A DNA stretch of 64,000 bases from an uncultured Ruminococcus sp. (GTDB taxonomy: Bacteria > Bacillota > Clostridia > Oscillospirales > Acutalibacteraceae), in contig CACWNY010000004.1 in NCBI GenBank assembly GCA_902762375.1, forward strand, positions 62,001-126,000, read 5' to 3'. The notes beneath the pieces were generated by a model, which saw only the letters and a list, made by a program, of their open reading frames with translations, did not search any database and had not been told where the DNA came from. Below are positions 1-64,000 of this stretch, in pieces (the stretch's first letter is position 1; the number at the start of each line of letters is the position of its first letter). Both the position numbers and the translations under genes were made by a program.

Positions 1-2582
1 CGATGATTGTAGATATGAGGACAACTGACCCAGAGGGGTGGGAAAATGACCATCATGTATTTGTCGATAAACCGACAGATGCGATTATCTGGGAGGTGCA
101 TGTCAGAGATTTTTCCATCAGTAAAACTTCAGGTGTAGATACCGATAAACGAGGTAAATATATAGCATTTACACAGCGAGGTACAAAAGTCAACCGTCAA
201 AGAGAATATTCCACTTGTCTGGAATATCTTATGGAACAAGGGGTTAATTATGTACATCTCAATCCCGTATTTGATTTCGGGTCGATTGATGAGGCAATGC
301 ACACCGCCCAATACAACTGGGGATATGACCCTGTTAATTTCAATGTACCCGAAGGGTCATATGCCACAACAGCGTCTGATGGTACCGTAAGAATCAGAGA
401 ATTTAAACAGATGGTGCAGGCTTTACATGAGAGAGGTATAGGGGTTATTATGGATGTAGTATATAACCATCTATATTCTGCAAGCGACAGTTGTTTTGAA
501 AAGACAGTTCCGGGATATTATTTTCGAATGTATGACAAACACCATTTCTTTAACGGAAGTGGTTGTGGTAATGTTACTGCCAGTGATAAAGCGATGTTCC
601 GCAAATTCATGATAGATTCTCTTGTTTATTGGGCGACAGAATATCATATTGACGGTTTCCGTTTTGATTTGATGGGGTGTCATGACTATATTACCATGAA
701 CAAGATTCGTGAGGCACTGGATAAGATTGACAAGAGAATTATCATGTACGGTGAACCGTGGATGGCAGACTGGATGAGTAACGGTATTCACGGAGAATAT
801 GCATGTATTACACAGAATGCCTTTAAATTGAGTTCCCGTATTGGAATGTTCAGTGATAAAATGCGTAATTCTCTGAAAGGCAATACTGATGATGAATCGG
901 TTGGCTATATTCAGGGAGCAACCAATGTCAATAATGATATCAAAGCAGGTATGATGGGCGGTGCAAGTAACACTTTTGGCAGATGGGCGAAATCCCCCTC
1001 ACAGTGTATTACCTACAATTCCGCACACGATAATCTTACGCTGTGGGATAAAATTCTGAAATCCAACGGTAACAATGATTTTAACGGTCATAACAATGTC
1101 ATCGTGGCACAGAATAAGTTATCAGCCGTTATTACTTTGACTTCGCAGGGAGTACCGTTTTTCCTTGCAGGTGAAGAATTTGCCCGAACAAAATACGGTG
1201 AACACAACAGTTATAAATCGGCTGACAGTATTAATAAAATTGACTGGACACGGACAGTCCGTTATAACAATCTTGTCGATTATTACAGAGGACTGATAGC
1301 GGTAAGAAAAGCCTATTCACCGTTTAGAGCAAGTGACCATTCCGCAGCAGAGAACACTTATTTCTTTGAAAACGGCAGTGCTATAGGATATACTATCCGA
1401 AACACTTCTCCGAATGCGGAAAACGAATGGGGAATTGTAGCAGTATTAGTGAATAACAATGCCAGTCCGAAAGTATTGGATATTAAAGTCAATGGTGAAA
1501 GTACTCCTGAAACATGGGCAGTTGTTGTCAACAGTGACCGTGCAGGAACCGAAAGACTGGGTACAATTCACGGTCATACCATCAATGTACCGCCGAGAAG
1601 TGCTTTGGTACTGGTTGATGACAGCACTTTTGATAGAATGCCTCCTGTGGATACCAATTACCGTACTGTTGTGGTTCGTCACATTGACCGTGATACAGGA
1701 GATGTTCTCATGACAGTTTCCTCTCACTTTCTGAAGGGGTCGCATTATAATACATACCCGTATTCCTCAATACTGTTTGATTATGTTATGGTAGATAATT
1801 CTCCGAATGTTGAGGGGATAATGGGTGAAAAAGATATTGAAGTCCGTTACTATTACGAAAAAGAAAAAGGGGAAAGTTTCACTGTTGCTAAGCGTCAGAT
1901 TACAGAAGATGGTACACAGATTACGGCTACTGAAGTCTGGAAAGCAAAGAAAGGTGAAAAATATGTTGTTATGCCTGAATCTGTGCCGGGATATGAACTG
2001 GATACCGATAATCTTCCAAGAGTTATTGGCACGGTAAAAGGAGATACAGTAATTACTTATGTTGACAAACTTGTTCCTCATTCACCTTTGAAAATTCATT
2101 ACTTCAATCATAATCACTGGATGACACCTTATATTTATGTATACGATGAGCGTGGCGGGTCAGCCAAACCGCTTACAGGACAGTGGCCCGGTTCAGTGAT
2201 GTATGTTGAAGGGAGTGAGGGTTGGTGGACATTTGACGAAATTGACATTGATGAAGCACAAGTTATGTTTGGTGATGGCATTTATGGACAAGACCCGGGA
2301 GCAACTCATCCGGGATATAAAGTTTCTGGTGAAGTATGGATACGGAATCAGAAAGTATTTTTTAATTCCAAAGTAGTTGTCAGCCATGTGGACGAACAAG
2401 GCAATAAACTGACAGAGGATATCGTTATAGAAGGTCGTGGCAAATGTAGTGACGATACTTATATTGCTGTTCCGAAACCCGAACTTGGTGAAGTTCTGAA
2501 TACGATTGGTGAAGTTTCGGGGGCATGGAGTACCACTGTGGAGAATGTCATATTTGTTTACGGCAAGAACGAAAACAATTAA
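1..2582 (+). CDS. Pullulanase-type glycoside hydrolase family 13, 5' partial
   Basis: Debranching alpha-glucanase cutting alpha-1,6 links of pullulan, starch or glycogen, probably secreted. The frame is open to the left window edge, so the N-terminus (signal, CBM41/48-like parts) is missing. Residues are counted from the first ATG at base 3. GH13 regions are intact: DVVYNH near 151, GFRFDLMG with nucleophile D222, YGEPW with acid/base E251, and HDN at 342-344. The YNWGYDP signature of type I pullulanases is present. After the catalytic part come MucBP-like beta domains (about 553-690), a CBM26-like starch-binding segment (about 694-790, HYFNHNHW, PYIYVYD) and another MucBP-like tail. A terminator follows. 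Enzyme family is sure; the accessory domain names are less sure. Confidence 0.9.
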   Translation, partial: MIVDMRTTDPEGWENDHHVFVDKPTDAIIWEVHVRDFSISKTSGVDTDKRGKYIAFTQRGTKVNRQREYSTCLEYLMEQGVNYVHLNPVFDFGSIDEAMHTAQYNWGYDPVNFNVPEGSYATTASDGTVRIREFKQMVQALHERGIGVIMDVVYNHLYSASDSCFEKTVPGYYFRMYDKHHFFNGSGCGNVTASDKAMFRKFMIDSLVYWATEYHIDGFRFDLMGCHDYITMNKIREALDKIDKRIIMYGEPWMADWMSNGIHGEYACITQNAFKLSSRIGMFSDKMRNSLKGNTDDESVGYIQGATNVNNDIKAGMMGGASNTFGRWAKSPSQCITYNSAHDNLTLWDKILKSNGNNDFNGHNNVIVAQNKLSAVITLTSQGVPFFLAGEEFARTKYGEHNSYKSADSINKIDWTRTVRYNNLVDYYRGLIAVRKAYSPFRASDHSAAENTYFFENGSAIGYTIRNTSPNAENEWGIVAVLVNNNASPKVLDIKVNGESTPETWAVVVNSDRAGTERLGTIHGHTINVPPRSALVLVDDSTFDRMPPVDTNYRTVVVRHIDRDTGDVLMTVSSHFLKGSHYNTYPYSSILFDYVMVDNSPNVEGIMGEKDIEVRYYYEKEKGESFTVAKRQITEDGTQITATEVWKAKKGEKYVVMPESVPGYELDTDNLPRVIGTVKGDTVITYVDKLVPHSPLKIHYFNHNHWMTPYIYVYDERGGSAKPLTGQWPGSVMYVEGSEGWWTFDEIDIDEAQVMFGDGIYGQDPGATHPGYKVSGEVWIRNQKVFFNSKVVVSHVDEQGNKLTEDIVIEGRGKCSDDTYIAVPKPELGEVLNTIGEVSGAWSTTVENVIFVYGKNENN

Positions 2583-2601
2583 CAATATGTGGTGATAAAT
2601 C

Positions 2602-2647
2602 AAAACGGTAAATTGTATTAAGAAGAAGTACAATTTACCGTTTTTTA
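2602..2647 (+). terminator. Rho-independent terminator of the pullulanase gene
   Basis: A 16-bp perfect stem (2602-2617 with 2629-2644) is followed by a T-rich tail. It lies 20 bases past the pullulanase stop. Confidence 0.85.
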
Positions 2648-2660
2648 TTAATTTTAGAAG

Positions 2661-2890
2661 TTTAAGGGCTACCACCCCTGAAAATCCTGCTAAGGGGCTG
2701 CCGCCCCTTAACCCTGCCCACTTTTTTGAAAAAAAAGTGGACAAAAAACTTTTATGGCTCACTGCGTTCGGAAATCTTTATCTCAGGCTTAGCTATGACA
2801 ATTAAAAGTTTTTGTCGAACTTTTTTCAAAAAGTTCGTGGGGTCAAGGGGTGAAACCCCTTGTGGGATTTTAAAGGGCGAAGCCCTTTAA
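2661..2890. repeat. Multi-hairpin intergenic repeat, copy 1 (two-arm)
   Basis: Mirror-symmetric element between the pullulanase terminator and the next promoter. Each arm carries a GGGC..GCCC hairpin ending in TTAA, a GGGG..CCCC hairpin, and a T/A-rich hairpin whose stem base differs between arms (CCAC/GTGG at 2718-2740, CGAAC/GTTCG at 2816-2837). The centre holds the shared segment with AGCTATGACAATTAAAAG. An extra AAAATTTGC hairpin follows at about 2910-2935. This explains the 445-base gap without a gene. Confidence 0.85.
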
Positions 2891-2971
2891 TGGCTAAAAA
2901 ATCAAAACAAAATTTGCGTCAGCAAATTTTGATAATGCATTACAAATTATTGAAGGTTCATATTTTGTTAA

Positions 2972-3000
2972 TTGACAATTCATTAATCTTTTTGTAGAAT
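2972..3000 (+). promoter_or_regulatory. Sigma-A-type promoter for the lipoprotein gene at 3027
   Basis: TTGACA (2972-2977), 17-base spacer, TAGAAT (2995-3000). It lies 27 bases before the start codon. Confidence 0.7.
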
Positions 3001-3026
3001 GATAGAAAGAAAGGAAGTAGGTAAAA

Positions 3027-3788
3027 ATGAAAAGAATATTGAGTATAATATTGTGTGTGTTGGTAGTCATGATAGCAATAGTTGGATTAAGCGGTTGCGG
3101 TTGTGCGGATAAAAATGTGGATAGCAGTGTATCAGCGGTACAGCAATCTGAAGAGCCGTCTAAAGATATTGTCGGTGAATGGGGAGGCAGGTCAGATGAT
3201 GTTTCCGTAAAATTTAACGATGACGGTAGTTGTGAAATAGGTGGTATTCAAGGTACTTACGAGATTGATGACAAAAATACGCTTACGGTCACCCCGAAAA
3301 GTGAAAATAAAAACGATACTCCTCAGCCGATGGTATTTGAATACTATTCGGGAGATACTACAGAATCTGCCGTTCCAAGCAATCAATGGGCGATACAGGA
3401 CGGTACGATTTATATCAACGGCTATCAGTATACCCGCCAGACAGCCGAAGAAAATCAATCTGAAAATACACAAGGCAAGTCAGACAATACTAAAACAGAA
3501 AGTAAAACCGATACAAGTAAAACGGAAAGTAAGTCAGACAATTCCAAAACAGAGAGTAAATCAGACACTTCAAAAGCAGAGAGTAAATCTGATACGAGTA
3601 AAACGGAAAGTAAATCCGATACGAGTAAAACAGAAAGTACAACATCAAGTTCACAGACAATTTCTGAAACATCAGCAGTAAGTCCTTCGGAGGAAAACAG
3701 CAGACCGACAACATCACACAAAGATGGTGAAGAAGATGAAGTTGTTGTCATTTATCAAAATCTTGATGATTTTGTCGATATGGACTGA
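3027..3788 (+). CDS. Lipoprotein with lipocalin-like domain and nine-residue repeats
   Basis: Predicted membrane-anchored lipoprotein of 253 aa with no assigned function. A lipoprotein signal peptide (hydrophobic residues 4-22) ends in the lipobox LSGC. Residues about 46-140 read like a small beta-barrel (IVGEWGG start, then alternating strands), as in lipocalin-like or DUF5640-type clostridial lipoproteins. Residues about 150-212 are a hydrophilic linker built from a nine-residue unit of the type KTESKSDTS. The tail is acidic. It has its own promoter and a GGAAG ribosome site. The repeat tract probably works as a flexible spacer; that is inference. Confidence 0.75.
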   Translation: MKRILSIILCVLVVMIAIVGLSGCGCADKNVDSSVSAVQQSEEPSKDIVGEWGGRSDDVSVKFNDDGSCEIGGIQGTYEIDDKNTLTVTPKSENKNDTPQPMVFEYYSGDTTESAVPSNQWAIQDGTIYINGYQYTRQTAEENQSENTQGKSDNTKTESKTDTSKTESKSDNSKTESKSDTSKAESKSDTSKTESKSDTSKTESTTSSSQTISETSAVSPSEENSRPTTSHKDGEEDEVVVIYQNLDDFVDMD

Positions 3789-3806
3789 TTAATCGTTGCA
3801 AAAGAC

Positions 3807-3835
3807 TTGCATATTATTGCCATAAGGGTTATAAT
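3807..3835 (+). promoter_or_regulatory. Promoter for the CYTH protein gene
   Basis: TTGCAT (3807-3812), 17-base spacer, TATAAT (3830-3835), 130 bases before the start at 3966. Confidence 0.5.
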
Positions 3836-3965
3836 AGCTTTGCCATACCGAAAGATATCAGGTACAGAAAAGAGAAAGAAGCATATGTTAAAGTAACCGA
3901 TAGATTTCGGAAAATTTGTACAGGCTGTTTTGTGAACGGCTGTTTTGAGGATGGGGAGATAATAT

Positions 3966-4484
3966 ATGAATGACCGTAAATTACCGTTGGAAATTGAAAG
4001 AAAGTATCTTATCAGGATACCTGATTTTGCTGTACTGGAACAACAACCTTTGTATATGAAAATTGAAATCGAACAGGCGTATCTCAAGGAACAGGAAAGA
4101 ACAGCAGGTATGCGTATACGCAAAAGTACTATCAACGGCAAAACAACCTACAAAAAAACTTATAAGAAAAGTATTACTTACCGCACAAGAATAGAAATTG
4201 AAGATGATATTTCCGAACAGACATGGAAAGATTTACTGTTCAATATTGACCCTGACAGCATACCGATAAAAAAGACCCGACATTGTTTTATGTATCAGGG
4301 ACAGTTTTTTGAACTGGATATCTATGAATTTTGGAACGACCGTGCTACACTAGAAATCGAACTCAACAGCGAAGAAGAAGAGGTCATTTTACCGCCATTT
4401 ATCGAGGTAATCAAGGAAGTAACTGATGATAACCGTTATAAGAATCGTTCATTGTCATATCATGTTGTGCAGGAAGAACTTTGA
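3966..4484 (+). CDS. CYTH domain protein (triphosphate tunnel metalloenzyme family)
   Basis: A 172-aa single-domain protein. The family acts on triphosphates (inorganic triphosphatase, adenylate cyclase 2, thiamine triphosphatase relatives) inside an eight-strand tunnel with metal. The defining N-terminal signature is LEIERKYLI (residues 7-15, the ExExK motif). Further charged strands follow (MRIRKS, YKKTYKK, TRIEIEDDI), and the acidic strand ATLEIEL is near residue 121. The ribosome site GGGGAGA is close to the ATG. Length fits a stand-alone CYTH enzyme; substrate cannot be told. Confidence 0.8.
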   Translation: MNDRKLPLEIERKYLIRIPDFAVLEQQPLYMKIEIEQAYLKEQERTAGMRIRKSTINGKTTYKKTYKKSITYRTRIEIEDDISEQTWKDLLFNIDPDSIPIKKTRHCFMYQGQFFELDIYEFWNDRATLEIELNSEEEEVILPPFIEVIKEVTDDNRYKNRSLSYHVVQEEL

Positions 4485-4518
4485 GTATTACCGACACCAA
4501 AATATAGTGAATTGTCTG

Positions 4519-4547
4519 TTGACAAATACCAAATATAGTGTTACAAT
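4519..4547 (+). promoter_or_regulatory. Consensus promoter for the small NrdD-like gene
   Basis: TTGACA (4519-4524), 17-base spacer, TACAAT (4542-4547), 43 bases before the start at 4591. One of the best promoters in the window. Confidence 0.8.
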
Positions 4548-4590
4548 AAAAGCGTAAGGTACTTAAAGTCAGAAAAGGAGCAATAAAGAA

Positions 4591-4899
4591 ATGACAAATA
4601 CAGTAATTGATAATATCAGAATTAATGTAACAGGTGGAGAAATTTCTCAAGAAGAGATGGAAGCCTATGTCAACCATGCTAAATCCAAATTCAGTGGAAA
4701 GACAGTCATGGCAATGGATATTGCGGTAGACGGTGAATATGTGGATATTGATTACACCATAGAACCGAAAAAATTTGAAAGAATCCGCAGAATTACAGGT
4801 TATCTTGTAGGAACAACAGACCGTTTCAATGACGCCAAGCGTGATGAAGAACATGACAGAGTAAAGCATTCTTTAAGTGGAATGATGGAACAGATTTAA
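4591..4899 (+). CDS. Small protein resembling the C-terminal tail of anaerobic ribonucleotide reductase NrdD
   Basis: A 102-aa cytoplasmic protein. Its C-terminal half reads RRITGYLVGTTDRFNDAK then E..DRVKH. This resembles the conserved tail of class III reductases (in E. coli NrdD, RTCGYLG followed by RVKH), but the whole catalytic barrel is absent and so is the cysteine of that motif. The N-terminal half (EEMEAYVNHAKSKF, then a VDGEYVDIDYTIEPKKFERI stretch) is a compact alpha/beta segment. Such short proteins occur in clostridia and are often labelled as the reductase. It has its own promoter and terminator, so it is a separate unit and not a gene fragment. Function unknown. Confidence 0.6.
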   Translation: MTNTVIDNIRINVTGGEISQEEMEAYVNHAKSKFSGKTVMAMDIAVDGEYVDIDYTIEPKKFERIRRITGYLVGTTDRFNDAKRDEEHDRVKHSLSGMMEQI

Positions 4900-4923
4900 T
4901 AGACTGACCCAGTAGTAACAGTA

Positions 4924-4967
4924 TTACCGAATGTGATTTGATTATCACATTCGGTAAAGTTGTTTTT
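4924..4967 (+). terminator. Terminator of the small NrdD-like gene
   Basis: A 14-bp perfect stem (4924-4937 with 4944-4957), six-base loop and TTGTTTTT tail, 25 bases past the stop. Confidence 0.85.
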
Positions 4968-5031
4968 AGCCAAATATTGTTATAAAGAGGGTGGTCTTTT
5001 TAGCATAATATTGGAAAATGGATGTAGGTTG

Positions 5032-5061
5032 TTGACGAAATGAAGAATGATGTATTATAAT
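5032..5061 (+). promoter_or_regulatory. Promoter of the polysaccharide cluster
   Basis: TTGACG (5032-5037), 18-base spacer, TATAAT (5056-5061), about 70 bases before the first gene of the cluster. Confidence 0.65.
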
Positions 5062-5131
5062 TTGACAGGTGTTGTTACAATACGGTAAATAAGAAAACAG
5101 ATATGTTATAGTAAGAAAATGAGGAAATATT

Positions 5132-6274
5132 TTGAACAGTGCTAGTCATAAGAAAATAACGGTTATGCACATTGTGGAATGTGCAGGTGGTGTGGATAGA
5201 TATTTGAAAAGTTTTCTGAAATATCTTGACCGTGAACAATTTAATACCATTTTGGTTTGTTCGCAACTGTATAAAACAGAAGAGTTTAATTTTTGTACAG
5301 ATATTGTCGAACAGATACAGATGTCGCATAATCTTAATCTAAAACAGGATAGGGAAAGTATTGTTGCTTTACGGAAACTCATTAAATGCTATTCTCCTGA
5401 TATTGTCTATACTCACTCCAGCAAGGCAGGAGCATTGGGTAGATTGGCGAATATCGGCATAAAGAGCAAATGTATTTATAATCCGCACGGCTGGGCATTC
5501 AATATGCAGGTTGGCAGAAAAAAGCAAATTTTCTATAAGTTTGCCGAAAAATTAATGGCTTCATTTTGTGACAGTATTATCTGTATATCGCAATCCGAGA
5601 AACAATCCGCACTGAAACATAAAATCTGTAAAGCGGAGAAACTTCATGTCATTTTCAACGGTATAGATATTACCGCTTACGAAAAACGCAAAACAGAAAA
5701 TCCCGTCACAAGAGAACATCTGCACATAGAAGAGAATGCATTTGTTGTGGGAACAGTCGGACGGTTATGTCAGCAAAAATCTCCTGATATTTTTGTCAGA
5801 ATGGCACACGAGGTGATAAAGAAAATCCCGCAGGCTTATTTTCTGATGGTGGGTAGTGGAGAAATGGAAGAAGAAGTGCTTACCTATGCAAAGCAGAACG
5901 GATTTGCCGACAGACTGCATATCACAGGTTGGGTAGACAATCCTACTGACTATATCCGATTGTTTGATGTTGCTACATTACTCAGCCGTTGGGAGGGTTT
6001 CGGACTGGTCATTCCCGAATATATGCTGTGTCAGAAACCTGTCATTGCTACAGAAGTTGACGCTATTCCCAATATCATAAACGACCATGACAACGGAATA
6101 TTAATTCCTATGGACGACTGGCAAAGTGCAGGAAAAGCTGTCTGTGAACTTTATGATAATGACCTGTTATATCAAAGATTAGTTGCACAAGGGTTAAAAG
6201 ATGTTCATGAAAAATACGATGTCAGGCGTGTTGCCAAAGAACATGAGCAGATATTTTTAAATCTGATGAAATGA
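5132..6274 (+). CDS. Glycosyltransferase family 4 (GT-B fold)
   Basis: A 380-aa enzyme expected to add a sugar from a nucleotide-sugar donor to a lipid-linked surface polysaccharide precursor at the inner membrane face. The N-terminal acceptor domain begins with ITVMHIVECAGGVDRYLKSF. The C-terminal donor domain carries VGTVGRLCQQKSPD, a VGSGEMEEE loop and the E-x7-E type stretch WEGFGLVIPEYM. The start is TTG at 5132 with GAGGAAAT just before it; an internal ATG at 5165 is less likely. It is the only glycosyltransferase in this cluster and leads it. The next gene starts 13 bases on. Confidence 0.9.
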   Translation: MNSASHKKITVMHIVECAGGVDRYLKSFLKYLDREQFNTILVCSQLYKTEEFNFCTDIVEQIQMSHNLNLKQDRESIVALRKLIKCYSPDIVYTHSSKAGALGRLANIGIKSKCIYNPHGWAFNMQVGRKKQIFYKFAEKLMASFCDSIICISQSEKQSALKHKICKAEKLHVIFNGIDITAYEKRKTENPVTREHLHIEENAFVVGTVGRLCQQKSPDIFVRMAHEVIKKIPQAYFLMVGSGEMEEEVLTYAKQNGFADRLHITGWVDNPTDYIRLFDVATLLSRWEGFGLVIPEYMLCQKPVIATEVDAIPNIINDHDNGILIPMDDWQSAGKAVCELYDNDLLYQRLVAQGLKDVHEKYDVRRVAKEHEQIFLNLMK

Positions 6275-6287
6275 GAGGAAAACGGTA

Positions 6288-7478
6288 TTGAAAAAGGTAG
6301 GAATAGTGTCTTGTTATTTTCAGCCCAATTACGGCAGTATGTTGCAGGCATATGCCACCCAGATGGCACTGGATAAACTGGGATATGATAATGAAACAAT
6401 CTGTATTGACGGTTTCAACGGTGAAATCAAAAAAGCAAAAATCAAATACTTTGTCAAAGCAAGTCTGACCTCTAAAATTCTGCTGACGAAGATGGGTCGG
6501 GCAAAAGATACTGTGGTCAGAAAATTATCCAGAAACGAATATACCCAAAAGACCGCAATCCGTAATGAATGTTTCAAAACATTCAGCCAGAAATACTTTC
6601 GTTTATCAGACACCTATCCCTCAAAGGCGATACTTGGTGAAGAATGTCAAAAGAACTATTCCGCTGTACTTGTGGGAAGTGACCAGTTATGGTTGCCCGG
6701 AAATATTGCTGCAGATTATTATACATTAAATTTTGTTCCCGAAAGTGTCAACACGATTGCGTATGCCACAAGTTTCGGACAGTCATCATTACCTAAAGAC
6801 AGTTCCAAACTGGCGAAAGTTTTCTTACAAAAAATAAAACACCTTTCTGTCAGGGAAGAATCAGGACAAAAACTGATAGCAGACCTTACTGGCAGAAAAG
6901 TCCCTGTTGTCTGTGACCCCACATTGCTTTTTACAGGGAAAGAGTGGTTATCTATTCAGCAGAAAGAACCCATTGAACAAGGAAATTATATCTTTTGTTA
7001 TTTTCTGGGAACAAATCCTTTACATAGAAATTTCGTCAGAAAACTCAAAGCCGAAACGGGTTGTGAAGTTGTTATTTTACCCCATATTGATGAATATGTC
7101 AAAGAAGATGAAGAATGTTCCGATAAACAGCTCTACGATGTTGACCCCTCAGCATTTCTAAATTTAATACGGAATGCAAAATATGTCTGTACAGATTCAT
7201 TTCACTGTTCAGTATTTTCAATTTTGTATAAAAGAAATTTTTTCACATTTCGCAGATTTTCGGATAAGAACAAGCAGTCTACCAACAGCCGTTTAGATAC
7301 CCTATTTCACATTACAGGAATTACAGGAAGGCTGGTCAGCGGTGATGAAGATATAACGGAAGTTCTTTCCCGAAAGACCGATTTCGAAACGGCACATCGT
7401 AAATTGGCAGAAATCCGACAGAAATCTTATGATTACCTGATGAACGCATTAAAAGATAACGGAGATACCGACTTATGA
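6288..7478 (+). CDS. Polysaccharide pyruvyl transferase family protein
   Basis: A 396-aa member of the CsaB/EpsO-type family that adds pyruvate ketals from phosphoenolpyruvate to sugars. The N-terminus GIVSCYFQPNYGSMLQAYA matches the family glycine/asparagine motif. The central VLVGSDQLWLPG and the later TDSFHCSVFS are also typical. The start is TTG at 6288 after GAGAGGA. Its stop overlaps the next start by four bases (ATGA). Proteins of this type are regularly paired with the F420-hydrogenase-beta-like protein encoded next, in capsule and exopolysaccharide loci. Confidence 0.88.
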   Translation: MKKVGIVSCYFQPNYGSMLQAYATQMALDKLGYDNETICIDGFNGEIKKAKIKYFVKASLTSKILLTKMGRAKDTVVRKLSRNEYTQKTAIRNECFKTFSQKYFRLSDTYPSKAILGEECQKNYSAVLVGSDQLWLPGNIAADYYTLNFVPESVNTIAYATSFGQSSLPKDSSKLAKVFLQKIKHLSVREESGQKLIADLTGRKVPVVCDPTLLFTGKEWLSIQQKEPIEQGNYIFCYFLGTNPLHRNFVRKLKAETGCEVVILPHIDEYVKEDEECSDKQLYDVDPSAFLNLIRNAKYVCTDSFHCSVFSILYKRNFFTFRRFSDKNKQSTNSRLDTLFHITGITGRLVSGDEDITEVLSRKTDFETAHRKLAEIRQKSYDYLMNALKDNGDTDL

Positions 7479-8665
7479 TAAATATTACCAATAAGAAAGA
7501 ATGTTGTGGTTGTACAGCCTGTAGGAATATATGTCCGAAAGACTGTATTGTAATGGAAGCGGATAATGAAGGATTTCTGTACCCTCATGTTGACGGAAAT
7601 AAATGTGTCGATTGTGGATTATGCGAAAAAGTCTGTCCAATATTGAACAGCGAGGCAGAACAACCAAATCCCAATCAGAAAGGGGCAATCGTTGCTCATA
7701 AAAATGACGAAATCCTGTTGCAAAGTACATCAGGCGGAGCATTTACTGCTATAGGGGAATACATTATTGAAAATGGTGGTAAAGTATTCGGGGTGGAAAT
7801 GGACAGTAACTGTCATGTACATCATACCGAAGTGGACACAGTACCCGATTTAATCAAATTCCGCAATTCCAAATATGTACAAAGTCAGCTTGATGACACT
7901 TACCGCAAAGTCAAATCTTATCTTGACAAAGGTATTTTGGTTTGTTTCAGCGGAACACCTTGTCAGATAGAGGGATTGCGTCATTTTCTGCATAAAAAAA
8001 CCTATGAAAATCTAATCCTTGTCGATGTAGTATGCCGAGCTGTACCGTCACCGATGGTCTGGAAAAGCTATACTGATTTTTTGAAAACACAACATGGCAA
8101 TCTGACCGAAGTCCGTTTTCGAGATAAGGGGTTAGGTTATCAGTATTCCACCATGACCGTAAAATGTCAGGACGGATTTTTCAGTCGTGACGGTATAGAA
8201 TCAGACGCATGGCTGAGAATGTTCTTTTCGGGAATGATTATCCGTCCGAGCTGTACAGATTGTCGTTTCCGCAGACGCTACAGACACAGTGATTTAACCA
8301 TTTGGGATTGTTTTAATGTGTCAGATATTTCAAAGTCCTTTGACGAAACCAAAGGGGCTACACGAGTTCTTATTCACTCTCAAAAAGGTGAAAGACTGTT
8401 TGACGCAATGAAAAAGTATATGCAATATGAAAATAAAGACCCCGAAATTTTGATTAAAGGTTTGACAGAGCTTTCAAAGTCACCGCAGGAGCATAAAAAC
8501 AAACAGCAGTTTTTTGCTGATTACCAGACTATGCCGATGGATAAATTACTTCAGAAGTACTATCCAAAAACCGCAAAGGTCAGACTGAAAAAATACGGAA
8601 GATTAGCCCTCAATAAATTAGGTCTGGACAGAGCCGTCAAAAAAATGAAAAGAAAATTGAGTTAA
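7475..8665 (+). CDS. Coenzyme F420 hydrogenase/dehydrogenase beta-like iron-sulfur protein
   Basis: A 396-aa cytoplasmic redox protein. Two ferredoxin-type 4Fe-4S sites are clear: C10-x2-C13-x2-C16-x3-C20-P and C44-x2-C47-x2-C50-x3-C54-P. The F420-hydrogenase-beta N- and C-terminal regions follow (STSGGAFTAIGEYI, then FSGTPCQIEGL and SCTDCRFRRRYRHSDLT). The cofactor is not necessarily F420. These proteins are common in polysaccharide loci, where their electron-transfer role is unclear. It is translationally coupled to the pyruvyltransferase gene. Its TAA stop (8663-8665) falls inside the first bases of a hairpin repeat. Confidence 0.88.
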   Translation: MINITNKKECCGCTACRNICPKDCIVMEADNEGFLYPHVDGNKCVDCGLCEKVCPILNSEAEQPNPNQKGAIVAHKNDEILLQSTSGGAFTAIGEYIIENGGKVFGVEMDSNCHVHHTEVDTVPDLIKFRNSKYVQSQLDDTYRKVKSYLDKGILVCFSGTPCQIEGLRHFLHKKTYENLILVDVVCRAVPSPMVWKSYTDFLKTQHGNLTEVRFRDKGLGYQYSTMTVKCQDGFFSRDGIESDAWLRMFFSGMIIRPSCTDCRFRRRYRHSDLTIWDCFNVSDISKSFDETKGATRVLIHSQKGERLFDAMKKYMQYENKDPEILIKGLTELSKSPQEHKNKQQFFADYQTMPMDKLLQKYYPKTAKVRLKKYGRLALNKLGLDRAVKKMKRKLS

Positions 8666-8873
8666 AGGGCTACCGCCCTTTAAAATCCTGTTTTAAGGGC
8701 TGCCGCCCTTAAAAATCCCGCCAAACTTTTTGAAAAAAGTTTGACCAAAAACTTTAAATTTTCAGAGCTGAATGTTAGCGTAACATTTCAAAAGTGGGTA
8801 GAGGGTTCAGGGGTTGGGAACACAGACACTGTGCAAAGCCTCTGATAGGATTGTTAAGGGTAACGCCCTTAAC
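8662..8873. repeat. Multi-hairpin intergenic repeat, copy 2 (two-arm, right arm decayed)
   Basis: Left arm is intact: TTAAAGGGC hairpin, second GGGC hairpin, and a T/A hairpin with stem CAAAC/GTTTG (8722-8743). The right arm is degenerate and ends in the hairpin AAGGGTAACGCCCTT. It fills the gap before the EpsG-like gene. Confidence 0.75.
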
Positions 8874-8888
8874 CAAAAAGGAGTTAGT

Positions 8889-10034
8889 ATGTTGAACAAG
8901 TTGAAAGTAAGTCGTACAGCTTTTGTTATGTTGCTGGCGATTTTTCCCATAGCGGTTGTAGCAAAATTCTATGAGTACAACTATATGGGAAGTAATGCTT
9001 TTATTCTGATTAATTATGTGCTTAGAGGAATTTATGGCGGTGTACTGACAGGGCGGAACTCATTGGATTTTCCCATAAAAATTCTTTCGGTGTTCAGATT
9101 TCTTGACCTGAATACTCCACGCAGTTCAGGAATTTTCTGTGCTGTCATCATGAACATTCTATGTTTTCTGATATTTTTGTTTTACAAAAAGCGTTATACT
9201 ATAGACGAATATGTTTTTATTTATCTTACCATATTTGTTCTTAATCTGATGGTATTCGATTTCAATAAGGATATAATACAGTTTTGTATTATTCTGATTT
9301 TATATATGCTGTTGTCTATAGAACGGTTGAATAATATACAGAAAATCTTTGTCTGTTCAGGAGTTTTACTGTTTGAAAGTATTTTTTTCCGCAGTTACTA
9401 TATACTTGCAGGCGGTTTGACACCGATGATTTTTGTCATGTTGTCTGGGATAACACCGCAGACCAATAAAAAAAATATTGCATTAAGAATTTTATGTATT
9501 GTTATTTTTTTCTTTGTGGTTATTTATGCAATGAAATTTATTTCCTATGAAGCCTATGACGAATTAGTTACCCGACGAGATAATATTGAACGCCTGAAAG
9601 CTAATACACAGATTACCAATCTTTTTAAAGGTACAAGCTATGCAACTTTCTGTATGAATTACTTTGTCAATTTGATAAGATGTCTGTTTCCGCTGGAAAT
9701 TTTCACGAAAGGCATACAATTTGTTATTTTCACGATATATGAATTGTATATTTCATTGCACATTATTTTGTCTTTGCGTCACATTACAAAAGAAAATATT
9801 GTAAAAATATCTTTTATACTGGCATATTGTATGATGTTGGCAGCGTCTGAGGCAGATTTTGGTACATTTGTCAGACATCAGTCTGTAATGGCAATTTTTT
9901 ATCTGTATATGATTACGCAGAACAACAGCGGAAGAAAAACATTATGTTTAATCCGTCAATATTCGGAAAAAGATGTTAATCCGTCAGTTTCTATGTTGTC
10001 ATCGGACAATGGAATTAAAAGATATAAACTGTAG
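8889..10034 (+). CDS. EpsG/Wzy-like polysaccharide polymerase (integral membrane protein)
   Basis: About 381 aa with around ten hydrophobic segments. Likely polymerises repeat units of the surface polysaccharide on the outer face of the membrane. Hydrophobic spans begin at TAFVMLLAIFPIAVVAKF and continue to the end. A late loop ending DFGTFVRHQSVMAIFYLYM resembles the charged C-terminal signature of Wzy/EpsG proteins. I chose the ATG at 8889, preceded by AAAAGGAGTTAGT, over an in-frame upstream start that would translate repeat sequence. Sequence is poorly conserved in this family, so the role rests on topology and position. Confidence 0.7.
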   Translation: MLNKLKVSRTAFVMLLAIFPIAVVAKFYEYNYMGSNAFILINYVLRGIYGGVLTGRNSLDFPIKILSVFRFLDLNTPRSSGIFCAVIMNILCFLIFLFYKKRYTIDEYVFIYLTIFVLNLMVFDFNKDIIQFCIILILYMLLSIERLNNIQKIFVCSGVLLFESIFFRSYYILAGGLTPMIFVMLSGITPQTNKKNIALRILCIVIFFFVVIYAMKFISYEAYDELVTRRDNIERLKANTQITNLFKGTSYATFCMNYFVNLIRCLFPLEIFTKGIQFVIFTIYELYISLHIILSLRHITKENIVKISFILAYCMMLAASEADFGTFVRHQSVMAIFYLYMITQNNSGRKTLCLIRQYSEKDVNPSVSMLSSDNGIKRYKL

Positions 10035-10046
10035 GAGGAAAGAGTT

Positions 10047-11498
10047 TTGCAGAAATTTCTGAAAAAATATCAGACCATGTCCACCCCTGCAAAAGCAGGA
10101 TTGTGGTTTGTGGTATGCAGTTGTTTTCAATCGGGAATTAAATTTTTATCGTTGCCAATATTTGCTAATATCATGACAGTAGATGACTATGGAACAGTTA
10201 CTTTGTATACTTCATGGATGTCGGTTATTTTTATTTTTGCCACATTGGCACTTGGCAGGGCGAACGGTGTATTTTATGTGGCGATGGTACGCTATCCAGA
10301 TGACAAAGATGTCTTTACGACAGCTATGCAGGGACTTACCGTTGTACTTTGTGTTATCAGTTTTATTCTGATAGATTTAAGTACACTGATTTTCGGGGAC
10401 TGGATGAGTATAGGGGTCAGTCAGTACAATGCCATGTGTATAGACCTGATAGGTTACGGAATAATGCTTTTGTGGTCGTTGAGAATGAGATACGATTATC
10501 AATACAGACCCTTGTTACTGATAACCTTTATTTATTCAGCGAGTACGATTTTCATACCTGTTCTGGGGGTAGTATTCTGTCCTGATGGAATATCTCCTGC
10601 CGACATGAAAAACTGGTGTGGAGCAATCGCATCTTTTCTGGTAGGCATGGTTACCTTATTTCATTCTTTGAAGAAGAGCCGAAAACTTGTTAATCTGAAA
10701 TACTGGAAATTTGCTTTTTCGTTCAATTTACCATTGATACCGCATTATCTTTCCAATGTTATTCTGGTACAGTCCGACCGTATCATGATAGCAGAGATTG
10801 TCAGCAAAACGGCAGCCGCAATTTACAATGTAGCCTATACACTTGGGGTAGCAGCACAGGTAATCACACAGGCATTAATCAATGCGGTTAATCCATGGAT
10901 GTATCAGAAAATGAGCAAAGGTGAAGGGAATACTGTCCGAAAAGCCATATATCCTTTACTGGCACTTGTTGCGGTATTGATTATAGGCATATGTCTGGTT
11001 ATGCCTGAAATTTTCACGATTGTCTTTCCTGAAAAATATTCGGAAGCCTTAGATGTCATACCGCCAGTAGCGGCAGGTGTTTTATGGGCATTTATTTTCA
11101 ATATGTATGCCAGCATAGAGTTGTATTTTTCAGGTAACAAACTGGTATCACTTTCCTCGTTTACAGGAGCGGCAATCAACATTATCATGAATCTTTGGCT
11201 GATACCGATTTTCGGTTTTGTAGCGGCGGCGTATACCACATTACTCAGCGATATTATTTATGCGTTCATGCACACGCTGTTTGCCAAAATGCTTCTCAGA
11301 AAAAATATGCCCGATACAGATGTTATTCCGTTTGTACCCGTATGGGCGATAGGAATTGTTTCTACATTGTGTTGTTTTTGCATACTGTTGTTATATCCAT
11401 ATCCTGTTGTCCGTTATATTGCCGTTTTCATCGTACTGACGGTATGTTTCATCAAACGCCGTTCGATTAAGAAAGTTTTAAAATTCAAGTCAAAATAA
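10047..11498 (+). CDS. Polysaccharide flippase, Wzx/MATE-like
   Basis: A 483-aa membrane protein with about 12-14 helices. Expected to move lipid-linked polysaccharide units across the membrane. The N-terminus SCFQSGIKFLSLPIFANIMT followed by DDYGTVTLYTSW is characteristic of the polysaccharide transporter branch of the MOP superfamily. It follows the polymerase gene by 12 bases. The start is TTG at 10047 with AGGAGGA upstream. Flippase and polymerase together indicate Wzx/Wzy-type assembly. Confidence 0.88.
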   Translation: MQKFLKKYQTMSTPAKAGLWFVVCSCFQSGIKFLSLPIFANIMTVDDYGTVTLYTSWMSVIFIFATLALGRANGVFYVAMVRYPDDKDVFTTAMQGLTVVLCVISFILIDLSTLIFGDWMSIGVSQYNAMCIDLIGYGIMLLWSLRMRYDYQYRPLLLITFIYSASTIFIPVLGVVFCPDGISPADMKNWCGAIASFLVGMVTLFHSLKKSRKLVNLKYWKFAFSFNLPLIPHYLSNVILVQSDRIMIAEIVSKTAAAIYNVAYTLGVAAQVITQALINAVNPWMYQKMSKGEGNTVRKAIYPLLALVAVLIIGICLVMPEIFTIVFPEKYSEALDVIPPVAAGVLWAFIFNMYASIELYFSGNKLVSLSSFTGAAINIIMNLWLIPIFGFVAAAYTTLLSDIIYAFMHTLFAKMLLRKNMPDTDVIPFVPVWAIGIVSTLCCFCILLLYPYPVVRYIAVFIVLTVCFIKRRSIKKVLKFKSK

Positions 11499-11502
11499 AA
11501 AG

Positions 11503-11703
11503 TTAAAGGGCATTGCCCTTTAAAATCCCATCAGGGGCGTTGCCCCTGAACCCCACAAACTTTTTGAAAAAAGTTTGACAAAAACTTTTCTGGCTCACTT
11601 CGTTCGGACTGTTTATCCAAAGTTCGGCGGTGACAATTAAAAGTTTTTTGTCCACTTTTTTTCAAAAAAGTGGGCAGGATTTTAAAGGGCGGCAGCCCTT
11701 TAA
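11503..11703. repeat. Multi-hairpin intergenic repeat, copy 3 (two-arm)
   Basis: Complete mirror pair of arms between the flippase gene and the next gene. The T/A hairpins have CAAAC/GTTTG on the left and CCAC/GTGG on the right. The right outer hairpin ends in TTTAA two bases before the next ribosome site (AAGGAGAG). Confidence 0.85.
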
Positions 11704-11722
11704 CAAGGAGAGATTGTGAAAT

Positions 11723-12601
11723 ATGAAAAAATCAAAAAGTGCCGTACTCAATCTGGACGGAAAGTCCAAACATATTGCCGTAAGTCTGATGAAACCGTTT
11801 GCTAACCGTTTTGTTTTGCTGAACCCTAAAAACAGAGCAAAGAAAAATCGTGTCAATCTCAATTACTGGGCAGGAAATCCTAATCTTGGAGATGCGATAT
11901 CTCCTGTTGTTGTGGAATATATGTTGTCTTTAAAAGGTGCAGATTTATCCAAAAAAGTTACGGGTACAAAACATTTATATGCGATAGGCAGTGTTATTAC
12001 AGCAGGTATACAGGACGGTACAGTATGGGGGAGTGGGATTTTGTATACGACTTTGGGTTATCGTATCAAGAACCGCAATCTGGATATCAGAGCGGTGAGA
12101 GGACCTGTGACAAGAATGATGTTGATGGAATACGGTTATGATGTTCCTGAAATTTACGGTGACCCTGCTACTTTGATGACAGAAATTTATTTTCCGAAAA
12201 ACAGTGAGAAAAAATATAAATACGGAATTGTTGCTCATAAAAACGGGTCAAAATATCTGAGCAATCCTGAAGTGTTGGGGGAAAGTTACAAGCTGATTGA
12301 TATCAAGACAGATGACTACAAAACTTTTATTGATGATTTACTAAGTGTAGAATATGTCATATCGTCAAGTCTGCACGGAATTATACTGGCGGAATCTTAT
12401 GGAATACCCGCCATGATGGTACAACCTGATTTCAGTATGTTCAAATACTATGACTGGTACGGAGCAACGAACAGGTCGGAATTTCCTGTAATTAAATCGT
12501 TGGAAGAAGTAAAAGAAAAAGAATTTTTACCTGTTCCTGACCTTTCTGAGATGAGAAACCGTCTGAAAAAAGCCTTTCCATATGATTTGTTTGAAATATG
12601 A
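11723..12601 (+). CDS. Second polysaccharide pyruvyl transferase family protein (ExoV-like)
   Basis: 292 aa, distinct from the pyruvyltransferase at 6288. It has the family motif NYWAGNPNLGDAISPVVVEY near residue 49 and the conserved VISSSLHGIILAESYGIPA near residue 214. Expected to decorate sugars with pyruvate in the same surface polysaccharide. It is the last gene of the cluster, separated from the flippase by a hairpin repeat and followed by a terminator. AAGGAGAG lies 11 bases before the ATG. Confidence 0.85.
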   Translation: MKKSKSAVLNLDGKSKHIAVSLMKPFANRFVLLNPKNRAKKNRVNLNYWAGNPNLGDAISPVVVEYMLSLKGADLSKKVTGTKHLYAIGSVITAGIQDGTVWGSGILYTTLGYRIKNRNLDIRAVRGPVTRMMLMEYGYDVPEIYGDPATLMTEIYFPKNSEKKYKYGIVAHKNGSKYLSNPEVLGESYKLIDIKTDDYKTFIDDLLSVEYVISSSLHGIILAESYGIPAMMVQPDFSMFKYYDWYGATNRSEFPVIKSLEEVKEKEFLPVPDLSEMRNRLKKAFPYDLFEI

Positions 12602-12637
12602 GAAAAAGGTGTTGTAAAAAATAATATCCGAAAAAAG

Positions 12638-12680
12638 AAAAGGCACATAATCGACTATACAGACGGTATGTGCCTTTTTT
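12638..12680. terminator. Bidirectional terminator between convergent genes
   Basis: Stem AAAAGGCACATA (12638-12649) with its complement at 12667-12678, T-rich on both exits. It serves the plus-strand polysaccharide cluster and the minus-strand transpeptidase gene. Confidence 0.8.
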
Positions 12681-12681
12681 A

Positions 12682-13764
12682 TCAAACGATGATGATATAC
12701 GGATTTTTAGTTTTATCGAGTGCATTGAGATAAGCGACCATCATATCTTCGGAAACGCCTACACAACCTGCAGTTGGTGAATAAGATACATGGAGAAATA
12801 TTGCTGAACCTTTTCCGACACCGTTATCGTACAGTTTATTTTCGCCCATGTTGAAATTAATGACAAAACCGTATCGGTAAGCATAATAATATTCTATCAT
12901 ATGTTCAGCACTGTTCCAACCATCTTTAACAAAGCCCTCTACTTTTTGATTATAGAACTTTGATTCAGGGTCATCAACCCAATAAGTCTTGTCAGTGACC
13001 TTAAAGATATCGAGATTAGTTAATGGTTTATCATCGATATAAAAAGCCTCACCGACACTGTACATACCATAAGGCGTTTTATAACTGCCCTCATAAGATT
13101 CATCACTGACCCCTTCACTACCGACAAATCCTTCTGTATCCAAACCACTGCTTTTCCAAAGACCGTTCTCATTTTTTTCATACAGAGAAATGGTTGCAAG
13201 GTTAGTATCATGTGAGCTGACGGTGATAATCTGCTGACAATCAACTTCCGCAAGTGTCTGGAGAGAGTAATTGTTCTCTTCAAGGAAACCGACAAGATTT
13301 TGGTCATCGGTATCAGGAGGGATAGTGTCAGCTTCCGTAGGAGCTACCGCTGTTGGAACAAGAGGAGAAGTTTTCTTTTCTGTGGGGACAGTTGTTGCAG
13401 GGGAGGTAGGAGCAGATGTTTTTTTAGTGGTAGGTTTTTCTGTAGGGACAACAGTACTTTTAGATGTTGTAGCACGGGGAGTAGTACTTTTTTGAGTAGG
13501 TTTCTGAGTTACCACTTCCGTACTTTTCTGAGTACTTTTTTCGGTAGCTTTTTTATTTTTGGCAGTGGTACTTTTCTGAGTACTTTTTTCGGTAGAACTT
13601 ATAGTAGTTTCCGAAGGACTATCCTTTTGTGAAGTTTTGCTATCTGTTGTTGTATCGTTGGCAACAGGCAATGTGTTTGATGAGGGCAGAAGTATAACTG
13701 CCAGAACAATACCCACAATACAGACAGCTACAAGAGGTAAGATAATCAACAACTTTTTTTTCAT
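12682..13764 (-). CDS. L,D-transpeptidase (YkuD family), membrane-anchored
   Basis: A 360-aa cell wall enzyme that would make 3-3 peptidoglycan cross-links or attach proteins. Residues 1-28 are one membrane anchor. Residues about 38-140 are a Thr/Ser/Lys-rich linker with repeated STEKSTQKST units that can span the wall. The C-terminal catalytic domain ends with H325-V-S-Y-S-P-T-A-G-C334-V, the YkuD histidine and nucleophilic cysteine. The residue usually Arg or Asn after the cysteine motif is not seen, as in other clostridial variants. ATG with AAAGGAATG upstream. Confidence 0.88.
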   Translation of the reverse strand: MKKKLLIILPLVAVCIVGIVLAVILLPSSNTLPVANDTTTDSKTSQKDSPSETTISSTEKSTQKSTTAKNKKATEKSTQKSTEVVTQKPTQKSTTPRATTSKSTVVPTEKPTTKKTSAPTSPATTVPTEKKTSPLVPTAVAPTEADTIPPDTDDQNLVGFLEENNYSLQTLAEVDCQQIITVSSHDTNLATISLYEKNENGLWKSSGLDTEGFVGSEGVSDESYEGSYKTPYGMYSVGEAFYIDDKPLTNLDIFKVTDKTYWVDDPESKFYNQKVEGFVKDGWNSAEHMIEYYYAYRYGFVINFNMGENKLYDNGVGKGSAIFLHVSYSPTAGCVGVSEDMMVAYLNALDKTKNPYIIIV

Positions 13765-13788
13765 ATTTACATCATTCCTTTATCTGGT

Positions 13789-13957
13789 TTAAGGGGGTGC
13801 TACTCTTAAAAATCCTGACCGTTTTGGGTTCAATATGTTCGGATTGTTTATCAGAGTGTCAGCTATGACAACTGAAAGTTTCGGTCAAGCCTTTTTAAAG
13901 GCTTGTGGGGTTCAGGGGCAAAGCCCCTGATAGGATTGTTAAGGGCAACGCCCTTAA
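13789..13957. repeat. Multi-hairpin intergenic repeat, copy 4 (left arm decayed)
   Basis: The right arm is intact with stem CAAGCC/GGCTTG (13886-13905), a GGGGC hairpin and a terminal GGGC hairpin. The left arm is reduced. The TTAA at the right end contains the stop codon of the minus-strand lipoprotein gene. Confidence 0.7.
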
Positions 13958-15186
13958 CCTGTTGTTGCAGGTGAAGTTGCCTTTTGAGGTTCGAACACTT
14001 CGATAATGTTGAAATCTTTATCATAAAATTCCGAACCGTAATTTTTAAGACTGATATTTTTCTGAATATCCTTTATACTTTTACCGTTTTCCGTATCAAA
14101 ATAGATATCGCTGTTTTCATCAAGATGGTTATTTTTTCCCACACGCAACGGATTAGTACGGATAGCGACATAGGTTGTGCCTGTATCTGTTTCGCCGTCA
14201 GCCATAGGAGAAAATCCTGACGCAAGACTTGATTGAGGAGCATGACAGACAAAATTTGTAGTAATTTTGTAATAAGCAATCAGACTATTGTTATTCAAGT
14301 CATCAAGGGTATAGATATATTGATAGCTATCCAGCTTATAAGTAGATTCATAATCAAAATATTCAGAATTAAGTTGTCTTTTTTTACCGCTGGAGAAACT
14401 ATAATCATAATCCGTAATATAGTAGCTGTTAAGGATTTTATTTTTCATTTCCTTATTCATTTCCTCACGCAGTGCGGAGGTATCTATACCACTAAGAGAA
14501 TTTCTTGCACCTGGTAAATTCTTCACATCAAAAGTTTTTGTTTCTTCTTTCAGAAAGAAACCTTCTTCTTCCAAAGCAAGCTGAGGAGTTGCCTTGATGG
14601 TAACGATATCACCGTTTTTGAGATTTTCGGTTTTATCAGGTACAAATTTAATCCATGCTTTTGTGTTTTTGGAACACTTACTGCTATCCATATTGATTTT
14701 TCCCTTACCGTTTTCACCCGAAAAAGTCACCTTAAAATTCTGGAAAGCGTCAAGAGGTTGTCCGTCAGTAAGATTTCTGGCGGTACAAATCAATTCCGTG
14801 TCTTTGATATCGACATTGATGTTAGCAGCAAGCGTTTCATCATAGTCAGCAATGACAGTAAAATCCTTACCATTAGTCAAAGTCCCTTGTTGTTTTTCGT
14901 CTGCCAGATGAAAAGTCATTGTATTGAGTAATTTTTCAATATCACTGTAATGTTCATTTTCCTTATGTTTAGCGAGTTCAGTATTGATGTGTTCCTTATT
15001 GAGAACAAACTCCGCTTTTCCGTGACCATTACAACCACTTAACTGCACTTCAAAAAGTTTAGCAGAACTCACACTGATTTCTGTTCGTTTGTTGCAACCG
15101 CCAAATACCAGAACTGTAAGACACATAATTATCGCCAATAATACCGTATACTTTGTTTTTTTTCTGCCTTTGCCCAAAAAATTCAT
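13954..15186 (-). CDS. Large lipoprotein of unknown function
   Basis: A 410-aa lipoprotein. A charged start and hydrophobic stretch end in the lipobox VFGGC, so it should be anchored on the outer membrane leaflet. The body alternates beta-strand-like stretches, including VTIKATPQLALEEEGFFLKE, and a Lys/Glu-rich middle near EEMNKEMKNKILNSYY. I recognise no named domain. It is encoded upstream of the L,D-transpeptidase on the same strand, with a hairpin repeat between. The stop codon lies in that repeat, so the last residues may have been set by its insertion. Ribosome site AGAGGGG, ATG start. Confidence 0.75.
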   Translation of the reverse strand: MNFLGKGRKKTKYTVLLAIIMCLTVLVFGGCNKRTEISVSSAKLFEVQLSGCNGHGKAEFVLNKEHINTELAKHKENEHYSDIEKLLNTMTFHLADEKQQGTLTNGKDFTVIADYDETLAANINVDIKDTELICTARNLTDGQPLDAFQNFKVTFSGENGKGKINMDSSKCSKNTKAWIKFVPDKTENLKNGDIVTIKATPQLALEEEGFFLKEETKTFDVKNLPGARNSLSGIDTSALREEMNKEMKNKILNSYYITDYDYSFSSGKKRQLNSEYFDYESTYKLDSYQYIYTLDDLNNNSLIAYYKITTNFVCHAPQSSLASGFSPMADGETDTGTTYVAIRTNPLRVGKNNHLDENSDIYFDTENGKSIKDIQKNISLKNYGSEFYDKDFNIIEVFEPQKATSPATTG

Positions 15187-15225
15187 TTTTTCCCCTCTGT
15201 TTCTTAGAAAGTCGCCACCTTTTGG

Positions 15226-15254
15226 ATTATAGCATATTTTCAGAATGTCAACAA
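15226..15254 (-). promoter_or_regulatory. Promoter of the large lipoprotein gene
   Basis: On the minus strand TTGTTG (15249-15254), 17-base spacer, TATAAT (15226-15231), about 40 bases before the start at 15186. A TTGACA overlaps but at a poor spacing of 14. Confidence 0.5.
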
Positions 15255-15302
15255 CGAAAATCTTACAAAATTCACTAAAATTTTACATAATTCTTCAATT
15301 AA

Positions 15303-16265
15303 TCAGGAATCTGACGATACAGTGTCATTTTTATTTTGCCATCTTCTGTAAAATCCTGCCAGAACTGCCCCTGAAATATTATGCCAGACAGAAAAGACAG
15401 CACCAGGAACGGTAGCCATTGCCAGTTGAGAAAAAGCCGTACCTGCCAGACCCGTAGCCAGACCAGAATTTTGCATACCGACTTCTATAGACATTGCCTT
15501 TATTTTTTCAGGGGACATTTTGAACAGTTTCCCCACACCGAAACCGCAGAGATATCCTAAAAAGTTGTGCAGTACGACTACCGCAAAAATCAGCAGACCA
15601 CTACTCAGAATTTTTTCAGCATTGTGCGAAACCACTGCACCGACAATCATACAGATAGCAATAGCAGAAATCATTGGTAGTATGGTTACCGCCTTTTGTG
15701 TAAAACGACCGAAAAATTTATTGATGACAAATCCAAAAGCAATCGGTACGATAATGACTTGTACAATAGTCAAAAACATACTTATCACATCAACATGAAT
15801 AGTTGTGCGTAACAAAAGGTAGGTAATCGCAGGAGTAAGAACAGGGGCAAGCAATGTATTGATGCTTGTCATTCCGACCGAAAGAGCGACATCACCCTTA
15901 GCAAAGTAGGTGATAACATTACTTGCCGTTCCTCCGGGACAAGTTCCCACCAGAACGACACCAGCAGTCAATGCGGGGTCAAGATGAAACAGACGGCTTA
16001 ATCCAAAAGCAAGCAACGGCATAATAGTAAATTGAGCAATGCACCCCAGAATAATATCACGGGGGCGTGTAAAGATAAGGGCAAAGTCTTTTGGTTGTAA
16101 ACTCAGTCCCATGCCGAACATAATCAGCATAAGCAGATAATTTACCCAAGAAGTTTCTATCCAAAGGGTAGAGGCAGGCAAAAATAATGACAGTCCCGCT
16201 ACAGCAAGCACAATCAATGCCATATATTTACCGAAAATATCACTGATTTTTTCTAAAATTTTCAT
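15303..16265 (-). CDS. Bile acid:sodium symporter (BASS) family transporter
   Basis: A 320-aa membrane protein with about ten helices. BASS proteins use a sodium gradient to import organic anions (bile acids, pyruvate, pantoate and others); substrate here is unknown. Typical features are the VLVGTCPGGTASNVITY stretch near residue 104 and the related SIEVGMQNSGLATGLA near residue 257, the crossover helices of the two inverted repeats. It is the last gene of the murI-DUF1934-argS group, 15 bases after argS with ACGGAGA as ribosome site. No terminator is seen after it. Confidence 0.88.
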   Translation of the reverse strand: MKILEKISDIFGKYMALIVLAVAGLSLFLPASTLWIETSWVNYLLMLIMFGMGLSLQPKDFALIFTRPRDIILGCIAQFTIMPLLAFGLSRLFHLDPALTAGVVLVGTCPGGTASNVITYFAKGDVALSVGMTSINTLLAPVLTPAITYLLLRTTIHVDVISMFLTIVQVIIVPIAFGFVINKFFGRFTQKAVTILPMISAIAICMIVGAVVSHNAEKILSSGLLIFAVVVLHNFLGYLCGFGVGKLFKMSPEKIKAMSIEVGMQNSGLATGLAGTAFSQLAMATVPGAVFSVWHNISGAVLAGFYRRWQNKNDTVSSDS

Positions 16266-16280
16266 GATAAAATCTCCGTA

Positions 16281-17969
16281 TCACATACTGTCAGGAGCAT
16301 TGATTTTCAGCATAGTCAGAACATTTTTGATAACGGTTTTTGTAGCAACACACAAATTCAGTCTTGCTTGCATAAGGCTTTCATTATCGCCCTTTACACG
16401 GCAGGCATTATAGAATTTATGGAACAAAGCGGCAAGATGTAAAACATATTTAGTAATTTTAGTCGGGTCATATTCTTTGGCAGAAGCAATAATTTCGTTG
16501 GTATAATCAGCGATATAAGAGATTAACTCTTTTTCTTCGGGAGCAGTGAGTAAAGCAAATTCCTCATCGCTACATTCACGGACAGTAATGCCGTCATTTT
16601 CCAGAGCTTTGAGAATACTGCAAATTCTTGCATGGGCATACTGTACATAATAGACAGGGTTTTGAGAATCCTGTGTAATTGCCAAATCAATATCAAAATC
16701 CATCTGGGTATTTGCCTCACGCATATTGAAGATGAACCTTGCAGCGTCAACAGAAACTTCTTCGATGAGGGTACTTAATGTTACAGCTTTTCCTGAACGC
16801 TTAGAAACTTTATAGACTTCACCATCTTTTATCAGACGAACCATCTGCATAATAATGATATCAAGTCTATCGGGATTAACTCCCAATGCCTGCATAGAGG
16901 CTTTGATACGGGGGATATAGCCGTGATGGTCAGCTCCCAGAATATCAATAGCGACATCATAATTACGGGTAACCAATTTATTGTAGTGATAAGCAATATC
17001 AGGCACCAGATAGGTGGGAATACCGTTAGCACGCATCAACACACGGTCTTTATCGTCACCAAAAGCGGTAGTTTTAAACCACAAAGCTCCGTCAAGTTCA
17101 TAAGTATAGCCAGACTGTTTCAGCTTTTCAATGATATCCTTTACCGCACCGCTATTATGTAAGGTACTTTCCAGAAACCAGTTATCATATTCAATGCGGT
17201 ATTTTTGAAGGTCTTTTTTGAGGTTGGCAATATTGATAGGCAGTGCAAAATCACAAAGAGCTTTTCTGCGTTCTTCAGAGGGGACATTCACATATTTATC
17301 CCCATAAAGATTGTTGAAATTCTTAGCGTGTTCGATGATATCCGCACCCTGATAAGCATCTTCAGGCATAGTAACGGCATTATCATAGATTTGTAGATAA
17401 CGGACTTCCAGAGAAGTTTTGAATTTTTCAATCTGATTACCTGCATCATTGACATAAAATTCTCTTTGCACATCATAGCCCGCATTTTGTAAGACGCTTG
17501 CCAGACAATCTCCTAAAGCACCTCCACGAGCATTACCGATGTGCATAGGACCTGTAGGGTTAGCGGAAACAAATTCTAATAAAATTCTTTTCCCCTTACC
17601 AAAGTCAGACTTACCGTAATTTTCTTTTTCAGCGAGAACTGTTTTAATCACCTGTGCATAATAACGGCTGTCAAGAAAAAAATTAATAAACCCTGCTCCA
17701 GCAACTTCCACTTTAGCAATGAAAGTATTTTCGAGAGAGAGATTTTCCATAATAATGTTAGCAATATTTCTTGGAGCAGTTCGAAAAACTCTTGCACAAG
17801 CCATAGCGACATTAGTAGCCAAATCACCGTTTTTCTTATCCGCAGGAACTTCAATAACAAATTCAGGGATTTCTGCTTTGGCAAGTTGTCCTTTGGCAAC
17901 CGCTTTTTCTATAGCGTCAAGAATTTCCTTTTTGAGGCTATTCAGGACATTTTGAAATACATCAGACAT
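16281..17969 (-). CDS. argS: Arginyl-tRNA synthetase
   Basis: Class I synthetase charging tRNA-Arg, 562 aa from the chosen start. The N-terminal Add-1 domain is followed by SANPTGPMHIGNARGG (HIGN at 143-146), the KMSKS-like VSKRSG and a C-terminal anticodon-binding alpha domain ending NVLTMLKINAPDSM, all expected for ArgS. I chose the ATG at 17969 because AGAAAGGG abuts the alternative TTG at 17981 and is spaced 12 bases from the ATG. Downstream of the DUF1934 gene, an arrangement also seen in B. subtilis (ywiB-argS). Confidence 0.95.
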   Translation of the reverse strand: MSDVFQNVLNSLKKEILDAIEKAVAKGQLAKAEIPEFVIEVPADKKNGDLATNVAMACARVFRTAPRNIANIIMENLSLENTFIAKVEVAGAGFINFFLDSRYYAQVIKTVLAEKENYGKSDFGKGKRILLEFVSANPTGPMHIGNARGGALGDCLASVLQNAGYDVQREFYVNDAGNQIEKFKTSLEVRYLQIYDNAVTMPEDAYQGADIIEHAKNFNNLYGDKYVNVPSEERRKALCDFALPINIANLKKDLQKYRIEYDNWFLESTLHNSGAVKDIIEKLKQSGYTYELDGALWFKTTAFGDDKDRVLMRANGIPTYLVPDIAYHYNKLVTRNYDVAIDILGADHHGYIPRIKASMQALGVNPDRLDIIIMQMVRLIKDGEVYKVSKRSGKAVTLSTLIEEVSVDAARFIFNMREANTQMDFDIDLAITQDSQNPVYYVQYAHARICSILKALENDGITVRECSDEEFALLTAPEEKELISYIADYTNEIIASAKEYDPTKITKYVLHLAALFHKFYNACRVKGDNESLMQARLNLCVATKTVIKNVLTMLKINAPDSM

Positions 17970-18003
17970 AATATTTTTCAACCCTTTCTAAAAAATTAAG
18001 CCA

Positions 18004-18447
18004 TCAATTTTTCCTTACATTGATAGCAAATGTATTTTCGCTGACGACAGTAGAATCAAAATCCAAAGTATATTCCACCGAAATTTTACCGCCCGAATTA
18101 TTCATATCAATATCCATTTTTTTAGTATAGATACCCACAATCACCGAACCGAGCGGAGTAGGATAATAGCACTGATGTCTTTTATCCAGTTCAAGAATAA
18201 GCTGACCTTTAAGGTCACCGTTTCTGATAATAGAAATCTGTTTGTTTTCCACTTTAATCATAGTAGTAAGATGTACGGACGGATTATCAGGGTCATATTC
18301 TTTATAGCGGATAAGTCTGTTACCCGTTTTGGTAGACATATATCCACCGACAGTGGTAAAGCTGATAGTATCTTTTTCAGCATTTTCGGGAGTTTGTGTG
18401 CCAAGAATATCAATCAAAAAATTTTCGTTCTGATTTTTCGCTTGCAT
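18004..18447 (-). CDS. DUF1934 (YwiB-like) beta-barrel protein
   Basis: A 147-aa protein with regular beta-strand alternation and no signal peptide. Recognised as the DUF1934/YwiB family, a calycin-like barrel, by its length, by strands such as DTISFTTVGGY and LGSVIVGIYTK, and by its place directly before argS. Biochemical role is not established. Ribosome site AAGGAGA, ATG start. About 37 bases separate it from murI upstream. Confidence 0.75.
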   Translation of the reverse strand: MQAKNQNENFLIDILGTQTPENAEKDTISFTTVGGYMSTKTGNRLIRYKEYDPDNPSVHLTTMIKVENKQISIIRNGDLKGQLILELDKRHQCYYPTPLGSVIVGIYTKKMDIDMNNSGGKISVEYTLDFDSTVVSENTFAINVRKN

Positions 18448-18483
18448 GATAAAAAATCTCCTTAACTCAAGAAATTTGAATGA

Positions 18484-19302
18484 TTAATAATGTTCAATTT
18501 TAATTTGCTGGACATTGCTGACAGCCTTTCCCAGAAAAATACCAGCAATTTTACTGAAGTTATCCAGATTATCACTTACATAATATTCGCAGGTACCGTG
18601 TTCTTTCTGAGGATTAGCGAGATGATATTTTTCGATAAGGTGAAGGGCATATCTGGCTGTTTCCCGACCTGAATCTATCAGAGCAACATTTTCCCCCATC
18701 ACATCAGCGATAACATCACGCAGAATGGGATAATGTGTACAGCCTAAAATCAAAGTATCCACCTGATTTTTCATCAGTATGGCAAGATATCTTTCTACGA
18801 CTGTTCTGACCACAATATCATTTCGGTCAATAAAGCCGTTTTCAACGAGGGGAACGAACAGTGGGCAATCCTGTTGAAATACCTGTAAATCAGGATTAAT
18901 ACGCTGGATAGCTTTTTTGTAAGACGAACTGTTGATGGTAGCCGTTGTACCGATAACGCCAATTTTCCCGTTTCTGGTAGTTTTGGCAGCAGTGACAGCG
19001 GTAGGTTTGAGTACACCTGTATAAGGAATATGAAATTCCTGACCCAAATCGCCTGCCACAGAACTCACTGTACCGCAAGCAGCGATGAGTATTTTAATAT
19101 CTTTAGATTGTAAAAATCTTGCGTCCTGCATGGCATAGCGTGTGATAGTTTCCCGACTTCTGTTACCGTAAGGAACTCTTCCTGTATCACCGAAATACAC
19201 AATATTCTCATGGGGAAGAAATTGAGCCAGTTCTTTGACGGCGGTTAGACCGCCAAGACCACTGTCAAAGACACCTATTGCCGAATTTTCGGACATAGAC
19301 AA
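18484..19302 (-). CDS. murI: Glutamate racemase
   Basis: Converts L- to D-glutamate for peptidoglycan, 272 aa. It shows IGVFDSGLGGLTAVKEL, VPYGNRS, the first catalytic cysteine in AACGTVSS (C76) and the second in LGCTHYP (C188). The usual CNT after the first cysteine is CGT here. Start is either TTG at 19302, five bases after AAAGG, or ATG at 19296. First gene of a minus-strand group with the DUF1934 gene, argS and a BASS transporter. Confidence 0.93.
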   Translation of the reverse strand: MSMSENSAIGVFDSGLGGLTAVKELAQFLPHENIVYFGDTGRVPYGNRSRETITRYAMQDARFLQSKDIKILIAACGTVSSVAGDLGQEFHIPYTGVLKPTAVTAAKTTRNGKIGVIGTTATINSSSYKKAIQRINPDLQVFQQDCPLFVPLVENGFIDRNDIVVRTVVERYLAILMKNQVDTLILGCTHYPILRDVIADVMGENVALIDSGRETARYALHLIEKYHLANPQKEHGTCEYYVSDNLDNFSKIAGIFLGKAVSNVQQIKIEHY

Positions 19303-19357
19303 TCAACCTTTCATAAAAAATATAGGTTTACCAGTGCTAAGCACATTCCGAAACCTA

Positions 19358-19386
19358 ATTTTAACACATAGATTTAATTGGTGCAA
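19358..19386 (-). promoter_or_regulatory. Promoter of the murI group
   Basis: Minus strand TTGCAC (19381-19386), 17-base spacer, TAAAAT (19358-19363), about 55 bases before murI. The leader between can form a hairpin (TAGGTTT paired with AAACCTA, 19322-19356). Confidence 0.55.
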
Positions 19387-19407
19387 CAGATAATTTGAAA
19401 AAATATA

Positions 19408-19436
19408 GTGACAAATGCAAAAAATAACGGTATAAT
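19408..19436 (+). promoter_or_regulatory. Promoter of the unknown gene at 19480
   Basis: GTGACA (19408-19413), 17-base spacer, TATAAT (19431-19436), 43 bases before the start. Divergent from the murI promoter. Confidence 0.6.
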
Positions 19437-19479
19437 ATCCGTATAAAACAAACAAAAGCAGAAGACGAGGAATGATAAT

Positions 19480-20259
19480 ATGAACTACAGTTTTATGGAC
19501 ACCATCACCGAGCGAGTAGCAGAAGTACTGGAACCGAAAGGCTATCAGAAACAGAATGTAGAAACCGATAAGGATTATGCTGCACTGTTCACAGGAGAAA
19601 GCAATGCCTATATGGTGGTATACAATGCCAAAAAGCAACTGACCGCTTTAAAAGTTTGCGGTATGGATGATGGACAACCTGATAATCAATGGAAAAGTAT
19701 CAGTACATGGATTTTCAATCCCGAAACTGACGGCAACAAGGAAATCAACAGTATAGCTAACGATTTTACCGATTTTCTTGCAGGAGGAAAGCCGAAAATC
19801 ACTAACAAAGGCAAAAAGAAAAATAAGAACAGTGATGATGGTAATGCTGACCCGAAATTTTTCTGTAAAAGAATGGTGAATGTATTTCCACAGTTGAAAG
19901 AAGAAATCTGGGCAGAAGAAGACGGTTATGACCCTTTTCGGGGAGTTACTTTTACAGAAGAACACATCGTACCTAAAGTCAGTCAGCTTATGCAGACAGG
20001 CAATAAACAGGATATACAGAAACTGGCAAATATTCTCAACACGCAGTATTCAGCAGGAGATTTAAGTACACGCTCTATTATTACGATAGTTGTACTCAAC
20101 AGTATCAAGCCTGAAGATGAAGAAAAAATTGAAGAATACCTCAGTGAAGACCTCGCCAAAGCGTGGAAATTTGCCAGACCTTACCGTACAAAGAAAGTTA
20201 AACCCGAAAAAGTAAAGCCGATAAAACCGTCAATGATGGAACGCTTAGGAGAACAATAA
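19480..20259 (+). CDS. Unknown cytoplasmic protein with two domains joined by a lysine-rich linker
   Basis: A 259-aa protein with no signal peptide or membrane segment. Residues 1-105 form an alpha/beta domain (TITERVAEVLEPKGY, then strands YAALFTGESNAYMVVYN). A charged linker about residues 106-122 is rich in Lys and Asn (KGKKKNKNSDD). Residues 125-240 look alpha-helical and contain FFCKRMVNVFPQLKEEIW. The C-terminus is basic (KKVKPEKVKP). Possibly a DUF7674-type protein, but I am not sure. Own promoter and a GAGGAATG ribosome site; followed by a hairpin repeat. Confidence 0.6.
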   Translation: MNYSFMDTITERVAEVLEPKGYQKQNVETDKDYAALFTGESNAYMVVYNAKKQLTALKVCGMDDGQPDNQWKSISTWIFNPETDGNKEINSIANDFTDFLAGGKPKITNKGKKKNKNSDDGNADPKFFCKRMVNVFPQLKEEIWAEEDGYDPFRGVTFTEEHIVPKVSQLMQTGNKQDIQKLANILNTQYSAGDLSTRSIITIVVLNSIKPEDEEKIEEYLSEDLAKAWKFARPYRTKKVKPEKVKPIKPSMMERLGEQ

Positions 20260-20351
20260 TTTCCACTTAGAACACAGTGAACCGTAAAAGTTTTCCTGCT
20301 GAGCAGTCAGGCGTATTTTATGAAATGCGTAATTATAGAAAAATAACCTAT

Positions 20352-20477
20352 AGCTATGACAATTAAAAGTTTTTGTCCACTTTTTTCAAAAAGTGGGCAG
20401 GGTCAAGGGGCGGCAGCCCCTTGTGGGATTTTAAAGGGCGAAGCCCTTGTGGGATTTTAAAGGGCGAAGCCCTTTAA
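20352..20477 (+). repeat. Multi-hairpin intergenic repeat, copy 5 (one arm, with internal duplication)
   Basis: Single arm starting AGCTATGACAATTAAAAG, T/A hairpin CCAC/GTGG, GGGGC hairpin, then two tandem copies of the terminal unit TGGGATTTTAAAGGGC. It ends 49 bases before the aminotransferase start. Confidence 0.8.
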
Positions 20478-20525
20478 CGGATAAAAATTCAAAACAAAAA
20501 TAAAAAATTACAGGAGTGACAAAAA

Positions 20526-21725
20526 ATGGAATATATTTTCAGTAACAGAGTAAACAGTTTAAAACCGTCAGCAATCAGAGAAATCTTTAAATATGCAGCA
20601 GACCCCGAAGTAGTATCGCTTTCGGCAGGAAATCCCGCACCTGATGCATTTCCGTGCAAGGCAGTAGCAGAAATTTCCGCTGAAATTTTCAGCAAACGCC
20701 CTATTGATGCTTTACAGTACAGTGTAACGGAGGGTTATGTACCGCTTAGAAATCACCTTAAACAATATATGAAAGAAAAATATCATATTGGTACAGAAAC
20801 TGATGATTTAATTATCACATCAGGAGCCCAGCAGATAATGGATTTAGCCACGAAATCCTTGTGTAATGAGGGAGATGTAGTCATCACCGAAGCACCAAGT
20901 TTCATTGGTTCGCTGAACACATTCCGTTCATACAATGCGAAACTTGTAGGTATTCCTATGGAATCTGACGGTATCAACACAGACATTCTGGAAGAAAAAT
21001 TGCAGAGTGAAAAAAATGTCAAATTTATATATCTTATCCCGAATTTCCAGAACCCGTCAGGTGTGACCATGAGTTTTGAAAAAAGAAAAAAGGTCTATGG
21101 ACTTGCTAAGAAGTACGGTGTACTTATTCTTGAAGATAATCCTTACGGAGATTTGCGTTATTACGGAGAAGATATTCCCTCTATCAAATCCCTTGACACA
21201 GACGGAATAGTGATTTATTCAGGGTCATTTTCAAAGGTACTTTCTCCTGGTATAAGAGTGGGATATTGTGTTGCTCCCTCTCCAATCATACAAAAGATGG
21301 TGGTATGTAAACAGGGAGAAGATGTCCATACAAATATCTGGTCACAGATGGTAGCCTATGAATTTATGACAAAATACGACTTTGAAGGTCATCTGGAAAT
21401 GTTGAGAAATCTTTATCGCAGAAAAGCACAGTTTATGATGGATTTACTTGACAAACACCTTGCTCCTTATGTCACTTATGATAAAATTGACGGAGGATTA
21501 TTCATCATGTGTAAGTTGCCTGATGATATAGATATGCTGTCATTTTGCAAAGAGGCGGTATTAAGAAAAGTCTGTGTTGTACCCGGAAACGCATTTTTAA
21601 CAGACGAAAATGAAGAATGTCATACATTCCGTGTCAATTTCTCTACCCCGACAGATGAACAACTAGAAAAAGGTGTCACCATACTTGGAAAACTAGTCAA
21701 AGAACTTTGTGAAAAGGAAGCGTAA
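20526..21725 (+). CDS. PLP-dependent aminotransferase, class I/II (LysN/ARO8-like)
   Basis: A 399-aa cytoplasmic enzyme. Transfers amino groups from aromatic, branched or 2-aminoadipate-type substrates to 2-oxo acids; substrate not predictable. It shows SLSAGNPAPDAFP near the start, IITSGAQQIMDL, the NPSGVTMS substrate loop, LEDNPYGDLRYYG, and the PLP lysine in SGSFSKVLSPGIRVGY (K237). Ribosome site CAGGAGTG. First gene of a three-gene group with trpS (6-base gap) and a membrane protein. Confidence 0.9.
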   Translation: MEYIFSNRVNSLKPSAIREIFKYAADPEVVSLSAGNPAPDAFPCKAVAEISAEIFSKRPIDALQYSVTEGYVPLRNHLKQYMKEKYHIGTETDDLIITSGAQQIMDLATKSLCNEGDVVITEAPSFIGSLNTFRSYNAKLVGIPMESDGINTDILEEKLQSEKNVKFIYLIPNFQNPSGVTMSFEKRKKVYGLAKKYGVLILEDNPYGDLRYYGEDIPSIKSLDTDGIVIYSGSFSKVLSPGIRVGYCVAPSPIIQKMVVCKQGEDVHTNIWSQMVAYEFMTKYDFEGHLEMLRNLYRRKAQFMMDLLDKHLAPYVTYDKIDGGLFIMCKLPDDIDMLSFCKEAVLRKVCVVPGNAFLTDENEECHTFRVNFSTPTDEQLEKGVTILGKLVKELCEKEA

Positions 21726-21731
21726 TCATTC

Positions 21732-22745
21732 ATGCAACAGACAGAAACGAAAGAAAGAAAAAAAGTCATTTTCAGTGCGATACAACCCACAGGGACATTC
21801 ACACTTGGTAACTATTTAGGGGCAATCAGAAACTGGATTCCCTTACAGGACGAATTTAACTGTATTTATGCTCTTGCCGATTTACACGCTATCACCGTAA
21901 GACAAGACCCGAAAAAGTTTCGTGAAAACATCTATGAAGCCTATGCTTTACTTTTAGCGTGCGGAATTGATTTGGAAAAGAGTTTGTTTTTCATACAAAG
22001 TCATGTCAATACACATTCGCAGATAGCATGGTTACTGAACTGTTACACGCAATTTGGCGAACTTTCCCGAATGACGCAGTTCAAAGACAAGTCCGCAAGA
22101 CACACAGATAATATCAATGCAGGTTTATTTACCTATCCGTCACTCATGGCGGGAGATATTTTACTTTATCAGACCGATATGGTGCCTGTAGGTGCAGACC
22201 AGATGCAACATCTTGAACTTGCCCGAAACATTGCCGAACGCTTTAACGGAATTTACGGCAATGTATTCAAAGTTCCCGAAGGATTTACCCCGAAGGTAGG
22301 AGCGAGAGTGAAATCCTTGCAAGACCCTTCTAAAAAAATGAGTAAGTCAGACGAAAATGCCAATTCCTATATTGCTATACTGGATAAACCCGAAGTCATT
22401 ATGAAAAAATTCAAGAGAGCGGTTACAGACAGTGAAGCCTGTGTAAGATATGCAGAGGGGAAAGACGGTATCAATAATCTTATGGGAATTTATTCGGCGG
22501 TCACAGGTAAGAGCAATGCAGAAATTGAACAGGAATTTGACGGTAAGGGTTATGGAGATTTCAAAACGGCAGTCGGTGAGGCAGTCGTTGAAGAATTGCG
22601 ACCCATTCAGGAAAAATTCGGAAAGTACATACAGGATAAAGCCTATCTGAAAGAATGTTATGAAAAGTCCGCTGATATTGCCTGTAAAATTTCTCAAAGA
22701 ACGCTGGATAAAGCAATGAAGAAAATAGGATTTGTTCTAAAATGA
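21732..22745 (+). CDS. trpS: Tryptophanyl-tRNA synthetase
   Basis: Class I synthetase charging tRNA-Trp, 337 aa, normal length. The HIGH-like signature is GTFTLGNYLGA (residues 21-31) and the KMSKS loop is K202-M-S-K-S206. GADQMQHLELARNIAERFN is typical of bacterial TrpS. Its stop overlaps the next start by four bases, so the membrane protein is translationally coupled to it. No T-box leader is visible upstream because the gene follows the aminotransferase directly. Confidence 0.95.
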   Translation: MQQTETKERKKVIFSAIQPTGTFTLGNYLGAIRNWIPLQDEFNCIYALADLHAITVRQDPKKFRENIYEAYALLLACGIDLEKSLFFIQSHVNTHSQIAWLLNCYTQFGELSRMTQFKDKSARHTDNINAGLFTYPSLMAGDILLYQTDMVPVGADQMQHLELARNIAERFNGIYGNVFKVPEGFTPKVGARVKSLQDPSKKMSKSDENANSYIAILDKPEVIMKKFKRAVTDSEACVRYAEGKDGINNLMGIYSAVTGKSNAEIEQEFDGKGYGDFKTAVGEAVVEELRPIQEKFGKYIQDKAYLKECYEKSADIACKISQRTLDKAMKKIGFVLK

Positions 22746-23683
22746 AGAAATTCTCTCAAACAATTATCGTGAACATTATCTCTGTTGCGGTAATAGGAAT
22801 AATGGTGCTTGTTTCTGAACTGATACACTCCAAAGAAGTTATATTCCCCGAAATATCCGCTATCAGTCTGGGGGCATTGATTTCTCCGAAATTTGCATGG
22901 AACACTTCCAAAGCAAAAATGATAATCTGTATTACTGTATGTGCTGTATGCGGTTATAGTATTTCGGTATTTTTGCCACTAAATATTTATTTTAAATTAC
23001 TGATTGCCTTTATCATCGGAAATATTGTGCTGATATTTTCCAGAACAAGTTTTGCTCCAATGCTTTCGGCTATCATATTGCCAGTAATTCTCAAAACAGA
23101 CAGTATTATTTATCCTATATCTGCTTTCAGTCTTACTGTAGTCATCGTTGCATTGCTGTATCTTTTTGAAACAACGGGTATAAAAGGAACATATTTCTAT
23201 GAACCTAATACCATCAATCTCAAAAAAGACAGTATTGCTTTTTTTAAAAGATTTGTGATTTACGCCATACTGTCTTATATATCCGTCATCAGCAACTGTA
23301 TGATAGCATTAGCACCGCCGTTGGTTGTTGCTTTTACAGAACTTTGCAATCCGAACAGTAAAGCAAGAAAATACCCTGTCAATATTTGTTTTATCATGAT
23401 GATTTCCGCATTTACAGGAGAGATGACCCGACAAATTTTCTGTACTTTATACGGTTTGCCGTTATTTATGGGAGTAATTGTGGCAGTTAGTATCATGATT
23501 ATCATATTGGACACACTCAAGATTTATATTCCGCCCATGCTTGCGATTACCACATTGGCATATCTTGTTAAAGCCAATACGGTTCCCTATACTGTACAGA
23601 TAACTGTAGGTTTTTCGTTGTTAATGTTGTGTGCGATAGTGCTGTTTAAAGATAAAAAGCCCGTTCTGAGCGATAATAAATGA
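22742..23683 (+). CDS. Integral membrane protein with two similar halves (HPP-like)
   Basis: A 313-aa protein with about ten hydrophobic segments. Two halves look alike: FPEISAISLGALISPKFAWN then an SAIILPVILK-type helix in the first, and APPLVVAFTELCNPNSKARK then a MLAITTLAYLVK-type helix in the second. This is the layout of HPP-family proteins (some transport nitrite), but the HPP signature itself is weak. Function unknown. Coupled to trpS by ATGA and followed by a hairpin repeat. Confidence 0.65.
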   Translation: MKKFSQTIIVNIISVAVIGIMVLVSELIHSKEVIFPEISAISLGALISPKFAWNTSKAKMIICITVCAVCGYSISVFLPLNIYFKLLIAFIIGNIVLIFSRTSFAPMLSAIILPVILKTDSIIYPISAFSLTVVIVALLYLFETTGIKGTYFYEPNTINLKKDSIAFFKRFVIYAILSYISVISNCMIALAPPLVVAFTELCNPNSKARKYPVNICFIMMISAFTGEMTRQIFCTLYGLPLFMGVIVAVSIMIIILDTLKIYIPPMLAITTLAYLVKANTVPYTVQITVGFSLLMLCAIVLFKDKKPVLSDNK

Positions 23684-23713
23684 CTTTGTTTTTTATTTTT
23701 ATCATTTTTATGT

Positions 23714-23933
23714 TTAAGGGCTTTGCCCTTAAAAATCCCACAAGGGGCGTTGCCCCTTGACCCCACGAACTTTTTGAAAAAAGTTCGACAAAAACTTTTA
23801 ATTGTCATAGTAGCGGAACAATCCGACACCGTAAGCCATAAAAGTTTTTTGTCCACTTTTTTTCAAAAAAGTGGGCGGGATTGTCAAGGGTGCAACCCTT
23901 GACACAGGATTTTAAAGGGCGGAAGCCCTTTAA
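23714..23933. repeat. Multi-hairpin intergenic repeat, copy 6 (two-arm)
   Basis: Complete mirror element filling the gap between the membrane protein and nitroreductase genes. T/A hairpins are CGAAC/GTTCG left and CCAC/GTGG right. The right arm has an extra CAAGGGTGCAACCCTTG hairpin. A CAAAATTTGC hairpin follows at about 23948-23973. Confidence 0.85.
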
Positions 23934-24001
23934 CCCAAAAATTCCAAACAAAATTTGCGACAGCAAATTTTGACATTATCTTTTAAAGGAGTGAATACAC
24001 A

Positions 24002-24526
24002 ATGGATTTTTTAACATTGGCTCAAGAGAGATACTCATGCAGAGGATTTGAAGAAAAGTCTGTTGAGGAAGAAAAAATTCAGAAATTACTGGAAGTTGCC
24101 AGAATAGCACCTACAGCAGTGAATTATCAACCGCAAAGAATACTGGTCATTACCGATAAAGAAACGATAAACGCCTTAGAAACAAGCAACTGTACACGAT
24201 ACACTTTCAAAGCACCGTTGTTAATGGTCATATGTTATGACAAAACCGTATCATGGAAAAGACGGTATGACGGTATGGAAATGGGAATGGTAGACGCAAG
24301 TATTATCACCACTCATATCATGCTGGAAGCAACAGAATTAGGCTTGGGCAGTACATGGGTAGGGTCTTTTGACCCAAAAATTGCCAGAGAAGTTTTATCT
24401 ATCCCCGAAAATTATGAACCTGTTGCCTTGTTGCCGATTGGCTATCCGTCAATGCAACCGAGCAACCGCCATCTTCAACGAAACAATATCAACGATTTTG
24501 TTTTCAGAGAGAAATTCAATTCATAA
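24002..24526 (+). CDS. Nitroreductase family protein (FMN-dependent)
   Basis: 174 aa, the size of small nitroreductase-family flavoproteins that reduce nitro compounds, quinones or flavins with NAD(P)H. It has RYSCRGFEEKSV at the start, the ARIAPTAVNYQPQRILVI FMN-binding stretch, and LGLGSTWVGSFDP followed by VALLPIGYPS, all typical. Ribosome site AAAGGAGTG. Monocistronic in appearance; physiological substrate unknown. Confidence 0.9.
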   Translation: MDFLTLAQERYSCRGFEEKSVEEEKIQKLLEVARIAPTAVNYQPQRILVITDKETINALETSNCTRYTFKAPLLMVICYDKTVSWKRRYDGMEMGMVDASIITTHIMLEATELGLGSTWVGSFDPKIAREVLSIPENYEPVALLPIGYPSMQPSNRHLQRNNINDFVFREKFNS

Positions 24527-24536
24527 CCAGAACAAA

Positions 24537-24581
24537 AGCGGATTACCTTTCATTTTTTTGACAGATGAGAGGTAATCCGCT
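24537..24581. terminator. Hairpin after the nitroreductase gene, probable terminator
   Basis: A stem of about 12 bp (AGCGGATTACCT at 24537 with its complement ending 24581) encloses a T-rich loop. There is no clear T-run on the plus strand, so termination is only likely. Confidence 0.5.
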
Positions 24582-24624
24582 GTGTTGATAAAGAAAGCAA
24601 ATCAAGAAAGGGCGGTTGGATTTT

Positions 24625-25347
24625 ATGAAACGAAAATTAAAAATTTCTATATGTATAATTTTGTCCGTTGTGGTGATATGTGCAGGAGGATTTTTGATTT
24701 ATGTCAACATTTGCTATCAGGCTGATGAAACCGCAAAATCTGTTATTTCTGACGATAAAGTTAATATCTCTCAGAACGATGACATGATGGTATTCATGCC
24801 AAAAAATCCCGAATACGGTTTGATTTTCTATCAGGGAGGAAAAGTAGAATATGATGCTTATTCCCCTTTAATGTATAAACTTGCCAAACAGAATATTCTT
24901 TGTGTTGTTGTAAAAATGCCGTTTAATCTGGCAATGTTCAATATCGGTGGTGCAGATGATATACAATCTCTTTATCCAAATATAAAACACTGGTATATGT
25001 GTGGTCATTCTTTGGGAGGGGCTATGGCAGCTTATTATATTGAACAGCATAGCAGTGATTTTGATGGAATAATTTTTCTAGCCGCCTATTCAACCGCTGA
25101 CCTTAGTAACACTAATCTTAATGTACTGTCCGTTTACGGCAGTAACGACAAAGTGTTAAATCTTGAAAGCTATCAGGAAAATTTTTCACATTTACCGAAT
25201 ACTACTAAAGAATTAGTGATTGATGGTGGTTGTCACGCTTATTTTGGCAATTACGGAGTACAAAGCGGTGACGGTATGGCAACAATTTCTCCTGACGAAC
25301 AGCAGAAACAAACTGTTGATTTTATCATCAATAATCTAAAAAGATGA
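24625..25347 (+). CDS. Membrane-anchored alpha/beta hydrolase
   Basis: About 240 aa. One N-terminal membrane segment (residues 5-27) and an extracytoplasmic alpha/beta hydrolase domain of the fold-5 type. The nucleophile elbow is CGHSLGGAMAAYY, the acid is in YGSNDKV and the histidine is in DGGCHAYFGNYG. Substrate unknown; relatives include small esterases. I chose the ATG at 24625; an in-frame TTG nine bases earlier is possible. AAAGGGCGG lies upstream. Confidence 0.82.
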   Translation: MKRKLKISICIILSVVVICAGGFLIYVNICYQADETAKSVISDDKVNISQNDDMMVFMPKNPEYGLIFYQGGKVEYDAYSPLMYKLAKQNILCVVVKMPFNLAMFNIGGADDIQSLYPNIKHWYMCGHSLGGAMAAYYIEQHSSDFDGIIFLAAYSTADLSNTNLNVLSVYGSNDKVLNLESYQENFSHLPNTTKELVIDGGCHAYFGNYGVQSGDGMATISPDEQQKQTVDFIINNLKR

Positions 25348-25378
25348 TATTGTTATGGAAAGGAAGTGATTTAGAGTT

Positions 25379-27472
25379 ATGCAAAATTTGATAAATGCCT
25401 TACTGTCGGCGGACGATGATTACCTTACGGCTTTGAGTAACAAAGGCACTTTAAAGCGTGCTTACAAAGATTTACAAAGTACAGAAATTTCTGCGGAATA
25501 TCTTGACGACTGTGTTTGTGTGAGTGTGTCAGGCGAAAAATGTACGATTGTTCCCACGCTTGCCGAAAGCAAATGTACTTGTCCGTCGAGAAGTATATGT
25601 CGTCATATTATCACAGCTATTTTGTGGTTGAAAAATAATTTTTTAGAAAAAGACGAAAGCGAAAATATACCCGTTGCGGAAAATACCGTAACTGTCGAAA
25701 CCGTTTCCGAAGAAACTACTGAAATTTCTTTACCGCAAAATCTGACAGATGAACTTTCCGCTTTCCCTATTAAAGAAATTCAGAAAGCAATGAAAAAGCG
25801 GTATTACAATGCGTTTCTGGAAAAAGCCGAAAAAGGAATTTTTCCCCATATGGAAGAATTGCGAATGGTGACGGTAGATATTCCTGAAGAAAATGTGATA
25901 GTCAAACTCATTAATCCGTTGGAATATTCCGCTTGTACCTGTCACAGTAAAGAAATTTGTCGACATAAAGCTACAGCTATTTTGACATGGCAATTAAAAC
26001 ATCATATTGTCAATCTGAAAGATATTAAAATCAATGATGAAAAAACGCTCAATATAGATATTGCTGATATTCACGATACAGCACAGTATACCTATCAGTT
26101 TTTAGCGGATATTTTAAGTAACGGTCTGGTAAGAATTTCTGATGACATTGTAGAAAACACCGAAAGTATAGCAGTAATGTGTCATAATTCAAGATTGGCG
26201 AACTGCGAAAGAATGACAAGAGAAATTAAGAACCGTCTGCAAGCCTATGTACTGCGTAAACCTGAATTTAAGGCAGAAAATTTATTTTCGCTGATAATAG
26301 AAACGCTGTTGTTGTTACGCAAGATATTGCATACCAAAAATGCCGAAACATTGAATACCTGTCTTGGAGAATTTAAAAGCACCTATGAACTTTTTGACAG
26401 TATTGAAATTATTCCGATTGCGTGGCGGAAATTTTCGTCTGTTGCGGGATATAAGGGAGAAATTTATTATTTTCTCAACAAAGATACCCATTCAGAAAAC
26501 AAATATCTGACTTATTCAGATATACGCCCTGATTTTTATGAGAATACCCGAAAAAAAGGTGTATCGCAAGCCCCTTGGGGACTGTTTGGAACGGTTCGGG
26601 AACTTGCAAAATCGGAAATGCGGTTAAGATTGCCGAAACTGTCAGACGGAAAAATTTCAGCGTCCAATGAAACTTCAGCCACGATTACAAACAAAGTCAA
26701 TCTCAATCAGAAAGCCGTTTATGAAAATATCTATACCGACTTTTCTAAAATGGTATACGATATTTTTTCCAAAGAAAAAGCACCCGAAAAAGAAACCGAC
26801 TGTCTGGTAATGTTTGCGATAAAAAAATGTATCCGTTCAGAATTTGATGATATTGAACAGACGCAGAACATTGTAGTTGAAGATAACTTTAATCACACGC
26901 TTACCATAAAGGGACGCTATTCAGCGGAGAACAAAGAATTTATCAGTCAGTTGATTTTCATAGGGGAAACTATGCTGAAAAACACCAACAAATTGCTGTT
27001 CAATAAACAGTTTGTGATTTTCGGCAGTATCTATATGGAAAACGGAAAAGTTTTCATTTATCCTATGGCAGTATTTGACAATATTAAAATTCAGATGTAT
27101 AATAATGATAGTGAAATTTCACTATCATCAATTCCCATAATGAAACACAGTGATTATTTTTTTGAACTGTTTAAAGAGATAAAAGAAATGCTTTGCGATA
27201 TTATCCAGTGCGGAATTAACTCATTTGATTTGTACGGTCAGATTGACAATTACGCTTTGGAAAGTGAGCAATCGGGATTGCTTATGCTGGCGGAAAAATT
27301 AAAACAGTTAAGCGAAAGTCTGCAAGCGAAAAATCACACCTTGAACACTGACAATACAAAAATTATTCCGTTGATTTGTGATATTTACCGTTATGTCTGT
27401 ACAGGTCAGCAAAAAACAGAACTTGGTATAGCTTTAGAAAATTTGACGATAAAGGAGATTGATACACCATGA
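25379..27472 (+). CDS. SWIM zinc-finger protein
   Basis: 697 aa, cytoplasmic, no signal peptide. Two SWIM motifs of the form CxCx5CxH are visible: C66-T-C68-x5-C74-R-H76 and C186-T-C188-x5-C194-R-H196. SWIM domains bind zinc and usually nucleic acid or protein. The rest is largely helical without recognised catalytic motifs. Its stop overlaps the start of the DUF4132 gene (ATGA), so the two are coupled. SWIM proteins of this kind are genomic partners of DUF4132, MoxR AAA+, DUF5682 and VWA proteins (E. coli YehQ is one), and those partners appear at 37-42 kb. Biological role is not known. Confidence 0.82.
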   Translation: MQNLINALLSADDDYLTALSNKGTLKRAYKDLQSTEISAEYLDDCVCVSVSGEKCTIVPTLAESKCTCPSRSICRHIITAILWLKNNFLEKDESENIPVAENTVTVETVSEETTEISLPQNLTDELSAFPIKEIQKAMKKRYYNAFLEKAEKGIFPHMEELRMVTVDIPEENVIVKLINPLEYSACTCHSKEICRHKATAILTWQLKHHIVNLKDIKINDEKTLNIDIADIHDTAQYTYQFLADILSNGLVRISDDIVENTESIAVMCHNSRLANCERMTREIKNRLQAYVLRKPEFKAENLFSLIIETLLLLRKILHTKNAETLNTCLGEFKSTYELFDSIEIIPIAWRKFSSVAGYKGEIYYFLNKDTHSENKYLTYSDIRPDFYENTRKKGVSQAPWGLFGTVRELAKSEMRLRLPKLSDGKISASNETSATITNKVNLNQKAVYENIYTDFSKMVYDIFSKEKAPEKETDCLVMFAIKKCIRSEFDDIEQTQNIVVEDNFNHTLTIKGRYSAENKEFISQLIFIGETMLKNTNKLLFNKQFVIFGSIYMENGKVFIYPMAVFDNIKIQMYNNDSEISLSSIPIMKHSDYFFELFKEIKEMLCDIIQCGINSFDLYGQIDNYALESEQSGLLMLAEKLKQLSESLQAKNHTLNTDNTKIIPLICDIYRYVCTGQQKTELGIALENLTIKEIDTP

Positions 27473-30400
27473 ACTTACTTTCAGGCAACGCAGGAAAAGA
27501 TTTGGAAATGAAGCAACTGATGTTGGACTCTCTTGCACAGGGATTATCCTCGACAGAAATGGAAACGGCTGAAAAATTCTTTGATTTTTCCAAAGAAATG
27601 AATATCAGCTTACTTGACGGTTTGACATTCAGAGAAACAAAGTTTTTCCGAACAGACAAAATACAGAATGTTTTGCGGTCACTCGTTTATTATCATAAAA
27701 GTTCCGAAACTAATTTTAAATATGCTGATAGATACATATTATTTTTGGATAAGATTTTCTGTAATTATATGTTTCCACTATTTACCAATTATTTTTATTA
27801 CAGCAGTGCAAATGGACTTGATGGAGTTTTATTTGGGGAATATATTCTTCACGCTCTTGAACAGTGTTACAGTAAAGAAGAAATTGAGAAAAAGACGCTT
27901 TCATATCACATAGAAGTGACTTTTAATGCACATACCAACAATTTTTACTATTCGCCACAGTTTGTCAAAACGGCACAGGAAAGACCCGAAGTTTTACTTG
28001 ATGTCGCCGATAATTACTGTTACGGCAACAGTTCAAAGGCGAAAATGAGTGTCTATGCGTTGTTGTTGGCTTATGACAACGGCACATTATCCCGAAGTGA
28101 CATTACAAAAATGGAAGAGTATCTTTATGGCAAAATCAAAGAAGCATCGTTTTTCACCAAAAATGATGTAGCTATGACATTAGCGTTTCTGTCTGTTCGT
28201 GATAAAGAGAAACTTTCCATTAAAGAGAAAATTTATTCCGCTATTGCCCACGACAGCAACGACAAAATCAGAAAATATCTTACCGAAAACATCAAAGGTA
28301 ATGAACATAAATTTGTACGGGCATTATTTTACAAATTACCACAGGATTATCTTAGCGACCATATCGAAAAGCTGTTTTCTGTTATTGGTAACGATAAAGA
28401 AGCTATTTTCAGATGTACGAAAACAAGTATATTGCACGCTTTTATGGGAAATTACAGCAATCCAAAAACCAACGCTGATATTGTCTTGCGTTATATCTGT
28501 AAACATTATCCTGAACAGTTTGCAAAGGCAATGAAATCCGAAGATGAAATTATGGATTCTTATATTTCTCATCTATGGGATAAGCACGCTTTTCAATATT
28601 ACGGCGATATGTACGAAATAGCAGAAAAAGAAAATCCGCAGTTAATCAGTGACTATCATCTTAATTTAGATGAAGATATTTTGAACTTTGTTATTTCATC
28701 CGAAAAGAAATTGTCAGATGTTGCACAGAAAGAAATAGGAGAGTATCTCAGCAGTAAAGCAGACATTTCCGTTTTAGAACCCTATTTTAATCATCTTGCA
28801 AAAAATTATCATCACGATAATTACAATTTGGATTCCGCTAACAGACTTGTTCGTTTTTATATGAAGATAAATTCCAATTTTAAAAACCGTTACTATGCCT
28901 TGAAAGTATTGCAATATCCTGAAAAAATAGTTGCTCTTATGCGTTGGGATAATGAAAAAAATGAAGCATTTGACAATGTGGTAAAAGCATTACTCACTGA
29001 AAAAATCCCTGTGGAATATCAGTTTAATTTTTATGATATTTTCTATAACGATTACAATATTGATAAACCCAAAGTAGAAAAAATCATCACCAACGGAATG
29101 GTAGCCTATCATAAGAGTTACGGTGCAGATTATGATAATTATTGTCCTACCGGCAGTGTACTGGCAAGAAAAACCTATGTGATGTATCTCGGACAAACCA
29201 ATACAGACGGCTGTAACAATGAGAAAATTTTGGCATTATGCGGTGACACATCAAAAGAAGTCAAAAAAGCGTTGTTGTATGTGATGTCGCAGGATAAATC
29301 TTTTGAAAGTGCTATCAAAGAAATGCTCACCGCCAAAAAAATTGCGATAAGAGAATTAGCGGTAGATGTGTTAGAAAGTTGGGGTACTGACAATTACGAA
29401 GATTTGCTGAATGACGCACTCCAAAACGAAAAAAGTGTAAAATTAGCAGATAAAATCAGAGCATTGTTATCCATTGAAAAAAGTGATGAGGACGAACAAG
29501 ATGATTCTTGGGTAGAGGATTTCATTAAAGACTATCTCAGAGGTGGAAAAATCAACAAAGTGTTATGGTTGTATCAAACGCCGAACAAAGAAGTTCATTT
29601 CAAAGACGGAACAGTTTCCGATGAACGCTATTTAAAATCCACTTTGGTAAATTATGCGGATATGCAACAAAACGGAAAATTTTATGTCAATCCCTATGTA
29701 CAGTCAATGACAGAAAAACTTGTGGAAAGTGAACTAAATGCTTTTGCAGCAGATATTTTTTCCAAATGGCTTGCTGACGGGGCAGACACAAAAAAGAAAT
29801 GGGTATTGTATTATTCATCAGTCCACGGCGGAAATGCGATGGTCGATATATTGTTGAAAAATATCAAAACGTGGGCAGAGAATATGCGTGGAGCAATAGC
29901 GGCAGAGGCGGTAAAAGCGTTGGCAATGCAGGGCAGTTCGTATGCGTTGATGTCGGTTGACAATATGGCACACAAATTCAAACAGAAACAGGTAAGAAAT
30001 GCGGCGGTACAGGCTTTGGAAAATGTCGCAGAACAGTTAGGCATTACCGCCGACGAACTGGGCGACAGAATTGTCCCCGATTTGGGATTTAACGAGAATA
30101 TGGAAAGAATTTTCGATTACGGTACAAGAAAGTTCAAGGTTTATCTTACACCAAGTCTGGAACTTGAAGTATTCGATGAAAAAGACAAAAAATTAAAAAC
30201 CATTCCCGCACCGTCCAAAAAAGACGATGAAGAAACGGCTAAGCAATCCAACGCAGAATTTAAGCAGATGAAGAAGCAACTTAAAAATGTCATTTCCATA
30301 CAGAAAGCACGGCTGGAAACGGCTTTACTGGCAGACAGACGCTGGAACAAAGATGACTGGGAAAAACTTTTCGTCAAAAATCCCGTCATGCACAGTTTTG

Positions 30401-31068
30401 CGATAGGTTTAATATGGTGTGCTTACAGTACAGAGAATGATTATCTGGGAACATTTCGCTATATGGAAGATGGTTCATTCAATACAGCAGATGAAGATGA
30501 ATTTGAACTGGAAGAAAACTGTACGATAGGACTTGTACACCCGATTGATTTGGATACGGAAACGCTTGAACAGTGGAAAGAACAGCTTTCGGATTACGAA
30601 ATCACACAGCCGATTGAACAACTTGACAGAAAGGTTTACAAAGTAGATGATAAGGAGGTTGGAAAATTAGATTTGGCAAGATTTAATGGCAGAGAAGTCA
30701 ACGGAATGTCGCTTTTGGGAAGAACATCAAAGGCAGGCTGGTATAAAGGTTCAGTGCAAGACGGTGGCGGATTTAATACATTCTACCGTGAAGATGTAAC
30801 GAAAAGAATTAAAACAGGTGGAAAGGTGCAGTTAATCGGAAATGCAGTAGAACTGACTTTTGAAGGAATGTATGTTGGCGGAGAAAATGAAGATGTTAAA
30901 ATTGAAAATGCCAGATTTTACCAACCAGGAACAGTGGAAAGAGGAAGTTACTGTTACGATGAAGTTACAGACGAAAAAGCCATTGCACTGGATAAGGTTA
31001 ATCCCAGATATTTCAGTGAGATAGTCAATCAACTTGAAATGATTACCAAAGAAACGAACAGTGATTAA
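27469..31068 (+). CDS. DUF4132 (MolR/YehI family) protein with HEAT-like repeats
   Basis: A 1199-aa cytoplasmic protein, the largest in the window. The N-terminal two thirds are alpha-helical with HEAT-like stretches (for example AIAAEAVKALAMQGSSYAL). The C-terminal part from about residue 960 is the DUF4132 domain, containing RRWNKDDWEKLFVKNPVMHS, FAIGLIWCAY and the LVHPIDLDTETLEQW stretch. E. coli YehI is a relative of this family; older reports linked MolR to molybdate but no mechanism is agreed. Translationally coupled to the SWIM gene and followed 17 bases later by a nuclease-like gene. Confidence 0.8.
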   Translation: MNLLSGNAGKDLEMKQLMLDSLAQGLSSTEMETAEKFFDFSKEMNISLLDGLTFRETKFFRTDKIQNVLRSLVYYHKSSETNFKYADRYILFLDKIFCNYMFPLFTNYFYYSSANGLDGVLFGEYILHALEQCYSKEEIEKKTLSYHIEVTFNAHTNNFYYSPQFVKTAQERPEVLLDVADNYCYGNSSKAKMSVYALLLAYDNGTLSRSDITKMEEYLYGKIKEASFFTKNDVAMTLAFLSVRDKEKLSIKEKIYSAIAHDSNDKIRKYLTENIKGNEHKFVRALFYKLPQDYLSDHIEKLFSVIGNDKEAIFRCTKTSILHAFMGNYSNPKTNADIVLRYICKHYPEQFAKAMKSEDEIMDSYISHLWDKHAFQYYGDMYEIAEKENPQLISDYHLNLDEDILNFVISSEKKLSDVAQKEIGEYLSSKADISVLEPYFNHLAKNYHHDNYNLDSANRLVRFYMKINSNFKNRYYALKVLQYPEKIVALMRWDNEKNEAFDNVVKALLTEKIPVEYQFNFYDIFYNDYNIDKPKVEKIITNGMVAYHKSYGADYDNYCPTGSVLARKTYVMYLGQTNTDGCNNEKILALCGDTSKEVKKALLYVMSQDKSFESAIKEMLTAKKIAIRELAVDVLESWGTDNYEDLLNDALQNEKSVKLADKIRALLSIEKSDEDEQDDSWVEDFIKDYLRGGKINKVLWLYQTPNKEVHFKDGTVSDERYLKSTLVNYADMQQNGKFYVNPYVQSMTEKLVESELNAFAADIFSKWLADGADTKKKWVLYYSSVHGGNAMVDILLKNIKTWAENMRGAIAAEAVKALAMQGSSYALMSVDNMAHKFKQKQVRNAAVQALENVAEQLGITADELGDRIVPDLGFNENMERIFDYGTRKFKVYLTPSLELEVFDEKDKKLKTIPAPSKKDDEETAKQSNAEFKQMKKQLKNVISIQKARLETALLADRRWNKDDWEKLFVKNPVMHSFAIGLIWCAYSTENDYLGTFRYMEDGSFNTADEDEFELEENCTIGLVHPIDLDTETLEQWKEQLSDYEITQPIEQLDRKVYKVDDKEVGKLDLARFNGREVNGMSLLGRTSKAGWYKGSVQDGGGFNTFYREDVTKRIKTGGKVQLIGNAVELTFEGMYVGGENEDVKIENARFYQPGTVERGSYCYDEVTDEKAIALDKVNPRYFSEIVNQLEMITKETNSD

Positions 31069-31085
31069 CAGAAAGGAAAAACCAT

Positions 31086-31640
31086 ATGTATGATTACGAT
31101 GAGTATGTCATGAAATTCTGGGATAAATTTACGAAAGTTGTAGTCAGACCTGAGAGGGTCAGAAAGATTGAAGAACACTTACCGATTTTGCTTGCCGCCA
31201 AAAAGAAAGAAAAGTTGCATCAGATAGATGACGGTCAGGAATATAAACGACACATGACAGGCTATCTTGGAGAAGCGGCAGTTGAACAGCTTTTAGGGGT
31301 TAGAATTACCAACTGGAGTATAGGAAATTCCGTCAATTACAACACGCCTGATATACAAGGTTATCGTATAGGGATAAAGACGGCTGAAAAAGGGAATTTT
31401 CATACAATTTTCAAGCACAACGATTATCCGCAGATTATGTGTATCAGAGATATGTCTACATCTAATGAGATTATGATTTGCGGATTGGCGACATCACGGG
31501 TACTGAACACTTATCAGGACACAAGTCTGATAAAGAACCCGAAATTAGCTGCTCGTGGAGTAAAGACAGGATTTTACGGATATGAATATCTCATACCCGT
31601 AAAATCCATCAGTGATATTTCCCGCTACAGAAGACGCTGA
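31086..31640 (+). CDS. Unknown protein, possible PD-(D/E)XK nuclease fold
   Basis: 184 aa, cytoplasmic. After a helical N-terminus comes GYLGEAAVEQLLG (E63), then NYNTPDIQGYRIGIKTAEKG with D89 and K98, followed by strands. This order, Glu in a helix, PD, then xK on the next strand, resembles the PD-(D/E)XK superfamily. The second acidic residue of the motif is Gly96 here, so activity is uncertain. It follows the DUF4132 gene by 17 bases and is probably cotranscribed with it. The family assignment is inference from motif order only. Confidence 0.6.
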   Translation: MYDYDEYVMKFWDKFTKVVVRPERVRKIEEHLPILLAAKKKEKLHQIDDGQEYKRHMTGYLGEAAVEQLLGVRITNWSIGNSVNYNTPDIQGYRIGIKTAEKGNFHTIFKHNDYPQIMCIRDMSTSNEIMICGLATSRVLNTYQDTSLIKNPKLAARGVKTGFYGYEYLIPVKSISDISRYRRR

Positions 31641-31665
31641 GTTTAAGGGCTTTGTCCGTTTTAAG

Positions 31666-31790
31666 CAATGTCATCAACTTAAGAAAAAAGTCTTTTAGAA
31701 ATAATATATTGCTGTCATTCTGAGAAGCGAAAGCGACGAAGAATCCTATTAAGATTCCTCACTGCGTTCGGAATGACAACCTTAAGTTGA
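31666..31790. mobile_element. MITE-like element, copy 1 (right end eroded)
   Basis: Starts with the 18-base inverted end CAATGTCATCAACTTAAG (31666-31683) and ends with the first 10 bases of its complement (CTTAAGTTGA, 31781-31790). The interior has a hairpin of TCATTCTGAGAAGCGAAAGC type. It is the same element as the complete copy at 53776-53929, in opposite orientation. TTTAAG flanks both sides (31660-31665 and 31791-31796). No coding capacity. Confidence 0.75.
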
Positions 31791-31812
31791 TTTAAGTTTT
31801 GTTACAATGGGT

Positions 31813-32322
31813 TTAGTATTCTATACCTCGTCTGGCTTTCATACCGTCATCATGGGGGTGTTTGACTTTAGTGATGATGGACACATAGTCCGCATAGGCG
31901 ATAATACTTTTGTCTACGGAATGTCCCGTCAAAATTAAATCCTTTTCTTTAGGAAACTCGTCAATCAGTTTTCGGATATCCGACAAGGTGATAAATCCTA
32001 CATCTACCGCCGAAAAGATTTCATCTGCGATGACCATATCATATTTATTGAAGTTTCTCAACAGATAGCGGTATAATTCCACAGCGTCCTTTTTGAACTG
32101 CATATGTTCTTCAGGAGTTGTGTCAAAGATAAATTTCAGTTTTTGAGGAAGTTTTGGCATTTTCACGCTGGGTATACATTCCAGTATGCGTCTTTCTCCG
32201 CTGATATCACTTTTCAGAAACTGTGTAAACAATACCGTTTTTCCCGTACCGCTGGCTCTTATAGCCAATCCCACTGCTGCTGTTGTTTTTCCTTTTCCGT
32301 CACCGTAATAAATGTGAACCAT
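31813..32322 (-). CDS. Cob(I)alamin/corrinoid adenosyltransferase, CobO/BtuR type
   Basis: 169 aa. Adenosylates cob(I)alamin or cobyrinate with ATP to form adenosyl-cobamides. The N-terminal P-loop GDGKGKTTAAVGLAIRASG (Walker A near residues 7-14) is diagnostic of the BtuR/CobA class. MVIADEIFSAVDVGFI and DLILTGHSVDKSI also fit. It stands alone, without other cobalamin genes nearby, so it probably serves salvage; that is inference. Divergent from the 34-aa peptide gene. Confidence 0.9.
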   Translation of the reverse strand: MVHIYYGDGKGKTTAAVGLAIRASGTGKTVLFTQFLKSDISGERRILECIPSVKMPKLPQKLKFIFDTTPEEHMQFKKDAVELYRYLLRNFNKYDMVIADEIFSAVDVGFITLSDIRKLIDEFPKEKDLILTGHSVDKSIIAYADYVSIITKVKHPHDDGMKARRGIEY

Positions 32323-32373
32323 AGCCAGACACTTCCTTTTTTCGGATTATTCCTTTTTTCGGCAATCTTCCTG

Positions 32374-32402
32374 TTGAATTTACATTGGTTTTATACTATA
32401 AT
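32374..32402 (+). promoter_or_regulatory. Promoter of the 34-aa membrane peptide gene
   Basis: TTGAAT (32374-32379), 17-base spacer, TATAAT (32397-32402), 39 bases before the ATG. Confidence 0.65.
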
Positions 32403-32441
32403 TGATTTATGACATCAATATTAACGCAAAGAGGTGATAGT

Positions 32442-32546
32442 ATGAACTATAATAAAAAGCAGAAACTTTTTGTGAGAATTGTTGCGATTGTTTGTGCGGT
32501 GCTTATCATTGGTTCAGTGATATTGTCCGCTGTTGTTTATCAGTAA
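32442..32546 (+). CDS. 34-residue single-span membrane peptide
   Basis: Read directly from the sequence: a basic start (MNYNKKQKLFVR), then one hydrophobic helix of about 20 residues (IVAIVCAVLIIGSVILSAVV) and the end YQ. The ribosome site AGAGGTGATAG is excellent, a promoter lies upstream and a strong terminator follows 10 bases after the stop, so a real transcript is very likely. The layout (short basic N-terminus plus one helix) resembles DUF4044 or Prli42-like peptides of Firmicutes; I cannot confirm membership. Function unknown. Confidence 0.7.
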   Translation: MNYNKKQKLFVRIVAIVCAVLIIGSVILSAVVYQ

Positions 32547-32555
32547 ATCTGACAG

Positions 32556-32597
32556 ACAGACTGATTTGTCTATTCATAAACAAATCGGTCTGTTTTA
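32556..32597 (+). terminator. Terminator of the 34-aa peptide gene
   Basis: Stem of 14 pairs with one G-T (32556-32569 with 32580-32593) followed by TTTTAT. It may also serve the convergent minus-strand gene. Confidence 0.8.
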
Positions 32598-32600
32598 TGT

Positions 32601-32816
32601 TCAGAGTTCAAAATCTTTGGGATTGAATTTCGGTAAATTCGGCATAGTTTTTGGCACTCTCATCAAAGGGTTATAGCTGAAGTCTGCACATTTGCCGTCT
32701 GTAACAGTTTTGTTGCGTGTGCAGATAAAGATATCGTTGACGGGTTGTGCATGATGACAGTATTCACAGCTTACCTCAATGTTGTTTCCGAAAAGTTTCT
32801 TTCCGAAAATCCCCAT
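32601..32816 (-). CDS. Small four-cysteine protein, zinc-ribbon-like
   Basis: 71 aa. The cysteines fall as CEYCHHAQPV, then FIC and GKC, in a C-x2-C...C...C pattern that could hold zinc. The C-terminal YNPLMRVPKTMP followed by LPKFNPKDF is a stretch I associate with a widespread clostridial hypothetical family. No known function. Ribosome site CAGGAAGTG, ATG start. Convergent with the 34-aa peptide gene. Confidence 0.65.
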   Translation of the reverse strand: MGIFGKKLFGNNIEVSCEYCHHAQPVNDIFICTRNKTVTDGKCADFSYNPLMRVPKTMPNLPKFNPKDFEL

Positions 32817-32916
32817 AAAAAATCACTTCCTGTTGTTTGTTGCAGAATAACTACTGTTATTATAACACTTTCAACATGACAATGTAAAGATTAAAGTACT
32901 TACGGAGGTCAATTCT

Positions 32917-33759
32917 ATGAATTTACCCGCTTTTAGCAGTAAAGTTATGCACCTGAATGTCAATAAAGAAGTTCCGTTTCTTACCTATGATGTACTTTCG
33001 GAAATTCCTTTTATTACCCATGCTTTTTCGACCCGTCTGGGAGGGGTAAGCAAAGGAGAATTTTCCACGATGAATTTTGCATTTAATCTGGGAGATAATC
33101 CTGATGATGTACTGGAAAATTACAGACGCTTTTGTAAGGCAGTTGGTTTGGATTTTGATACACTGGTTGCTTCTTCACAGGACCATCATACTTTTGTGAG
33201 AAAAGTCACCCATGAAAATTACGGCATTGGTATCACCAGACCAAAAGATATACAAAGTGTAGATGCTCTTGTTACTGATGAACCTGATGTCACTTTGGTG
33301 ACTTATTATGCAGATTGTACACCGCTTTTTTTTGTAGATACTGCCAGAAAAGTAATAGCACTTGCTCATGGTGGTTGGCGTGGAACGGTAGGGTGTATTG
33401 CTGAAAAGGTAATTGATACGATGAAGCATGACTATGGTTGTCAGGCAGAAAATATCATCTGTTGTATAGGACCTGCCATTTCGAGATGTTGTTATGAGGT
33501 AGATAAATCTTGTTATGAACAGTTTGTGGGAATGGAGAATATCTGTATAGAAAAAATTGCCTTTCCGACAGAAAATGACAAATACAGGATTGATTTATTG
33601 GAAACCAACCGACAGGTAATTCTATCCTGTGGAGTACCCGAAGAAAACATTACGGTCAGTGATATCTGTACGAAATGCAACAGTGAATTACTCTGGTCAC
33701 ACCGTGCTACAAAGGGTCATCGTGGAACGATGTGTGCTTTTTTGTGTATGAAAGGGTAA
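32917..33759 (+). CDS. pgeF: PgeF / YfiH laccase-domain protein
   Basis: 280 aa. The family has purine nucleoside phosphorylase and adenosine deaminase activity in some members, and E. coli YfiH edits peptidoglycan precursors containing L-Ser. Motifs are THAFSTRLGGVSKGEFSTMN, SQDHHTF (H90, H91), YYADCTPLFF (C134), LAHGGWRGTVG (H151), CIGPAISRCCYEVD and RATKGHRGTMCAF, so the metal-binding His/Cys set is complete. Strong ribosome site ACGGAGG. The next lipoprotein gene starts seven bases after its stop. Confidence 0.9.
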   Translation: MNLPAFSSKVMHLNVNKEVPFLTYDVLSEIPFITHAFSTRLGGVSKGEFSTMNFAFNLGDNPDDVLENYRRFCKAVGLDFDTLVASSQDHHTFVRKVTHENYGIGITRPKDIQSVDALVTDEPDVTLVTYYADCTPLFFVDTARKVIALAHGGWRGTVGCIAEKVIDTMKHDYGCQAENIICCIGPAISRCCYEVDKSCYEQFVGMENICIEKIAFPTENDKYRIDLLETNRQVILSCGVPEENITVSDICTKCNSELLWSHRATKGHRGTMCAFLCMKG

Positions 33760-33765
33760 GCATAT

Positions 33766-34278
33766 ATGAAAAAATCGTCTGTTTTTACATTGACTTGTAC
33801 TTTATTATTGACAGTATTTCTTTTTGCTTGTGACAAAGAACCGTTGTCGAACACGCAACAACCAACAGAAAATACCATTGCTTCTGAACATTATGAGTTT
33901 GCTGACACTTCAGCACCGTCTGAAAATCAATCAGCACCGAAGAAAGCCTCTGAACTGACAATAGCAGACTTTAAAGGAGAATGGTTACCACTTATAGCAA
34001 CTTGTGTAGCGGACAGTCAAGAGATTGCGTTAAGTGAGGCGTTCAAAACGATTGACAATGAAAAGGATATTTTGCTTTCTATTGACGAAAAGGGTAATTT
34101 TACCTTAAAAATCGGTAAAACTGTCAAAGAGGGGAAGTTTACTATAAGCGATTATAATCTATTGGTTACTTATAGTGACAGTTCTCCCGATACATTTCTG
34201 TATATTCCCGATTACAGAAATTATCAGACGATTAAAATGCAGGCTGACAATTATTATATTTATTTTTACAATAGTTAA
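33766..34278 (+). CDS. Small lipoprotein of unknown function
   Basis: 170 aa. Signal peptide with lipobox LFAC. A Ser/Thr/Pro linker (residues about 24-60) leads to a domain starting IADFKGEWLPLIATC, followed by a beta-rich stretch (DILLSIDEKGNFTLKIGK). The domain resembles the barrel-like domain of the lipoprotein at 3027 in layout (short GEW entry, alternating strands), possibly a related lipocalin-like fold. Its ribosome site lies within the last codons of pgeF, so they are probably cotranscribed. Confidence 0.72.
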   Translation: MKKSSVFTLTCTLLLTVFLFACDKEPLSNTQQPTENTIASEHYEFADTSAPSENQSAPKKASELTIADFKGEWLPLIATCVADSQEIALSEAFKTIDNEKDILLSIDEKGNFTLKIGKTVKEGKFTISDYNLLVTYSDSSPDTFLYIPDYRNYQTIKMQADNYYIYFYNS

Positions 34279-34290
34279 TGGGTGTCGGTT

Positions 34291-35202
34291 ATGAAAAAAG
34301 GAAAATTAATAAAAATCATTATTGCTCATATTCAGAATTATCTTGACAAAAATGATAAAGACCATGTTCCCATGATAGCAGGACAAGCAGCTTTTTTTGT
34401 TTTATTGGCGGCGATACCGTTTCTGGTATTTGCATTTTCGTTGCTGACGGCTATGGGGATTTCTCAGGATATTCTCATGCGATATTATGCTGAACTGGAA
34501 GAAGCGTTCAATCTGGGTCAATATTTACAGACCATTGTTGACGAAACCTATATCAAATCTATGGAAATTGCTTTTACGACAATATTTATTACATTATGGT
34601 CAGCAGGCAACGGTGTTTTTGCCATCACGCAGGGAATTGATATTATTTACGGTATTAAAGATACCCGAAACTGGATAATCAAGCGACTGGTAGCTACTGT
34701 GCATACACTTTTCTTGTTGGTGGTATTGGTAGTATTGCCATTACTGTTATTTTTGTTTGATTTATTGAACCATTTTGTTATGCCACACATGAACTCTTTA
34801 CCATTTGCTGTACAGATTGTTTTCAGTATACGATATTTATTGTTTTTTGTATTGTTGGTGATAGCGATTTCTCTGGGGTTGAAATTTTATCTGAAAAGTC
34901 GGGTTTCCAAACCTTATCTTGCCAAATTCAAAATGCAGTTGCCCGGAGCGGTAATAACGGCATTAGGGTGTATTACCATTTCTAAAGTGATGAATATTTA
35001 TATTGAAACTTTCAATGGCTTTTCACTTTACGGAAGTCTGACTTATCTTGCAGGAATGATGTTTGCGGTATATTTTACGCTGTATATATTCTTGTGTGGG
35101 GTACAGATAAATTATGTGTATTGTGACAGAATTTATCTTTTCTTTTCCAAAAAAGTTTTATTCCAAAAAGACCATATAAGACTTTCCAAACGAAAACGGT
35201 AA
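34291..35202 (+). CDS. YihY/BrkB family membrane protein
   Basis: About 303 aa, six membrane helices. The family (formerly called RNase BN) has no settled function. Typical features are MIAGQAAFFVLLAAIPFLV at residues about 25-45, the SAGNGVFAITQGIDIIYG stretch and the late SLYGSLTYLAGMMFAVYFTL. I chose the ATG at 34291 over a GTG at 34282, with GGGTG upstream. Ends at a bidirectional terminator. Confidence 0.88.
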   Translation: MKKGKLIKIIIAHIQNYLDKNDKDHVPMIAGQAAFFVLLAAIPFLVFAFSLLTAMGISQDILMRYYAELEEAFNLGQYLQTIVDETYIKSMEIAFTTIFITLWSAGNGVFAITQGIDIIYGIKDTRNWIIKRLVATVHTLFLLVVLVVLPLLLFLFDLLNHFVMPHMNSLPFAVQIVFSIRYLLFFVLLVIAISLGLKFYLKSRVSKPYLAKFKMQLPGAVITALGCITISKVMNIYIETFNGFSLYGSLTYLAGMMFAVYFTLYIFLCGVQINYVYCDRIYLFFSKKVLFQKDHIRLSKRKR

Positions 35203-35220
35203 TATACAGAAAAAAACATC

Positions 35221-35252
35221 AAAGGCGGTATACATTGTATACCGCCTTTATC
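35221..35252. terminator. Bidirectional terminator
   Basis: Near-perfect stem AAAGGCGGTATAC with its complement (35221-35249), A-rich before and T-containing after. It separates the convergent YihY and surface protein genes. Confidence 0.8.
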
Positions 35253-35262
35253 AAAAAGAGTA

Positions 35263-36882
35263 TCAATTATGTTTTTTCTTTTTCAGTAATGCTGTAATGC
35301 CCAGTGCGGAGAAGATAGCCGTCAATCCTGTAGCCACAGTTCTTTGTGTACCTGTGTTGACAACTTTACCGCTTTGTGTATTGGCAGGAGCATTTGTGGG
35401 AGTTTGTGTTGGAGCAGAGGTAGGAGTGTTTGTGGGAGCTTGTGTTGGAGCAGAGGTAGGAGTTTCAGTAGGTTTATCAGTAGGAGTTTCAGTAGCGGGG
35501 TCAGTAGGAACTTCCATAGCTTTCTCAACTTCCAGTGTTGCCGTACAGTCTGCAGAAACACCTTTTTCATTTGTCAGAGTGAGAGTAGTTTCATAGATAC
35601 CAGCTTTTTCAGTATATTTGTCATAGGGGGTAGTTCCCGTATAGATTTCTTTGCCGTCAAGTTTAACTTCCCATTTCGTTTCGGCAAGAGGTGAGCCTTT
35701 AACTTCGCTGTTGTCCTTTACCGACACGCTGTCACCCGTTACAGCCTTCTCAATTTTCTTGCCGTCTTTATCTGTATAGATAAAATCAGGAACTAAAGCA
35801 AAATCATGAACGGTCAAAGTATCTGTATAGACATCAGACATAATACCAAATTCGTTCTTAATTCTTAAAGCAGTTTCATAAGCACCTGCCTCTTTAGTGT
35901 ACTCAGTGTAAGGTGTTTTTCCACTGTAGATTTCTTCACCGTCTTTGGTTACCGTCCAGTAGTAATCGGTAATTTTTGAACCCTCAAATGTAGAGAGGTC
36001 AACAACAGGTGCTTTTTCTCCGACATAAGTTTCATTGATTTTAGTACCTGTTTCGTCAGTGTATTCAAAAACAGGATTCAACATAATTTTGTTGGTAGAT
36101 GTCATTTTCAGGTCACTGAAGTACGCTTCTGGGTCACTGACCGCATAAGGACCAAAACTACCTGCCTGTACATCTGCTTCAACAGTAGCCAGTTCTTCAC
36201 CATTTATGCTGACAGTAACTTCTTTTTCGCCGACATTGATAATAATATCGTGGAAAGTACCGGCTAAATCAGTAGATAATTCACCATGTGCCAGCACTTC
36301 ACCTTCTGCGAAACCAACCTTATCAGCGTCCTTACCTGTATGGTCATAGCAGGAATCATCAGCGTCTATAGTAGCGTGATATAAAGGTCCTTGATGAGGA
36401 ATACCGCTTTTTGCGGGGTGCCAGCTACTGATATAGGCAATACTCCAATGTGGTATACTACGGAAATCACATTCTTCATACGCATAGAATGAATATTCAG
36501 GGTCATCATCAGTTCCGCCAGTTCTCATTCCCCAAGTGAACCCACAAGGGTCGAAGTTATCATTTTTCATTTTGAAAGCAAACTGACCTGTTGTCAGATT
36601 ATCAATAGCGGGATTATAGAAGCCGGTCCAACCGACATTCTGCGTTGTATTAATCCAATTATGTTCGCTATCATATTTCCAGCCTGCGTTATAAGCGTAG
36701 CCGAAAGATTCACTGGGATAGTTTATCCAACTATCATAAATAGTTTTGACTTCAATATCTACTGCGGTTGAGGGGTCTGTTACATCAGTGGTTGTTTCTG
36801 CATAGAAAGCCAGATTTGATGTGGCTACCATACTGACAATCAATGCACTTGTCAGAAAAATTTTCAACATTCTTTTTTTCAT
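35263..36882 (-). CDS. Secreted surface protein with Ig-like repeats and a sorting-signal-like tail
   Basis: 539 aa from the ATG at 36882, chosen because ACGGAGG lies seven bases before it. Signal peptide (MKKRMLKIFLTSALIVSM onward). Residues about 40-260 are a beta-rich LamG-like domain (WTGFYNPAIDNLTTGQFAFK, FHDIIINVGEKEVTVSINGE). Two similar Ig/PKD-like repeats follow, each with an EIYxGxTPYxxYTxxAGxYET pattern. Then a Pro/Thr spacer with PTxAPTxxPTS repeats, and a C-terminus VVNTG, hydrophobic helix, KKKKHN. That tail resembles a sortase signal, but VVNTG is not classic LPxTG. Binding target unknown; a glycan is plausible. Confidence 0.75.
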   Translation of the reverse strand: MKKRMLKIFLTSALIVSMVATSNLAFYAETTTDVTDPSTAVDIEVKTIYDSWINYPSESFGYAYNAGWKYDSEHNWINTTQNVGWTGFYNPAIDNLTTGQFAFKMKNDNFDPCGFTWGMRTGGTDDDPEYSFYAYEECDFRSIPHWSIAYISSWHPAKSGIPHQGPLYHATIDADDSCYDHTGKDADKVGFAEGEVLAHGELSTDLAGTFHDIIINVGEKEVTVSINGEELATVEADVQAGSFGPYAVSDPEAYFSDLKMTSTNKIMLNPVFEYTDETGTKINETYVGEKAPVVDLSTFEGSKITDYYWTVTKDGEEIYSGKTPYTEYTKEAGAYETALRIKNEFGIMSDVYTDTLTVHDFALVPDFIYTDKDGKKIEKAVTGDSVSVKDNSEVKGSPLAETKWEVKLDGKEIYTGTTPYDKYTEKAGIYETTLTLTNEKGVSADCTATLEVEKAMEVPTDPATETPTDKPTETPTSAPTQAPTNTPTSAPTQTPTNAPANTQSGKVVNTGTQRTVATGLTAIFSALGITALLKKKKHN

Positions 36883-36934
36883 TGTCAAACCTCCGTAAAA
36901 GTATCGTAAAAGATTATTCATATCTTTCTTTGCT

Positions 36935-36963
36935 ATTTTAGCACATTTATGTTATTCTGTCAA
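36935..36963 (-). promoter_or_regulatory. Promoter of the surface protein gene
   Basis: Minus strand TTGACA (36958-36963), 17-base spacer, TAAAAT (36935-36940), about 55 bases before the start codon. Confidence 0.75.
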
Positions 36964-37013
36964 TTTTTACAGAAAATTTCTCAACAGATTTTTTTTAAAA
37001 CATCGTTTCTTTG

Positions 37014-37041
37014 TTTACTTTTTTATATTTTATGATATAAT
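37014..37041 (+). promoter_or_regulatory. Possible promoter of the AAA-DUF5682-VWA group
   Basis: TTTACT (37014-37019), 16-base spacer, TATAAT (37036-37041). It points into hairpin repeat copy 7, about 310 bases before the AAA+ start. The -35 is weak. Confidence 0.45.
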
Positions 37042-37054
37042 AGAACAAAAGTTT

Positions 37055-37325
37055 TTAAAGGGCTTCGCCCTTTAAAATCCCACAAGGGGCTGCCGCCCCT
37101 TGACCCTGCCCACTTTTTTGAAAAAAAGTGGACAAAAAACTTTTAGTTGTCATCTCTGACACTTAGTAGAACATTCCGAACGCAGTGAGCCATAAAAGTT
37201 TTTGTTCAAACTTTTTTCAAAAAGTTTGTGGGGTTCAGGGGCAAAGCCCCTGATGGGATTGTTAAGGGCAACGCCCTTAACTCAGGGGTTCGGGGATAAA
37301 ATCCCCGACAGAGCAACGCCTTTAA
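37055..37325. repeat. Multi-hairpin intergenic repeat, copy 7 (two-arm, longest)
   Basis: Complete mirror element plus two extra GC hairpins (GGGGATAAAATCCCC and a partial one) before the AAA+ gene. T/A stems are CCAC/GTGG left and CAAAC/GTTTG right. It would form nearly the whole 5' leader of the downstream operon. Confidence 0.85.
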
Positions 37326-37349
37326 CTTTAAAAAGAGGAGGAAATACCT

Positions 37350-38459
37350 ATGGAAAATTTCATCAGACCGCCTATGGAGATACGCTATGCCAAAGAATTA
37401 CAAGTTTTGAAAGAAACAGATACCGCCCGAAAACCCGAAAACTGGTATTTATCGCCGAAAGCGGTAAGGAGTTTTATTCTTGGAACGAAGAAACCCATTG
37501 ATTTTCACGGAGAAAAAGTAGAGATTAAAAAGAAGTTTTTCGGCAACGATGCTTTAGTGGAGAGGTGTATTATCACACTTACAGGAAGTCGGGGACTGAT
37601 GTTAGTTGGTGAACCTGGAACGGCAAAGACAATGCTTTCTGAACTTTTGTCGGCGGCAATCAGCGGAACAAGTACGAATACGGTTCAGGGAACAGCAGGA
37701 ACAACCGAAGATATGATTAAATACAGTTGGAACTATGCACTATTGTTGGCGAAAGGACCTGTCAAGGAAGCGTTAGTACCGTCACCGCTTTATGTAGGAA
37801 TGACGAGAGGGATTATTACACGCTTTGAAGAAATCACCCGTACACCTGCCGAAATTCAGGACAGTCTGATTTCAGTGATGAGTGATAAGGTATTGAATAT
37901 TCCCGAACTGGAGAATGACGGTCTGATATTTGCAAAATCAGGGTTTAATATTATCGGGACAGCGAATATACGGGATAAAGGTGTCAATGAGATGTCGAGT
38001 GCATTAAAGAGGCGTTTTAATTTTGAAACAGTCAATCCCGTAAAAGATGTGCGACTGGAGAAACAAATTATTCTGAATGAAGTGGAACAGAATGCTCTGT
38101 CGGATAAAATTGAAATGCCGATAGATACCAATGTTGCCGAGTTGTTGGCAGTGACTTATCATGAACTCAGGGAAGGTATTTCTGATACAGGGATTAAGAT
38201 AGACAAGCCCTCAGCGGTCATGAGTACAGCGGAGGCGGTATCCGTATTTTACCAGACGATTTCCAACGCATGGTATTATGATGAAACGGCTTTAAATCTG
38301 GCAGACCTGACGCAAAATCTTGTCAATGCGGTATGTAAAGATACCAAAGATGATTTAGAAAAACTGAAAGGTTATTTTAATACAGTGGTCAAATACAAAG
38401 CCGACAAGGTGGGGGGAATATGGAAAGATTTTTATGCAACGAGAAAATATCTGAAATAA
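37350..38459 (+). CDS. MoxR-type AAA+ ATPase
   Basis: 369 aa, cytoplasmic. Walker A is GEPGTAKT (residues 87-94), Walker B ends RFEEI near 158-162, sensor 1 is IIGTANIRD (N206) and the arginine finger is in SSALKRRF (R221/R222). MoxR ATPases remodel proteins or insert cofactors, usually with a VWA partner. That partner is encoded two genes downstream. Strong ribosome site GAGGAGG. The next gene starts 40 bases before this one ends, in another frame. E. coli YehL is the matching member of the yeh group. Confidence 0.9.
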   Translation: MENFIRPPMEIRYAKELQVLKETDTARKPENWYLSPKAVRSFILGTKKPIDFHGEKVEIKKKFFGNDALVERCIITLTGSRGLMLVGEPGTAKTMLSELLSAAISGTSTNTVQGTAGTTEDMIKYSWNYALLLAKGPVKEALVPSPLYVGMTRGIITRFEEITRTPAEIQDSLISVMSDKVLNIPELENDGLIFAKSGFNIIGTANIRDKGVNEMSSALKRRFNFETVNPVKDVRLEKQIILNEVEQNALSDKIEMPIDTNVAELLAVTYHELREGISDTGIKIDKPSAVMSTAEAVSVFYQTISNAWYYDETALNLADLTQNLVNAVCKDTKDDLEKLKGYFNTVVKYKADKVGGIWKDFYATRKYLK

Positions 38460-40825
38460 TCCCTTTCGATTATTCATCACCTGTTTTATTTTTCCCTATA
38501 AGACATCATAGTCCAGCGTGTTCGTATCATTTATTACAGGCAATCCAGAATTATCAGCCCGATTGTATTCTGGTGGAAGGACCTCAGAATGCAGAAAAAT
38601 TCATTCCTGTTCTGACTGATGAAAATACAGTTTTGCCAGTTGCATTCTACTATTTTTACAGAGACAGCGGAAAATATGTTTCAGAGGACGCAGAGGATTA
38701 TAAGTGTTATTATCCGTTTTTAGCGACTTCTCCTGAATACAATGCGTTGTGTTTTGCCGTAAGGAATGATATAGACTGTAGGTTTATTGACTTGCCTTAC
38801 GGAGAAATTCTCATTCACACTGCCGAAAACAAAGGTTTACGAAAGATTAGCGAACAACAGAATTATAATGATGACCGTTATTTATCGGAAAATCAGTTTT
38901 TTAAATCACTTTGTGAAAAAACAGGTATGCGGTCTTTTGAAGAATTTTGGGAGAACTTTTTTGAGATAGACGCTTTGTTTGAAGATACAAAGACTTTTGT
39001 AGAGAAGATGTATACTTACTGTTATCTTACCCGACAAAATACTTCTGACGATGAAAGAGAAAATGATGGTTGTCATATAAGAGAAAAATTTATGGCGGAA
39101 AATATCAGCAAGGCGATGGAAACGCATAAAAGAGTATTAGTCGTAACAGGTGGATTTCACAGTTATGGGTTATATCAGCTAATCAGTTCTGCCAAAAAGC
39201 CGAAGAAAGTCAAATTACATAAATTTGATGAAAAGACACAGAATGTTTATGCGATAGCGTATTCTTTTGAATCTGCTGATGCACTGAACGGTTATGCGTC
39301 AGGTATGCAGAATCCGTATTTTTATGACCGTGTATGGGAGAATATCAAGGCGAATACGGCAAATCAGGAAAAGATGGATAATGCTTACAAAGATACTGTT
39401 CTGGAATTACTGTTACAGTGTGCCAAAAAATCAACCAAAGAGAATTTACTGATTACGATGGCGGATATTTCTTCAGCGGTGACGATGTATGAGGGGCTTG
39501 CTTTATTACGCAATAAAAAATCGGCAGGACTTTACGAACTGTATGACAGCGTACAGAGTTGTTTCATCAAAGGAGAGGTCAATGCCTCCAGTGATATGCC
39601 CCTGAAAATATTACGCATGATTGCGACAGGAGATAAATTTGGAAAACTTTGTGAAAATGCCGAACGAGTTCCTTTGATTACCGATTTTGAAAATACCGCA
39701 AGAAAATTAAGACTGAAAATTGAAAGTGTGACAGAGCAGGAAATAGAACTGGATATTTTTTCGAAGAAAACCCATATGGAAACGAGCCGTTTTTTTTATC
39801 GTATGAATTTTCTGGAAACGGGATTTGCGGTAAGAAAAAAAGGAGCAGATATTCTCAACAATTCCGACAGAAGCCGTATCAGGGAAGTATGGAGTTATGT
39901 CAGGACGGTTCATACAGATTCCGCATTGATTGATTACAGTGTTTACGGGTCAGGGATAGAAGAAGTATGTCGTATTGTACTGAATAAAAAGATAGGAAAA
40001 GAAACAGATTGTGGTATAGCATCGAAATTATATGTAGAAAGTTTTCTGATGGGGATTGCTGTTACCGATAAATTTTCACAGAAATTGGAAGATATTCTTA
40101 TTAATGACGGCAACTTTTTTTCAGTAGGAAAAGCATTATATTATTTTAATTTACTGCGTTCCTTACAGAAAATGTACAGGGTAGAAAAGACCGTCACTGA
40201 AATTTTTTTAGTAAGATGTTTCCAGAAAATCATGATGATGTTGCCGTCGATGATAAATGTAAAACCCGAATATTCTGATGAATGTATAAAAATATGCCGT
40301 ATGCTGTACAATCTTGTGTCAACGGATTTGTTGCATGAGGAATATGAAAATCTTTTCACCACTTTCCATACAATGATACAGAATGATAACCCTGAACCTG
40401 CTTTATATGGAGCTGTTCTGGGATTGCTTTATGGGAGTGATGTCACTTACAGACAAACTATCAACCATGCTTTCAACGGTTATCTGACAGGTACAGACGA
40501 TAAGAAAAAGCAGGGGGCAGTATTTATTCGTGGATTGTTTTCCACAGCAAGAGATATTGTTCTGGTAGGCGATGAATTTATCCGTATTACTGACAGTCTA
40601 ATAAAATCGCTTGCGATGGAAGAATTTATGGAAGTTCTCCCTGAACTGCGTTTAGCATTCAGTTATTTTGCCCCTGCGGAAACAGACAGTATCGCCGAAA
40701 AAGTTGCCTTGCTTTATCATCAGAAACCGTCAGATATCCAGAAATCCTTTACAGTTGACAATGAATTATACCTCAGTGGTATGCAACTGGAAAAGGAAAT
40801 CTGTCAGTTTTTGGAGGATTTATGA
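38420..40825 (+). CDS. DUF5682 family protein
   Basis: 801 aa, cytoplasmic. The family signature is FFPIRHHSPACSYHLLQAI near the start, followed by PDCILVEGPQNAEKFIPVL. Later VLVVTGGFHSYGLYQLI fits the same TraB/ChaN-like N-terminal domain. The C-terminal half is helical. Function is unknown; the family is encoded between MoxR ATPases and VWA proteins (E. coli YehM appears equivalent). It overlaps the AAA+ gene by 40 bases and the VWA gene by 4, so the three should be made together. ATG after GGTGGGGGG. Confidence 0.85.
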   Translation: MERFLCNEKISEIIPFDYSSPVLFFPIRHHSPACSYHLLQAIQNYQPDCILVEGPQNAEKFIPVLTDENTVLPVAFYYFYRDSGKYVSEDAEDYKCYYPFLATSPEYNALCFAVRNDIDCRFIDLPYGEILIHTAENKGLRKISEQQNYNDDRYLSENQFFKSLCEKTGMRSFEEFWENFFEIDALFEDTKTFVEKMYTYCYLTRQNTSDDERENDGCHIREKFMAENISKAMETHKRVLVVTGGFHSYGLYQLISSAKKPKKVKLHKFDEKTQNVYAIAYSFESADALNGYASGMQNPYFYDRVWENIKANTANQEKMDNAYKDTVLELLLQCAKKSTKENLLITMADISSAVTMYEGLALLRNKKSAGLYELYDSVQSCFIKGEVNASSDMPLKILRMIATGDKFGKLCENAERVPLITDFENTARKLRLKIESVTEQEIELDIFSKKTHMETSRFFYRMNFLETGFAVRKKGADILNNSDRSRIREVWSYVRTVHTDSALIDYSVYGSGIEEVCRIVLNKKIGKETDCGIASKLYVESFLMGIAVTDKFSQKLEDILINDGNFFSVGKALYYFNLLRSLQKMYRVEKTVTEIFLVRCFQKIMMMLPSMINVKPEYSDECIKICRMLYNLVSTDLLHEEYENLFTTFHTMIQNDNPEPALYGAVLGLLYGSDVTYRQTINHAFNGYLTGTDDKKKQGAVFIRGLFSTARDIVLVGDEFIRITDSLIKSLAMEEFMEVLPELRLAFSYFAPAETDSIAEKVALLYHQKPSDIQKSFTVDNELYLSGMQLEKEICQFLEDL

Positions 40826-41976
40826 TGAATAATACTATCAACGACAATCAGAATCTGAACAAATGGCGGTTAATTCTGGGCAGAAATTCTGAAAACTATA
40901 TTAGTTTTCAGGGAATGTACGGTGACGGAATTTCTTTTCAGGATATGGAACAGACCCTTGATTACTTATATAGTAAGGAACTTGGTGAAGGTATTATGCA
41001 ACAAAACAATAATACCCGAACAGGAGGTATAGGCGGTTCAAATCCTTATGTAGCGGAATGGATTAATAAAGTCCGAAAGCTCTTTCCGAAAAAGACAGTT
41101 GAGATTATCGAAAAGCAGGCTCTTGATCATTTTAAAATGACAGAACTTCTTACAGATAAGGAAATCCTGAAAAAAATTGAACCCAATATGGATTTGCTCA
41201 AAACGATTTTACAGTTCAAACATTTAATGAAGAACGATGTCATTAAAGAAGCCAAACGCATTATCCAGAAAGTTGTTGACGAACTTACCGAAAAAATACA
41301 GACAGATATCCGAAAATCATTACTTGGCAAACTTAACCGCAATATGCCCTCTCATGTCAAATCCATCAGAAATCTTGATTTCAAGCGTACCATAAACCGC
41401 AATCTTAAAAACTATGATACAGAAAATCAACGGCTGATTATCAAAGATTTGTGTTTCAGTAGCAGAGTAAAACGCTTTAATAAATGGAATATCATTATTG
41501 CTGTTGATGAAAGCGGGTCTATGATGGAGAGTGTTATTTACAGTGCGGTCATGGCAGGGATTTTCGCAAAACTTCCCATGCTGGAAACCCGTCTGGTGAT
41601 TTTTGATACCAATGTTGTTGATTTAAGCGGTTATGTTGATGAACCTGTCGAAGTGCTTATGGGAATGCAGTTAGGGGGAGGTACAGATATCAACAATGCA
41701 CTTTCTTACTGTGAAAGTCTTTGTAGCAATCCTCATAATACGATATTTGTTACTGTTACCGACCTTTATGAGGGAGGAAGTATCAACAATCTTTTGCACA
41801 CTTGTTCTGACATTATCAGCAGTGGAAGTAAAATGGTTTTTCTTACCGCTTTGGACGGTGAGGCGAACCCTGTTTACGATAAGAATATCGCACAGAAACT
41901 TGCGGATATGGGAGCATTTGTAGGAGCGATGACCCCTGAACAACTTGGAGATTATATCGGCAGAATTATTTCATAA
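40822..41976 (+). CDS. VWA domain protein, MoxR partner (YehP-like)
   Basis: 384 aa, cytoplasmic with no signal peptide. An N-terminal helical region (1-220) precedes a von Willebrand A domain. The metal site is complete: D229-E-S231-G-S233, T288 in GGGTDINNA and the aspartate in TVTDLYEGG. Such proteins act with MoxR ATPases as a chaperone-like pair. The start is one of two adjacent ATGs after GGAGG. Last gene of the AAA-DUF5682-VWA block; a hairpin repeat and a convergent ATPase gene follow. Confidence 0.88.
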   Translation: MMNNTINDNQNLNKWRLILGRNSENYISFQGMYGDGISFQDMEQTLDYLYSKELGEGIMQQNNNTRTGGIGGSNPYVAEWINKVRKLFPKKTVEIIEKQALDHFKMTELLTDKEILKKIEPNMDLLKTILQFKHLMKNDVIKEAKRIIQKVVDELTEKIQTDIRKSLLGKLNRNMPSHVKSIRNLDFKRTINRNLKNYDTENQRLIIKDLCFSSRVKRFNKWNIIIAVDESGSMMESVIYSAVMAGIFAKLPMLETRLVIFDTNVVDLSGYVDEPVEVLMGMQLGGGTDINNALSYCESLCSNPHNTIFVTVTDLYEGGSINNLLHTCSDIISSGSKMVFLTALDGEANPVYDKNIAQKLADMGAFVGAMTPEQLGDYIGRIIS

Positions 41977-41982
41977 TGGTTG

Positions 41983-42121
41983 AGCTATGACAATTAAAAG
42001 TTTCGGTCAAGCCTTTTCAAAGGCTTGTGGGGTCAAGGGGCAAAGCCCCTTGTGGGATTTTAAAGGGCAAAGCCCTTTAACTCCCCAAAATTCCAAACAA
42101 AATTTGCGTAAGCAAATTTTG
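41983..42121 (+). repeat. Multi-hairpin intergenic repeat, copy 8 (one arm)
   Basis: Single arm: AGCTATGACAATTAAAAG, stem CAAGCC/GGCTTG (42008-42027), GGGGC hairpin, terminal AAAGGGC hairpin ending TTTAA at 42080, then a CAAAATTTGC hairpin at 42096-42121. Confidence 0.85.
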
Positions 42122-42139
42122 TCTGAAAAATCCTTAATA

Positions 42140-43441
42140 TTATTTACTAAGCAGAAAATTGATATACTGTTGGGCGGTTCGTCCCGAAATACCGTTATGT
42201 TTCAGTTCCCATTGTCTTGCCCCATCAATAAGTTCTTTTTCAGAAATATTGATATGGTGTTTTTCTGCCAGATGGGTAACGATATGGATATATTCCTTGT
42301 AATCAGGTTTAGCGTAATAGATAGTACACCCGAAACGGCTGACAAGGGAGAGTTTTTCTTCCACCGTATCTGAACGGTGAATTTCACGGGTATATTCCAT
42401 ATCATTACGGTCATTCCATGTTTCCTTAATGAGATGACGGCGGTTAGAGGTAGCATAAATCAAAATATTGTCAGGTTTGGTTTCGACACCGCCCTCAATA
42501 ACAGCTTTAAGGTATTTGTATTCAATTTCGAAGTCCTCAAAGGAGAGGTCGTCCATATAGAGAATAAATTTATAATTTCTGTTTTTGATTTGGGCAATAA
42601 TTTCAGAGATGTTCTTGAACTGATGTTTATAAATTTCAATCATGCGTAAGCCTTGAGGATAGAACTCATTAACAATCGCCTTGATACTGCTGGATTTTCC
42701 CGTACCGCTGTCACCGAAAAGGAGCGTGTTGTTTGCTTTTTTACCGTTGACGAAAGCCAGTGTATTTTCGATAAGCAATTTTTTCTGATTTTCGTAACCA
42801 ACGAGGTCAGAAAGCATAATTTTTTCCATATTGTTAATAGGTTTCAGCGTGACATTATACGGGTCAGTTTCTACGATACGGAAAGCCTTATTCAGACCAA
42901 ACATACCCACACCGAAATTTTTATAGAACTGTGTAACGAGGTCAAAGAACTCCTGTACAGACGAAGCATTTGCCAGAGCATTACTCAAAGAGCGTACTTT
43001 TTCGCTGACATTTTTATTATACATCAGTTCTTTTTTTTCGACAGCGGTGTAGTTTGTGATTTTGGAAAAGCAATCAATTCCCAAAGCCGTTTCTATTTCA
43101 GAAAAATCGAAATGAAAAAGTTTTCTGAAGATTTCAAAATCGTTCATGGCGAAATGATTGACTGTACCATTACCCGCACCGACTTTTTCGCAAGTGACCG
43201 CAAAAGGATTTTCGTCAGTAATAAGCAGGAAAGTAAGGTAATTCTGCCAGAGGTTCTGGTCAAAGCCGTAATCCGTAGCCAGTATGAGCAATTTCCTTAT
43301 CTGATTAAAGACGGCCCGAACAAGCTGAGAATTGATACAGTCTTTGTTTTTGAAAGAGGAAAAGATATTTCCCATTTGCATGAGGATATCGCTTTGAGGG
43401 GTATCGCCGTAGATAAGCAATCTGGAAATTATTTCGTTCAA
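42140..43441 (-). CDS. DUF815 family AAA-type ATPase
   Basis: 433 aa, cytoplasmic. An N-terminal helical region (1-190) is followed by an ATPase core with Walker A LFGDSGTGKSSSIKAI, Walker B KFILYMDDLSFED, a sensor-like ILIYATSNRRHL and a C-terminal lid. These features and the LVGYENQKKLLIENTLAF lead-in mark DUF815. The family is sometimes found beside stress or envelope genes but has no settled function. Start is TTG at 43441 with AAGGAAGTG upstream. Convergent with the VWA gene, so not in its operon. Confidence 0.87.
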   Translation of the reverse strand: MNEIISRLLIYGDTPQSDILMQMGNIFSSFKNKDCINSQLVRAVFNQIRKLLILATDYGFDQNLWQNYLTFLLITDENPFAVTCEKVGAGNGTVNHFAMNDFEIFRKLFHFDFSEIETALGIDCFSKITNYTAVEKKELMYNKNVSEKVRSLSNALANASSVQEFFDLVTQFYKNFGVGMFGLNKAFRIVETDPYNVTLKPINNMEKIMLSDLVGYENQKKLLIENTLAFVNGKKANNTLLFGDSGTGKSSSIKAIVNEFYPQGLRMIEIYKHQFKNISEIIAQIKNRNYKFILYMDDLSFEDFEIEYKYLKAVIEGGVETKPDNILIYATSNRRHLIKETWNDRNDMEYTREIHRSDTVEEKLSLVSRFGCTIYYAKPDYKEYIHIVTHLAEKHHINISEKELIDGARQWELKHNGISGRTAQQYINFLLSK

Positions 43442-43481
43442 GATGATGACACTTCCTTATAATGAAAATACTATTGTACTG

Positions 43482-43510
43482 ATTTTACCATGCTAAAAAT
43501 TGAATGTCAA
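43482..43510 (-). promoter_or_regulatory. Promoter of the DUF815 ATPase gene
   Basis: Minus strand TTGACA (43505-43510), 17-base spacer, TAAAAT (43482-43487), about 40 bases before the TTG start. Confidence 0.75.
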
Positions 43511-43673
43511 ATAGATTTTGCCATAGAAGAGATTTTCATTTTGAGAGATTATATATTTTAGGGTAATATATTTATAAAATGAAAAAATATACAGAAAATG
43601 ATATTATCATCGATGAGAAAAAGCGGAAAAATCAGGAAGTGAAATCTAGGGAGTGTTAAACACATCAAAACCA

Positions 43674-43697
43674 AAAATTCGATAATCGAAATTTTTT
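43674..43697. promoter_or_regulatory. Palindrome upstream of the AraC gene, possible operator
   Basis: AAAAATTCGAT and ATCGAAATTTTT form a near-perfect 24-base palindrome 30 bases before the -35 of the AraC promoter. It could be an operator; no direct evidence. Confidence 0.35.
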
Positions 43698-43726
43698 GCG
43701 AAATTAGAATTTTTTTTGTTTGAATG

Positions 43727-43755
43727 TTGATTATTTAAATATTGTATGTTATAAT
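43727..43755 (+). promoter_or_regulatory. Promoter of the AraC regulator gene
   Basis: TTGATT (43727-43732), 17-base spacer, TATAAT (43750-43755), 66 bases before the chosen start at 43822. Confidence 0.65.
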
Positions 43756-43821
43756 CAGTTTGTCTATAAAAGTATCTTTTTTACACGCCATAAGGCTACA
43801 CCCAAAGGAGAATGTTTTATT

Positions 43822-44736
43822 ATGAACAGAAGTTACAACAGTATTTTCAGAAGAGATTACAACGAGCGTTTTCTACCACTGGAAGTGAAAGATTGCGAAC
43901 TGGTCGAAAATGATTTCATTATGCCCCACCACCGTAACGAAATCGAAATTCACTACATCATTGACGGTACTTGTGATTACTATATAGACGGTAAGAAACA
44001 GAGTGCCGAAACAGGAGACATTGTATATTTGAAATCAGATATGGTCAATTCCATGTACAAATCATGTGAGAAACTGAAATACCGCACTTATGTATTTCTG
44101 CCAAGTTTTCTGTATACGGAAAATGTCGGTTGCAGTACGGAGAAATACTTCCGTCCTTTGAAACAAGGTGATACAGAAGTTACCTGTGTTATCAAGACAA
44201 CAGACGAAGCCTATGAATTATTGGTTGGCTATCTCAAACGAATCAAGGAACTTATGGACAAGCAACCCGACCTGTATGAACTGGAAGTCAAAATTTCCAT
44301 TTTGAGTTATTTCCTGACCCTCTTCAAAACGGGACACATCAACAAGAGAAACAACAAAGAAAAATCGAAGTATAAAAGTGAAAATGCCATTTGCAATGCT
44401 ATAGACTATATCAACCAGAACTATAACCGTTCGCTCACCGTTGATGAGATTGCGGAAAATGTTGGTATCAGTAGCAGTCACTTTATGAAACTATTCAGAG
44501 AGTACACTCATACCACTTGTATCAGCTACATCAACAAATGTCGTCTGACGAAAGCCGTTGAGCTTTTGGAAACCACGAGATTTAATATTTTAGATGTTGC
44601 TACTGCAGTAGGTTACAATAACATTTCACTATTCAACAGAGATTTCAAAAAGATTTACGGAACGACCCCTAAAGAGGTCAGAAAAACCGCCCGAATAGAA
44701 GAAAAACTCAACCGTAATAAGAAAATTGTTCTATAA
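43822..44736 (+). CDS. AraC family transcriptional regulator with cupin sensor domain
   Basis: 304 aa from the ATG at 43822, chosen for AAAGGAGA upstream. The N-terminal cupin reads DFIMPHHRNEIEIHYIIDG (metal/sugar-sensor type). The C-terminal two helix-turn-helix units are LTVDEIAENVGISSSHFMKL and ILDVATAVGYNNISLFNRDF, followed by KKIYGTTPKEVRK. AraC proteins with cupins typically respond to sugars or small metabolites. The gene is followed at once by a shorter copy of its DNA-binding part. Target genes cannot be told. Confidence 0.9.
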   Translation: MNRSYNSIFRRDYNERFLPLEVKDCELVENDFIMPHHRNEIEIHYIIDGTCDYYIDGKKQSAETGDIVYLKSDMVNSMYKSCEKLKYRTYVFLPSFLYTENVGCSTEKYFRPLKQGDTEVTCVIKTTDEAYELLVGYLKRIKELMDKQPDLYELEVKISILSYFLTLFKTGHINKRNNKEKSKYKSENAICNAIDYINQNYNRSLTVDEIAENVGISSSHFMKLFREYTHTTCISYINKCRLTKAVELLETTRFNILDVATAVGYNNISLFNRDFKKIYGTTPKEVRKTARIEEKLNRNKKIVL

Positions 44737-44830
44737 ACACAGAATTGTTGGCTGTATAAGTTGTGCGGAGTTATATTTATATGGTTCGGATAGGTCAACA
44801 GACAGATTTATCAGAAAGAAAGTGATTGCA

Positions 44831-45208
44831 ATGCAGAAAAATTATAAAAGTGAAAATGCTATTGATAAAGCAATAGAGTATATCCAACAGAATTATAACT
44901 GTCAGCTTACTATTGATGAAATTGCTGAATATGTCGGTATCAGTAGTAGTCATTTTATGAAATTATTCAGAGAGCATATGCACACTACCTGTATCAGCTA
45001 TATCAATCAATATCGTCTGACAAAAGCCGTTGAACTTCTGAAAACCACAGAATACAGTATCTTAGATATTGCTACGGCAGTAGGTTATAATAATATTTCG
45101 CTGTTTAACAGAGATTTCAAAAAGATTTATGGAATGCCCCCTAAAGAGGTCAGAAAAACTGCCAGAATAGAAGAAAGACTCAACCGCAACAAGAAAATTA
45201 TGTTATAG
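44831..45208 (+). CDS. AraC-type DNA-binding domain protein, truncated tandem copy
   Basis: About 125 aa, only the double helix-turn-helix part. It aligns without gaps with the last about 120 residues of the upstream regulator, at roughly 80 percent identity (YKSENAI through the common tail RNKK). The cupin domain is absent. I chose the ATG at 44831; upstream in-frame codons show no likeness to the cupin. Intact frame and mostly conservative changes suggest it still makes protein, perhaps a competitor for the same sites. Terminator follows. Confidence 0.75.
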   Translation: MQKNYKSENAIDKAIEYIQQNYNCQLTIDEIAEYVGISSSHFMKLFREHMHTTCISYINQYRLTKAVELLKTTEYSILDIATAVGYNNISLFNRDFKKIYGMPPKEVRKTARIEERLNRNKKIML

Positions 45209-45220
45209 AACGAAAAATCC

Positions 45221-45248
45221 GCTGACCTGTTTCAGGTCAGCATTTTTT
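45221..45248 (+). terminator. Terminator of the AraC pair
   Basis: Perfect stem GCTGACCTG/CAGGTCAGC with loop TTT, then ATTTTTTAT. Confidence 0.88.
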
Positions 45249-45387
45249 ATGCTTGAATGAAATCTCCATGATTTCTATTTTCCATAAAATATATTAATTC
45301 AGATAGAAATTTTTTATGGAATTTCAGGTTTTGCCATAAGAGAAAAAATATTTTTTAAAATTTTTATGGTTTGTTTTGTAATAAATA

Positions 45388-45416
45388 TTGACAAAAATAC
45401 GATAATATACTAGAAT
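45388..45416 (+). promoter_or_regulatory. Promoter of the fatty acid synthesis operon
   Basis: TTGACA (45388-45393), 17-base spacer, TAGAAT (45411-45416), 60 bases before fabT. Upstream lie an inverted repeat (TTCCATAAAA 45280-45289 with TTTTATGGAA 45312-45321) and further CCATAA/TTATGG copies. These are possible operator sites, though no classic FabT box is evident. Confidence 0.65.
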
Positions 45417-45476
45417 TAATTAGGTAATCAAAATAAATCAAAAAACAAAAATTCTATTACAGGAGGGATATAGTAT

Positions 45477-45968
45477 ATGGAAGATATTTTCTGCAAAAAA
45501 TTCAACGACAAACTTTCGGTCAGCTATATTTTACTTAGCCATATGGAACAGAATGTATTCAACAGTTCAAAGCGTTTCAATCTTTCGCTCAGTGAACTTT
45601 CCATGCTGGAGGTTATCAACAAGAATCCCGTTGACGGAAGAATGATAAGCGACATTGCCACCGAACTCATGATAAAACCGTCATCAGTGACTTCAGCGGT
45701 CAACCGTCTGGTATTGAAAGGCTATGTAGAAAGGCATCGCAGTCTGAAAGATGCAAGAATGGTTTATGTCAATCTCACCGAAAAGGGCAGACACGCTGAC
45801 CGTATTCATAAGCGTTTCCGCAGAAATATGGCAATGGACATTCTTAAAGACATGAACGAACATGAAAAGAATATGCTGATTGACTGTATTGAAAGAATGA
45901 ATAATTTCTTCATGAAGAAAATCGATAGAAACATAGCGAATGCCAATGTATTTGCGAAACACCGTTGA
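45477..45968 (+). CDS. fabT: MarR family regulator of fatty acid synthesis (FabT)
   Basis: 163 aa, winged helix. FNLSLSELSMLEVINKNP, then the recognition helix MIKPSSVTSAVNRLVLKGYVERHRS and the wing SLKDARMVYVNLTEKG are typical of MarR. In streptococci FabT represses the fab operon with long-chain acyl-ACP as corepressor. Here it also heads the operon, so it is likely autoregulated. Ribosome site CAGGAGGG. FabH starts 22 bases after its stop. Confidence 0.88.
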   Translation: MEDIFCKKFNDKLSVSYILLSHMEQNVFNSSKRFNLSLSELSMLEVINKNPVDGRMISDIATELMIKPSSVTSAVNRLVLKGYVERHRSLKDARMVYVNLTEKGRHADRIHKRFRRNMAMDILKDMNEHEKNMLIDCIERMNNFFMKKIDRNIANANVFAKHR

Positions 45969-45990
45969 AACAGGAAAGGATAACAGAAAA

Positions 45991-46953
45991 ATGAGTTTCA
46001 GTATTTTAGGTACAGGGAAAGCAGTTCCCGAATATGTACTGACCAATGACGAACTTTCCACTATGGTAGAAACCAGTGACGAATGGATTTCCAGCAGAAC
46101 AGGTATAAAAAAACGGCATATCTGTAAGAGCGAAACCATTACCGAATTATGTGTCAAAGCGTCAAAAGAAGCAATGCAGAATGCAGATGTCACAGCAAAA
46201 GACCTTGATTTGATTATCTGTGCGACTTTGCGTGGAGAATATATCACTCCATCGCAGGCGTGTGTCATTCAAAAAGAATTGGGGGCAACTTGTCCGGCAT
46301 TTGATATTAATGCGGCGTGTTCAGGATTTATCTATGCTTTAGATGTAGCAGATGGTTTTTTTGTCAGAGAAAGGGTCAAAAAAGTTCTTGTTGTTGCACT
46401 GGATAACCTTTCCAACATTGTAGACTGGAAAGACCGAAACACCTGTGTATTATTCGGTGACGGTGGCGGAGCGGCTGTGTTGGGAGAAGGAGAAGGTTTA
46501 AAGTCCATCGAAATCACAGCAAAAGGTGATACGACTGTTTTAAAATGTCCTCATGGAGAAAATACATCGCCTTTTTACGAACACCCCTCATTACCGCCTT
46601 ATCTTTATATGAACGGTCCCGAAGTGTATAAATTTGCTGTTGTGTCTATGGTACGGGGCATTAAAAATGCCATAAAGAAAGCAGGTCTTACAGAAGAAGA
46701 CATTGACTGGGTTATTCCTCATCAGGCAAATATCCGTATTATTGAAACCGCTGTATCGAAGTTGAAAATCCCATCAGAAAAATTTATCCGTACTATTGCG
46801 GAATACGGCAACACATCAGGCGGAAGCTGTGCGATTGCTTTGGCAGACAGTTTTGACAAGAAATTGTTCAAAAAAGGTGACAATATTGTTTTTTGTGCAT
46901 TCGGTTCAGGATTGACCACAGGCAGTTGTGTCATCACATGGGACAGGGAATAA
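45991..46953 (+). CDS. fabH: 3-oxoacyl-ACP synthase III
   Basis: 320 aa. Starts fatty acid synthesis by condensing acetyl-CoA (or branched acyl-CoA) with malonyl-ACP. The catalytic triad is C110 in AACSGFIYAL, H244 in IPHQANIRI and N274 in YGNTSGGSC. The loop after the asparagine reads NTSGGS instead of the common NTSAAS. The start is the ATG at 45991 after GGAAAGGA; an in-frame ATG at 45940 overlapping fabT is less likely. Confidence 0.95.
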   Translation: MSFSILGTGKAVPEYVLTNDELSTMVETSDEWISSRTGIKKRHICKSETITELCVKASKEAMQNADVTAKDLDLIICATLRGEYITPSQACVIQKELGATCPAFDINAACSGFIYALDVADGFFVRERVKKVLVVALDNLSNIVDWKDRNTCVLFGDGGGAAVLGEGEGLKSIEITAKGDTTVLKCPHGENTSPFYEHPSLPPYLYMNGPEVYKFAVVSMVRGIKNAIKKAGLTEEDIDWVIPHQANIRIIETAVSKLKIPSEKFIRTIAEYGNTSGGSCAIALADSFDKKLFKKGDNIVFCAFGSGLTTGSCVITWDRE

Positions 46954-47005
46954 TGCGTAATTCGTAATGCGTAATTCGTAATGATGAAAAACACCACTAT
47001 AATTA

Positions 47006-47111
47006 AGCTATAACAATTAAAAGTTTTTTGTCCACTTTTTTTCAAAAAAGTGGGCGGGATTTTTAAGGGCGGCAGCCCTTAAATCAGGGGTTCGGGGACG
47101 AAGTCCCCGAC
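47006..47111 (+). repeat. Multi-hairpin intergenic repeat, copy 9 (one arm) between fabH and fabK
   Basis: Single arm with CCAC/GTGG stem, GGGC hairpin and an extra GGGGACGAAGTCCCC hairpin. Just before it (46952-46984) a short direct repeat of AATGCGTAATTCGT is present. No acpP lies here. Confidence 0.8.
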
Positions 47112-47144
47112 AAATAACACATCATTCAAGAAAGGATTTCTACT

Positions 47145-48095
47145 ATGATTAGTACTCCGATTAATGAACAACTGGGTATACAATATCCGATATTTCAGGG
47201 AGGTATGGCATGGGTAGCTGATGCGTCTTTAGCGTCAGCGGTAAGTAATGCAGGCGGACTTGGTATTATTGCCGCTATGAATTCTAATGGTGAGCAACTC
47301 AGAGCCGAAATTCAGAAATGCAAAACTCTCACCGATAAACCCTTTGGTGTAAACATTATGTTGATGAGTCCGTTTGTGGAAGAAACGGCTAAGGTTGTAG
47401 CAGAGGAAAAAATCCCCGTAGTCACCACAGGAGCAGGTAATCCCGCAAGATTTATGCCTATGTGGTTGGAGGCAGGCATTAAAGTTATTCCTGTTACCCC
47501 CTCAACGACACTGGCAAAGATAGCACAGAAAAACGGTGCATTCGCTGTTATTGCTGAAGGTGGAGAATCAGGCGGTCATGTAGGCGATATTACGACAATG
47601 GCATTGGTTCCTCAGATTTGCGATGCAGTAACGATTCCTGTTATTGCGGCAGGGGGTATTGCGGACGGCAGAGGAATAGCCGCTTCATTTATGTTGGGTG
47701 CAGTAGGTGTTCAGGTTGGTACACGATTTCTGGTAGCCAAAGAATGTACCATAAGCCCTGAATATAAAAAGAAAGTCCTCAAAGCTAAAGACATCGACAC
47801 CATTGTTACAGGCAAAAGACTGGGACACCCTGTGCGTTCCATCAAGAACGCTTTGACCAGAGAATACATCAAGCGTGAATTTGACAAAAGTCAGTATTCC
47901 GATGATGATTTGGAAAAAATGACGGTGGGAGCATTACGCAGAGCGGTCAAAGAGGGCGATGTATCGAAGGGTTGTGTACTGGCAGGACAGATAGCAGGCA
48001 TGGTCAACAAAGAGCAGACTGCACAGGAAATGATAGAAGAAATGTTCACACAAGCAGAAGAAGTATTAGGCGGTGCGTCAAAATGGGTAAAATAG
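47145..48095 (+). CDS. fabK: Enoyl-ACP reductase II (FMN-dependent)
   Basis: 316 aa TIM-barrel flavoprotein. Performs the last reduction of each elongation cycle and is the triclosan-insensitive alternative to FabI. YPIFQGGMAWVADASLASAV at the start, VTTGAGNP, AEGGESGGHVGD and IPVIAAGGIADGRGIAA (phosphate-binding loop of FMN) are all present. Ribosome site GAAAGGA. FabD begins 13 bases before its stop. The only enoyl reductase in the cluster. Confidence 0.95.
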   Translation: MISTPINEQLGIQYPIFQGGMAWVADASLASAVSNAGGLGIIAAMNSNGEQLRAEIQKCKTLTDKPFGVNIMLMSPFVEETAKVVAEEKIPVVTTGAGNPARFMPMWLEAGIKVIPVTPSTTLAKIAQKNGAFAVIAEGGESGGHVGDITTMALVPQICDAVTIPVIAAGGIADGRGIAASFMLGAVGVQVGTRFLVAKECTISPEYKKKVLKAKDIDTIVTGKRLGHPVRSIKNALTREYIKREFDKSQYSDDDLEKMTVGALRRAVKEGDVSKGCVLAGQIAGMVNKEQTAQEMIEEMFTQAEEVLGGASKWVK

Positions 48096-48997
48096 CGTTT
48101 GTATTTTCAGGACAAGGTTCACAGTACAGCGGTATGGGAAAAGAACTTTATGATTGTTCCCCGAAAGCGAAAGCGGTATTTGATATGGCGGACGCTATCC
48201 GAAAAGACACTTCTACACAATGTTTCACTGCGACAAAAGAAGAACTTTCGCAGACGGTAAACACACAGCCTTGTGTATTCACTGTAGACTTAGCGGCAGC
48301 CAATGCGGTAGTGGAAAAAGGCATTACGCCCGATTATATTGCAGGTTTTTCTTTGGGAGAAATTGTGGCATTAGGATTTTCGGGTATGATGTCTTATGAG
48401 GACGCATTCAGACTTGTCTGTAAGCGTGCCGAATTAATGGAAGAAGCCACTCATGAAAGCAGGGGGGTAATGTTAGCGGTAATGAAACTCACTCCCGAAA
48501 CGGTTGAGGAAATCTGTTCAGGATTTGATGATACCTATCCTGTCAATTATAACAGTCCCGCACAGACCGTTGTTGCCACTACAGAAGACAATGCCGAAAA
48601 AATTATGGAAACGGTCAAATCCCGAAAAGGCAAAGCTGTTAAACTGGCAGTCAGCGGAGCATTTCACTCACCGTTTATGCACAGTGCGTCCATAGGACTT
48701 TCGGAGTATTTATCAGATAAGTCTTTAAACTCTCCCAAAATTCCCGTTTACAGCAATGTTACGGCACAACCCTACAGTGATAATGCTACAGAAAATAAAG
48801 CCTTAATCACAAAGCAAGTGGAAAATCCTGTACAGTGGCAAAAGACGGTTGAAAATCTTATTGCCAATGGTGTAGATACTTTTATAGAGGTTGGCGTTGG
48901 AAAGACGCTTGCAGGACTTATCAAAAAAATTGATAAAAATGTAGCCGTTTTTAATATAGAAAATAAAGAAACCCTTGAAACTTTGAACTCACTTTAA
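48083..48997 (+). CDS. fabD: Malonyl-CoA:ACP transacylase
   Basis: 304 aa. Loads malonyl from CoA onto ACP. GQGSQYSGMG at the start, nucleophile S90 in AGFSLGEIVAL and SGAFHSPFMHSA with the catalytic histidine. The elbow is GFSLGE, where many FabD have GHSLGE. ATG at 48083 inside the end of fabK; a longer in-frame version would read through fabK out of frame and is rejected. A hairpin repeat follows before fabG. Confidence 0.95.
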   Translation: MGKIAFVFSGQGSQYSGMGKELYDCSPKAKAVFDMADAIRKDTSTQCFTATKEELSQTVNTQPCVFTVDLAAANAVVEKGITPDYIAGFSLGEIVALGFSGMMSYEDAFRLVCKRAELMEEATHESRGVMLAVMKLTPETVEEICSGFDDTYPVNYNSPAQTVVATTEDNAEKIMETVKSRKGKAVKLAVSGAFHSPFMHSASIGLSEYLSDKSLNSPKIPVYSNVTAQPYSDNATENKALITKQVENPVQWQKTVENLIANGVDTFIEVGVGKTLAGLIKKIDKNVAVFNIENKETLETLNSL

Positions 48998-49044
48998 GAA
49001 TGAACAAAATTTACTCACGCAAATTTTGATTTGTATTTTGGAAG

Positions 49045-49268
49045 TTAAAGGGCGTTGCCCTTTAAAAACCCACAAGGGGCGTTGCCCCTTGACCCCACGA
49101 ACTTTTTGAAAAAAGTTTGACAAAAACTTTTAATTGTCATAGCTGAACCGTAGATAAACAATTCGAACGAAGTGAGCATAAAAGTTTTTTGTCCATTTTT
49201 TCAAAAAAGTGGGCAGGATTTTTAAGGGTGGCAGCCCTTAAACAGAGGTTCGGGGACAGCGTCCCCGA
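49045..49268. repeat. Multi-hairpin intergenic repeat, copy 10 (two-arm) between fabD and fabG
   Basis: Complete mirror element with left T/A stem CGAAC/GTTTG (one G-U wobble) and right stem near CCA/TGG. It ends with a GGGGACAGCGTCCCC hairpin just before the fabG ribosome site. Preceded by an imperfect CAAAATTT hairpin at 49008-49029. Confidence 0.83.
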
Positions 49269-49293
49269 AAATAAAAAGGAGTAGAAATAAGAG

Positions 49294-50037
49294 ATGAGTT
49301 TTAAAAATAAAACAGCAGTGATTACAGGTGCGTCCAGAGGAATAGGACTTGCCGTTGCAAAGAAACTTGCTTCACAAGGAGCCAACATTGCTATCATCTA
49401 TGTTGGCAAGGAAGAAGAAGGCGAAAACGCTAAAAAAGAAGTAGAGGCTTTAGGTGTAAAAGTCGGACTGTACTATTGCGATGTTTCGGACTTTGAAAAA
49501 TCCAAAGAAACCGTTGACCAGATTTTAAACGAATTTGGCACAATAGATATTCTTGTAAATAACGCAGGAATAGTCAGGGACAAACTTGTTTTAAGAATGG
49601 AAGAAGCTGATTTTGACAGTGTTATTGCGGTCAATCTTAAAGGCACATTCAATATGATAAAGCACACCTATAAAACTTTCACGAAACAAAGAGCTGGTAG
49701 AATAGTCAATGTAGCGTCCGTAGTAGGTATCAACGGAAATGCAGGACAGACCAACTATTCCGCCTCAAAAGCAGGTGTTATTGGTGTGACCAAATCGGTA
49801 GCCAAAGAACTGGCGGGCAGGGGAATAACTGTCAATGCTGTTGCTCCAGGCTATATTATTACCGATATGACAAATGCTCTCAGTGATAAAGTCAAAGAAG
49901 AAATTGAAAACGCTATTCCTATGAAAAAAAGAGGACTTCCCGAAGATGTTGCCAACGCTATTGCTTTTCTCTGTTCAGACGAAGCGTCCTACATTACAGG
50001 AGAAGTTATCCGTGTAGACGGTGGAATGGCAATGTAA
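49294..50037 (+). CDS. fabG: 3-oxoacyl-ACP reductase
   Basis: 247 aa short-chain dehydrogenase, NADPH-dependent. Cofactor loop TGASRGIGLAVA (11-22), NNAGIVRD, and the catalytic S142, Y155 and K159 in YSASKAG. C-terminal YITGEVIRVDGGMAM is the usual FabG ending. Ribosome site AAGGAG. Length is standard. Confidence 0.96.
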   Translation: MSFKNKTAVITGASRGIGLAVAKKLASQGANIAIIYVGKEEEGENAKKEVEALGVKVGLYYCDVSDFEKSKETVDQILNEFGTIDILVNNAGIVRDKLVLRMEEADFDSVIAVNLKGTFNMIKHTYKTFTKQRAGRIVNVASVVGINGNAGQTNYSASKAGVIGVTKSVAKELAGRGITVNAVAPGYIITDMTNALSDKVKEEIENAIPMKKRGLPEDVANAIAFLCSDEASYITGEVIRVDGGMAM

Positions 50038-50078
50038 GATTTCGGAAAATAGATAATGGATAAAGGGAGATGTAAAAA

Positions 50079-51308
50079 TTGCACAGAGTAGTAGTAACGG
50101 GTTTAGGGTGTGTCACACCTGTCGGAAACGATGTGGAAAGCACATGGCAGAACATGATAGACGGTGTATGCGGAATTGATTATATCAAATCTTTTGATAC
50201 TTCCGACAGCAAAGCAAAAGTTGCAGGTGAACTTAAAAATTTCGACCCTTTGAAATATATCGAAAAGAGAGAACTCAGAAAAACAGATTTATATGTTCAA
50301 TATGCTATTGCAGCGGCACAGCAGGCAGTAGACGACAGTGAGATTATTGGTAATATCAGTCAGGAAAGATTTGGTGTTTATGTTGGTTCGGGAATAGGCG
50401 GAATGTCTACATTTTATAACAACAGTGTCAATTACTATACTGGTGGTTCAAGGAAAGTATCGCCTTATTTTATCCCCATGATGATATCCAATATTGCCGC
50501 AGGACAGATTGCCATTCGATTTAAAGCTAAAGGTGTTTGCCTGCCTGTAGTCACAGCCTGTTCGACAGGTACACACGAAATCGGAGAAGCCTATCTTGCC
50601 ATCAAACACGGTATGGCAGATGCAATTATTGCAGGAGGCAGTGAAGCAACTATCAATCCTCTTACGGTAGCAGGATTTGCTAACTGTAAAGCCTTATCGT
50701 TGTCTGAAGACCCCAACAGAGCGTCTATTCCGTTTGACAAAAACAGAAACGGTTTTGTACTTGGTGAAGGTGCAGGAATGTTGGTATTGGAAGAATACGA
50801 ACACGCCAAAAACAGGGGAGCAAAAATCTATGCAGAGGTTGTAGGTTACGGCAATACTTGTGATGCTTATCATGTCACACAGCCCGACCCTGATTCAGAA
50901 GGCAGTGCAAGAGCATTCAAATTAGCTTTTGAGGACGCAAATTTACAGCAGGACGAAAAATTATATATTAATGCACACGGCACAAGTACCCCTCTCAACG
51001 ACAAAGGCGAAACCAAAGCTATCAAAATAGCACTGGGTCAGAAAGCCTATGATACGCTTATCAGTTCCACAAAATCCATGACAGGGCATATGTTGGGAGC
51101 GACAGGTGGTGTGGAAGCTATGGTTGCGGTGCTGGCACTGAAAAACGGTATCATACCGCCAACCATTCATTTGGAAGAACCTGATGAACTTTGCGACTTG
51201 AACTATGTACCCAACAAGAGTATCAAAGCGGATATAGATGTTTCCGCTTCATCAACATTAGGGTTTGGCGGACATAACGCCGTAATTGTTTTCCGAAAAG
51301 TAGTTTAA
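50079..51308 (+). CDS. fabF: 3-oxoacyl-ACP synthase II
   Basis: 409 aa elongation condensing enzyme. VVVTGLGCVTPVGND at the start, catalytic C161 in TACSTGTHEIGEAY, histidines in NAHGTSTPLNDKGE and SMTGHMLGATGGVEA, and GFGGHNAVIVFRK at the end. The start is TTG at 50079 after AAGGGAGATG. The stop codon TAA (51306-51308) is the first part of the next hairpin repeat. Confidence 0.96.
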   Translation: MHRVVVTGLGCVTPVGNDVESTWQNMIDGVCGIDYIKSFDTSDSKAKVAGELKNFDPLKYIEKRELRKTDLYVQYAIAAAQQAVDDSEIIGNISQERFGVYVGSGIGGMSTFYNNSVNYYTGGSRKVSPYFIPMMISNIAAGQIAIRFKAKGVCLPVVTACSTGTHEIGEAYLAIKHGMADAIIAGGSEATINPLTVAGFANCKALSLSEDPNRASIPFDKNRNGFVLGEGAGMLVLEEYEHAKNRGAKIYAEVVGYGNTCDAYHVTQPDPDSEGSARAFKLAFEDANLQQDEKLYINAHGTSTPLNDKGETKAIKIALGQKAYDTLISSTKSMTGHMLGATGGVEAMVAVLALKNGIIPPTIHLEEPDELCDLNYVPNKSIKADIDVSASSTLGFGGHNAVIVFRKVV

Positions 51309-51389
51309 GGGTGTTGCCCTTAAAAATCCCACGAGGGGCTTTGCCCCTCGACCCCACAAACTTTTGAAAAAGTTTGACAAAACTTTTCA
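51305..51389 (-). repeat. Multi-hairpin intergenic repeat, copy 11 (one arm, reversed) between fabF and accB
   Basis: Single arm in the reverse orientation: TTAAGGGTG hairpin, GGGGC hairpin, CAAAC/GTTTG hairpin. A short GAAAATTTGC/GCAAATTTT hairpin follows (51391-51412). Confidence 0.8.
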
Positions 51390-51454
51390 GGAAAATTTGC
51401 ATAGCAAATTTTATAATGTTTTGAGATAATATGAAAAACAAGAGGAAATTTAAA

Positions 51455-51904
51455 ATGTACACTATTGATGAAATCAAAGAACTGATTACGGCACTGGACA
51501 AATCCACACTGACCGATTTAGAGATAGTTTCCAAGACTGGCGAAAAGATTGCCTTGAAGAAAAGAACCGCCAAATACATCACGACAGAAACGGTAGCGAC
51601 AGCACCTGTTATATCTACACCGTCAACAGCAAAAACGGAAAATGCGGTTACAGAAAATACTGAACAGAATGTCAAGACGATTAATTGTCCGATGGTAGGT
51701 GTTTTCTATACAGCGTCAGCTCCTGATGCTGAACCGTATGTTACAGTAGGGTCTAAAGTAAAGAAGGGTGATATTGTCTGCATTATTGAAGCGATGAAAC
51801 TGATGAACGAAGTAGTCGCTACTGAAAGCGGAACAATTACCGAAATTCTGGCAGAAAACGGTGATTTAGTCGAGTACGGACAGCCTTTATTTGTGATAGA
51901 ATAA
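51455..51904 (+). CDS. accB: Biotin carboxyl carrier protein of acetyl-CoA carboxylase
   Basis: 149 aa. N-terminal helix, Thr/Ala/Pro linker (about 40-75) and a C-terminal biotinyl domain with the biotin attachment lysine K115 in IIEAMKLMNEV. ATG at 51455 after AGAGGAAATT, eight codons inside a longer frame. Carries the carboxylate between AccC and AccAD. Confidence 0.95.
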   Translation: MYTIDEIKELITALDKSTLTDLEIVSKTGEKIALKKRTAKYITTETVATAPVISTPSTAKTENAVTENTEQNVKTINCPMVGVFYTASAPDAEPYVTVGSKVKKGDIVCIIEAMKLMNEVVATESGTITEILAENGDLVEYGQPLFVIE

Positions 51905-51917
51905 GTGAGGATTGGTT

Positions 51918-52340
51918 ATGAATCAGGAAGAAATCAAAAAAATCATACCTCACCGTGACAATATGTTACTGGTAGAGGAAGCGGAAAAAATAGATGATGT
52001 GACCGCCAAAGGGAAATACACTGTAAAGGGTGACGAATTTTTTCTCAAAGGACATTTTCCAAACAATCCTGTAGTTCCGGGAGTTATTCTGTGCGAAATG
52101 ATGGCACAGGCAAGTTGTGTGCTGATAGCGGACAAAGAAACCAAGTCCACACCATATTTTTCTAAAATTGACAATGTAAAATTCAAGAACAAAGTTTTAC
52201 CGGGTGATACGCTGGAAACTACCTGTAAGATTACAGGCAGTAAGAGTGTTTTCTACTTTATCACAGCAAAAGGCCATGTCAACGGGAAATTATGTGTACA
52301 GGCGGATTTCACAGTTGCTGTAATACCCGACCAACAATAA
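51918..52340 (+). CDS. fabZ: 3-hydroxyacyl-ACP dehydratase
   Basis: 140 aa hotdog-fold enzyme. IPHRDNMLLVE at the start, and KGHFPNNPVVPGVILCEMMA with catalytic H46 and E60. ATG at 51918 chosen, 13 bases past the accB stop, with GTGAGGA upstream; a TTG six bases earlier is possible. No FabA is seen, so unsaturated chains, if made, need another route. Confidence 0.95.
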   Translation: MNQEEIKKIIPHRDNMLLVEEAEKIDDVTAKGKYTVKGDEFFLKGHFPNNPVVPGVILCEMMAQASCVLIADKETKSTPYFSKIDNVKFKNKVLPGDTLETTCKITGSKSVFYFITAKGHVNGKLCVQADFTVAVIPDQQ

Positions 52341-52376
52341 CCCGTCACCGTAATTGTATCAAAAAGGAGAGTGTTT

Positions 52377-53723
52377 ATGTTGTTTTCCAAAATACTCATA
52401 GCCAATCGTGGTGAAATTGCGGTAAGAATTATCAGGGCGTGCCGTGAGATGGGAATTTCCACCGTAGCAATTTATTCGGAGGCGGATAAAGATGCTATGC
52501 ATGTACAGTTAGCGGACGAAAGTTATTGTGTAGGCGGTGCGAGTGTCAGCGAAAGTTATCTGAATGTTGCTGCTATTGTCACTTTAGCGGTATCTACAGG
52601 TTGTCAGGCAATCCATCCGGGATACGGTCTTTTATCGGAAAATGCGAAATTTGTTTCCCTTTGCGAACAGTGTAACATCAAATTTATAGGACCTACCTCA
52701 AAAATGATAGCTATGCTTGGTGATAAAGACATTGCCAGAAAGACCATGCGTGAAGCGGGTGTACCTGTCACGCCTGGTTGTGATGTTGTTGACAATGTAG
52801 AAACAGCAAAGGAGAAAGCATTAAAAATCGGATTTCCTTTACTTATCAAAGCCCGTTCAGGGGGAGGCGGTCGTGGAATACGGCTTGTCAACACCATAGA
52901 AGAATTTGAGAATGCGTTTCATTCTGCTTCAACCGAAGCTCTATCCGCATTTGGTGACGGTGCGGTTTATATGGAAAAATTTCTCAAGCCCGTCAAGCAT
53001 ATTGAAATGCAGTTGTTGTGTGACAATTACGGTAACATTGTCTGTTTCGGAGAAAGAGAATGTTCCGTGCAGCGTAAGAACCAGAAACTTATCGAAGAAA
53101 GTCCATCACCCGCAATTACACCTGAAATGCGTAAAAAGATGATGGAATACGCAAAGAAAGCCGCATTAGCGGTCAATTATGAAAATGTCGGTACAGTAGA
53201 GTTTCTGCTTGACAAAGACAATAACATTTATTTTATGGAAATGAATACCCGTTTGCAGGTAGAACACGGTGTTACCGAAATGGTCACAGGTCACGATTTG
53301 GTACAGTGGCAGATAAGGGTTTCGGCAGGAGCAATGCTGACACTTACGCAAGACAGAATTTTTATGCACGGTCATGCGATAGAATGTCGTATCAATGCAG
53401 AAAACCCTGACGAAAATTTCCGTCCGTCATGTGGAAAAATCACTAAACTGCATATTCCCGGAGGACCTTTTGTCCGTTTTGACACAGCCATTTATCAGGA
53501 TTACAGCATACCTCCTTATTATGATTCCATGATAGGCAAATTAATCGTACAGGCAAGAACAAGAGATTATGCTATCCGTAAGATGAAGATGGCACTCAGC
53601 GAGCTGAACATTCATGGCATAGACCATAACAGAAACTTGCAGATAGACATTCTGTCCGATGAAGATTTTGTCAACGGTACTTACACAACCGATTTTATGG
53701 AGAACTTTGAAAAGAAAAAATAA
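52377..53723 (+). CDS. accC: Biotin carboxylase subunit of acetyl-CoA carboxylase
   Basis: 448 aa ATP-grasp enzyme that carboxylates biotin on AccB. KILIANRGEIAVRIIRACRE at the start, the glycine-rich ATP loop SGGGGRGIRLV, MEKFLKPVKHIEMQLL, the metal site FMEMNTRLQVEHGVTEMVTG and GHAIECRINAENP. ATG at 52377 with AAAGGAGA upstream. A hairpin repeat interrupted by a MITE-like element separates it from accD. Confidence 0.96.
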   Translation: MLFSKILIANRGEIAVRIIRACREMGISTVAIYSEADKDAMHVQLADESYCVGGASVSESYLNVAAIVTLAVSTGCQAIHPGYGLLSENAKFVSLCEQCNIKFIGPTSKMIAMLGDKDIARKTMREAGVPVTPGCDVVDNVETAKEKALKIGFPLLIKARSGGGGRGIRLVNTIEEFENAFHSASTEALSAFGDGAVYMEKFLKPVKHIEMQLLCDNYGNIVCFGERECSVQRKNQKLIEESPSPAITPEMRKKMMEYAKKAALAVNYENVGTVEFLLDKDNNIYFMEMNTRLQVEHGVTEMVTGHDLVQWQIRVSAGAMLTLTQDRIFMHGHAIECRINAENPDENFRPSCGKITKLHIPGGPFVRFDTAIYQDYSIPPYYDSMIGKLIVQARTRDYAIRKMKMALSELNIHGIDHNRNLQIDILSDEDFVNGTYTTDFMENFEKKK

Positions 53724-53724
53724 G

Positions 53725-54169
53725 TTAAAGGGTGTTGCCCTTTAAAATCCCACAAGGGGTTTCACCCCTTGACCCCAATGTCATCAACTTAAGAGTGTCA
53801 TTCCGAACATAGTGAGGAATCTTAATAAGATTCTTCGTCGCTTTCGCTCCTCAGAATGACAGCAATATATCTCAGAATGACAGCAATATATTATTTCAAA
53901 CAGGCTTTTTTCTTAAGTTGATGACATTGCCCTTGACCCTACAAACTTTTTGAAAAAAGTTTGACAAAAACTTTAAATTGTCATAGCTGACACTTAGAAA
54001 GACAACCCGAACGCAGTGAGCCGAAAAAGTTTTTGACCCACTTTTTTCAAAAAGTGGGCGGATTCCAAAGGCGGAGCCTTTGGGCGGGATTTTCAAGGGC
54101 GGCAGCCCTTGAAGTGGGATTTTTAAGGGTGGCAGCCCTTAAACAGGGGTTCGGGGACAGCGTCCCCGA
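53725..54169. repeat. Multi-hairpin intergenic repeat, copy 12 (two-arm, split by a MITE)
   Basis: Left arm begins TTAAAGGGTG at 53725 and is cut at 53775 by the MITE-like element; the arm resumes at 53930. Right arm (CCAC/GTGG stem) ends in several GC hairpins (GGCGGAGCC, GGGCGGCAGCCC, GGGGACAGCGTCCCC). This fills the 478-base gap between accC and accD. Confidence 0.85.
53776..53929. mobile_element. MITE-like element, copy 2 (complete, with target duplication)
   Basis: 154 bp. Perfect 18-bp terminal inverted repeats CAATGTCATCAACTTAAG (53776-53793) and complement (53912-53929), flanked by a perfect 10-bp direct repeat CCCTTGACCC (53766-53775 and 53930-53939). It contains an inner hairpin and a 21-bp tandem duplication (53850-53870, 53871-53891). 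Non-coding; must have been moved by a transposase in trans. Confidence 0.85.
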
Positions 54170-54200
54170 CAACAGAACATACAGGATAGGATTGTGGAAA

Positions 54201-55145
54201 ATGTTTAACAGTGATTTTTTTACCTTTCTGAAACCGAAAAACGAACTGGAAAAATTACCGTCAGAAAGAAGTAACGGGAATGAAAGACCCTTTATTCCCG
54301 AATCGTTACTGATAAAATGCCCTGAATGTAAGAAAATGATGTTGTCGTCCGACTTAGCGGAAAACAAAAGAGTATGCGTACACTGTAATCATCATTTCCG
54401 CATGAGTGCAAGAGAAAGAATTGCCGTTACCGTAGATGAGGGAAGTTTTGTTGAAATCAACGGCGATATGACTTCCAAAAATATCATCAACTTTCCCGAA
54501 TACACATGGAAACTTGCCAATGCTAAAAACAGAAGCGGTGAAAATGAAGCTGTCATTACAGGTATTTGTACCATAAACGGTTATAAAACTGTATTGTTTG
54601 TTATGGATTCCAACTTTATGATGGGGTCAATGGGAACAGTCACAGGAGAAAAAATTACCTGTGCTTTTGAATATGCCAGCGAACATCATTTGCCTGTTAT
54701 CGGGTTTACGGTGTCAGGCGGTGCAAGAATGCAGGAAGGCATATTGTCGCTTATGCAGATGGCAAAAACGAGCGGAGCAGTCAAGCGTCACAGCGATAAA
54801 GGGTTACTGTACATTACTGTTCTCACAGACCCGACAACAGGCGGTGTGACAGCTAGTTTTGCGATGGAGGGAGATATTATTCTTTCTGAACCTCATGTTC
54901 TTATTGCTTTTGCAGGACCTCGTGTCATTGAGCAGACCATCAGGCAGAAATTACCCAAAGATTTTCAGAGTGCTGAATTTTTACAGACAAAAGGTTTTGT
55001 TGATGCGATTGTTTCCCGAGCTAAAATGAAAGAAGTGTTGGGGAAACTACTGATGATACACGGTTATAAAAACACTCTTTCCGTGCAGGAGGAAAAAGAA
55101 GAAATTTTACCTGATGATACAACAGCAGAGGAGGATATAGAATGA
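54201..55145 (+). CDS. accD: Acetyl-CoA carboxylase carboxyltransferase beta subunit
   Basis: 314 aa. N-terminal zinc ribbon C40-x2-C43-x15-C59-x2-C62, then the crotonase-like core with GSMGTVTGEKITCAFEYA and FTVSGGARMQEGILSLMQ. ATG at 54201 chosen, because the longer in-frame reading runs through the hairpin repeat. Overlaps accA by four bases (ATGA), as expected for subunits of one complex. Confidence 0.94.
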   Translation: MFNSDFFTFLKPKNELEKLPSERSNGNERPFIPESLLIKCPECKKMMLSSDLAENKRVCVHCNHHFRMSARERIAVTVDEGSFVEINGDMTSKNIINFPEYTWKLANAKNRSGENEAVITGICTINGYKTVLFVMDSNFMMGSMGTVTGEKITCAFEYASEHHLPVIGFTVSGGARMQEGILSLMQMAKTSGAVKRHSDKGLLYITVLTDPTTGGVTASFAMEGDIILSEPHVLIAFAGPRVIEQTIRQKLPKDFQSAEFLQTKGFVDAIVSRAKMKEVLGKLLMIHGYKNTLSVQEEKEEILPDDTTAEEDIE

Positions 55146-55954
55146 AAGCAGTTGAAAGAGTAATGGCAGCGAGAGCGTCAAACCGAATGACAGCTACAGA
55201 CTATATCAATGCTTTGACAGGCGGTACTTTTCTGGAATTTCACGGAGACAGGCGTTATGCTGATGACAGAGCCATTAAAGCAGGATTAGGCATGATTGAC
55301 AATATTCCCGTAACGATAATTGGTCTGGAAAAGGGTAAAAACACACAGGAGCGAGTAGCCCGAAACTTTGGTTCGGCACACCCTGAGGGTTACCGAAAAG
55401 CCTTGAGACTGATGAAACAGGCAGAAAAATTTCGCAGACCTGTATTATGCCTTGTTGATACCAGCGGTGCATTTTGTGGAATTGGTGCGGAAGAAAGAGG
55501 TCAGGGACAGGCAATCGCTGAAAATTTAATGGAAATGATGACCTTGAAAACCCCTATACTTTCCATTCTGATAGGGGAAGGTGGCAGTGGCGGAGCATTG
55601 GCACTTGCTGTTGCCAACGAAGTCTGGATGTTGGAAAATGCAGTGTACTCTGTAATCTCACCTGAGGGTTGTGCGAGTATTCTCTGGAAAGATGCCAATA
55701 AAATGGCGGAAGCGGCACAATGCTTGCGAATGACTTCTCATGATTTGCTGACTATGGAAGTCATTGAAAGAATTATCCCCGAACCCGAAGACGATAAAGC
55801 CGAATTTTTTGCCACACTCAAAGAGCAGATTATCGAAACATTGTGTCAATATCAGACGATGACAGATGAAGAACTCACCGAAAATCGATACAACCGTTTC
55901 CGCAAATACGGACAGACTGTCAAAATTTATAGCTTTGAAGAAAGCAATGTGTGA
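55142..55954 (+). CDS. accA: Acetyl-CoA carboxylase carboxyltransferase alpha subunit
   Basis: 270 aa. FHGDRRYADDRAIKAGLG near the start, SAHPEGYRKALRLM, VDTSGAFCGIGAEERGQGQA and IGEGGSGGALALAVANEVWM are the AccA signatures; SVISPEGCASILWKD follows. Last gene of the fatty acid operon; the terminator is about 50 bases on. Confidence 0.95.
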   Translation: MKAVERVMAARASNRMTATDYINALTGGTFLEFHGDRRYADDRAIKAGLGMIDNIPVTIIGLEKGKNTQERVARNFGSAHPEGYRKALRLMKQAEKFRRPVLCLVDTSGAFCGIGAEERGQGQAIAENLMEMMTLKTPILSILIGEGGSGGALALAVANEVWMLENAVYSVISPEGCASILWKDANKMAEAAQCLRMTSHDLLTMEVIERIIPEPEDDKAEFFATLKEQIIETLCQYQTMTDEELTENRYNRFRKYGQTVKIYSFEESNV

Positions 55955-56006
55955 TAAATTTTTAGCGTAATTTTTGCAAATAATATAAAACTATCACTTG
56001 AATTTT

Positions 56007-56038
56007 AACCCGAACTTTCAGGAGTTCGGGTTTCTTTT
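56007..56038 (+). terminator. Terminator of the fatty acid operon
   Basis: Stem AACCCGAAC/GTTCGGGTT (56007-56015, 56024-56032) with TCTTTT tail. Confidence 0.88.
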
Positions 56039-56175
56039 ATAGTAAAAACGACAAATAATACTATTTGTATTTTAAATGAAAATGCTATATAGGTCATAAT
56101 ATACTTTTAATAGTCAATAATTTTGTATAAGATATCTAAAAAAAGTTACAAATTACAAAAATGTCATTTTTATAC

Positions 56176-56205
56176 TTGACTTTTATTACAGAAATGTAAT
56201 ATACT
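56176..56205 (+). promoter_or_regulatory. Promoter of the Big_2/NlpC gene
   Basis: TTGACT (56176-56181), 18-base spacer, TATACT (56200-56205), 58 bases before the start. The rest of the 310-base gap is AT-rich with nothing else recognised. Confidence 0.6.
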
Positions 56206-56263
56206 GTATACAGTCAGTAATAAACATTCAGTAATGAGTAATTAAATTGACAGGAGTATTATT

Positions 56264-58270
56264 ATGAAAATTTCAAAGAAAATTGTAACATTAGTTTTAA
56301 TAGCATCACTCACAATGAGTACAGGTATTTCAGCATTTGCTGATGGCGAAGAAAAATACACAGATAAATCTTCCATAGTTATTCAGAGTGAAACAGAGAT
56401 ACAACCTGTAACGGCAGTGAAGATGAAATCCGTAGCTTACATGAAAGTCGGTTCAGTAGCAGAGATGTTACCCACACTGACTGTATCTCCCGATAATGCC
56501 ACCAATAAAGAAGTGGAATGGGAAAGCAGTAATGAAAACATTGCGATTGTTGATGAAAACGGTATAGTTGAAGCGAAAAAATCAGGTAGATGTGTTATTG
56601 TAGCTCGTTCAAAGGACGATATCAGCAAACAAGCGACTTGTAGTGTTGTTGTCAGTCAAAGTGTAGAAAGTGTAGTATTATCATCAAAGAGTGTAGTGCT
56701 GAATAACGGTGACAGTCAAAAACTTACCGCAACAGTAATGCCGACAAATGCCAGTGAGAAATGTGTGACATGGCAGAGTTCCAACAACAATGTAGCCAGT
56801 GTCAGTGCAACAGGTGTAGTTACAGCAAAAGGAGCAGGTACTTGTGTTATCAAAGCTATTTCCACAGACAATGCCGAAAAATTTGGTTACTGTTCCGTTA
56901 TGGTCACACAGAAAGCAACAGGTTTAGCGGTTGTCAATGCTCCCGAACAGCTTGGTGTAGGTGAAAAAACAACACTGAATACCATCATTACGCCGTCTTA
57001 TGCAACAACCAAAGCCGTAAAATACACCAGCAGTAATAACAGTGTAGCGACTGTTTCGGCAAGAGGTGTTGTTACAGCGGTAAAGAAAGGACAGTGTAAA
57101 ATTACAGCAACCACCACAGACGGCAGTAACATTTCCACTTCTTTTGATTTGAAAGTCATCATTCCCGTACAGGATATCACCCTCAGCGATGAAATCAAAA
57201 ACATTGTAGAAGGTACATCATCAAAATTGAAGGCAACAGTTACCCCGTACAATGCCACTAAAAAGACACTTACTTATCTGAGCAGTAATACCAACATTGC
57301 TACAGTTTCGACAGACGGTACGATACTTGCCAGAAACAAGGGTACTTGTAAAATATATATATCATCAAATGATAGAAGTAATATAAGAAAATGTTGTGTT
57401 GTCAATGTTATCAGACCTGTAGAAAGTGTAGCTTTAGAAAACAACGATATTACACTCAGCGCAGAAGATACTTATCTTCTCAAAGCCAGCGTATCTCCGA
57501 TTAGTGCGACAGACACTACTGTAACCTACATCAGCAGTGATACATCTGTTGCGACTGTTGACGAAAACGGTATTGTTACAGCAACGGGAAAAGGTATTTG
57601 TACAATTACCAGTTTTGCTAACGGTGACAGCACAAAGTATGATGTTTGTACAGTTACTGTAAAACAGCCTGTCAAGGGTTTGAAACTTATTGGCAACGAA
57701 ACGATGAAAGAAGGAGAAACCACCATTCTCACTGCAACAGTTTCTCCGATGAATGCTGACAATAAGGAACTGATTTGGAAAAGCAGTGATACCTCTGTTG
57801 CCACAGTAGATACAAAAGGTAATATCAAAGGTGTGTCGGCAGGAACAGTGACGATTACCTGTATTGCAAAAGAAAACAATAAATTCACCGCTTCTCTGAC
57901 AATCACAGTGAAGCCTGTCAAAACGGAAGGTGAATTGATAGCGGATTATGCGTCAAAATGGGTAGGCATTACGCCTTATGTATGGGGAGGAACAAGTCTG
58001 ACATATGGAGCGGACTGTTCAGGATTTGTATGCAGTGTCTATCAGAATTTCGGCTACAATCTCTGGTATGCAAGAACAAATCTTGACATGGTTGGCAAAC
58101 CAGTATCTCTCAGTGAAGCAAAACCAGGTGACATTGTTTTATTTCCAGGTCATGTAGCGATTTATGCAGGCAACGGATATATTACTCACGCAATGAATGA
58201 AAGTCTTGGTGTAAGAACAACTCCCTTATCATGGGGCGGTTATGTGAGATGTATAAGACGAGTAGTTTAA
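56264..58270 (+). CDS. Secreted NlpC/P60 peptidase with six Big_2 Ig-like domains
   Basis: 668 aa. A signal peptide ends near AFA (residue 27). Six Big_2 domains of about 83 residues each follow (about 45-555), each with the pattern LxATVxPxxAT...SSNxxVATV...GVVTAxxxGxCxI. The C-terminal domain (about 560-668) is NlpC/P60: C585 in GADCSGFV and H630 in FPGHVAIYAGNGY. It should cut peptide bonds in the cell wall, with the Ig domains as spacer or wall anchor. Four of the six Ig domains carry a pair of cysteines on neighbouring strands. Ribosome site CAGGAG. Confidence 0.92.
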   Translation: MKISKKIVTLVLIASLTMSTGISAFADGEEKYTDKSSIVIQSETEIQPVTAVKMKSVAYMKVGSVAEMLPTLTVSPDNATNKEVEWESSNENIAIVDENGIVEAKKSGRCVIVARSKDDISKQATCSVVVSQSVESVVLSSKSVVLNNGDSQKLTATVMPTNASEKCVTWQSSNNNVASVSATGVVTAKGAGTCVIKAISTDNAEKFGYCSVMVTQKATGLAVVNAPEQLGVGEKTTLNTIITPSYATTKAVKYTSSNNSVATVSARGVVTAVKKGQCKITATTTDGSNISTSFDLKVIIPVQDITLSDEIKNIVEGTSSKLKATVTPYNATKKTLTYLSSNTNIATVSTDGTILARNKGTCKIYISSNDRSNIRKCCVVNVIRPVESVALENNDITLSAEDTYLLKASVSPISATDTTVTYISSDTSVATVDENGIVTATGKGICTITSFANGDSTKYDVCTVTVKQPVKGLKLIGNETMKEGETTILTATVSPMNADNKELIWKSSDTSVATVDTKGNIKGVSAGTVTITCIAKENNKFTASLTITVKPVKTEGELIADYASKWVGITPYVWGGTSLTYGADCSGFVCSVYQNFGYNLWYARTNLDMVGKPVSLSEAKPGDIVLFPGHVAIYAGNGYITHAMNESLGVRTTPLSWGGYVRCIRRVV

Positions 58271-58280
58271 GGATTATTTT

Positions 58281-58325
58281 TAAAGGGGCTGTCGCAAAAT
58301 TTTTCGTTTTGCGACAGCCCCTTTA
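58281..58325. terminator. Terminator after the NlpC/P60 gene
   Basis: Perfect 19-bp stem (58281-58299 with 58307-58325) around loop TTTTTCG, with T-rich stem ends. Confidence 0.85.
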
Positions 58326-58373
58326 AAATTTTATCAAAGGCTTAATGCGGTTGGAATGATTTTCTTATCGTAT

Positions 58374-58473
58374 AGCTATGAAAATTAAAAGTTTTTGTCC
58401 ACTTTTTTCAAAAAGTGGGCAGGGTCAAGGGGCGGTAGCCCCTTGTGGGATTTTTAAGGGCGAAGCCCTTAAA
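58374..58473 (+). repeat. Multi-hairpin intergenic repeat, copy 13 (one arm)
   Basis: Single arm with CCAC/GTGG stem, GGGGC hairpin and terminal AAGGGC hairpin ending TTAA, between the NlpC terminator and the 3' end of the ABC gene. Confidence 0.83.
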
Positions 58474-58489
58474 CTCCTGAACTATTTTA

Positions 58490-60226
58490 CTATACAGCAA
58501 ATTGGCTGTTGTACAGATTGGCATAAAAACCGTCTTGTTCAAGTAACTGTTCGTGAGTACCTTGTTCAATGATATGTCCGTCTTTCATCACAAGAAGAAT
58601 ATCCGCATTTTTGACGGTGGAGAGCCTGTGAGCGACAATAAAACTTGTCCGACCTTTCATCATTTGCTGAAAAGCATTCTGAATACGCATTTCGGTTCGG
58701 GTATCAATAGAAGATGTTGCTTCGTCCAGAATGAGCATAGGGGGGAGGGAAAGCATAATTCTGGAAATACATAACAACTGTTTCTGTCCTTGTGATAAAT
58801 CCCCTCCGTCTTCACCGATAACCGTATCATATCCGTCAGGTAATCTTTTAATAAAATTGTGAGAGTGAGCCTTTTTACAGGCTTCTATAATTTCTTCATC
58901 AGTTGCGTCAGGTTTACCAATCGTAATATTTTCTTTGATTGTGCCTGATTTCAGCCATGTTTCCTGCAAAATCATGCCGTAATTTCGTCTTAAACTGTTT
59001 CGGGTAACAGATTTTATCTCATAACCGTCTACAGTGATTTCACCACTTACTGTATCGTAAAAACGCATAAGCAGGTTGATAAGTGTAGTTTTTCCGCAAC
59101 CTGTAGGACCTACTATCGCTACCCTTTGACCGCTGATAACATTCAGGTTGAAATTTTCTATCAGTTTTTTATCAGGTGTATATGAAAAATACACCTTATT
59201 CAGTGTAATATTACCGCTGACATTTTCGGGTAAATGCTGGTTATGTGTATCGCTGATTTCGGAGGGAGTTTCAATAAGTTCAAAAACTCTGTCGGCACAG
59301 GCAAGAGCGTTCTGTAATTCAGTAATCACGCCTGAAATTTCATTGAAAGGTTTTGTATACTGATTGGCGTAACTCAAAAAACAGGTCAGACTTCCTACTG
59401 ACAGCGTTCCTGTAATTGCCATCAGTCCGCCCGAAAGTGCAACACCGCCATAGACGATATTATTGACAAATCTGGTACTTGGGTTAGTCAACGACGAAAA
59501 AAACAGAGCCTTTAACGAACTTTTTGCCAAACGCTGATTGATTTCTTCAAAATTCTGTTGATTTTCTTTTTGATGATTGTATGCCTGTACAACTTTCTGA
59601 TTTTCAATCATTTCTTCAATGAAAGCGGTCTGTTCTCCACGAATTTCCGATTGTAATTTAAAAAGATGGTAAGTTTTTGAAGAAACAAACTTTGCCACAA
59701 AAAGCGACAGAGGGGTTATCACAACCACAACTGCTGTTATGATAGGATTGACTGACAACATAAAAGCTAGTGTTCCTATGATAGTGATAATTCCCGTAAA
59801 AAGTTGAGTAAATCCCATTAATAAGCCGTCTGAAAACTGGTCAACATCAGTGATAATACGGCTTAATGTATCTCCGTTAGAATGGGTATCCAGGTAATTG
59901 AGCGGTAAAGTTTCGATTTTAGTCATCGCCTGATTGCGGATATCCCTTGCCACATGATAAGTCATCTTGTTATTAATTAAATTCATTATCCACTGAAAAA
60001 AAGCTGTCAAAAGAGAAAGTATGGCTATTTGAGAAAAGACGGCAAAAATCTTTTCAAAATTGACATTTCCCACACCAACAATGCAATCAATGGCTTTACC
60101 GATAAGAATAGGAATGTATAGTGTAAAGGCAACCGTGACAAGAGCTAACACTATTGAAAATACTAAATATATTCTGTACTGTTTAATATAAGACAGAATT
60201 TTTTTAATGGTCTGTGTCTGTTTCAA
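58490..60226 (-). CDS. ABC exporter half-transporter, catalytically complete site
   Basis: 578 aa: six membrane helices, then an ATPase domain. Walker A GPTGCGKTTLINLL, signature DLSQGQKQLL, Walker B MLILDEATSSID with the catalytic glutamate, H-loop AHRLST. Pairs with the upstream gene as a heterodimeric multidrug or peptide exporter of the LmrCD/BmrCD type. Start TTG at 60226 with AGGAGG eight bases before; this ribosome site overlaps the stop codon of the partner gene. Substrate unknown. Confidence 0.92.
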   Translation of the reverse strand: MKQTQTIKKILSYIKQYRIYLVFSIVLALVTVAFTLYIPILIGKAIDCIVGVGNVNFEKIFAVFSQIAILSLLTAFFQWIMNLINNKMTYHVARDIRNQAMTKIETLPLNYLDTHSNGDTLSRIITDVDQFSDGLLMGFTQLFTGIITIIGTLAFMLSVNPIITAVVVVITPLSLFVAKFVSSKTYHLFKLQSEIRGEQTAFIEEMIENQKVVQAYNHQKENQQNFEEINQRLAKSSLKALFFSSLTNPSTRFVNNIVYGGVALSGGLMAITGTLSVGSLTCFLSYANQYTKPFNEISGVITELQNALACADRVFELIETPSEISDTHNQHLPENVSGNITLNKVYFSYTPDKKLIENFNLNVISGQRVAIVGPTGCGKTTLINLLMRFYDTVSGEITVDGYEIKSVTRNSLRRNYGMILQETWLKSGTIKENITIGKPDATDEEIIEACKKAHSHNFIKRLPDGYDTVIGEDGGDLSQGQKQLLCISRIMLSLPPMLILDEATSSIDTRTEMRIQNAFQQMMKGRTSFIVAHRLSTVKNADILLVMKDGHIIEQGTHEQLLEQDGFYANLYNSQFAV

Positions 60227-60238
60227 GATGTTAGCCTC

Positions 60239-61957
60239 CTATCTTGTTTGTGAAAGGTGAATTTCTTGATAAATATTGCAGTTACTAAGGAGTTCGTCAT
60301 GAGTTCCCATACCGACAATCTTGCCGTCATCAAGCACAAGAATTTTATCTGCTGACATAATCGAAGAAGTTCTTTGCGATACAATAAAAACGGTCATATT
60401 TTTATCCAGTGAATGAATAGCCTGTCGTAATTTAGCGTCAGTAGCGTAGTCCAAAGCTGATGAACTGTCGTCAAGAATAAGGATATCAGGATTTTTGACA
60501 ATCGCTCTGGCAATAGTCAGTCTTTGTTTTTGTCCGCCCGAAAGATTTCTGCCACCATGTTCAATCATTTCATCAAGACCGTTCTTTTTAGCCGAAATGA
60601 CATCTTTCGACTGTGATATTTCTATTGCTTTTCCGATGTCTTCTTTTGTTGCGTCAGGATTTCCCCACAGGATATTTTCTCTGATACTGCCCTTGAACAG
60701 CACGGCTTTCTGTAAGACAATACCGATTTTTTCTCTCAATTTTTCTGGAGAATATGCCTTGACATTGATACCATCAATATAGACATTTCCTCTTGTACAG
60801 TCGTAAAGATGGGGAATAAGATTGACAAGCGAAGATTTTCCCGAACCTGTTCCGCCGATAATACCGATGGTTTCTCCTTTTTTCACGGTGAAATTGATAT
60901 TGCTTAAACTTTCCTCACCTGCATTCTGATAAGTCAGTCCGACATTATCAAAAACAATGTAATCTGTTGTGTTTATTGTAGCATTAATGTCATTTTCTGC
61001 CATTGTTTCCAGTGTGGAATGAATAGCAAGAATACTTTCCACCCTGTTGGCACAAGCAACAGATTTTGTCAAAGTAATAATCAGATTTGCCAGTTTGATA
61101 AGTTCCACTAAAATTTGTGACATATAATTGTACAGTGCTACAACTGCACCTTGTGTAATCAGTCCGCTATCTACTCTCAATGCACCGACATAAATCAGGA
61201 TAATGATTGCAACATTGATAATCACATAGGTTACAGGGTTCATCAAAGCGGAAATCTTTCCTACATATTTCTGCGATTTGTTCAGAATTTCGTTAAGTGT
61301 GCGAAACTCTTTAATTTCTTTTTCTTCCTGACAAAATGCCCTGATTACTCTTACCCCTGATAAATTTTCTCTTGTTTTAGCGGTAAGATTATCCAGATTT
61401 TGCTGGCTTTTTTTATAAAGCGGAATACTGACCAGAATAATAGCAAAAACAACAATACTTAAAACAGGTATCGTTCCTGCAAAGACCAATGCTCCCTTGA
61501 CATCAACCGTGAATGCCATTATCATTGCTCCGAATACAATAAACGGCGAACGCAGAAATAACCGTAAAAACATATTGACACCGTTCTGTACCTGATTGAT
61601 ATCGCTTGTCATACGGGTAATCATGGTAGAAGTGCCGAGTTTGTCGAGTTCAGAAAAGGAAAAACTCTGTATTCTGGCAAACATATCTGAGCGTAATTGT
61701 GTACTGACACCGATTGCCGCTTTTGCCGAAAAATATTGAGCTGTTACCGAACTGATTAGTCCGACAACTGCCAACAAAATCAATAGCAGAAATGATTTGA
61801 TAATATGTCCTTTGTCACTTTGTAAAATACCGTAATCTATCAGTGAGGCAACCACAAGCGGAACCAGTAATTCAAAAGACGCTTCCAATAATTTGAACAG
61901 TGGTGCTAAAACTGTTTCTTTTTTATACTTTCCTAAAATTTTAATAATGGATTTCAA
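60239..61957 (-). CDS. ABC exporter half-transporter, degenerate catalytic site
   Basis: 572 aa with the same layout as its partner. Walker A IGGTGSGKSSLVNLI, signature NLSGGQKQRL, but Walker B ends ILILDDSSSALD, with aspartate where the catalytic glutamate should be, and the H-loop reads SQRTSS with Gln for His. This asymmetry is the hallmark of heterodimeric exporters. Start TTG at 61957 after GGGGCGA. The partner gene starts 12 bases downstream. Confidence 0.92.
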   Translation of the reverse strand: MKSIIKILGKYKKETVLAPLFKLLEASFELLVPLVVASLIDYGILQSDKGHIIKSFLLLILLAVVGLISSVTAQYFSAKAAIGVSTQLRSDMFARIQSFSFSELDKLGTSTMITRMTSDINQVQNGVNMFLRLFLRSPFIVFGAMIMAFTVDVKGALVFAGTIPVLSIVVFAIILVSIPLYKKSQQNLDNLTAKTRENLSGVRVIRAFCQEEKEIKEFRTLNEILNKSQKYVGKISALMNPVTYVIINVAIIILIYVGALRVDSGLITQGAVVALYNYMSQILVELIKLANLIITLTKSVACANRVESILAIHSTLETMAENDINATINTTDYIVFDNVGLTYQNAGEESLSNINFTVKKGETIGIIGGTGSGKSSLVNLIPHLYDCTRGNVYIDGINVKAYSPEKLREKIGIVLQKAVLFKGSIRENILWGNPDATKEDIGKAIEISQSKDVISAKKNGLDEMIEHGGRNLSGGQKQRLTIARAIVKNPDILILDDSSSALDYATDAKLRQAIHSLDKNMTVFIVSQRTSSIMSADKILVLDDGKIVGMGTHDELLSNCNIYQEIHLSQTR

Positions 61958-61986
61958 AAACTATCGCCCCAAAAAATATCATCGTC

Positions 61987-62090
61987 AAGCGATGACAATT
62001 AAAAGTTTTTGTCAAACTTTTTTCAAAAAGTTTGGCAGGATTTTCAAGGGTGCAACCCTTGAAACAGGATTTTTAAGGGCGGTAGCCCTT
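61987..62090 (+). repeat. Multi-hairpin intergenic repeat, copy 14 (one arm)
   Basis: Single arm with CAAAC/GTTTG stem, CAAGGGTGCAACCCTTG hairpin and terminal AAGGGC hairpin, upstream of the ABC pair and antisense to it. Confidence 0.82.
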
Positions 62091-62106
62091 ATCGTAAGAA
62101 AATTTT

Positions 62107-62142
62107 GTAAAATACAATCCGATATTTTGCAATATCGGATTG
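62107..62142 (-). terminator. Terminator of the metallo-hydrolase gene
   Basis: Perfect 12-bp stem CAATCCGATATT/AATATCGGATTG (62115-62126, 62131-62142); on the minus strand followed by TATTTTAC. Confidence 0.75.
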
Positions 62143-62160
62143 TTTCGTTACTATAAAATT

Positions 62161-63339
62161 TTACTGTGGATTGCAGTCTTTGGCGGGTGTGTAACCTTGA
62201 GCAATAGCCTCATCGTAAGTATTGAAATATACTTTGTTAGCGTCCGACATCTTGCTGACAGTTGCACAATCTTTGGTATGCAGGACTTTGGAATTTTTAT
62301 TGCCGACATATTTTGCTGTTTTTTGAGTAGCTTTTTTGGTTGTGGTTGATGTTTTACTGCTTGTATTACTTGATGTTTCATCAGAAGTTTTACTTTCAGT
62401 AGTTGTAGTGTCAGTCTGTGAAATTGCAATTTCTTCAGAAGTACCACTTGTTGTGCTTAAAGACATATTACTGTTATTGAATGTGACTACAATACTGCCC
62501 AGTTCATCGGTACGATACATAGGGATATTCGCATCATTGAATTTTTTGACGGTTTCTTTATGAGGGTGACCGTAATCGTTATTCTTACCGCAACTGATTA
62601 AAGCAATCTGGGGATTTACTGCTGACAAAAATTTTTTATTTGTACTGGTACGACTGCCGTGATGACCTGCTTTAAGGAGATTTGCCTGTACATTGAAACC
62701 CTCGTCAAGTATTAATTTTTCTTCGGAAGATTCTGCATCACCGGTAAATATTGCTGACATACCGTTATATTCTGCTCTGACGATAATTGAACAATTATTC
62801 AAATCCTTAACGATTTCGGGAACATACATAGTGAGGGTGGTATTACCGAGAGTAATGGTATCGTTAGTTTTCGGGAAAATAACATTATAGTTTTTCTGGT
62901 CGATATAGTCAACCAGTTTTTCCCATGTGCGTGTAGTATTCATAGCTTCGGTCATGACGATATTTTTGGTAGTGACGCTTTCATTTTTCAGTACATCAAG
63001 CATACCGCCGTAATGGTCGGAATGAGGGTGAGTAATGAGAGCGTAGTCAAGTTGGGTAACGTTATGGTCTTTCAGATAGTCGTTGACAATTCCGCCCTGA
63101 CCGAGTTCACCAGCGTCAATAAGCATATATTCGTCATTACATTCGAGCAAGATACTATCGCCCTGACCAATATCTATCATATGGACAGTAAAACCGCCAT
63201 CAGCAGAGGAATTTGTATCAGTTTGTGTAGTATTGGTATCTGATGTAGTGAGAACAGCGTCAAGAACATCGCAACCTGAAAAGGCTGTGATACAAACTAT
63301 TGCCAAAATAAAAGATAACACTTTAGGATATTTTTTCAT
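62161..63339 (-). CDS. ComEC-type metallo-beta-lactamase-fold hydrolase lipoprotein
   Basis: 392 aa. Lipoprotein signal with lipobox FSGC (C23). The MBL domain (about 50-285) resembles the isolated hydrolase domain of ComEC/Rec2: HMIDIGQGDSILLE, the metal site THPHSDHYGG (H104, H106, D108, H109), IFTGDAESS and LKAGHHGSRTSTNKKFL. A Ser/Thr-rich linker (about 300-340) leads to a C-terminal 50-residue module with two cysteines, VLHTKDCATVSKM and TPAKDCNP, like a metal-binding Ada-type motif. No ComEC membrane channel is present. A role with extracellular DNA or nucleotides is possible. ATG with AAAGGAG upstream. Confidence 0.88.
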   Translation of the reverse strand: MKKYPKVLSFILAIVCITAFSGCDVLDAVLTTSDTNTTQTDTNSSADGGFTVHMIDIGQGDSILLECNDEYMLIDAGELGQGGIVNDYLKDHNVTQLDYALITHPHSDHYGGMLDVLKNESVTTKNIVMTEAMNTTRTWEKLVDYIDQKNYNVIFPKTNDTITLGNTTLTMYVPEIVKDLNNCSIIVRAEYNGMSAIFTGDAESSEEKLILDEGFNVQANLLKAGHHGSRTSTNKKFLSAVNPQIALISCGKNNDYGHPHKETVKKFNDANIPMYRTDELGSIVVTFNNSNMSLSTTSGTSEEIAISQTDTTTTESKTSDETSSNTSSKTSTTTKKATQKTAKYVGNKNSKVLHTKDCATVSKMSDANKVYFNTYDEAIAQGYTPAKDCNPQ

Positions 63340-63443
63340 AGGGGGTAGCTCCTTTATTAAAAAGGTTAGCGTTAAATATTTTTCAAATATTTAACGCTGA
63401 TTTGAAAAAATTTTCTGACGAAAATTTTGATAATTTTGGGGAG

Positions 63444-63672
63444 TTAAAGGGCTGCCGCCCTTTAAAATCCCGCCCAAAGGCTCCGCCTTTGGAAACCGCC
63501 AACTTTTTGAAAAAAGTTGGGCAAAAACTTTTAATTGTCATAGCTGACACTTAGATAAACATTCCGAACGAAGTGAGCCATAAAAGTTTTTACCTCGCTT
63601 TTTTCAAAAAGCGAGTGGGATTGTTAAGGGCAAAGCCCTTAACTCAGGGGTGCAGGGGGTGAAACCCCTGCA
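63444..63672. repeat. Multi-hairpin intergenic repeat, copy 15 (two-arm)
   Basis: Complete mirror element with two uncommon stems: CCAAC/GTTGG left (63499-63520) and CTCGC/GCGAG right (63594-63615). Also a GGCTCCGCC hairpin at the left and a GGGGTGAAACCCC hairpin at the right edge, three bases from the valS stop. It fills the 335-base gap before valS. Confidence 0.85.
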
Positions 63673-63674
63673 AG

Positions 63675-64000
63675 TTAAAGAGCAGAGATAGCAGCTTTAA
63701 TCATAGCGATTTTTTCCCGTTCTTTTGTTGCCTGTTGTTTTACCTTTTCTATGACATTGGCGGGAGCTTTAGCGATAAATCCCTGATTATTGAGTTTGCT
63801 TTCAGATTGAGAGAGCATTTTTTCCGTTTTAGCAAGTTCTTTGTTAAGGCGTTTGAGTTCTTCAGTTTTATCGACGAGTTCACTCATAGGAATATAGATT
63901 TTCGCTTCTGCGGTAACCACTGTAACCGCACCATCAATATTGAAATTATCCCCTGTTTCCACTTCGCTTGCGGACGCAAGTTTACAGATAAACGGTGAAC
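63675..64000 (-). CDS. valS: Valyl-tRNA synthetase, C-terminal end (partial)
   Basis: The frame is open to the right window edge. It covers the C-terminal tRNA-binding coiled-coil arm: PFICKLASASEVE, GAVTVVTAEAKIYIPMSELV, then a heptad-rich stretch with LNKELAKTEKML and NNQGFIAKAPANVIEKVK, ending at IKAAISAL. This matches the ValS tail; the catalytic part lies outside the window. Confidence 0.9.
   Translation of the reverse strand, partial: SPFICKLASASEVETGDNFNIDGAVTVVTAEAKIYIPMSELVDKTEELKRLNKELAKTEKMLSQSESKLNNQGFIAKAPANVIEKVKQQATKEREKIAMIKAAISAL

What the first reader, a model, noticed from the sequence alone, without database searches (positions are those of the whole stretch)
31086..31640. 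Possible nuclease-fold protein attached to the SWIM-DUF4132 block
The 184-aa protein 17 bases downstream of the DUF4132 gene shows E63, P88-D89 and K98 in the order of PD-(D/E)XK nucleases, with Gly at the second acidic position. If it is a nuclease it would be the effector that the classical set lacks.
Basis: inference. Interest (0 to 1): 0.5.

Follow-up and report, generated by a model that had tools for sequence, protein, structure and literature searches.

The report
Phage-type nuclease behind DUF4132 gene
A small protein that very probably has the fold of DNA-cutting enzymes, related mostly to proteins of bacterial viruses, sits behind a large gene of unknown function in this bacterium; it is not a regular part of that gene set elsewhere.

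Summary
The ORF is real: 184 aa at 31086-31640, 17 bases after the DUF4132 stop. E63, D89 and K98 are as described and invariant in 46 of 46 distinct full-length family sequences (window's included); so is the Gly at the second acid position. Two AlphaFold models (pLDDT 89.6, 94.2) match mainly PD-(D/E)XK nucleases in the second-look alignment (NhoI Z 7.2 and 7.5), but Z stays under 8 and plain Foldseek against the PDB finds nothing with E below 1. A distant phage family (phrog_18407), reached both by weak sequence similarity and by structure, has E/D-x-K where this family has G-x-K. Of the 46 sequences 41 come from IMG/VR contigs, many beside phage replication or packaging genes; one is fused to a DnaB-like helicase; two close relatives sit in restriction-modification islands. 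Nuclease fold: supported. 'The effector that the classical set lacks': not supported in general. The gene follows DUF4132 in 2 of 17 loci examined, both in one genus; five complete MoxR-DUF5682-VWA-SWIM-DUF4132 sets lack it. It is under purifying selection (dN/dS about 0.06). Best reading: a mobile, phage-type DNA endonuclease with a degenerate motif, captured behind DUF4132. Cleavage and coupling to DUF4132 are untested.

The parts
31086..31640 (+). 184-aa PD-(D/E)XK-fold protein (E63, D89, G96-x-K98)
   Evidence: AlphaFold pLDDT 89.6; second-look fold matches; conservation
31272..31274 (+). codon of E63, in helix 52-70 of the model, invariant
   Evidence: sequence; 46/46; model
31350..31352 (+). 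codon of D89 (PD motif), invariant; in a loop of the model
31371..31379 (+). codons of G96-I97-K98, the (D/E)XK position with Gly in place of the acid
   Evidence: G 46/46, K 46/46; strand 96-101 in the model
31072..31077 (+). AAAGGA, ribosome-binding-like site 8 bases before the ATG
   Evidence: read from sequence; function inferred
27469..31068 (+). DUF4132 protein, 1199 aa
   Evidence: PF13569 E 2.6e-50
25379..27472 (+). SWIM zinc-finger protein, 697 aa, overlaps DUF4132 by 4 bases
   Evidence: PF04434 E 9e-5
37350..38459 (+). MoxR-like AAA_5 ATPase of the same set
   Evidence: PF07728 E 2.2e-32
38420..40825 (+). DUF5682 protein of the same set
   Evidence: PF18934 E 9.2e-90
40822..41976 (+). 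VWA_CoxE protein of the same set
   Evidence: PF05762 E 6.2e-41

Best explanation
The protein is a small PD-(D/E)XK-fold DNA endonuclease of a so far unnamed family known mostly from viral contigs. In phages it would work near the replication helicase and packaging genes, as a resolving or processing nuclease or in restriction-like cutting. One lineage of this bacterial genus acquired it behind the DUF4132 gene, where it is probably co-expressed and is kept by purifying selection as an accessory, probably anti-mobile-element, nuclease. Catalysis would use E63, D89 and K98 with bound metal. The missing acid at position 96 would be replaced by another conserved side chain: E/Q116, the invariant E42 or the near-invariant D48. 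Shown: ORF, conservation, predicted fold, distant link to proteins with a canonical (D/E)XK, rarity in the cellular genomes searched, purifying selection. Inferred: DNA cleavage, the replacement ligand, the accessory defence role, co-expression with DUF4132.
For: Fold: two AlphaFold models, pLDDT 89.6/pTM 0.87 and 94.2/0.90. In both second-look lists the top rows are PD-(D/E)XK enzymes by my assignment: NhoI Z 7.2 (113 aa, 3.4 A) and 7.5 (111 aa, 3.1 A), then Eco15I, NaeI, DpnI, PvuII, SPARDA nuclease, with EcoRV, Holliday-junction resolvases and MutH lower. Second route: P0001 weakly hits phrog_18407 (E 0.014); the structure search hits a Salinibacter phage protein (identified in the record as its only 167-aa CDS) that is itself phrog_18407 (E 9.5e-60). 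It and two relatives show GD..EVK, D..DVK and PD..DVK, and profile-profile comparison aligns E63, D89, G96 and K98 with E57, D79, E85 and K87 of that family (E 9.4e-5 for this one comparison, probability 58.8). Selection: dN 0.042, dS 0.745 between the window and L002 (the contig also seen in G002), like the DUF4132 tail at 0.039 and 0.656. Context: helicase, terminase, portal, DNA polymerase, RNR neighbours; helicase fusion in L036; restriction-modification islands L086 and L022.
Against: Position 96 is Gly in 46 of 46, so a normal metal ligand is missing and the protein may not cut. Foldseek against the PDB gives nothing with E below 1 for either model, and Z 7.2-7.5 lies in the range the tool warns about. 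No coordinates were available, so active-site geometry was not checked. Blocks 41-50 and 81-90, which hold E42, D48 and D89, are the least confident part of the window model (mean pLDDT 58 and 66; 81 and 81 for the same blocks of the second model). The PHROG hit is not significant alone. 'Mostly viral' rests on uneven searching: pattern scans of viral contigs against whole-genome searches confined to this phylum and one scan of genome contigs.
Confidence: 0.6

Rival explanations
1. Recruited effector: in this lineage the nuclease is the effector of the MoxR-VWA-SWIM-DUF4132 system, held back or delivered by the ATPase machinery and released on a signal.
For: 17-base spacing and a ribosome-binding-like site; same order in G000 and G002; the two genes show similar dN and dS. 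Precedent: MoxR-vWA ternary conflict systems carry exchangeable effectors; [quoted passage not shown] NaeI is among the closest folds here (Z 5.7-5.9).
Against: 2 of 17 DUF4132 loci; it is a separate gene; the MoxR and VWA half lies 6.3 kb away in the window; PADLOC gives no hit for it, for DUF4132, SWIM, DUF5682 or VWA, and only weak IetA hits (E 0.004-0.006) for the MoxR ATPase.
Confidence: 0.2
2. Inactive nuclease fold: the Gly at position 96 marks loss of catalysis and the protein is a DNA-binding, structural or regulatory (for example anti-restriction) factor.
For: G 46/46 at a metal-ligand position, where the distant relatives have E or D (5 of 5).
Against: E63, D89 and K98 stay 46/46, as do K39, E42, R55 and K160 (K160 lies inside one search pattern), which is unusual for a dead site. 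A non-acidic residue at this position is compatible with activity in NhoI (QVK) and Eco15I (QIK) (PMC11347163, passages), although Gln can bind metal and Gly cannot.
Confidence: 0.25
3. Restriction-modification relic: it is a restriction or accessory nuclease from a Type II island like those of L086 and L022, left alone behind DUF4132.
For: The closest relative outside the genus (L086, 54 percent) and L022 (42 percent) lie directly before a gene that I read as REase-like (PD..EAK; no significant Pfam match) in an island with a C5 methyltransferase and Vsr.
Against: A related island, L149, has what looks like a second C5 methyltransferase in place of this gene (by eye), so it is not needed for the island; the window's genome gives no match to the island REase at E 0.001 (without a positive control) and only a 57-residue match to the methyltransferase; several groups of relatives have phage replication or packaging genes beside them instead.
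Confidence: 0.2

Closest known systems
phrog_18407 and relatives (Salinibacter phage M8CR30-4 AUO79088, Synechococcus phage S-CBS4 gp011, Mycobacterium phage Antsirabe gp41, deposited as HNH endonuclease)
   Same: Same layout: helix with invariant E, then D, then x-K, a later conserved Gly; predicted fold match for the Salinibacter protein; profile alignment; phage replication, recombination and packaging neighbourhoods.
   Different: They keep E or D before x-K (5 of 5); this family has Gly. They show no evident counterpart of the K39/E42/D48/R55 block (the profile alignment starts at residue 52). No significant single-sequence similarity.
BisI family restriction endonucleases (NhoI, Eco15I)
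   Same: Best second-look fold match (Z 6.7-7.5); both have a non-acidic residue at the second acid position (QVK/QIK; PMC11347163, passages).
   Different: Gln can coordinate metal, Gly cannot; no sequence hit to them in the PDB search; specificity for methylated GCNGC not tested here.
NaeI-like REase effectors of MoxR-vWA ternary conflict systems (PMC7159879, passages)
   Same: A REase-fold protein encoded next to parts of a MoxR-VWA system; NaeI is among the matched folds.
   Different: There the effector domains are described as fused C-terminally to the vWA protein, with VMAP as third component; here it is a separate gene next to DUF4132. SWIM, DUF4132 and DUF5682 have 0 occurrences in that paper's main text.

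Membership tests
PD-(D/E)XK nuclease superfamily | alpha-beta core fold | tested here: met
   Two models; PD-(D/E)XK enzymes dominate both second-look lists. Caveat: Z under 8, Foldseek PDB search empty at E<1.
PD-(D/E)XK nuclease superfamily | acid in the core helix, D of PD, and K of (D/E)XK conserved | tested here: met
   E63, D89, K98 each 46/46.
PD-(D/E)XK nuclease superfamily | D or E (or N/Q) two before the lysine | tested here: not met
   Gly 46/46.
PD-(D/E)XK nuclease superfamily | metal-dependent nucleic acid cleavage | not testable with these tools
   needs an assay
phrog_18407 | significant profile match | tested here: not met
   P0001 E 0.014 against 9.5e-60 for a true member; profile-profile E 9.4e-5, probability 58.8 indicates a distant relative.
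MoxR-DUF5682-VWA-SWIM-DUF4132 set | component recurrently present in the set | tested here: not met
   absent from 15 of 17 DUF4132 loci and from the five complete contiguous sets seen.
MoxR-vWA ternary conflict systems (VMAP type) | effector fused C-terminally to vWA; VMAP component | tested here: not met
   Fusion: not met; the VWA protein is 384 aa with VWA-type Pfam matches only and the nuclease is a separate gene. VMAP itself was not searched for.
BisI family | sequence relationship to NhoI/Eco15I and methylation-dependent GCNGC cutting | tested here: inconclusive
   fold match only; no PDB sequence hit to them; activity not testable.

The most novel reading that the evidence does not exclude
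A distinct, largely viral clade of PD-(D/E)XK nucleases in which the second catalytic acid became an invariant glycine and its role moved to E/Q116 (E or Q in 46 of 46, aligned with an invariant Asp of the canonical relatives) or to the K39-E42...D48...R55 block, for which those relatives show no evident counterpart. One bacterial lineage has wired such a phage-type nuclease to a MoxR-VWA-SWIM-DUF4132 system as its effector.
Probability: 0.15. Interest if true: 0.65.

Novelty: new variant of a known kind. Interest (0 to 1): 0.42.

Why it matters
It picks out a nuclease-fold family for whose scanned members Pfam, NCBIfam, PHROGs and PADLOC give no significant match to this domain, with an unusual invariant G-x-K in place of (D/E)-x-K. 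That makes a clean test of how a PD-(D/E)XK site can lose an acid. It also corrects the idea that DUF4132 sets generally carry a nuclease, while giving one lineage in which coupling of the two can be tested directly.

Tried and rejected
Pfam, NCBIfam, PADLOC and PDB sequence searches with the window protein gave nothing. A hit in G508 (E 5.3e-5, 51 positions) was rejected: stops interrupt the frame there and the five-sequence profile gave it 11 bits. tblastn with five family members found nothing in 50,697 GenBank phage records; a sixth, with the limit at E 10, gave two rows with E 0.6-0.7 that I did not follow. Weak hits to HaeIII REase (E 0.089) and Type II REase (E 0.032) were not used as evidence. 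A search of 119 genomes for phrog_18407 found nothing, but its control genomes rang in none either, so it shows nothing. One collection scan was wasted on a pattern with a wrong gap length. Two narrow literature searches for the family returned 0 papers and show little. G030 and G088 have partial DUF4132 matches and were not examined. Foldseek against the PDB gave no match for either model; PD-(D/E)XK rows appear only in the second look. In the 12 extra DUF4132 loci the neighbourhood was scanned over the stretch fetched, about 7 kb each side where the contig allowed, less in some (L171 has 1.5 kb on the downstream side). A MutH-like spacing of D, second acid and K was recalled, not tested.

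Full report
Observation. The ORF at 31086-31640 (+) encodes 184 aa and starts 17 bases after the stop of the DUF4132 gene (27469-31068), with AAAGGA 8 bases before the ATG. The motif alone is not strong: 861 of 5000 shuffles of the protein contain a similar E..PD..K order, 169 a version with the second acid.

A family was assembled. DNA patterns from the alignment then brought further viral contigs, checked with a profile HMM: 70 domain hits, 49 distinct, 46 of them full length, 30 below 80 percent identity to each other. The 70 include repeats of one contig or locus (L003/L006/L030, L002/L004). Of the 46, 41 are from IMG/VR, the others being the window's, L002, the L005 pair and L007. In the 46, K39, E42, R55, E63, D89, G96, K98, G133 and K160 are 46/46, D48 is 45/46, position 116 is E (30) or Q (16), and P88 is 28/46. 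Some patterns contained conserved residues; in the 32 sequences from loci L065-L125, found with patterns covering only residues 132-144 or 158-166, E63, D89, G96, K98, K39, E42 and R55 are still 32/32; conservation of G133 and K160 is not free of that bias.

Cellular copies are rare where searched. Whole-genome searches gave 2 of 148 relatives, 2 of 398 genomes of the family, 3 of 398 of the phylum with a four-sequence profile (one of the three, G508, rejected) and 1 of 391 of the class with the 43-sequence profile. These samples overlap and stay within one phylum, so the viral weight of the family is partly a matter of where I looked; some IMG/VR contigs (L086, L022) may be bacterial.

Fold. 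AlphaFold2 with 43 window or fetched-locus sequences gave pLDDT 89.6 and pTM 0.87 for the window protein, and 94.2 and 0.90 for a phage-contig member, L083, with 31 sequences. The two alignments share sequences, so the models are not independent. Foldseek against the PDB found nothing with E below 1 for either. In the second look (chains preselected by Foldseek), the rows were NhoI (Z 7.2, 113 aa, 3.4 A; and Z 7.5, 111 aa, 3.1 A), Eco15I (6.9; 6.7), NaeI (5.8; 5.9), DpnI (5.5; 6.0), PvuII (5.3; 4.9), a SPARDA nuclease (4.9; 5.0), EcoRV (4.1; 4.2), archaeal Holliday-junction resolvases (3.7; 5.0) and MutH (3.7; 3.5). By my own assignment from memory 35 of 50 and 42 of 50 listed rows are PD-(D/E)XK nuclease domains; most of the rest are helical or short matches. 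Z stays under 8, so this is support and not proof. Against predicted viral structures 31 matches had E up to 0.001; those with names are uncharacterised proteins except one 'Restriction endonuclease' and one 'DUF5843 protein'.

Second route. The window protein hits phrog_18407 weakly (E 0.014, residues 38-136). One structure hit, from Salinibacter phage M8CR30-4, was identified in its record as the only 167-aa CDS and turned out to be phrog_18407 itself (E 9.5e-60). Relatives in Synechococcus phage S-CBS4 and Mycobacterium phage Antsirabe (each E 1e-3), and from these S-CBS2 and Methylophilales phage MEP301, give an alignment of five with invariant E57, D79 and K87 and E or D two before the lysine in all five (EVK, DVK, DVK, DIK, DVK). 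Profile comparison aligns E63, D89, G96 and K98 with E57, D79, E85 and K87 (E 9.4e-5 for a single comparison, probability 58.8). So the window's family appears to be a branch in which that acid became Gly. K39-E42-D48-R55 is invariant or nearly so in the window's branch and has no evident counterpart in the other; E/Q116 is aligned with an invariant Asp (D105) there. Either could supply the missing ligand. This is inference: no coordinates were available. In NhoI and Eco15I the position is Gln and the enzymes cut (PMC11347163, passages); Gly cannot chelate, so activity is open.

Context in viral contigs. Neighbours include a DnaB/primase-type helicase directly upstream and terminase and portal genes downstream (L044 group), ribonucleotide reductase, Cas4-type exonuclease and DNA polymerase (L066/L068 group), RNA polymerase (L087), and a methyltransferase cluster in 6 loci whose L033 member is N6/N4-type. 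An ATPase similar to one of four helicase-like neighbours (one of them, L122, only weakly UvsX-like) lies within 6 kb in 27 of 65 loci and in 6 of 29 non-redundant ones; contigs are short, so these are lower bounds. In L036, on a 210-kb contig, the domain is fused to a DnaB-like helicase, and in L104, L113, L115 and L118 a similar helicase is the next gene. In L086 (54 percent identity in alignment A2) and L022 (42 percent) the gene stands before a gene I read as REase-like, in an island with C5 methyltransferase and Vsr. In a related island, L149, what looks like a second C5 methyltransferase stands there instead.

Context in the window. The full set is present but split: SWIM-DUF4132 at 25379-31068 and MoxR-DUF5682-VWA at 37350-41976. 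In G183 (L133) the five genes are contiguous with no nuclease after them. In G003 of the same genus (DUF4132 89-92 percent identical, split over two contigs) unrelated sequence follows the DUF4132 stop. PF13569 occurs in 9 of 388 genomes of the phylum, 13 loci. The 12 loci other than the window's, plus G183 and G186, were scanned with the family profile: best E 0.095, no member. Five complete contiguous sets were seen (L133, L164, L165, L166, L172), all without it. In all the gene follows DUF4132 in 2 of 17 loci whose downstream side was seen (G000, G002). No viral locus held matches DUF4132 or SWIM at E 1e-3.

Selection. Between the window and L002 the gene has dN 0.042 and dS 0.745; the last 300 codons of DUF4132 have 0.039 and 0.656 (Nei-Gojobori). 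The gene is constrained, and the match suggests that it has been inherited together with DUF4132 since these two genomes split.

Literature. DUF4132 appears in 3 papers of the library, with the term in no title or abstract (listing only). MoxR-vWA ternary conflict systems with exchangeable effectors, including NaeI-like REases, are described in PMC7159879 (passages); SWIM, DUF4132 and DUF5682 have 0 occurrences in its main text. A PD-(D/E)XK family whose catalytic lysine migrated is described in PMC551604 (abstract), a precedent for moved active-site residues. PMC10910872 was seen in passages and used only as background.

Verdict. Nuclease fold: about 0.9. Active nuclease: about 0.65. Effector of the DUF4132 system: about 0.2.

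Noticed in passing
window 25379-31068 and 37350-41976: The SWIM-DUF4132 and MoxR-DUF5682-VWA halves of one set are 6.3 kb apart here but contiguous in the five complete sets seen elsewhere.
   Followed up: partly
L036:4301-5980 (-); L104:8075-9858: Family domain fused to, or followed by, a DnaB-like helicase in large phage contigs.
   Followed up: partly
L086:163-3352; L022:1612-4941; L149:4013-7060: Restriction-modification islands (C5 methyltransferase, REase-like protein without a significant Pfam match, ~100-aa protein; Vsr in the first two) in which the family gene or an apparent second methyltransferase occupies the same place.
   Followed up: partly
L164:10301-10594; L165:5168-5461; L166:10174-10452; L172:10403-10729: A ~100-aa gene follows SWIM in four complete MoxR-DUF5682-VWA-DUF4132-SWIM sets; not identified.
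   Followed up: no
L005:7054-8516: Tandem pair of diverged family members on the 603-kb Jeotgalibacillus plasmid CP009417.1, with an annotated C5 methyltransferase about 6 kb downstream.
   Followed up: no
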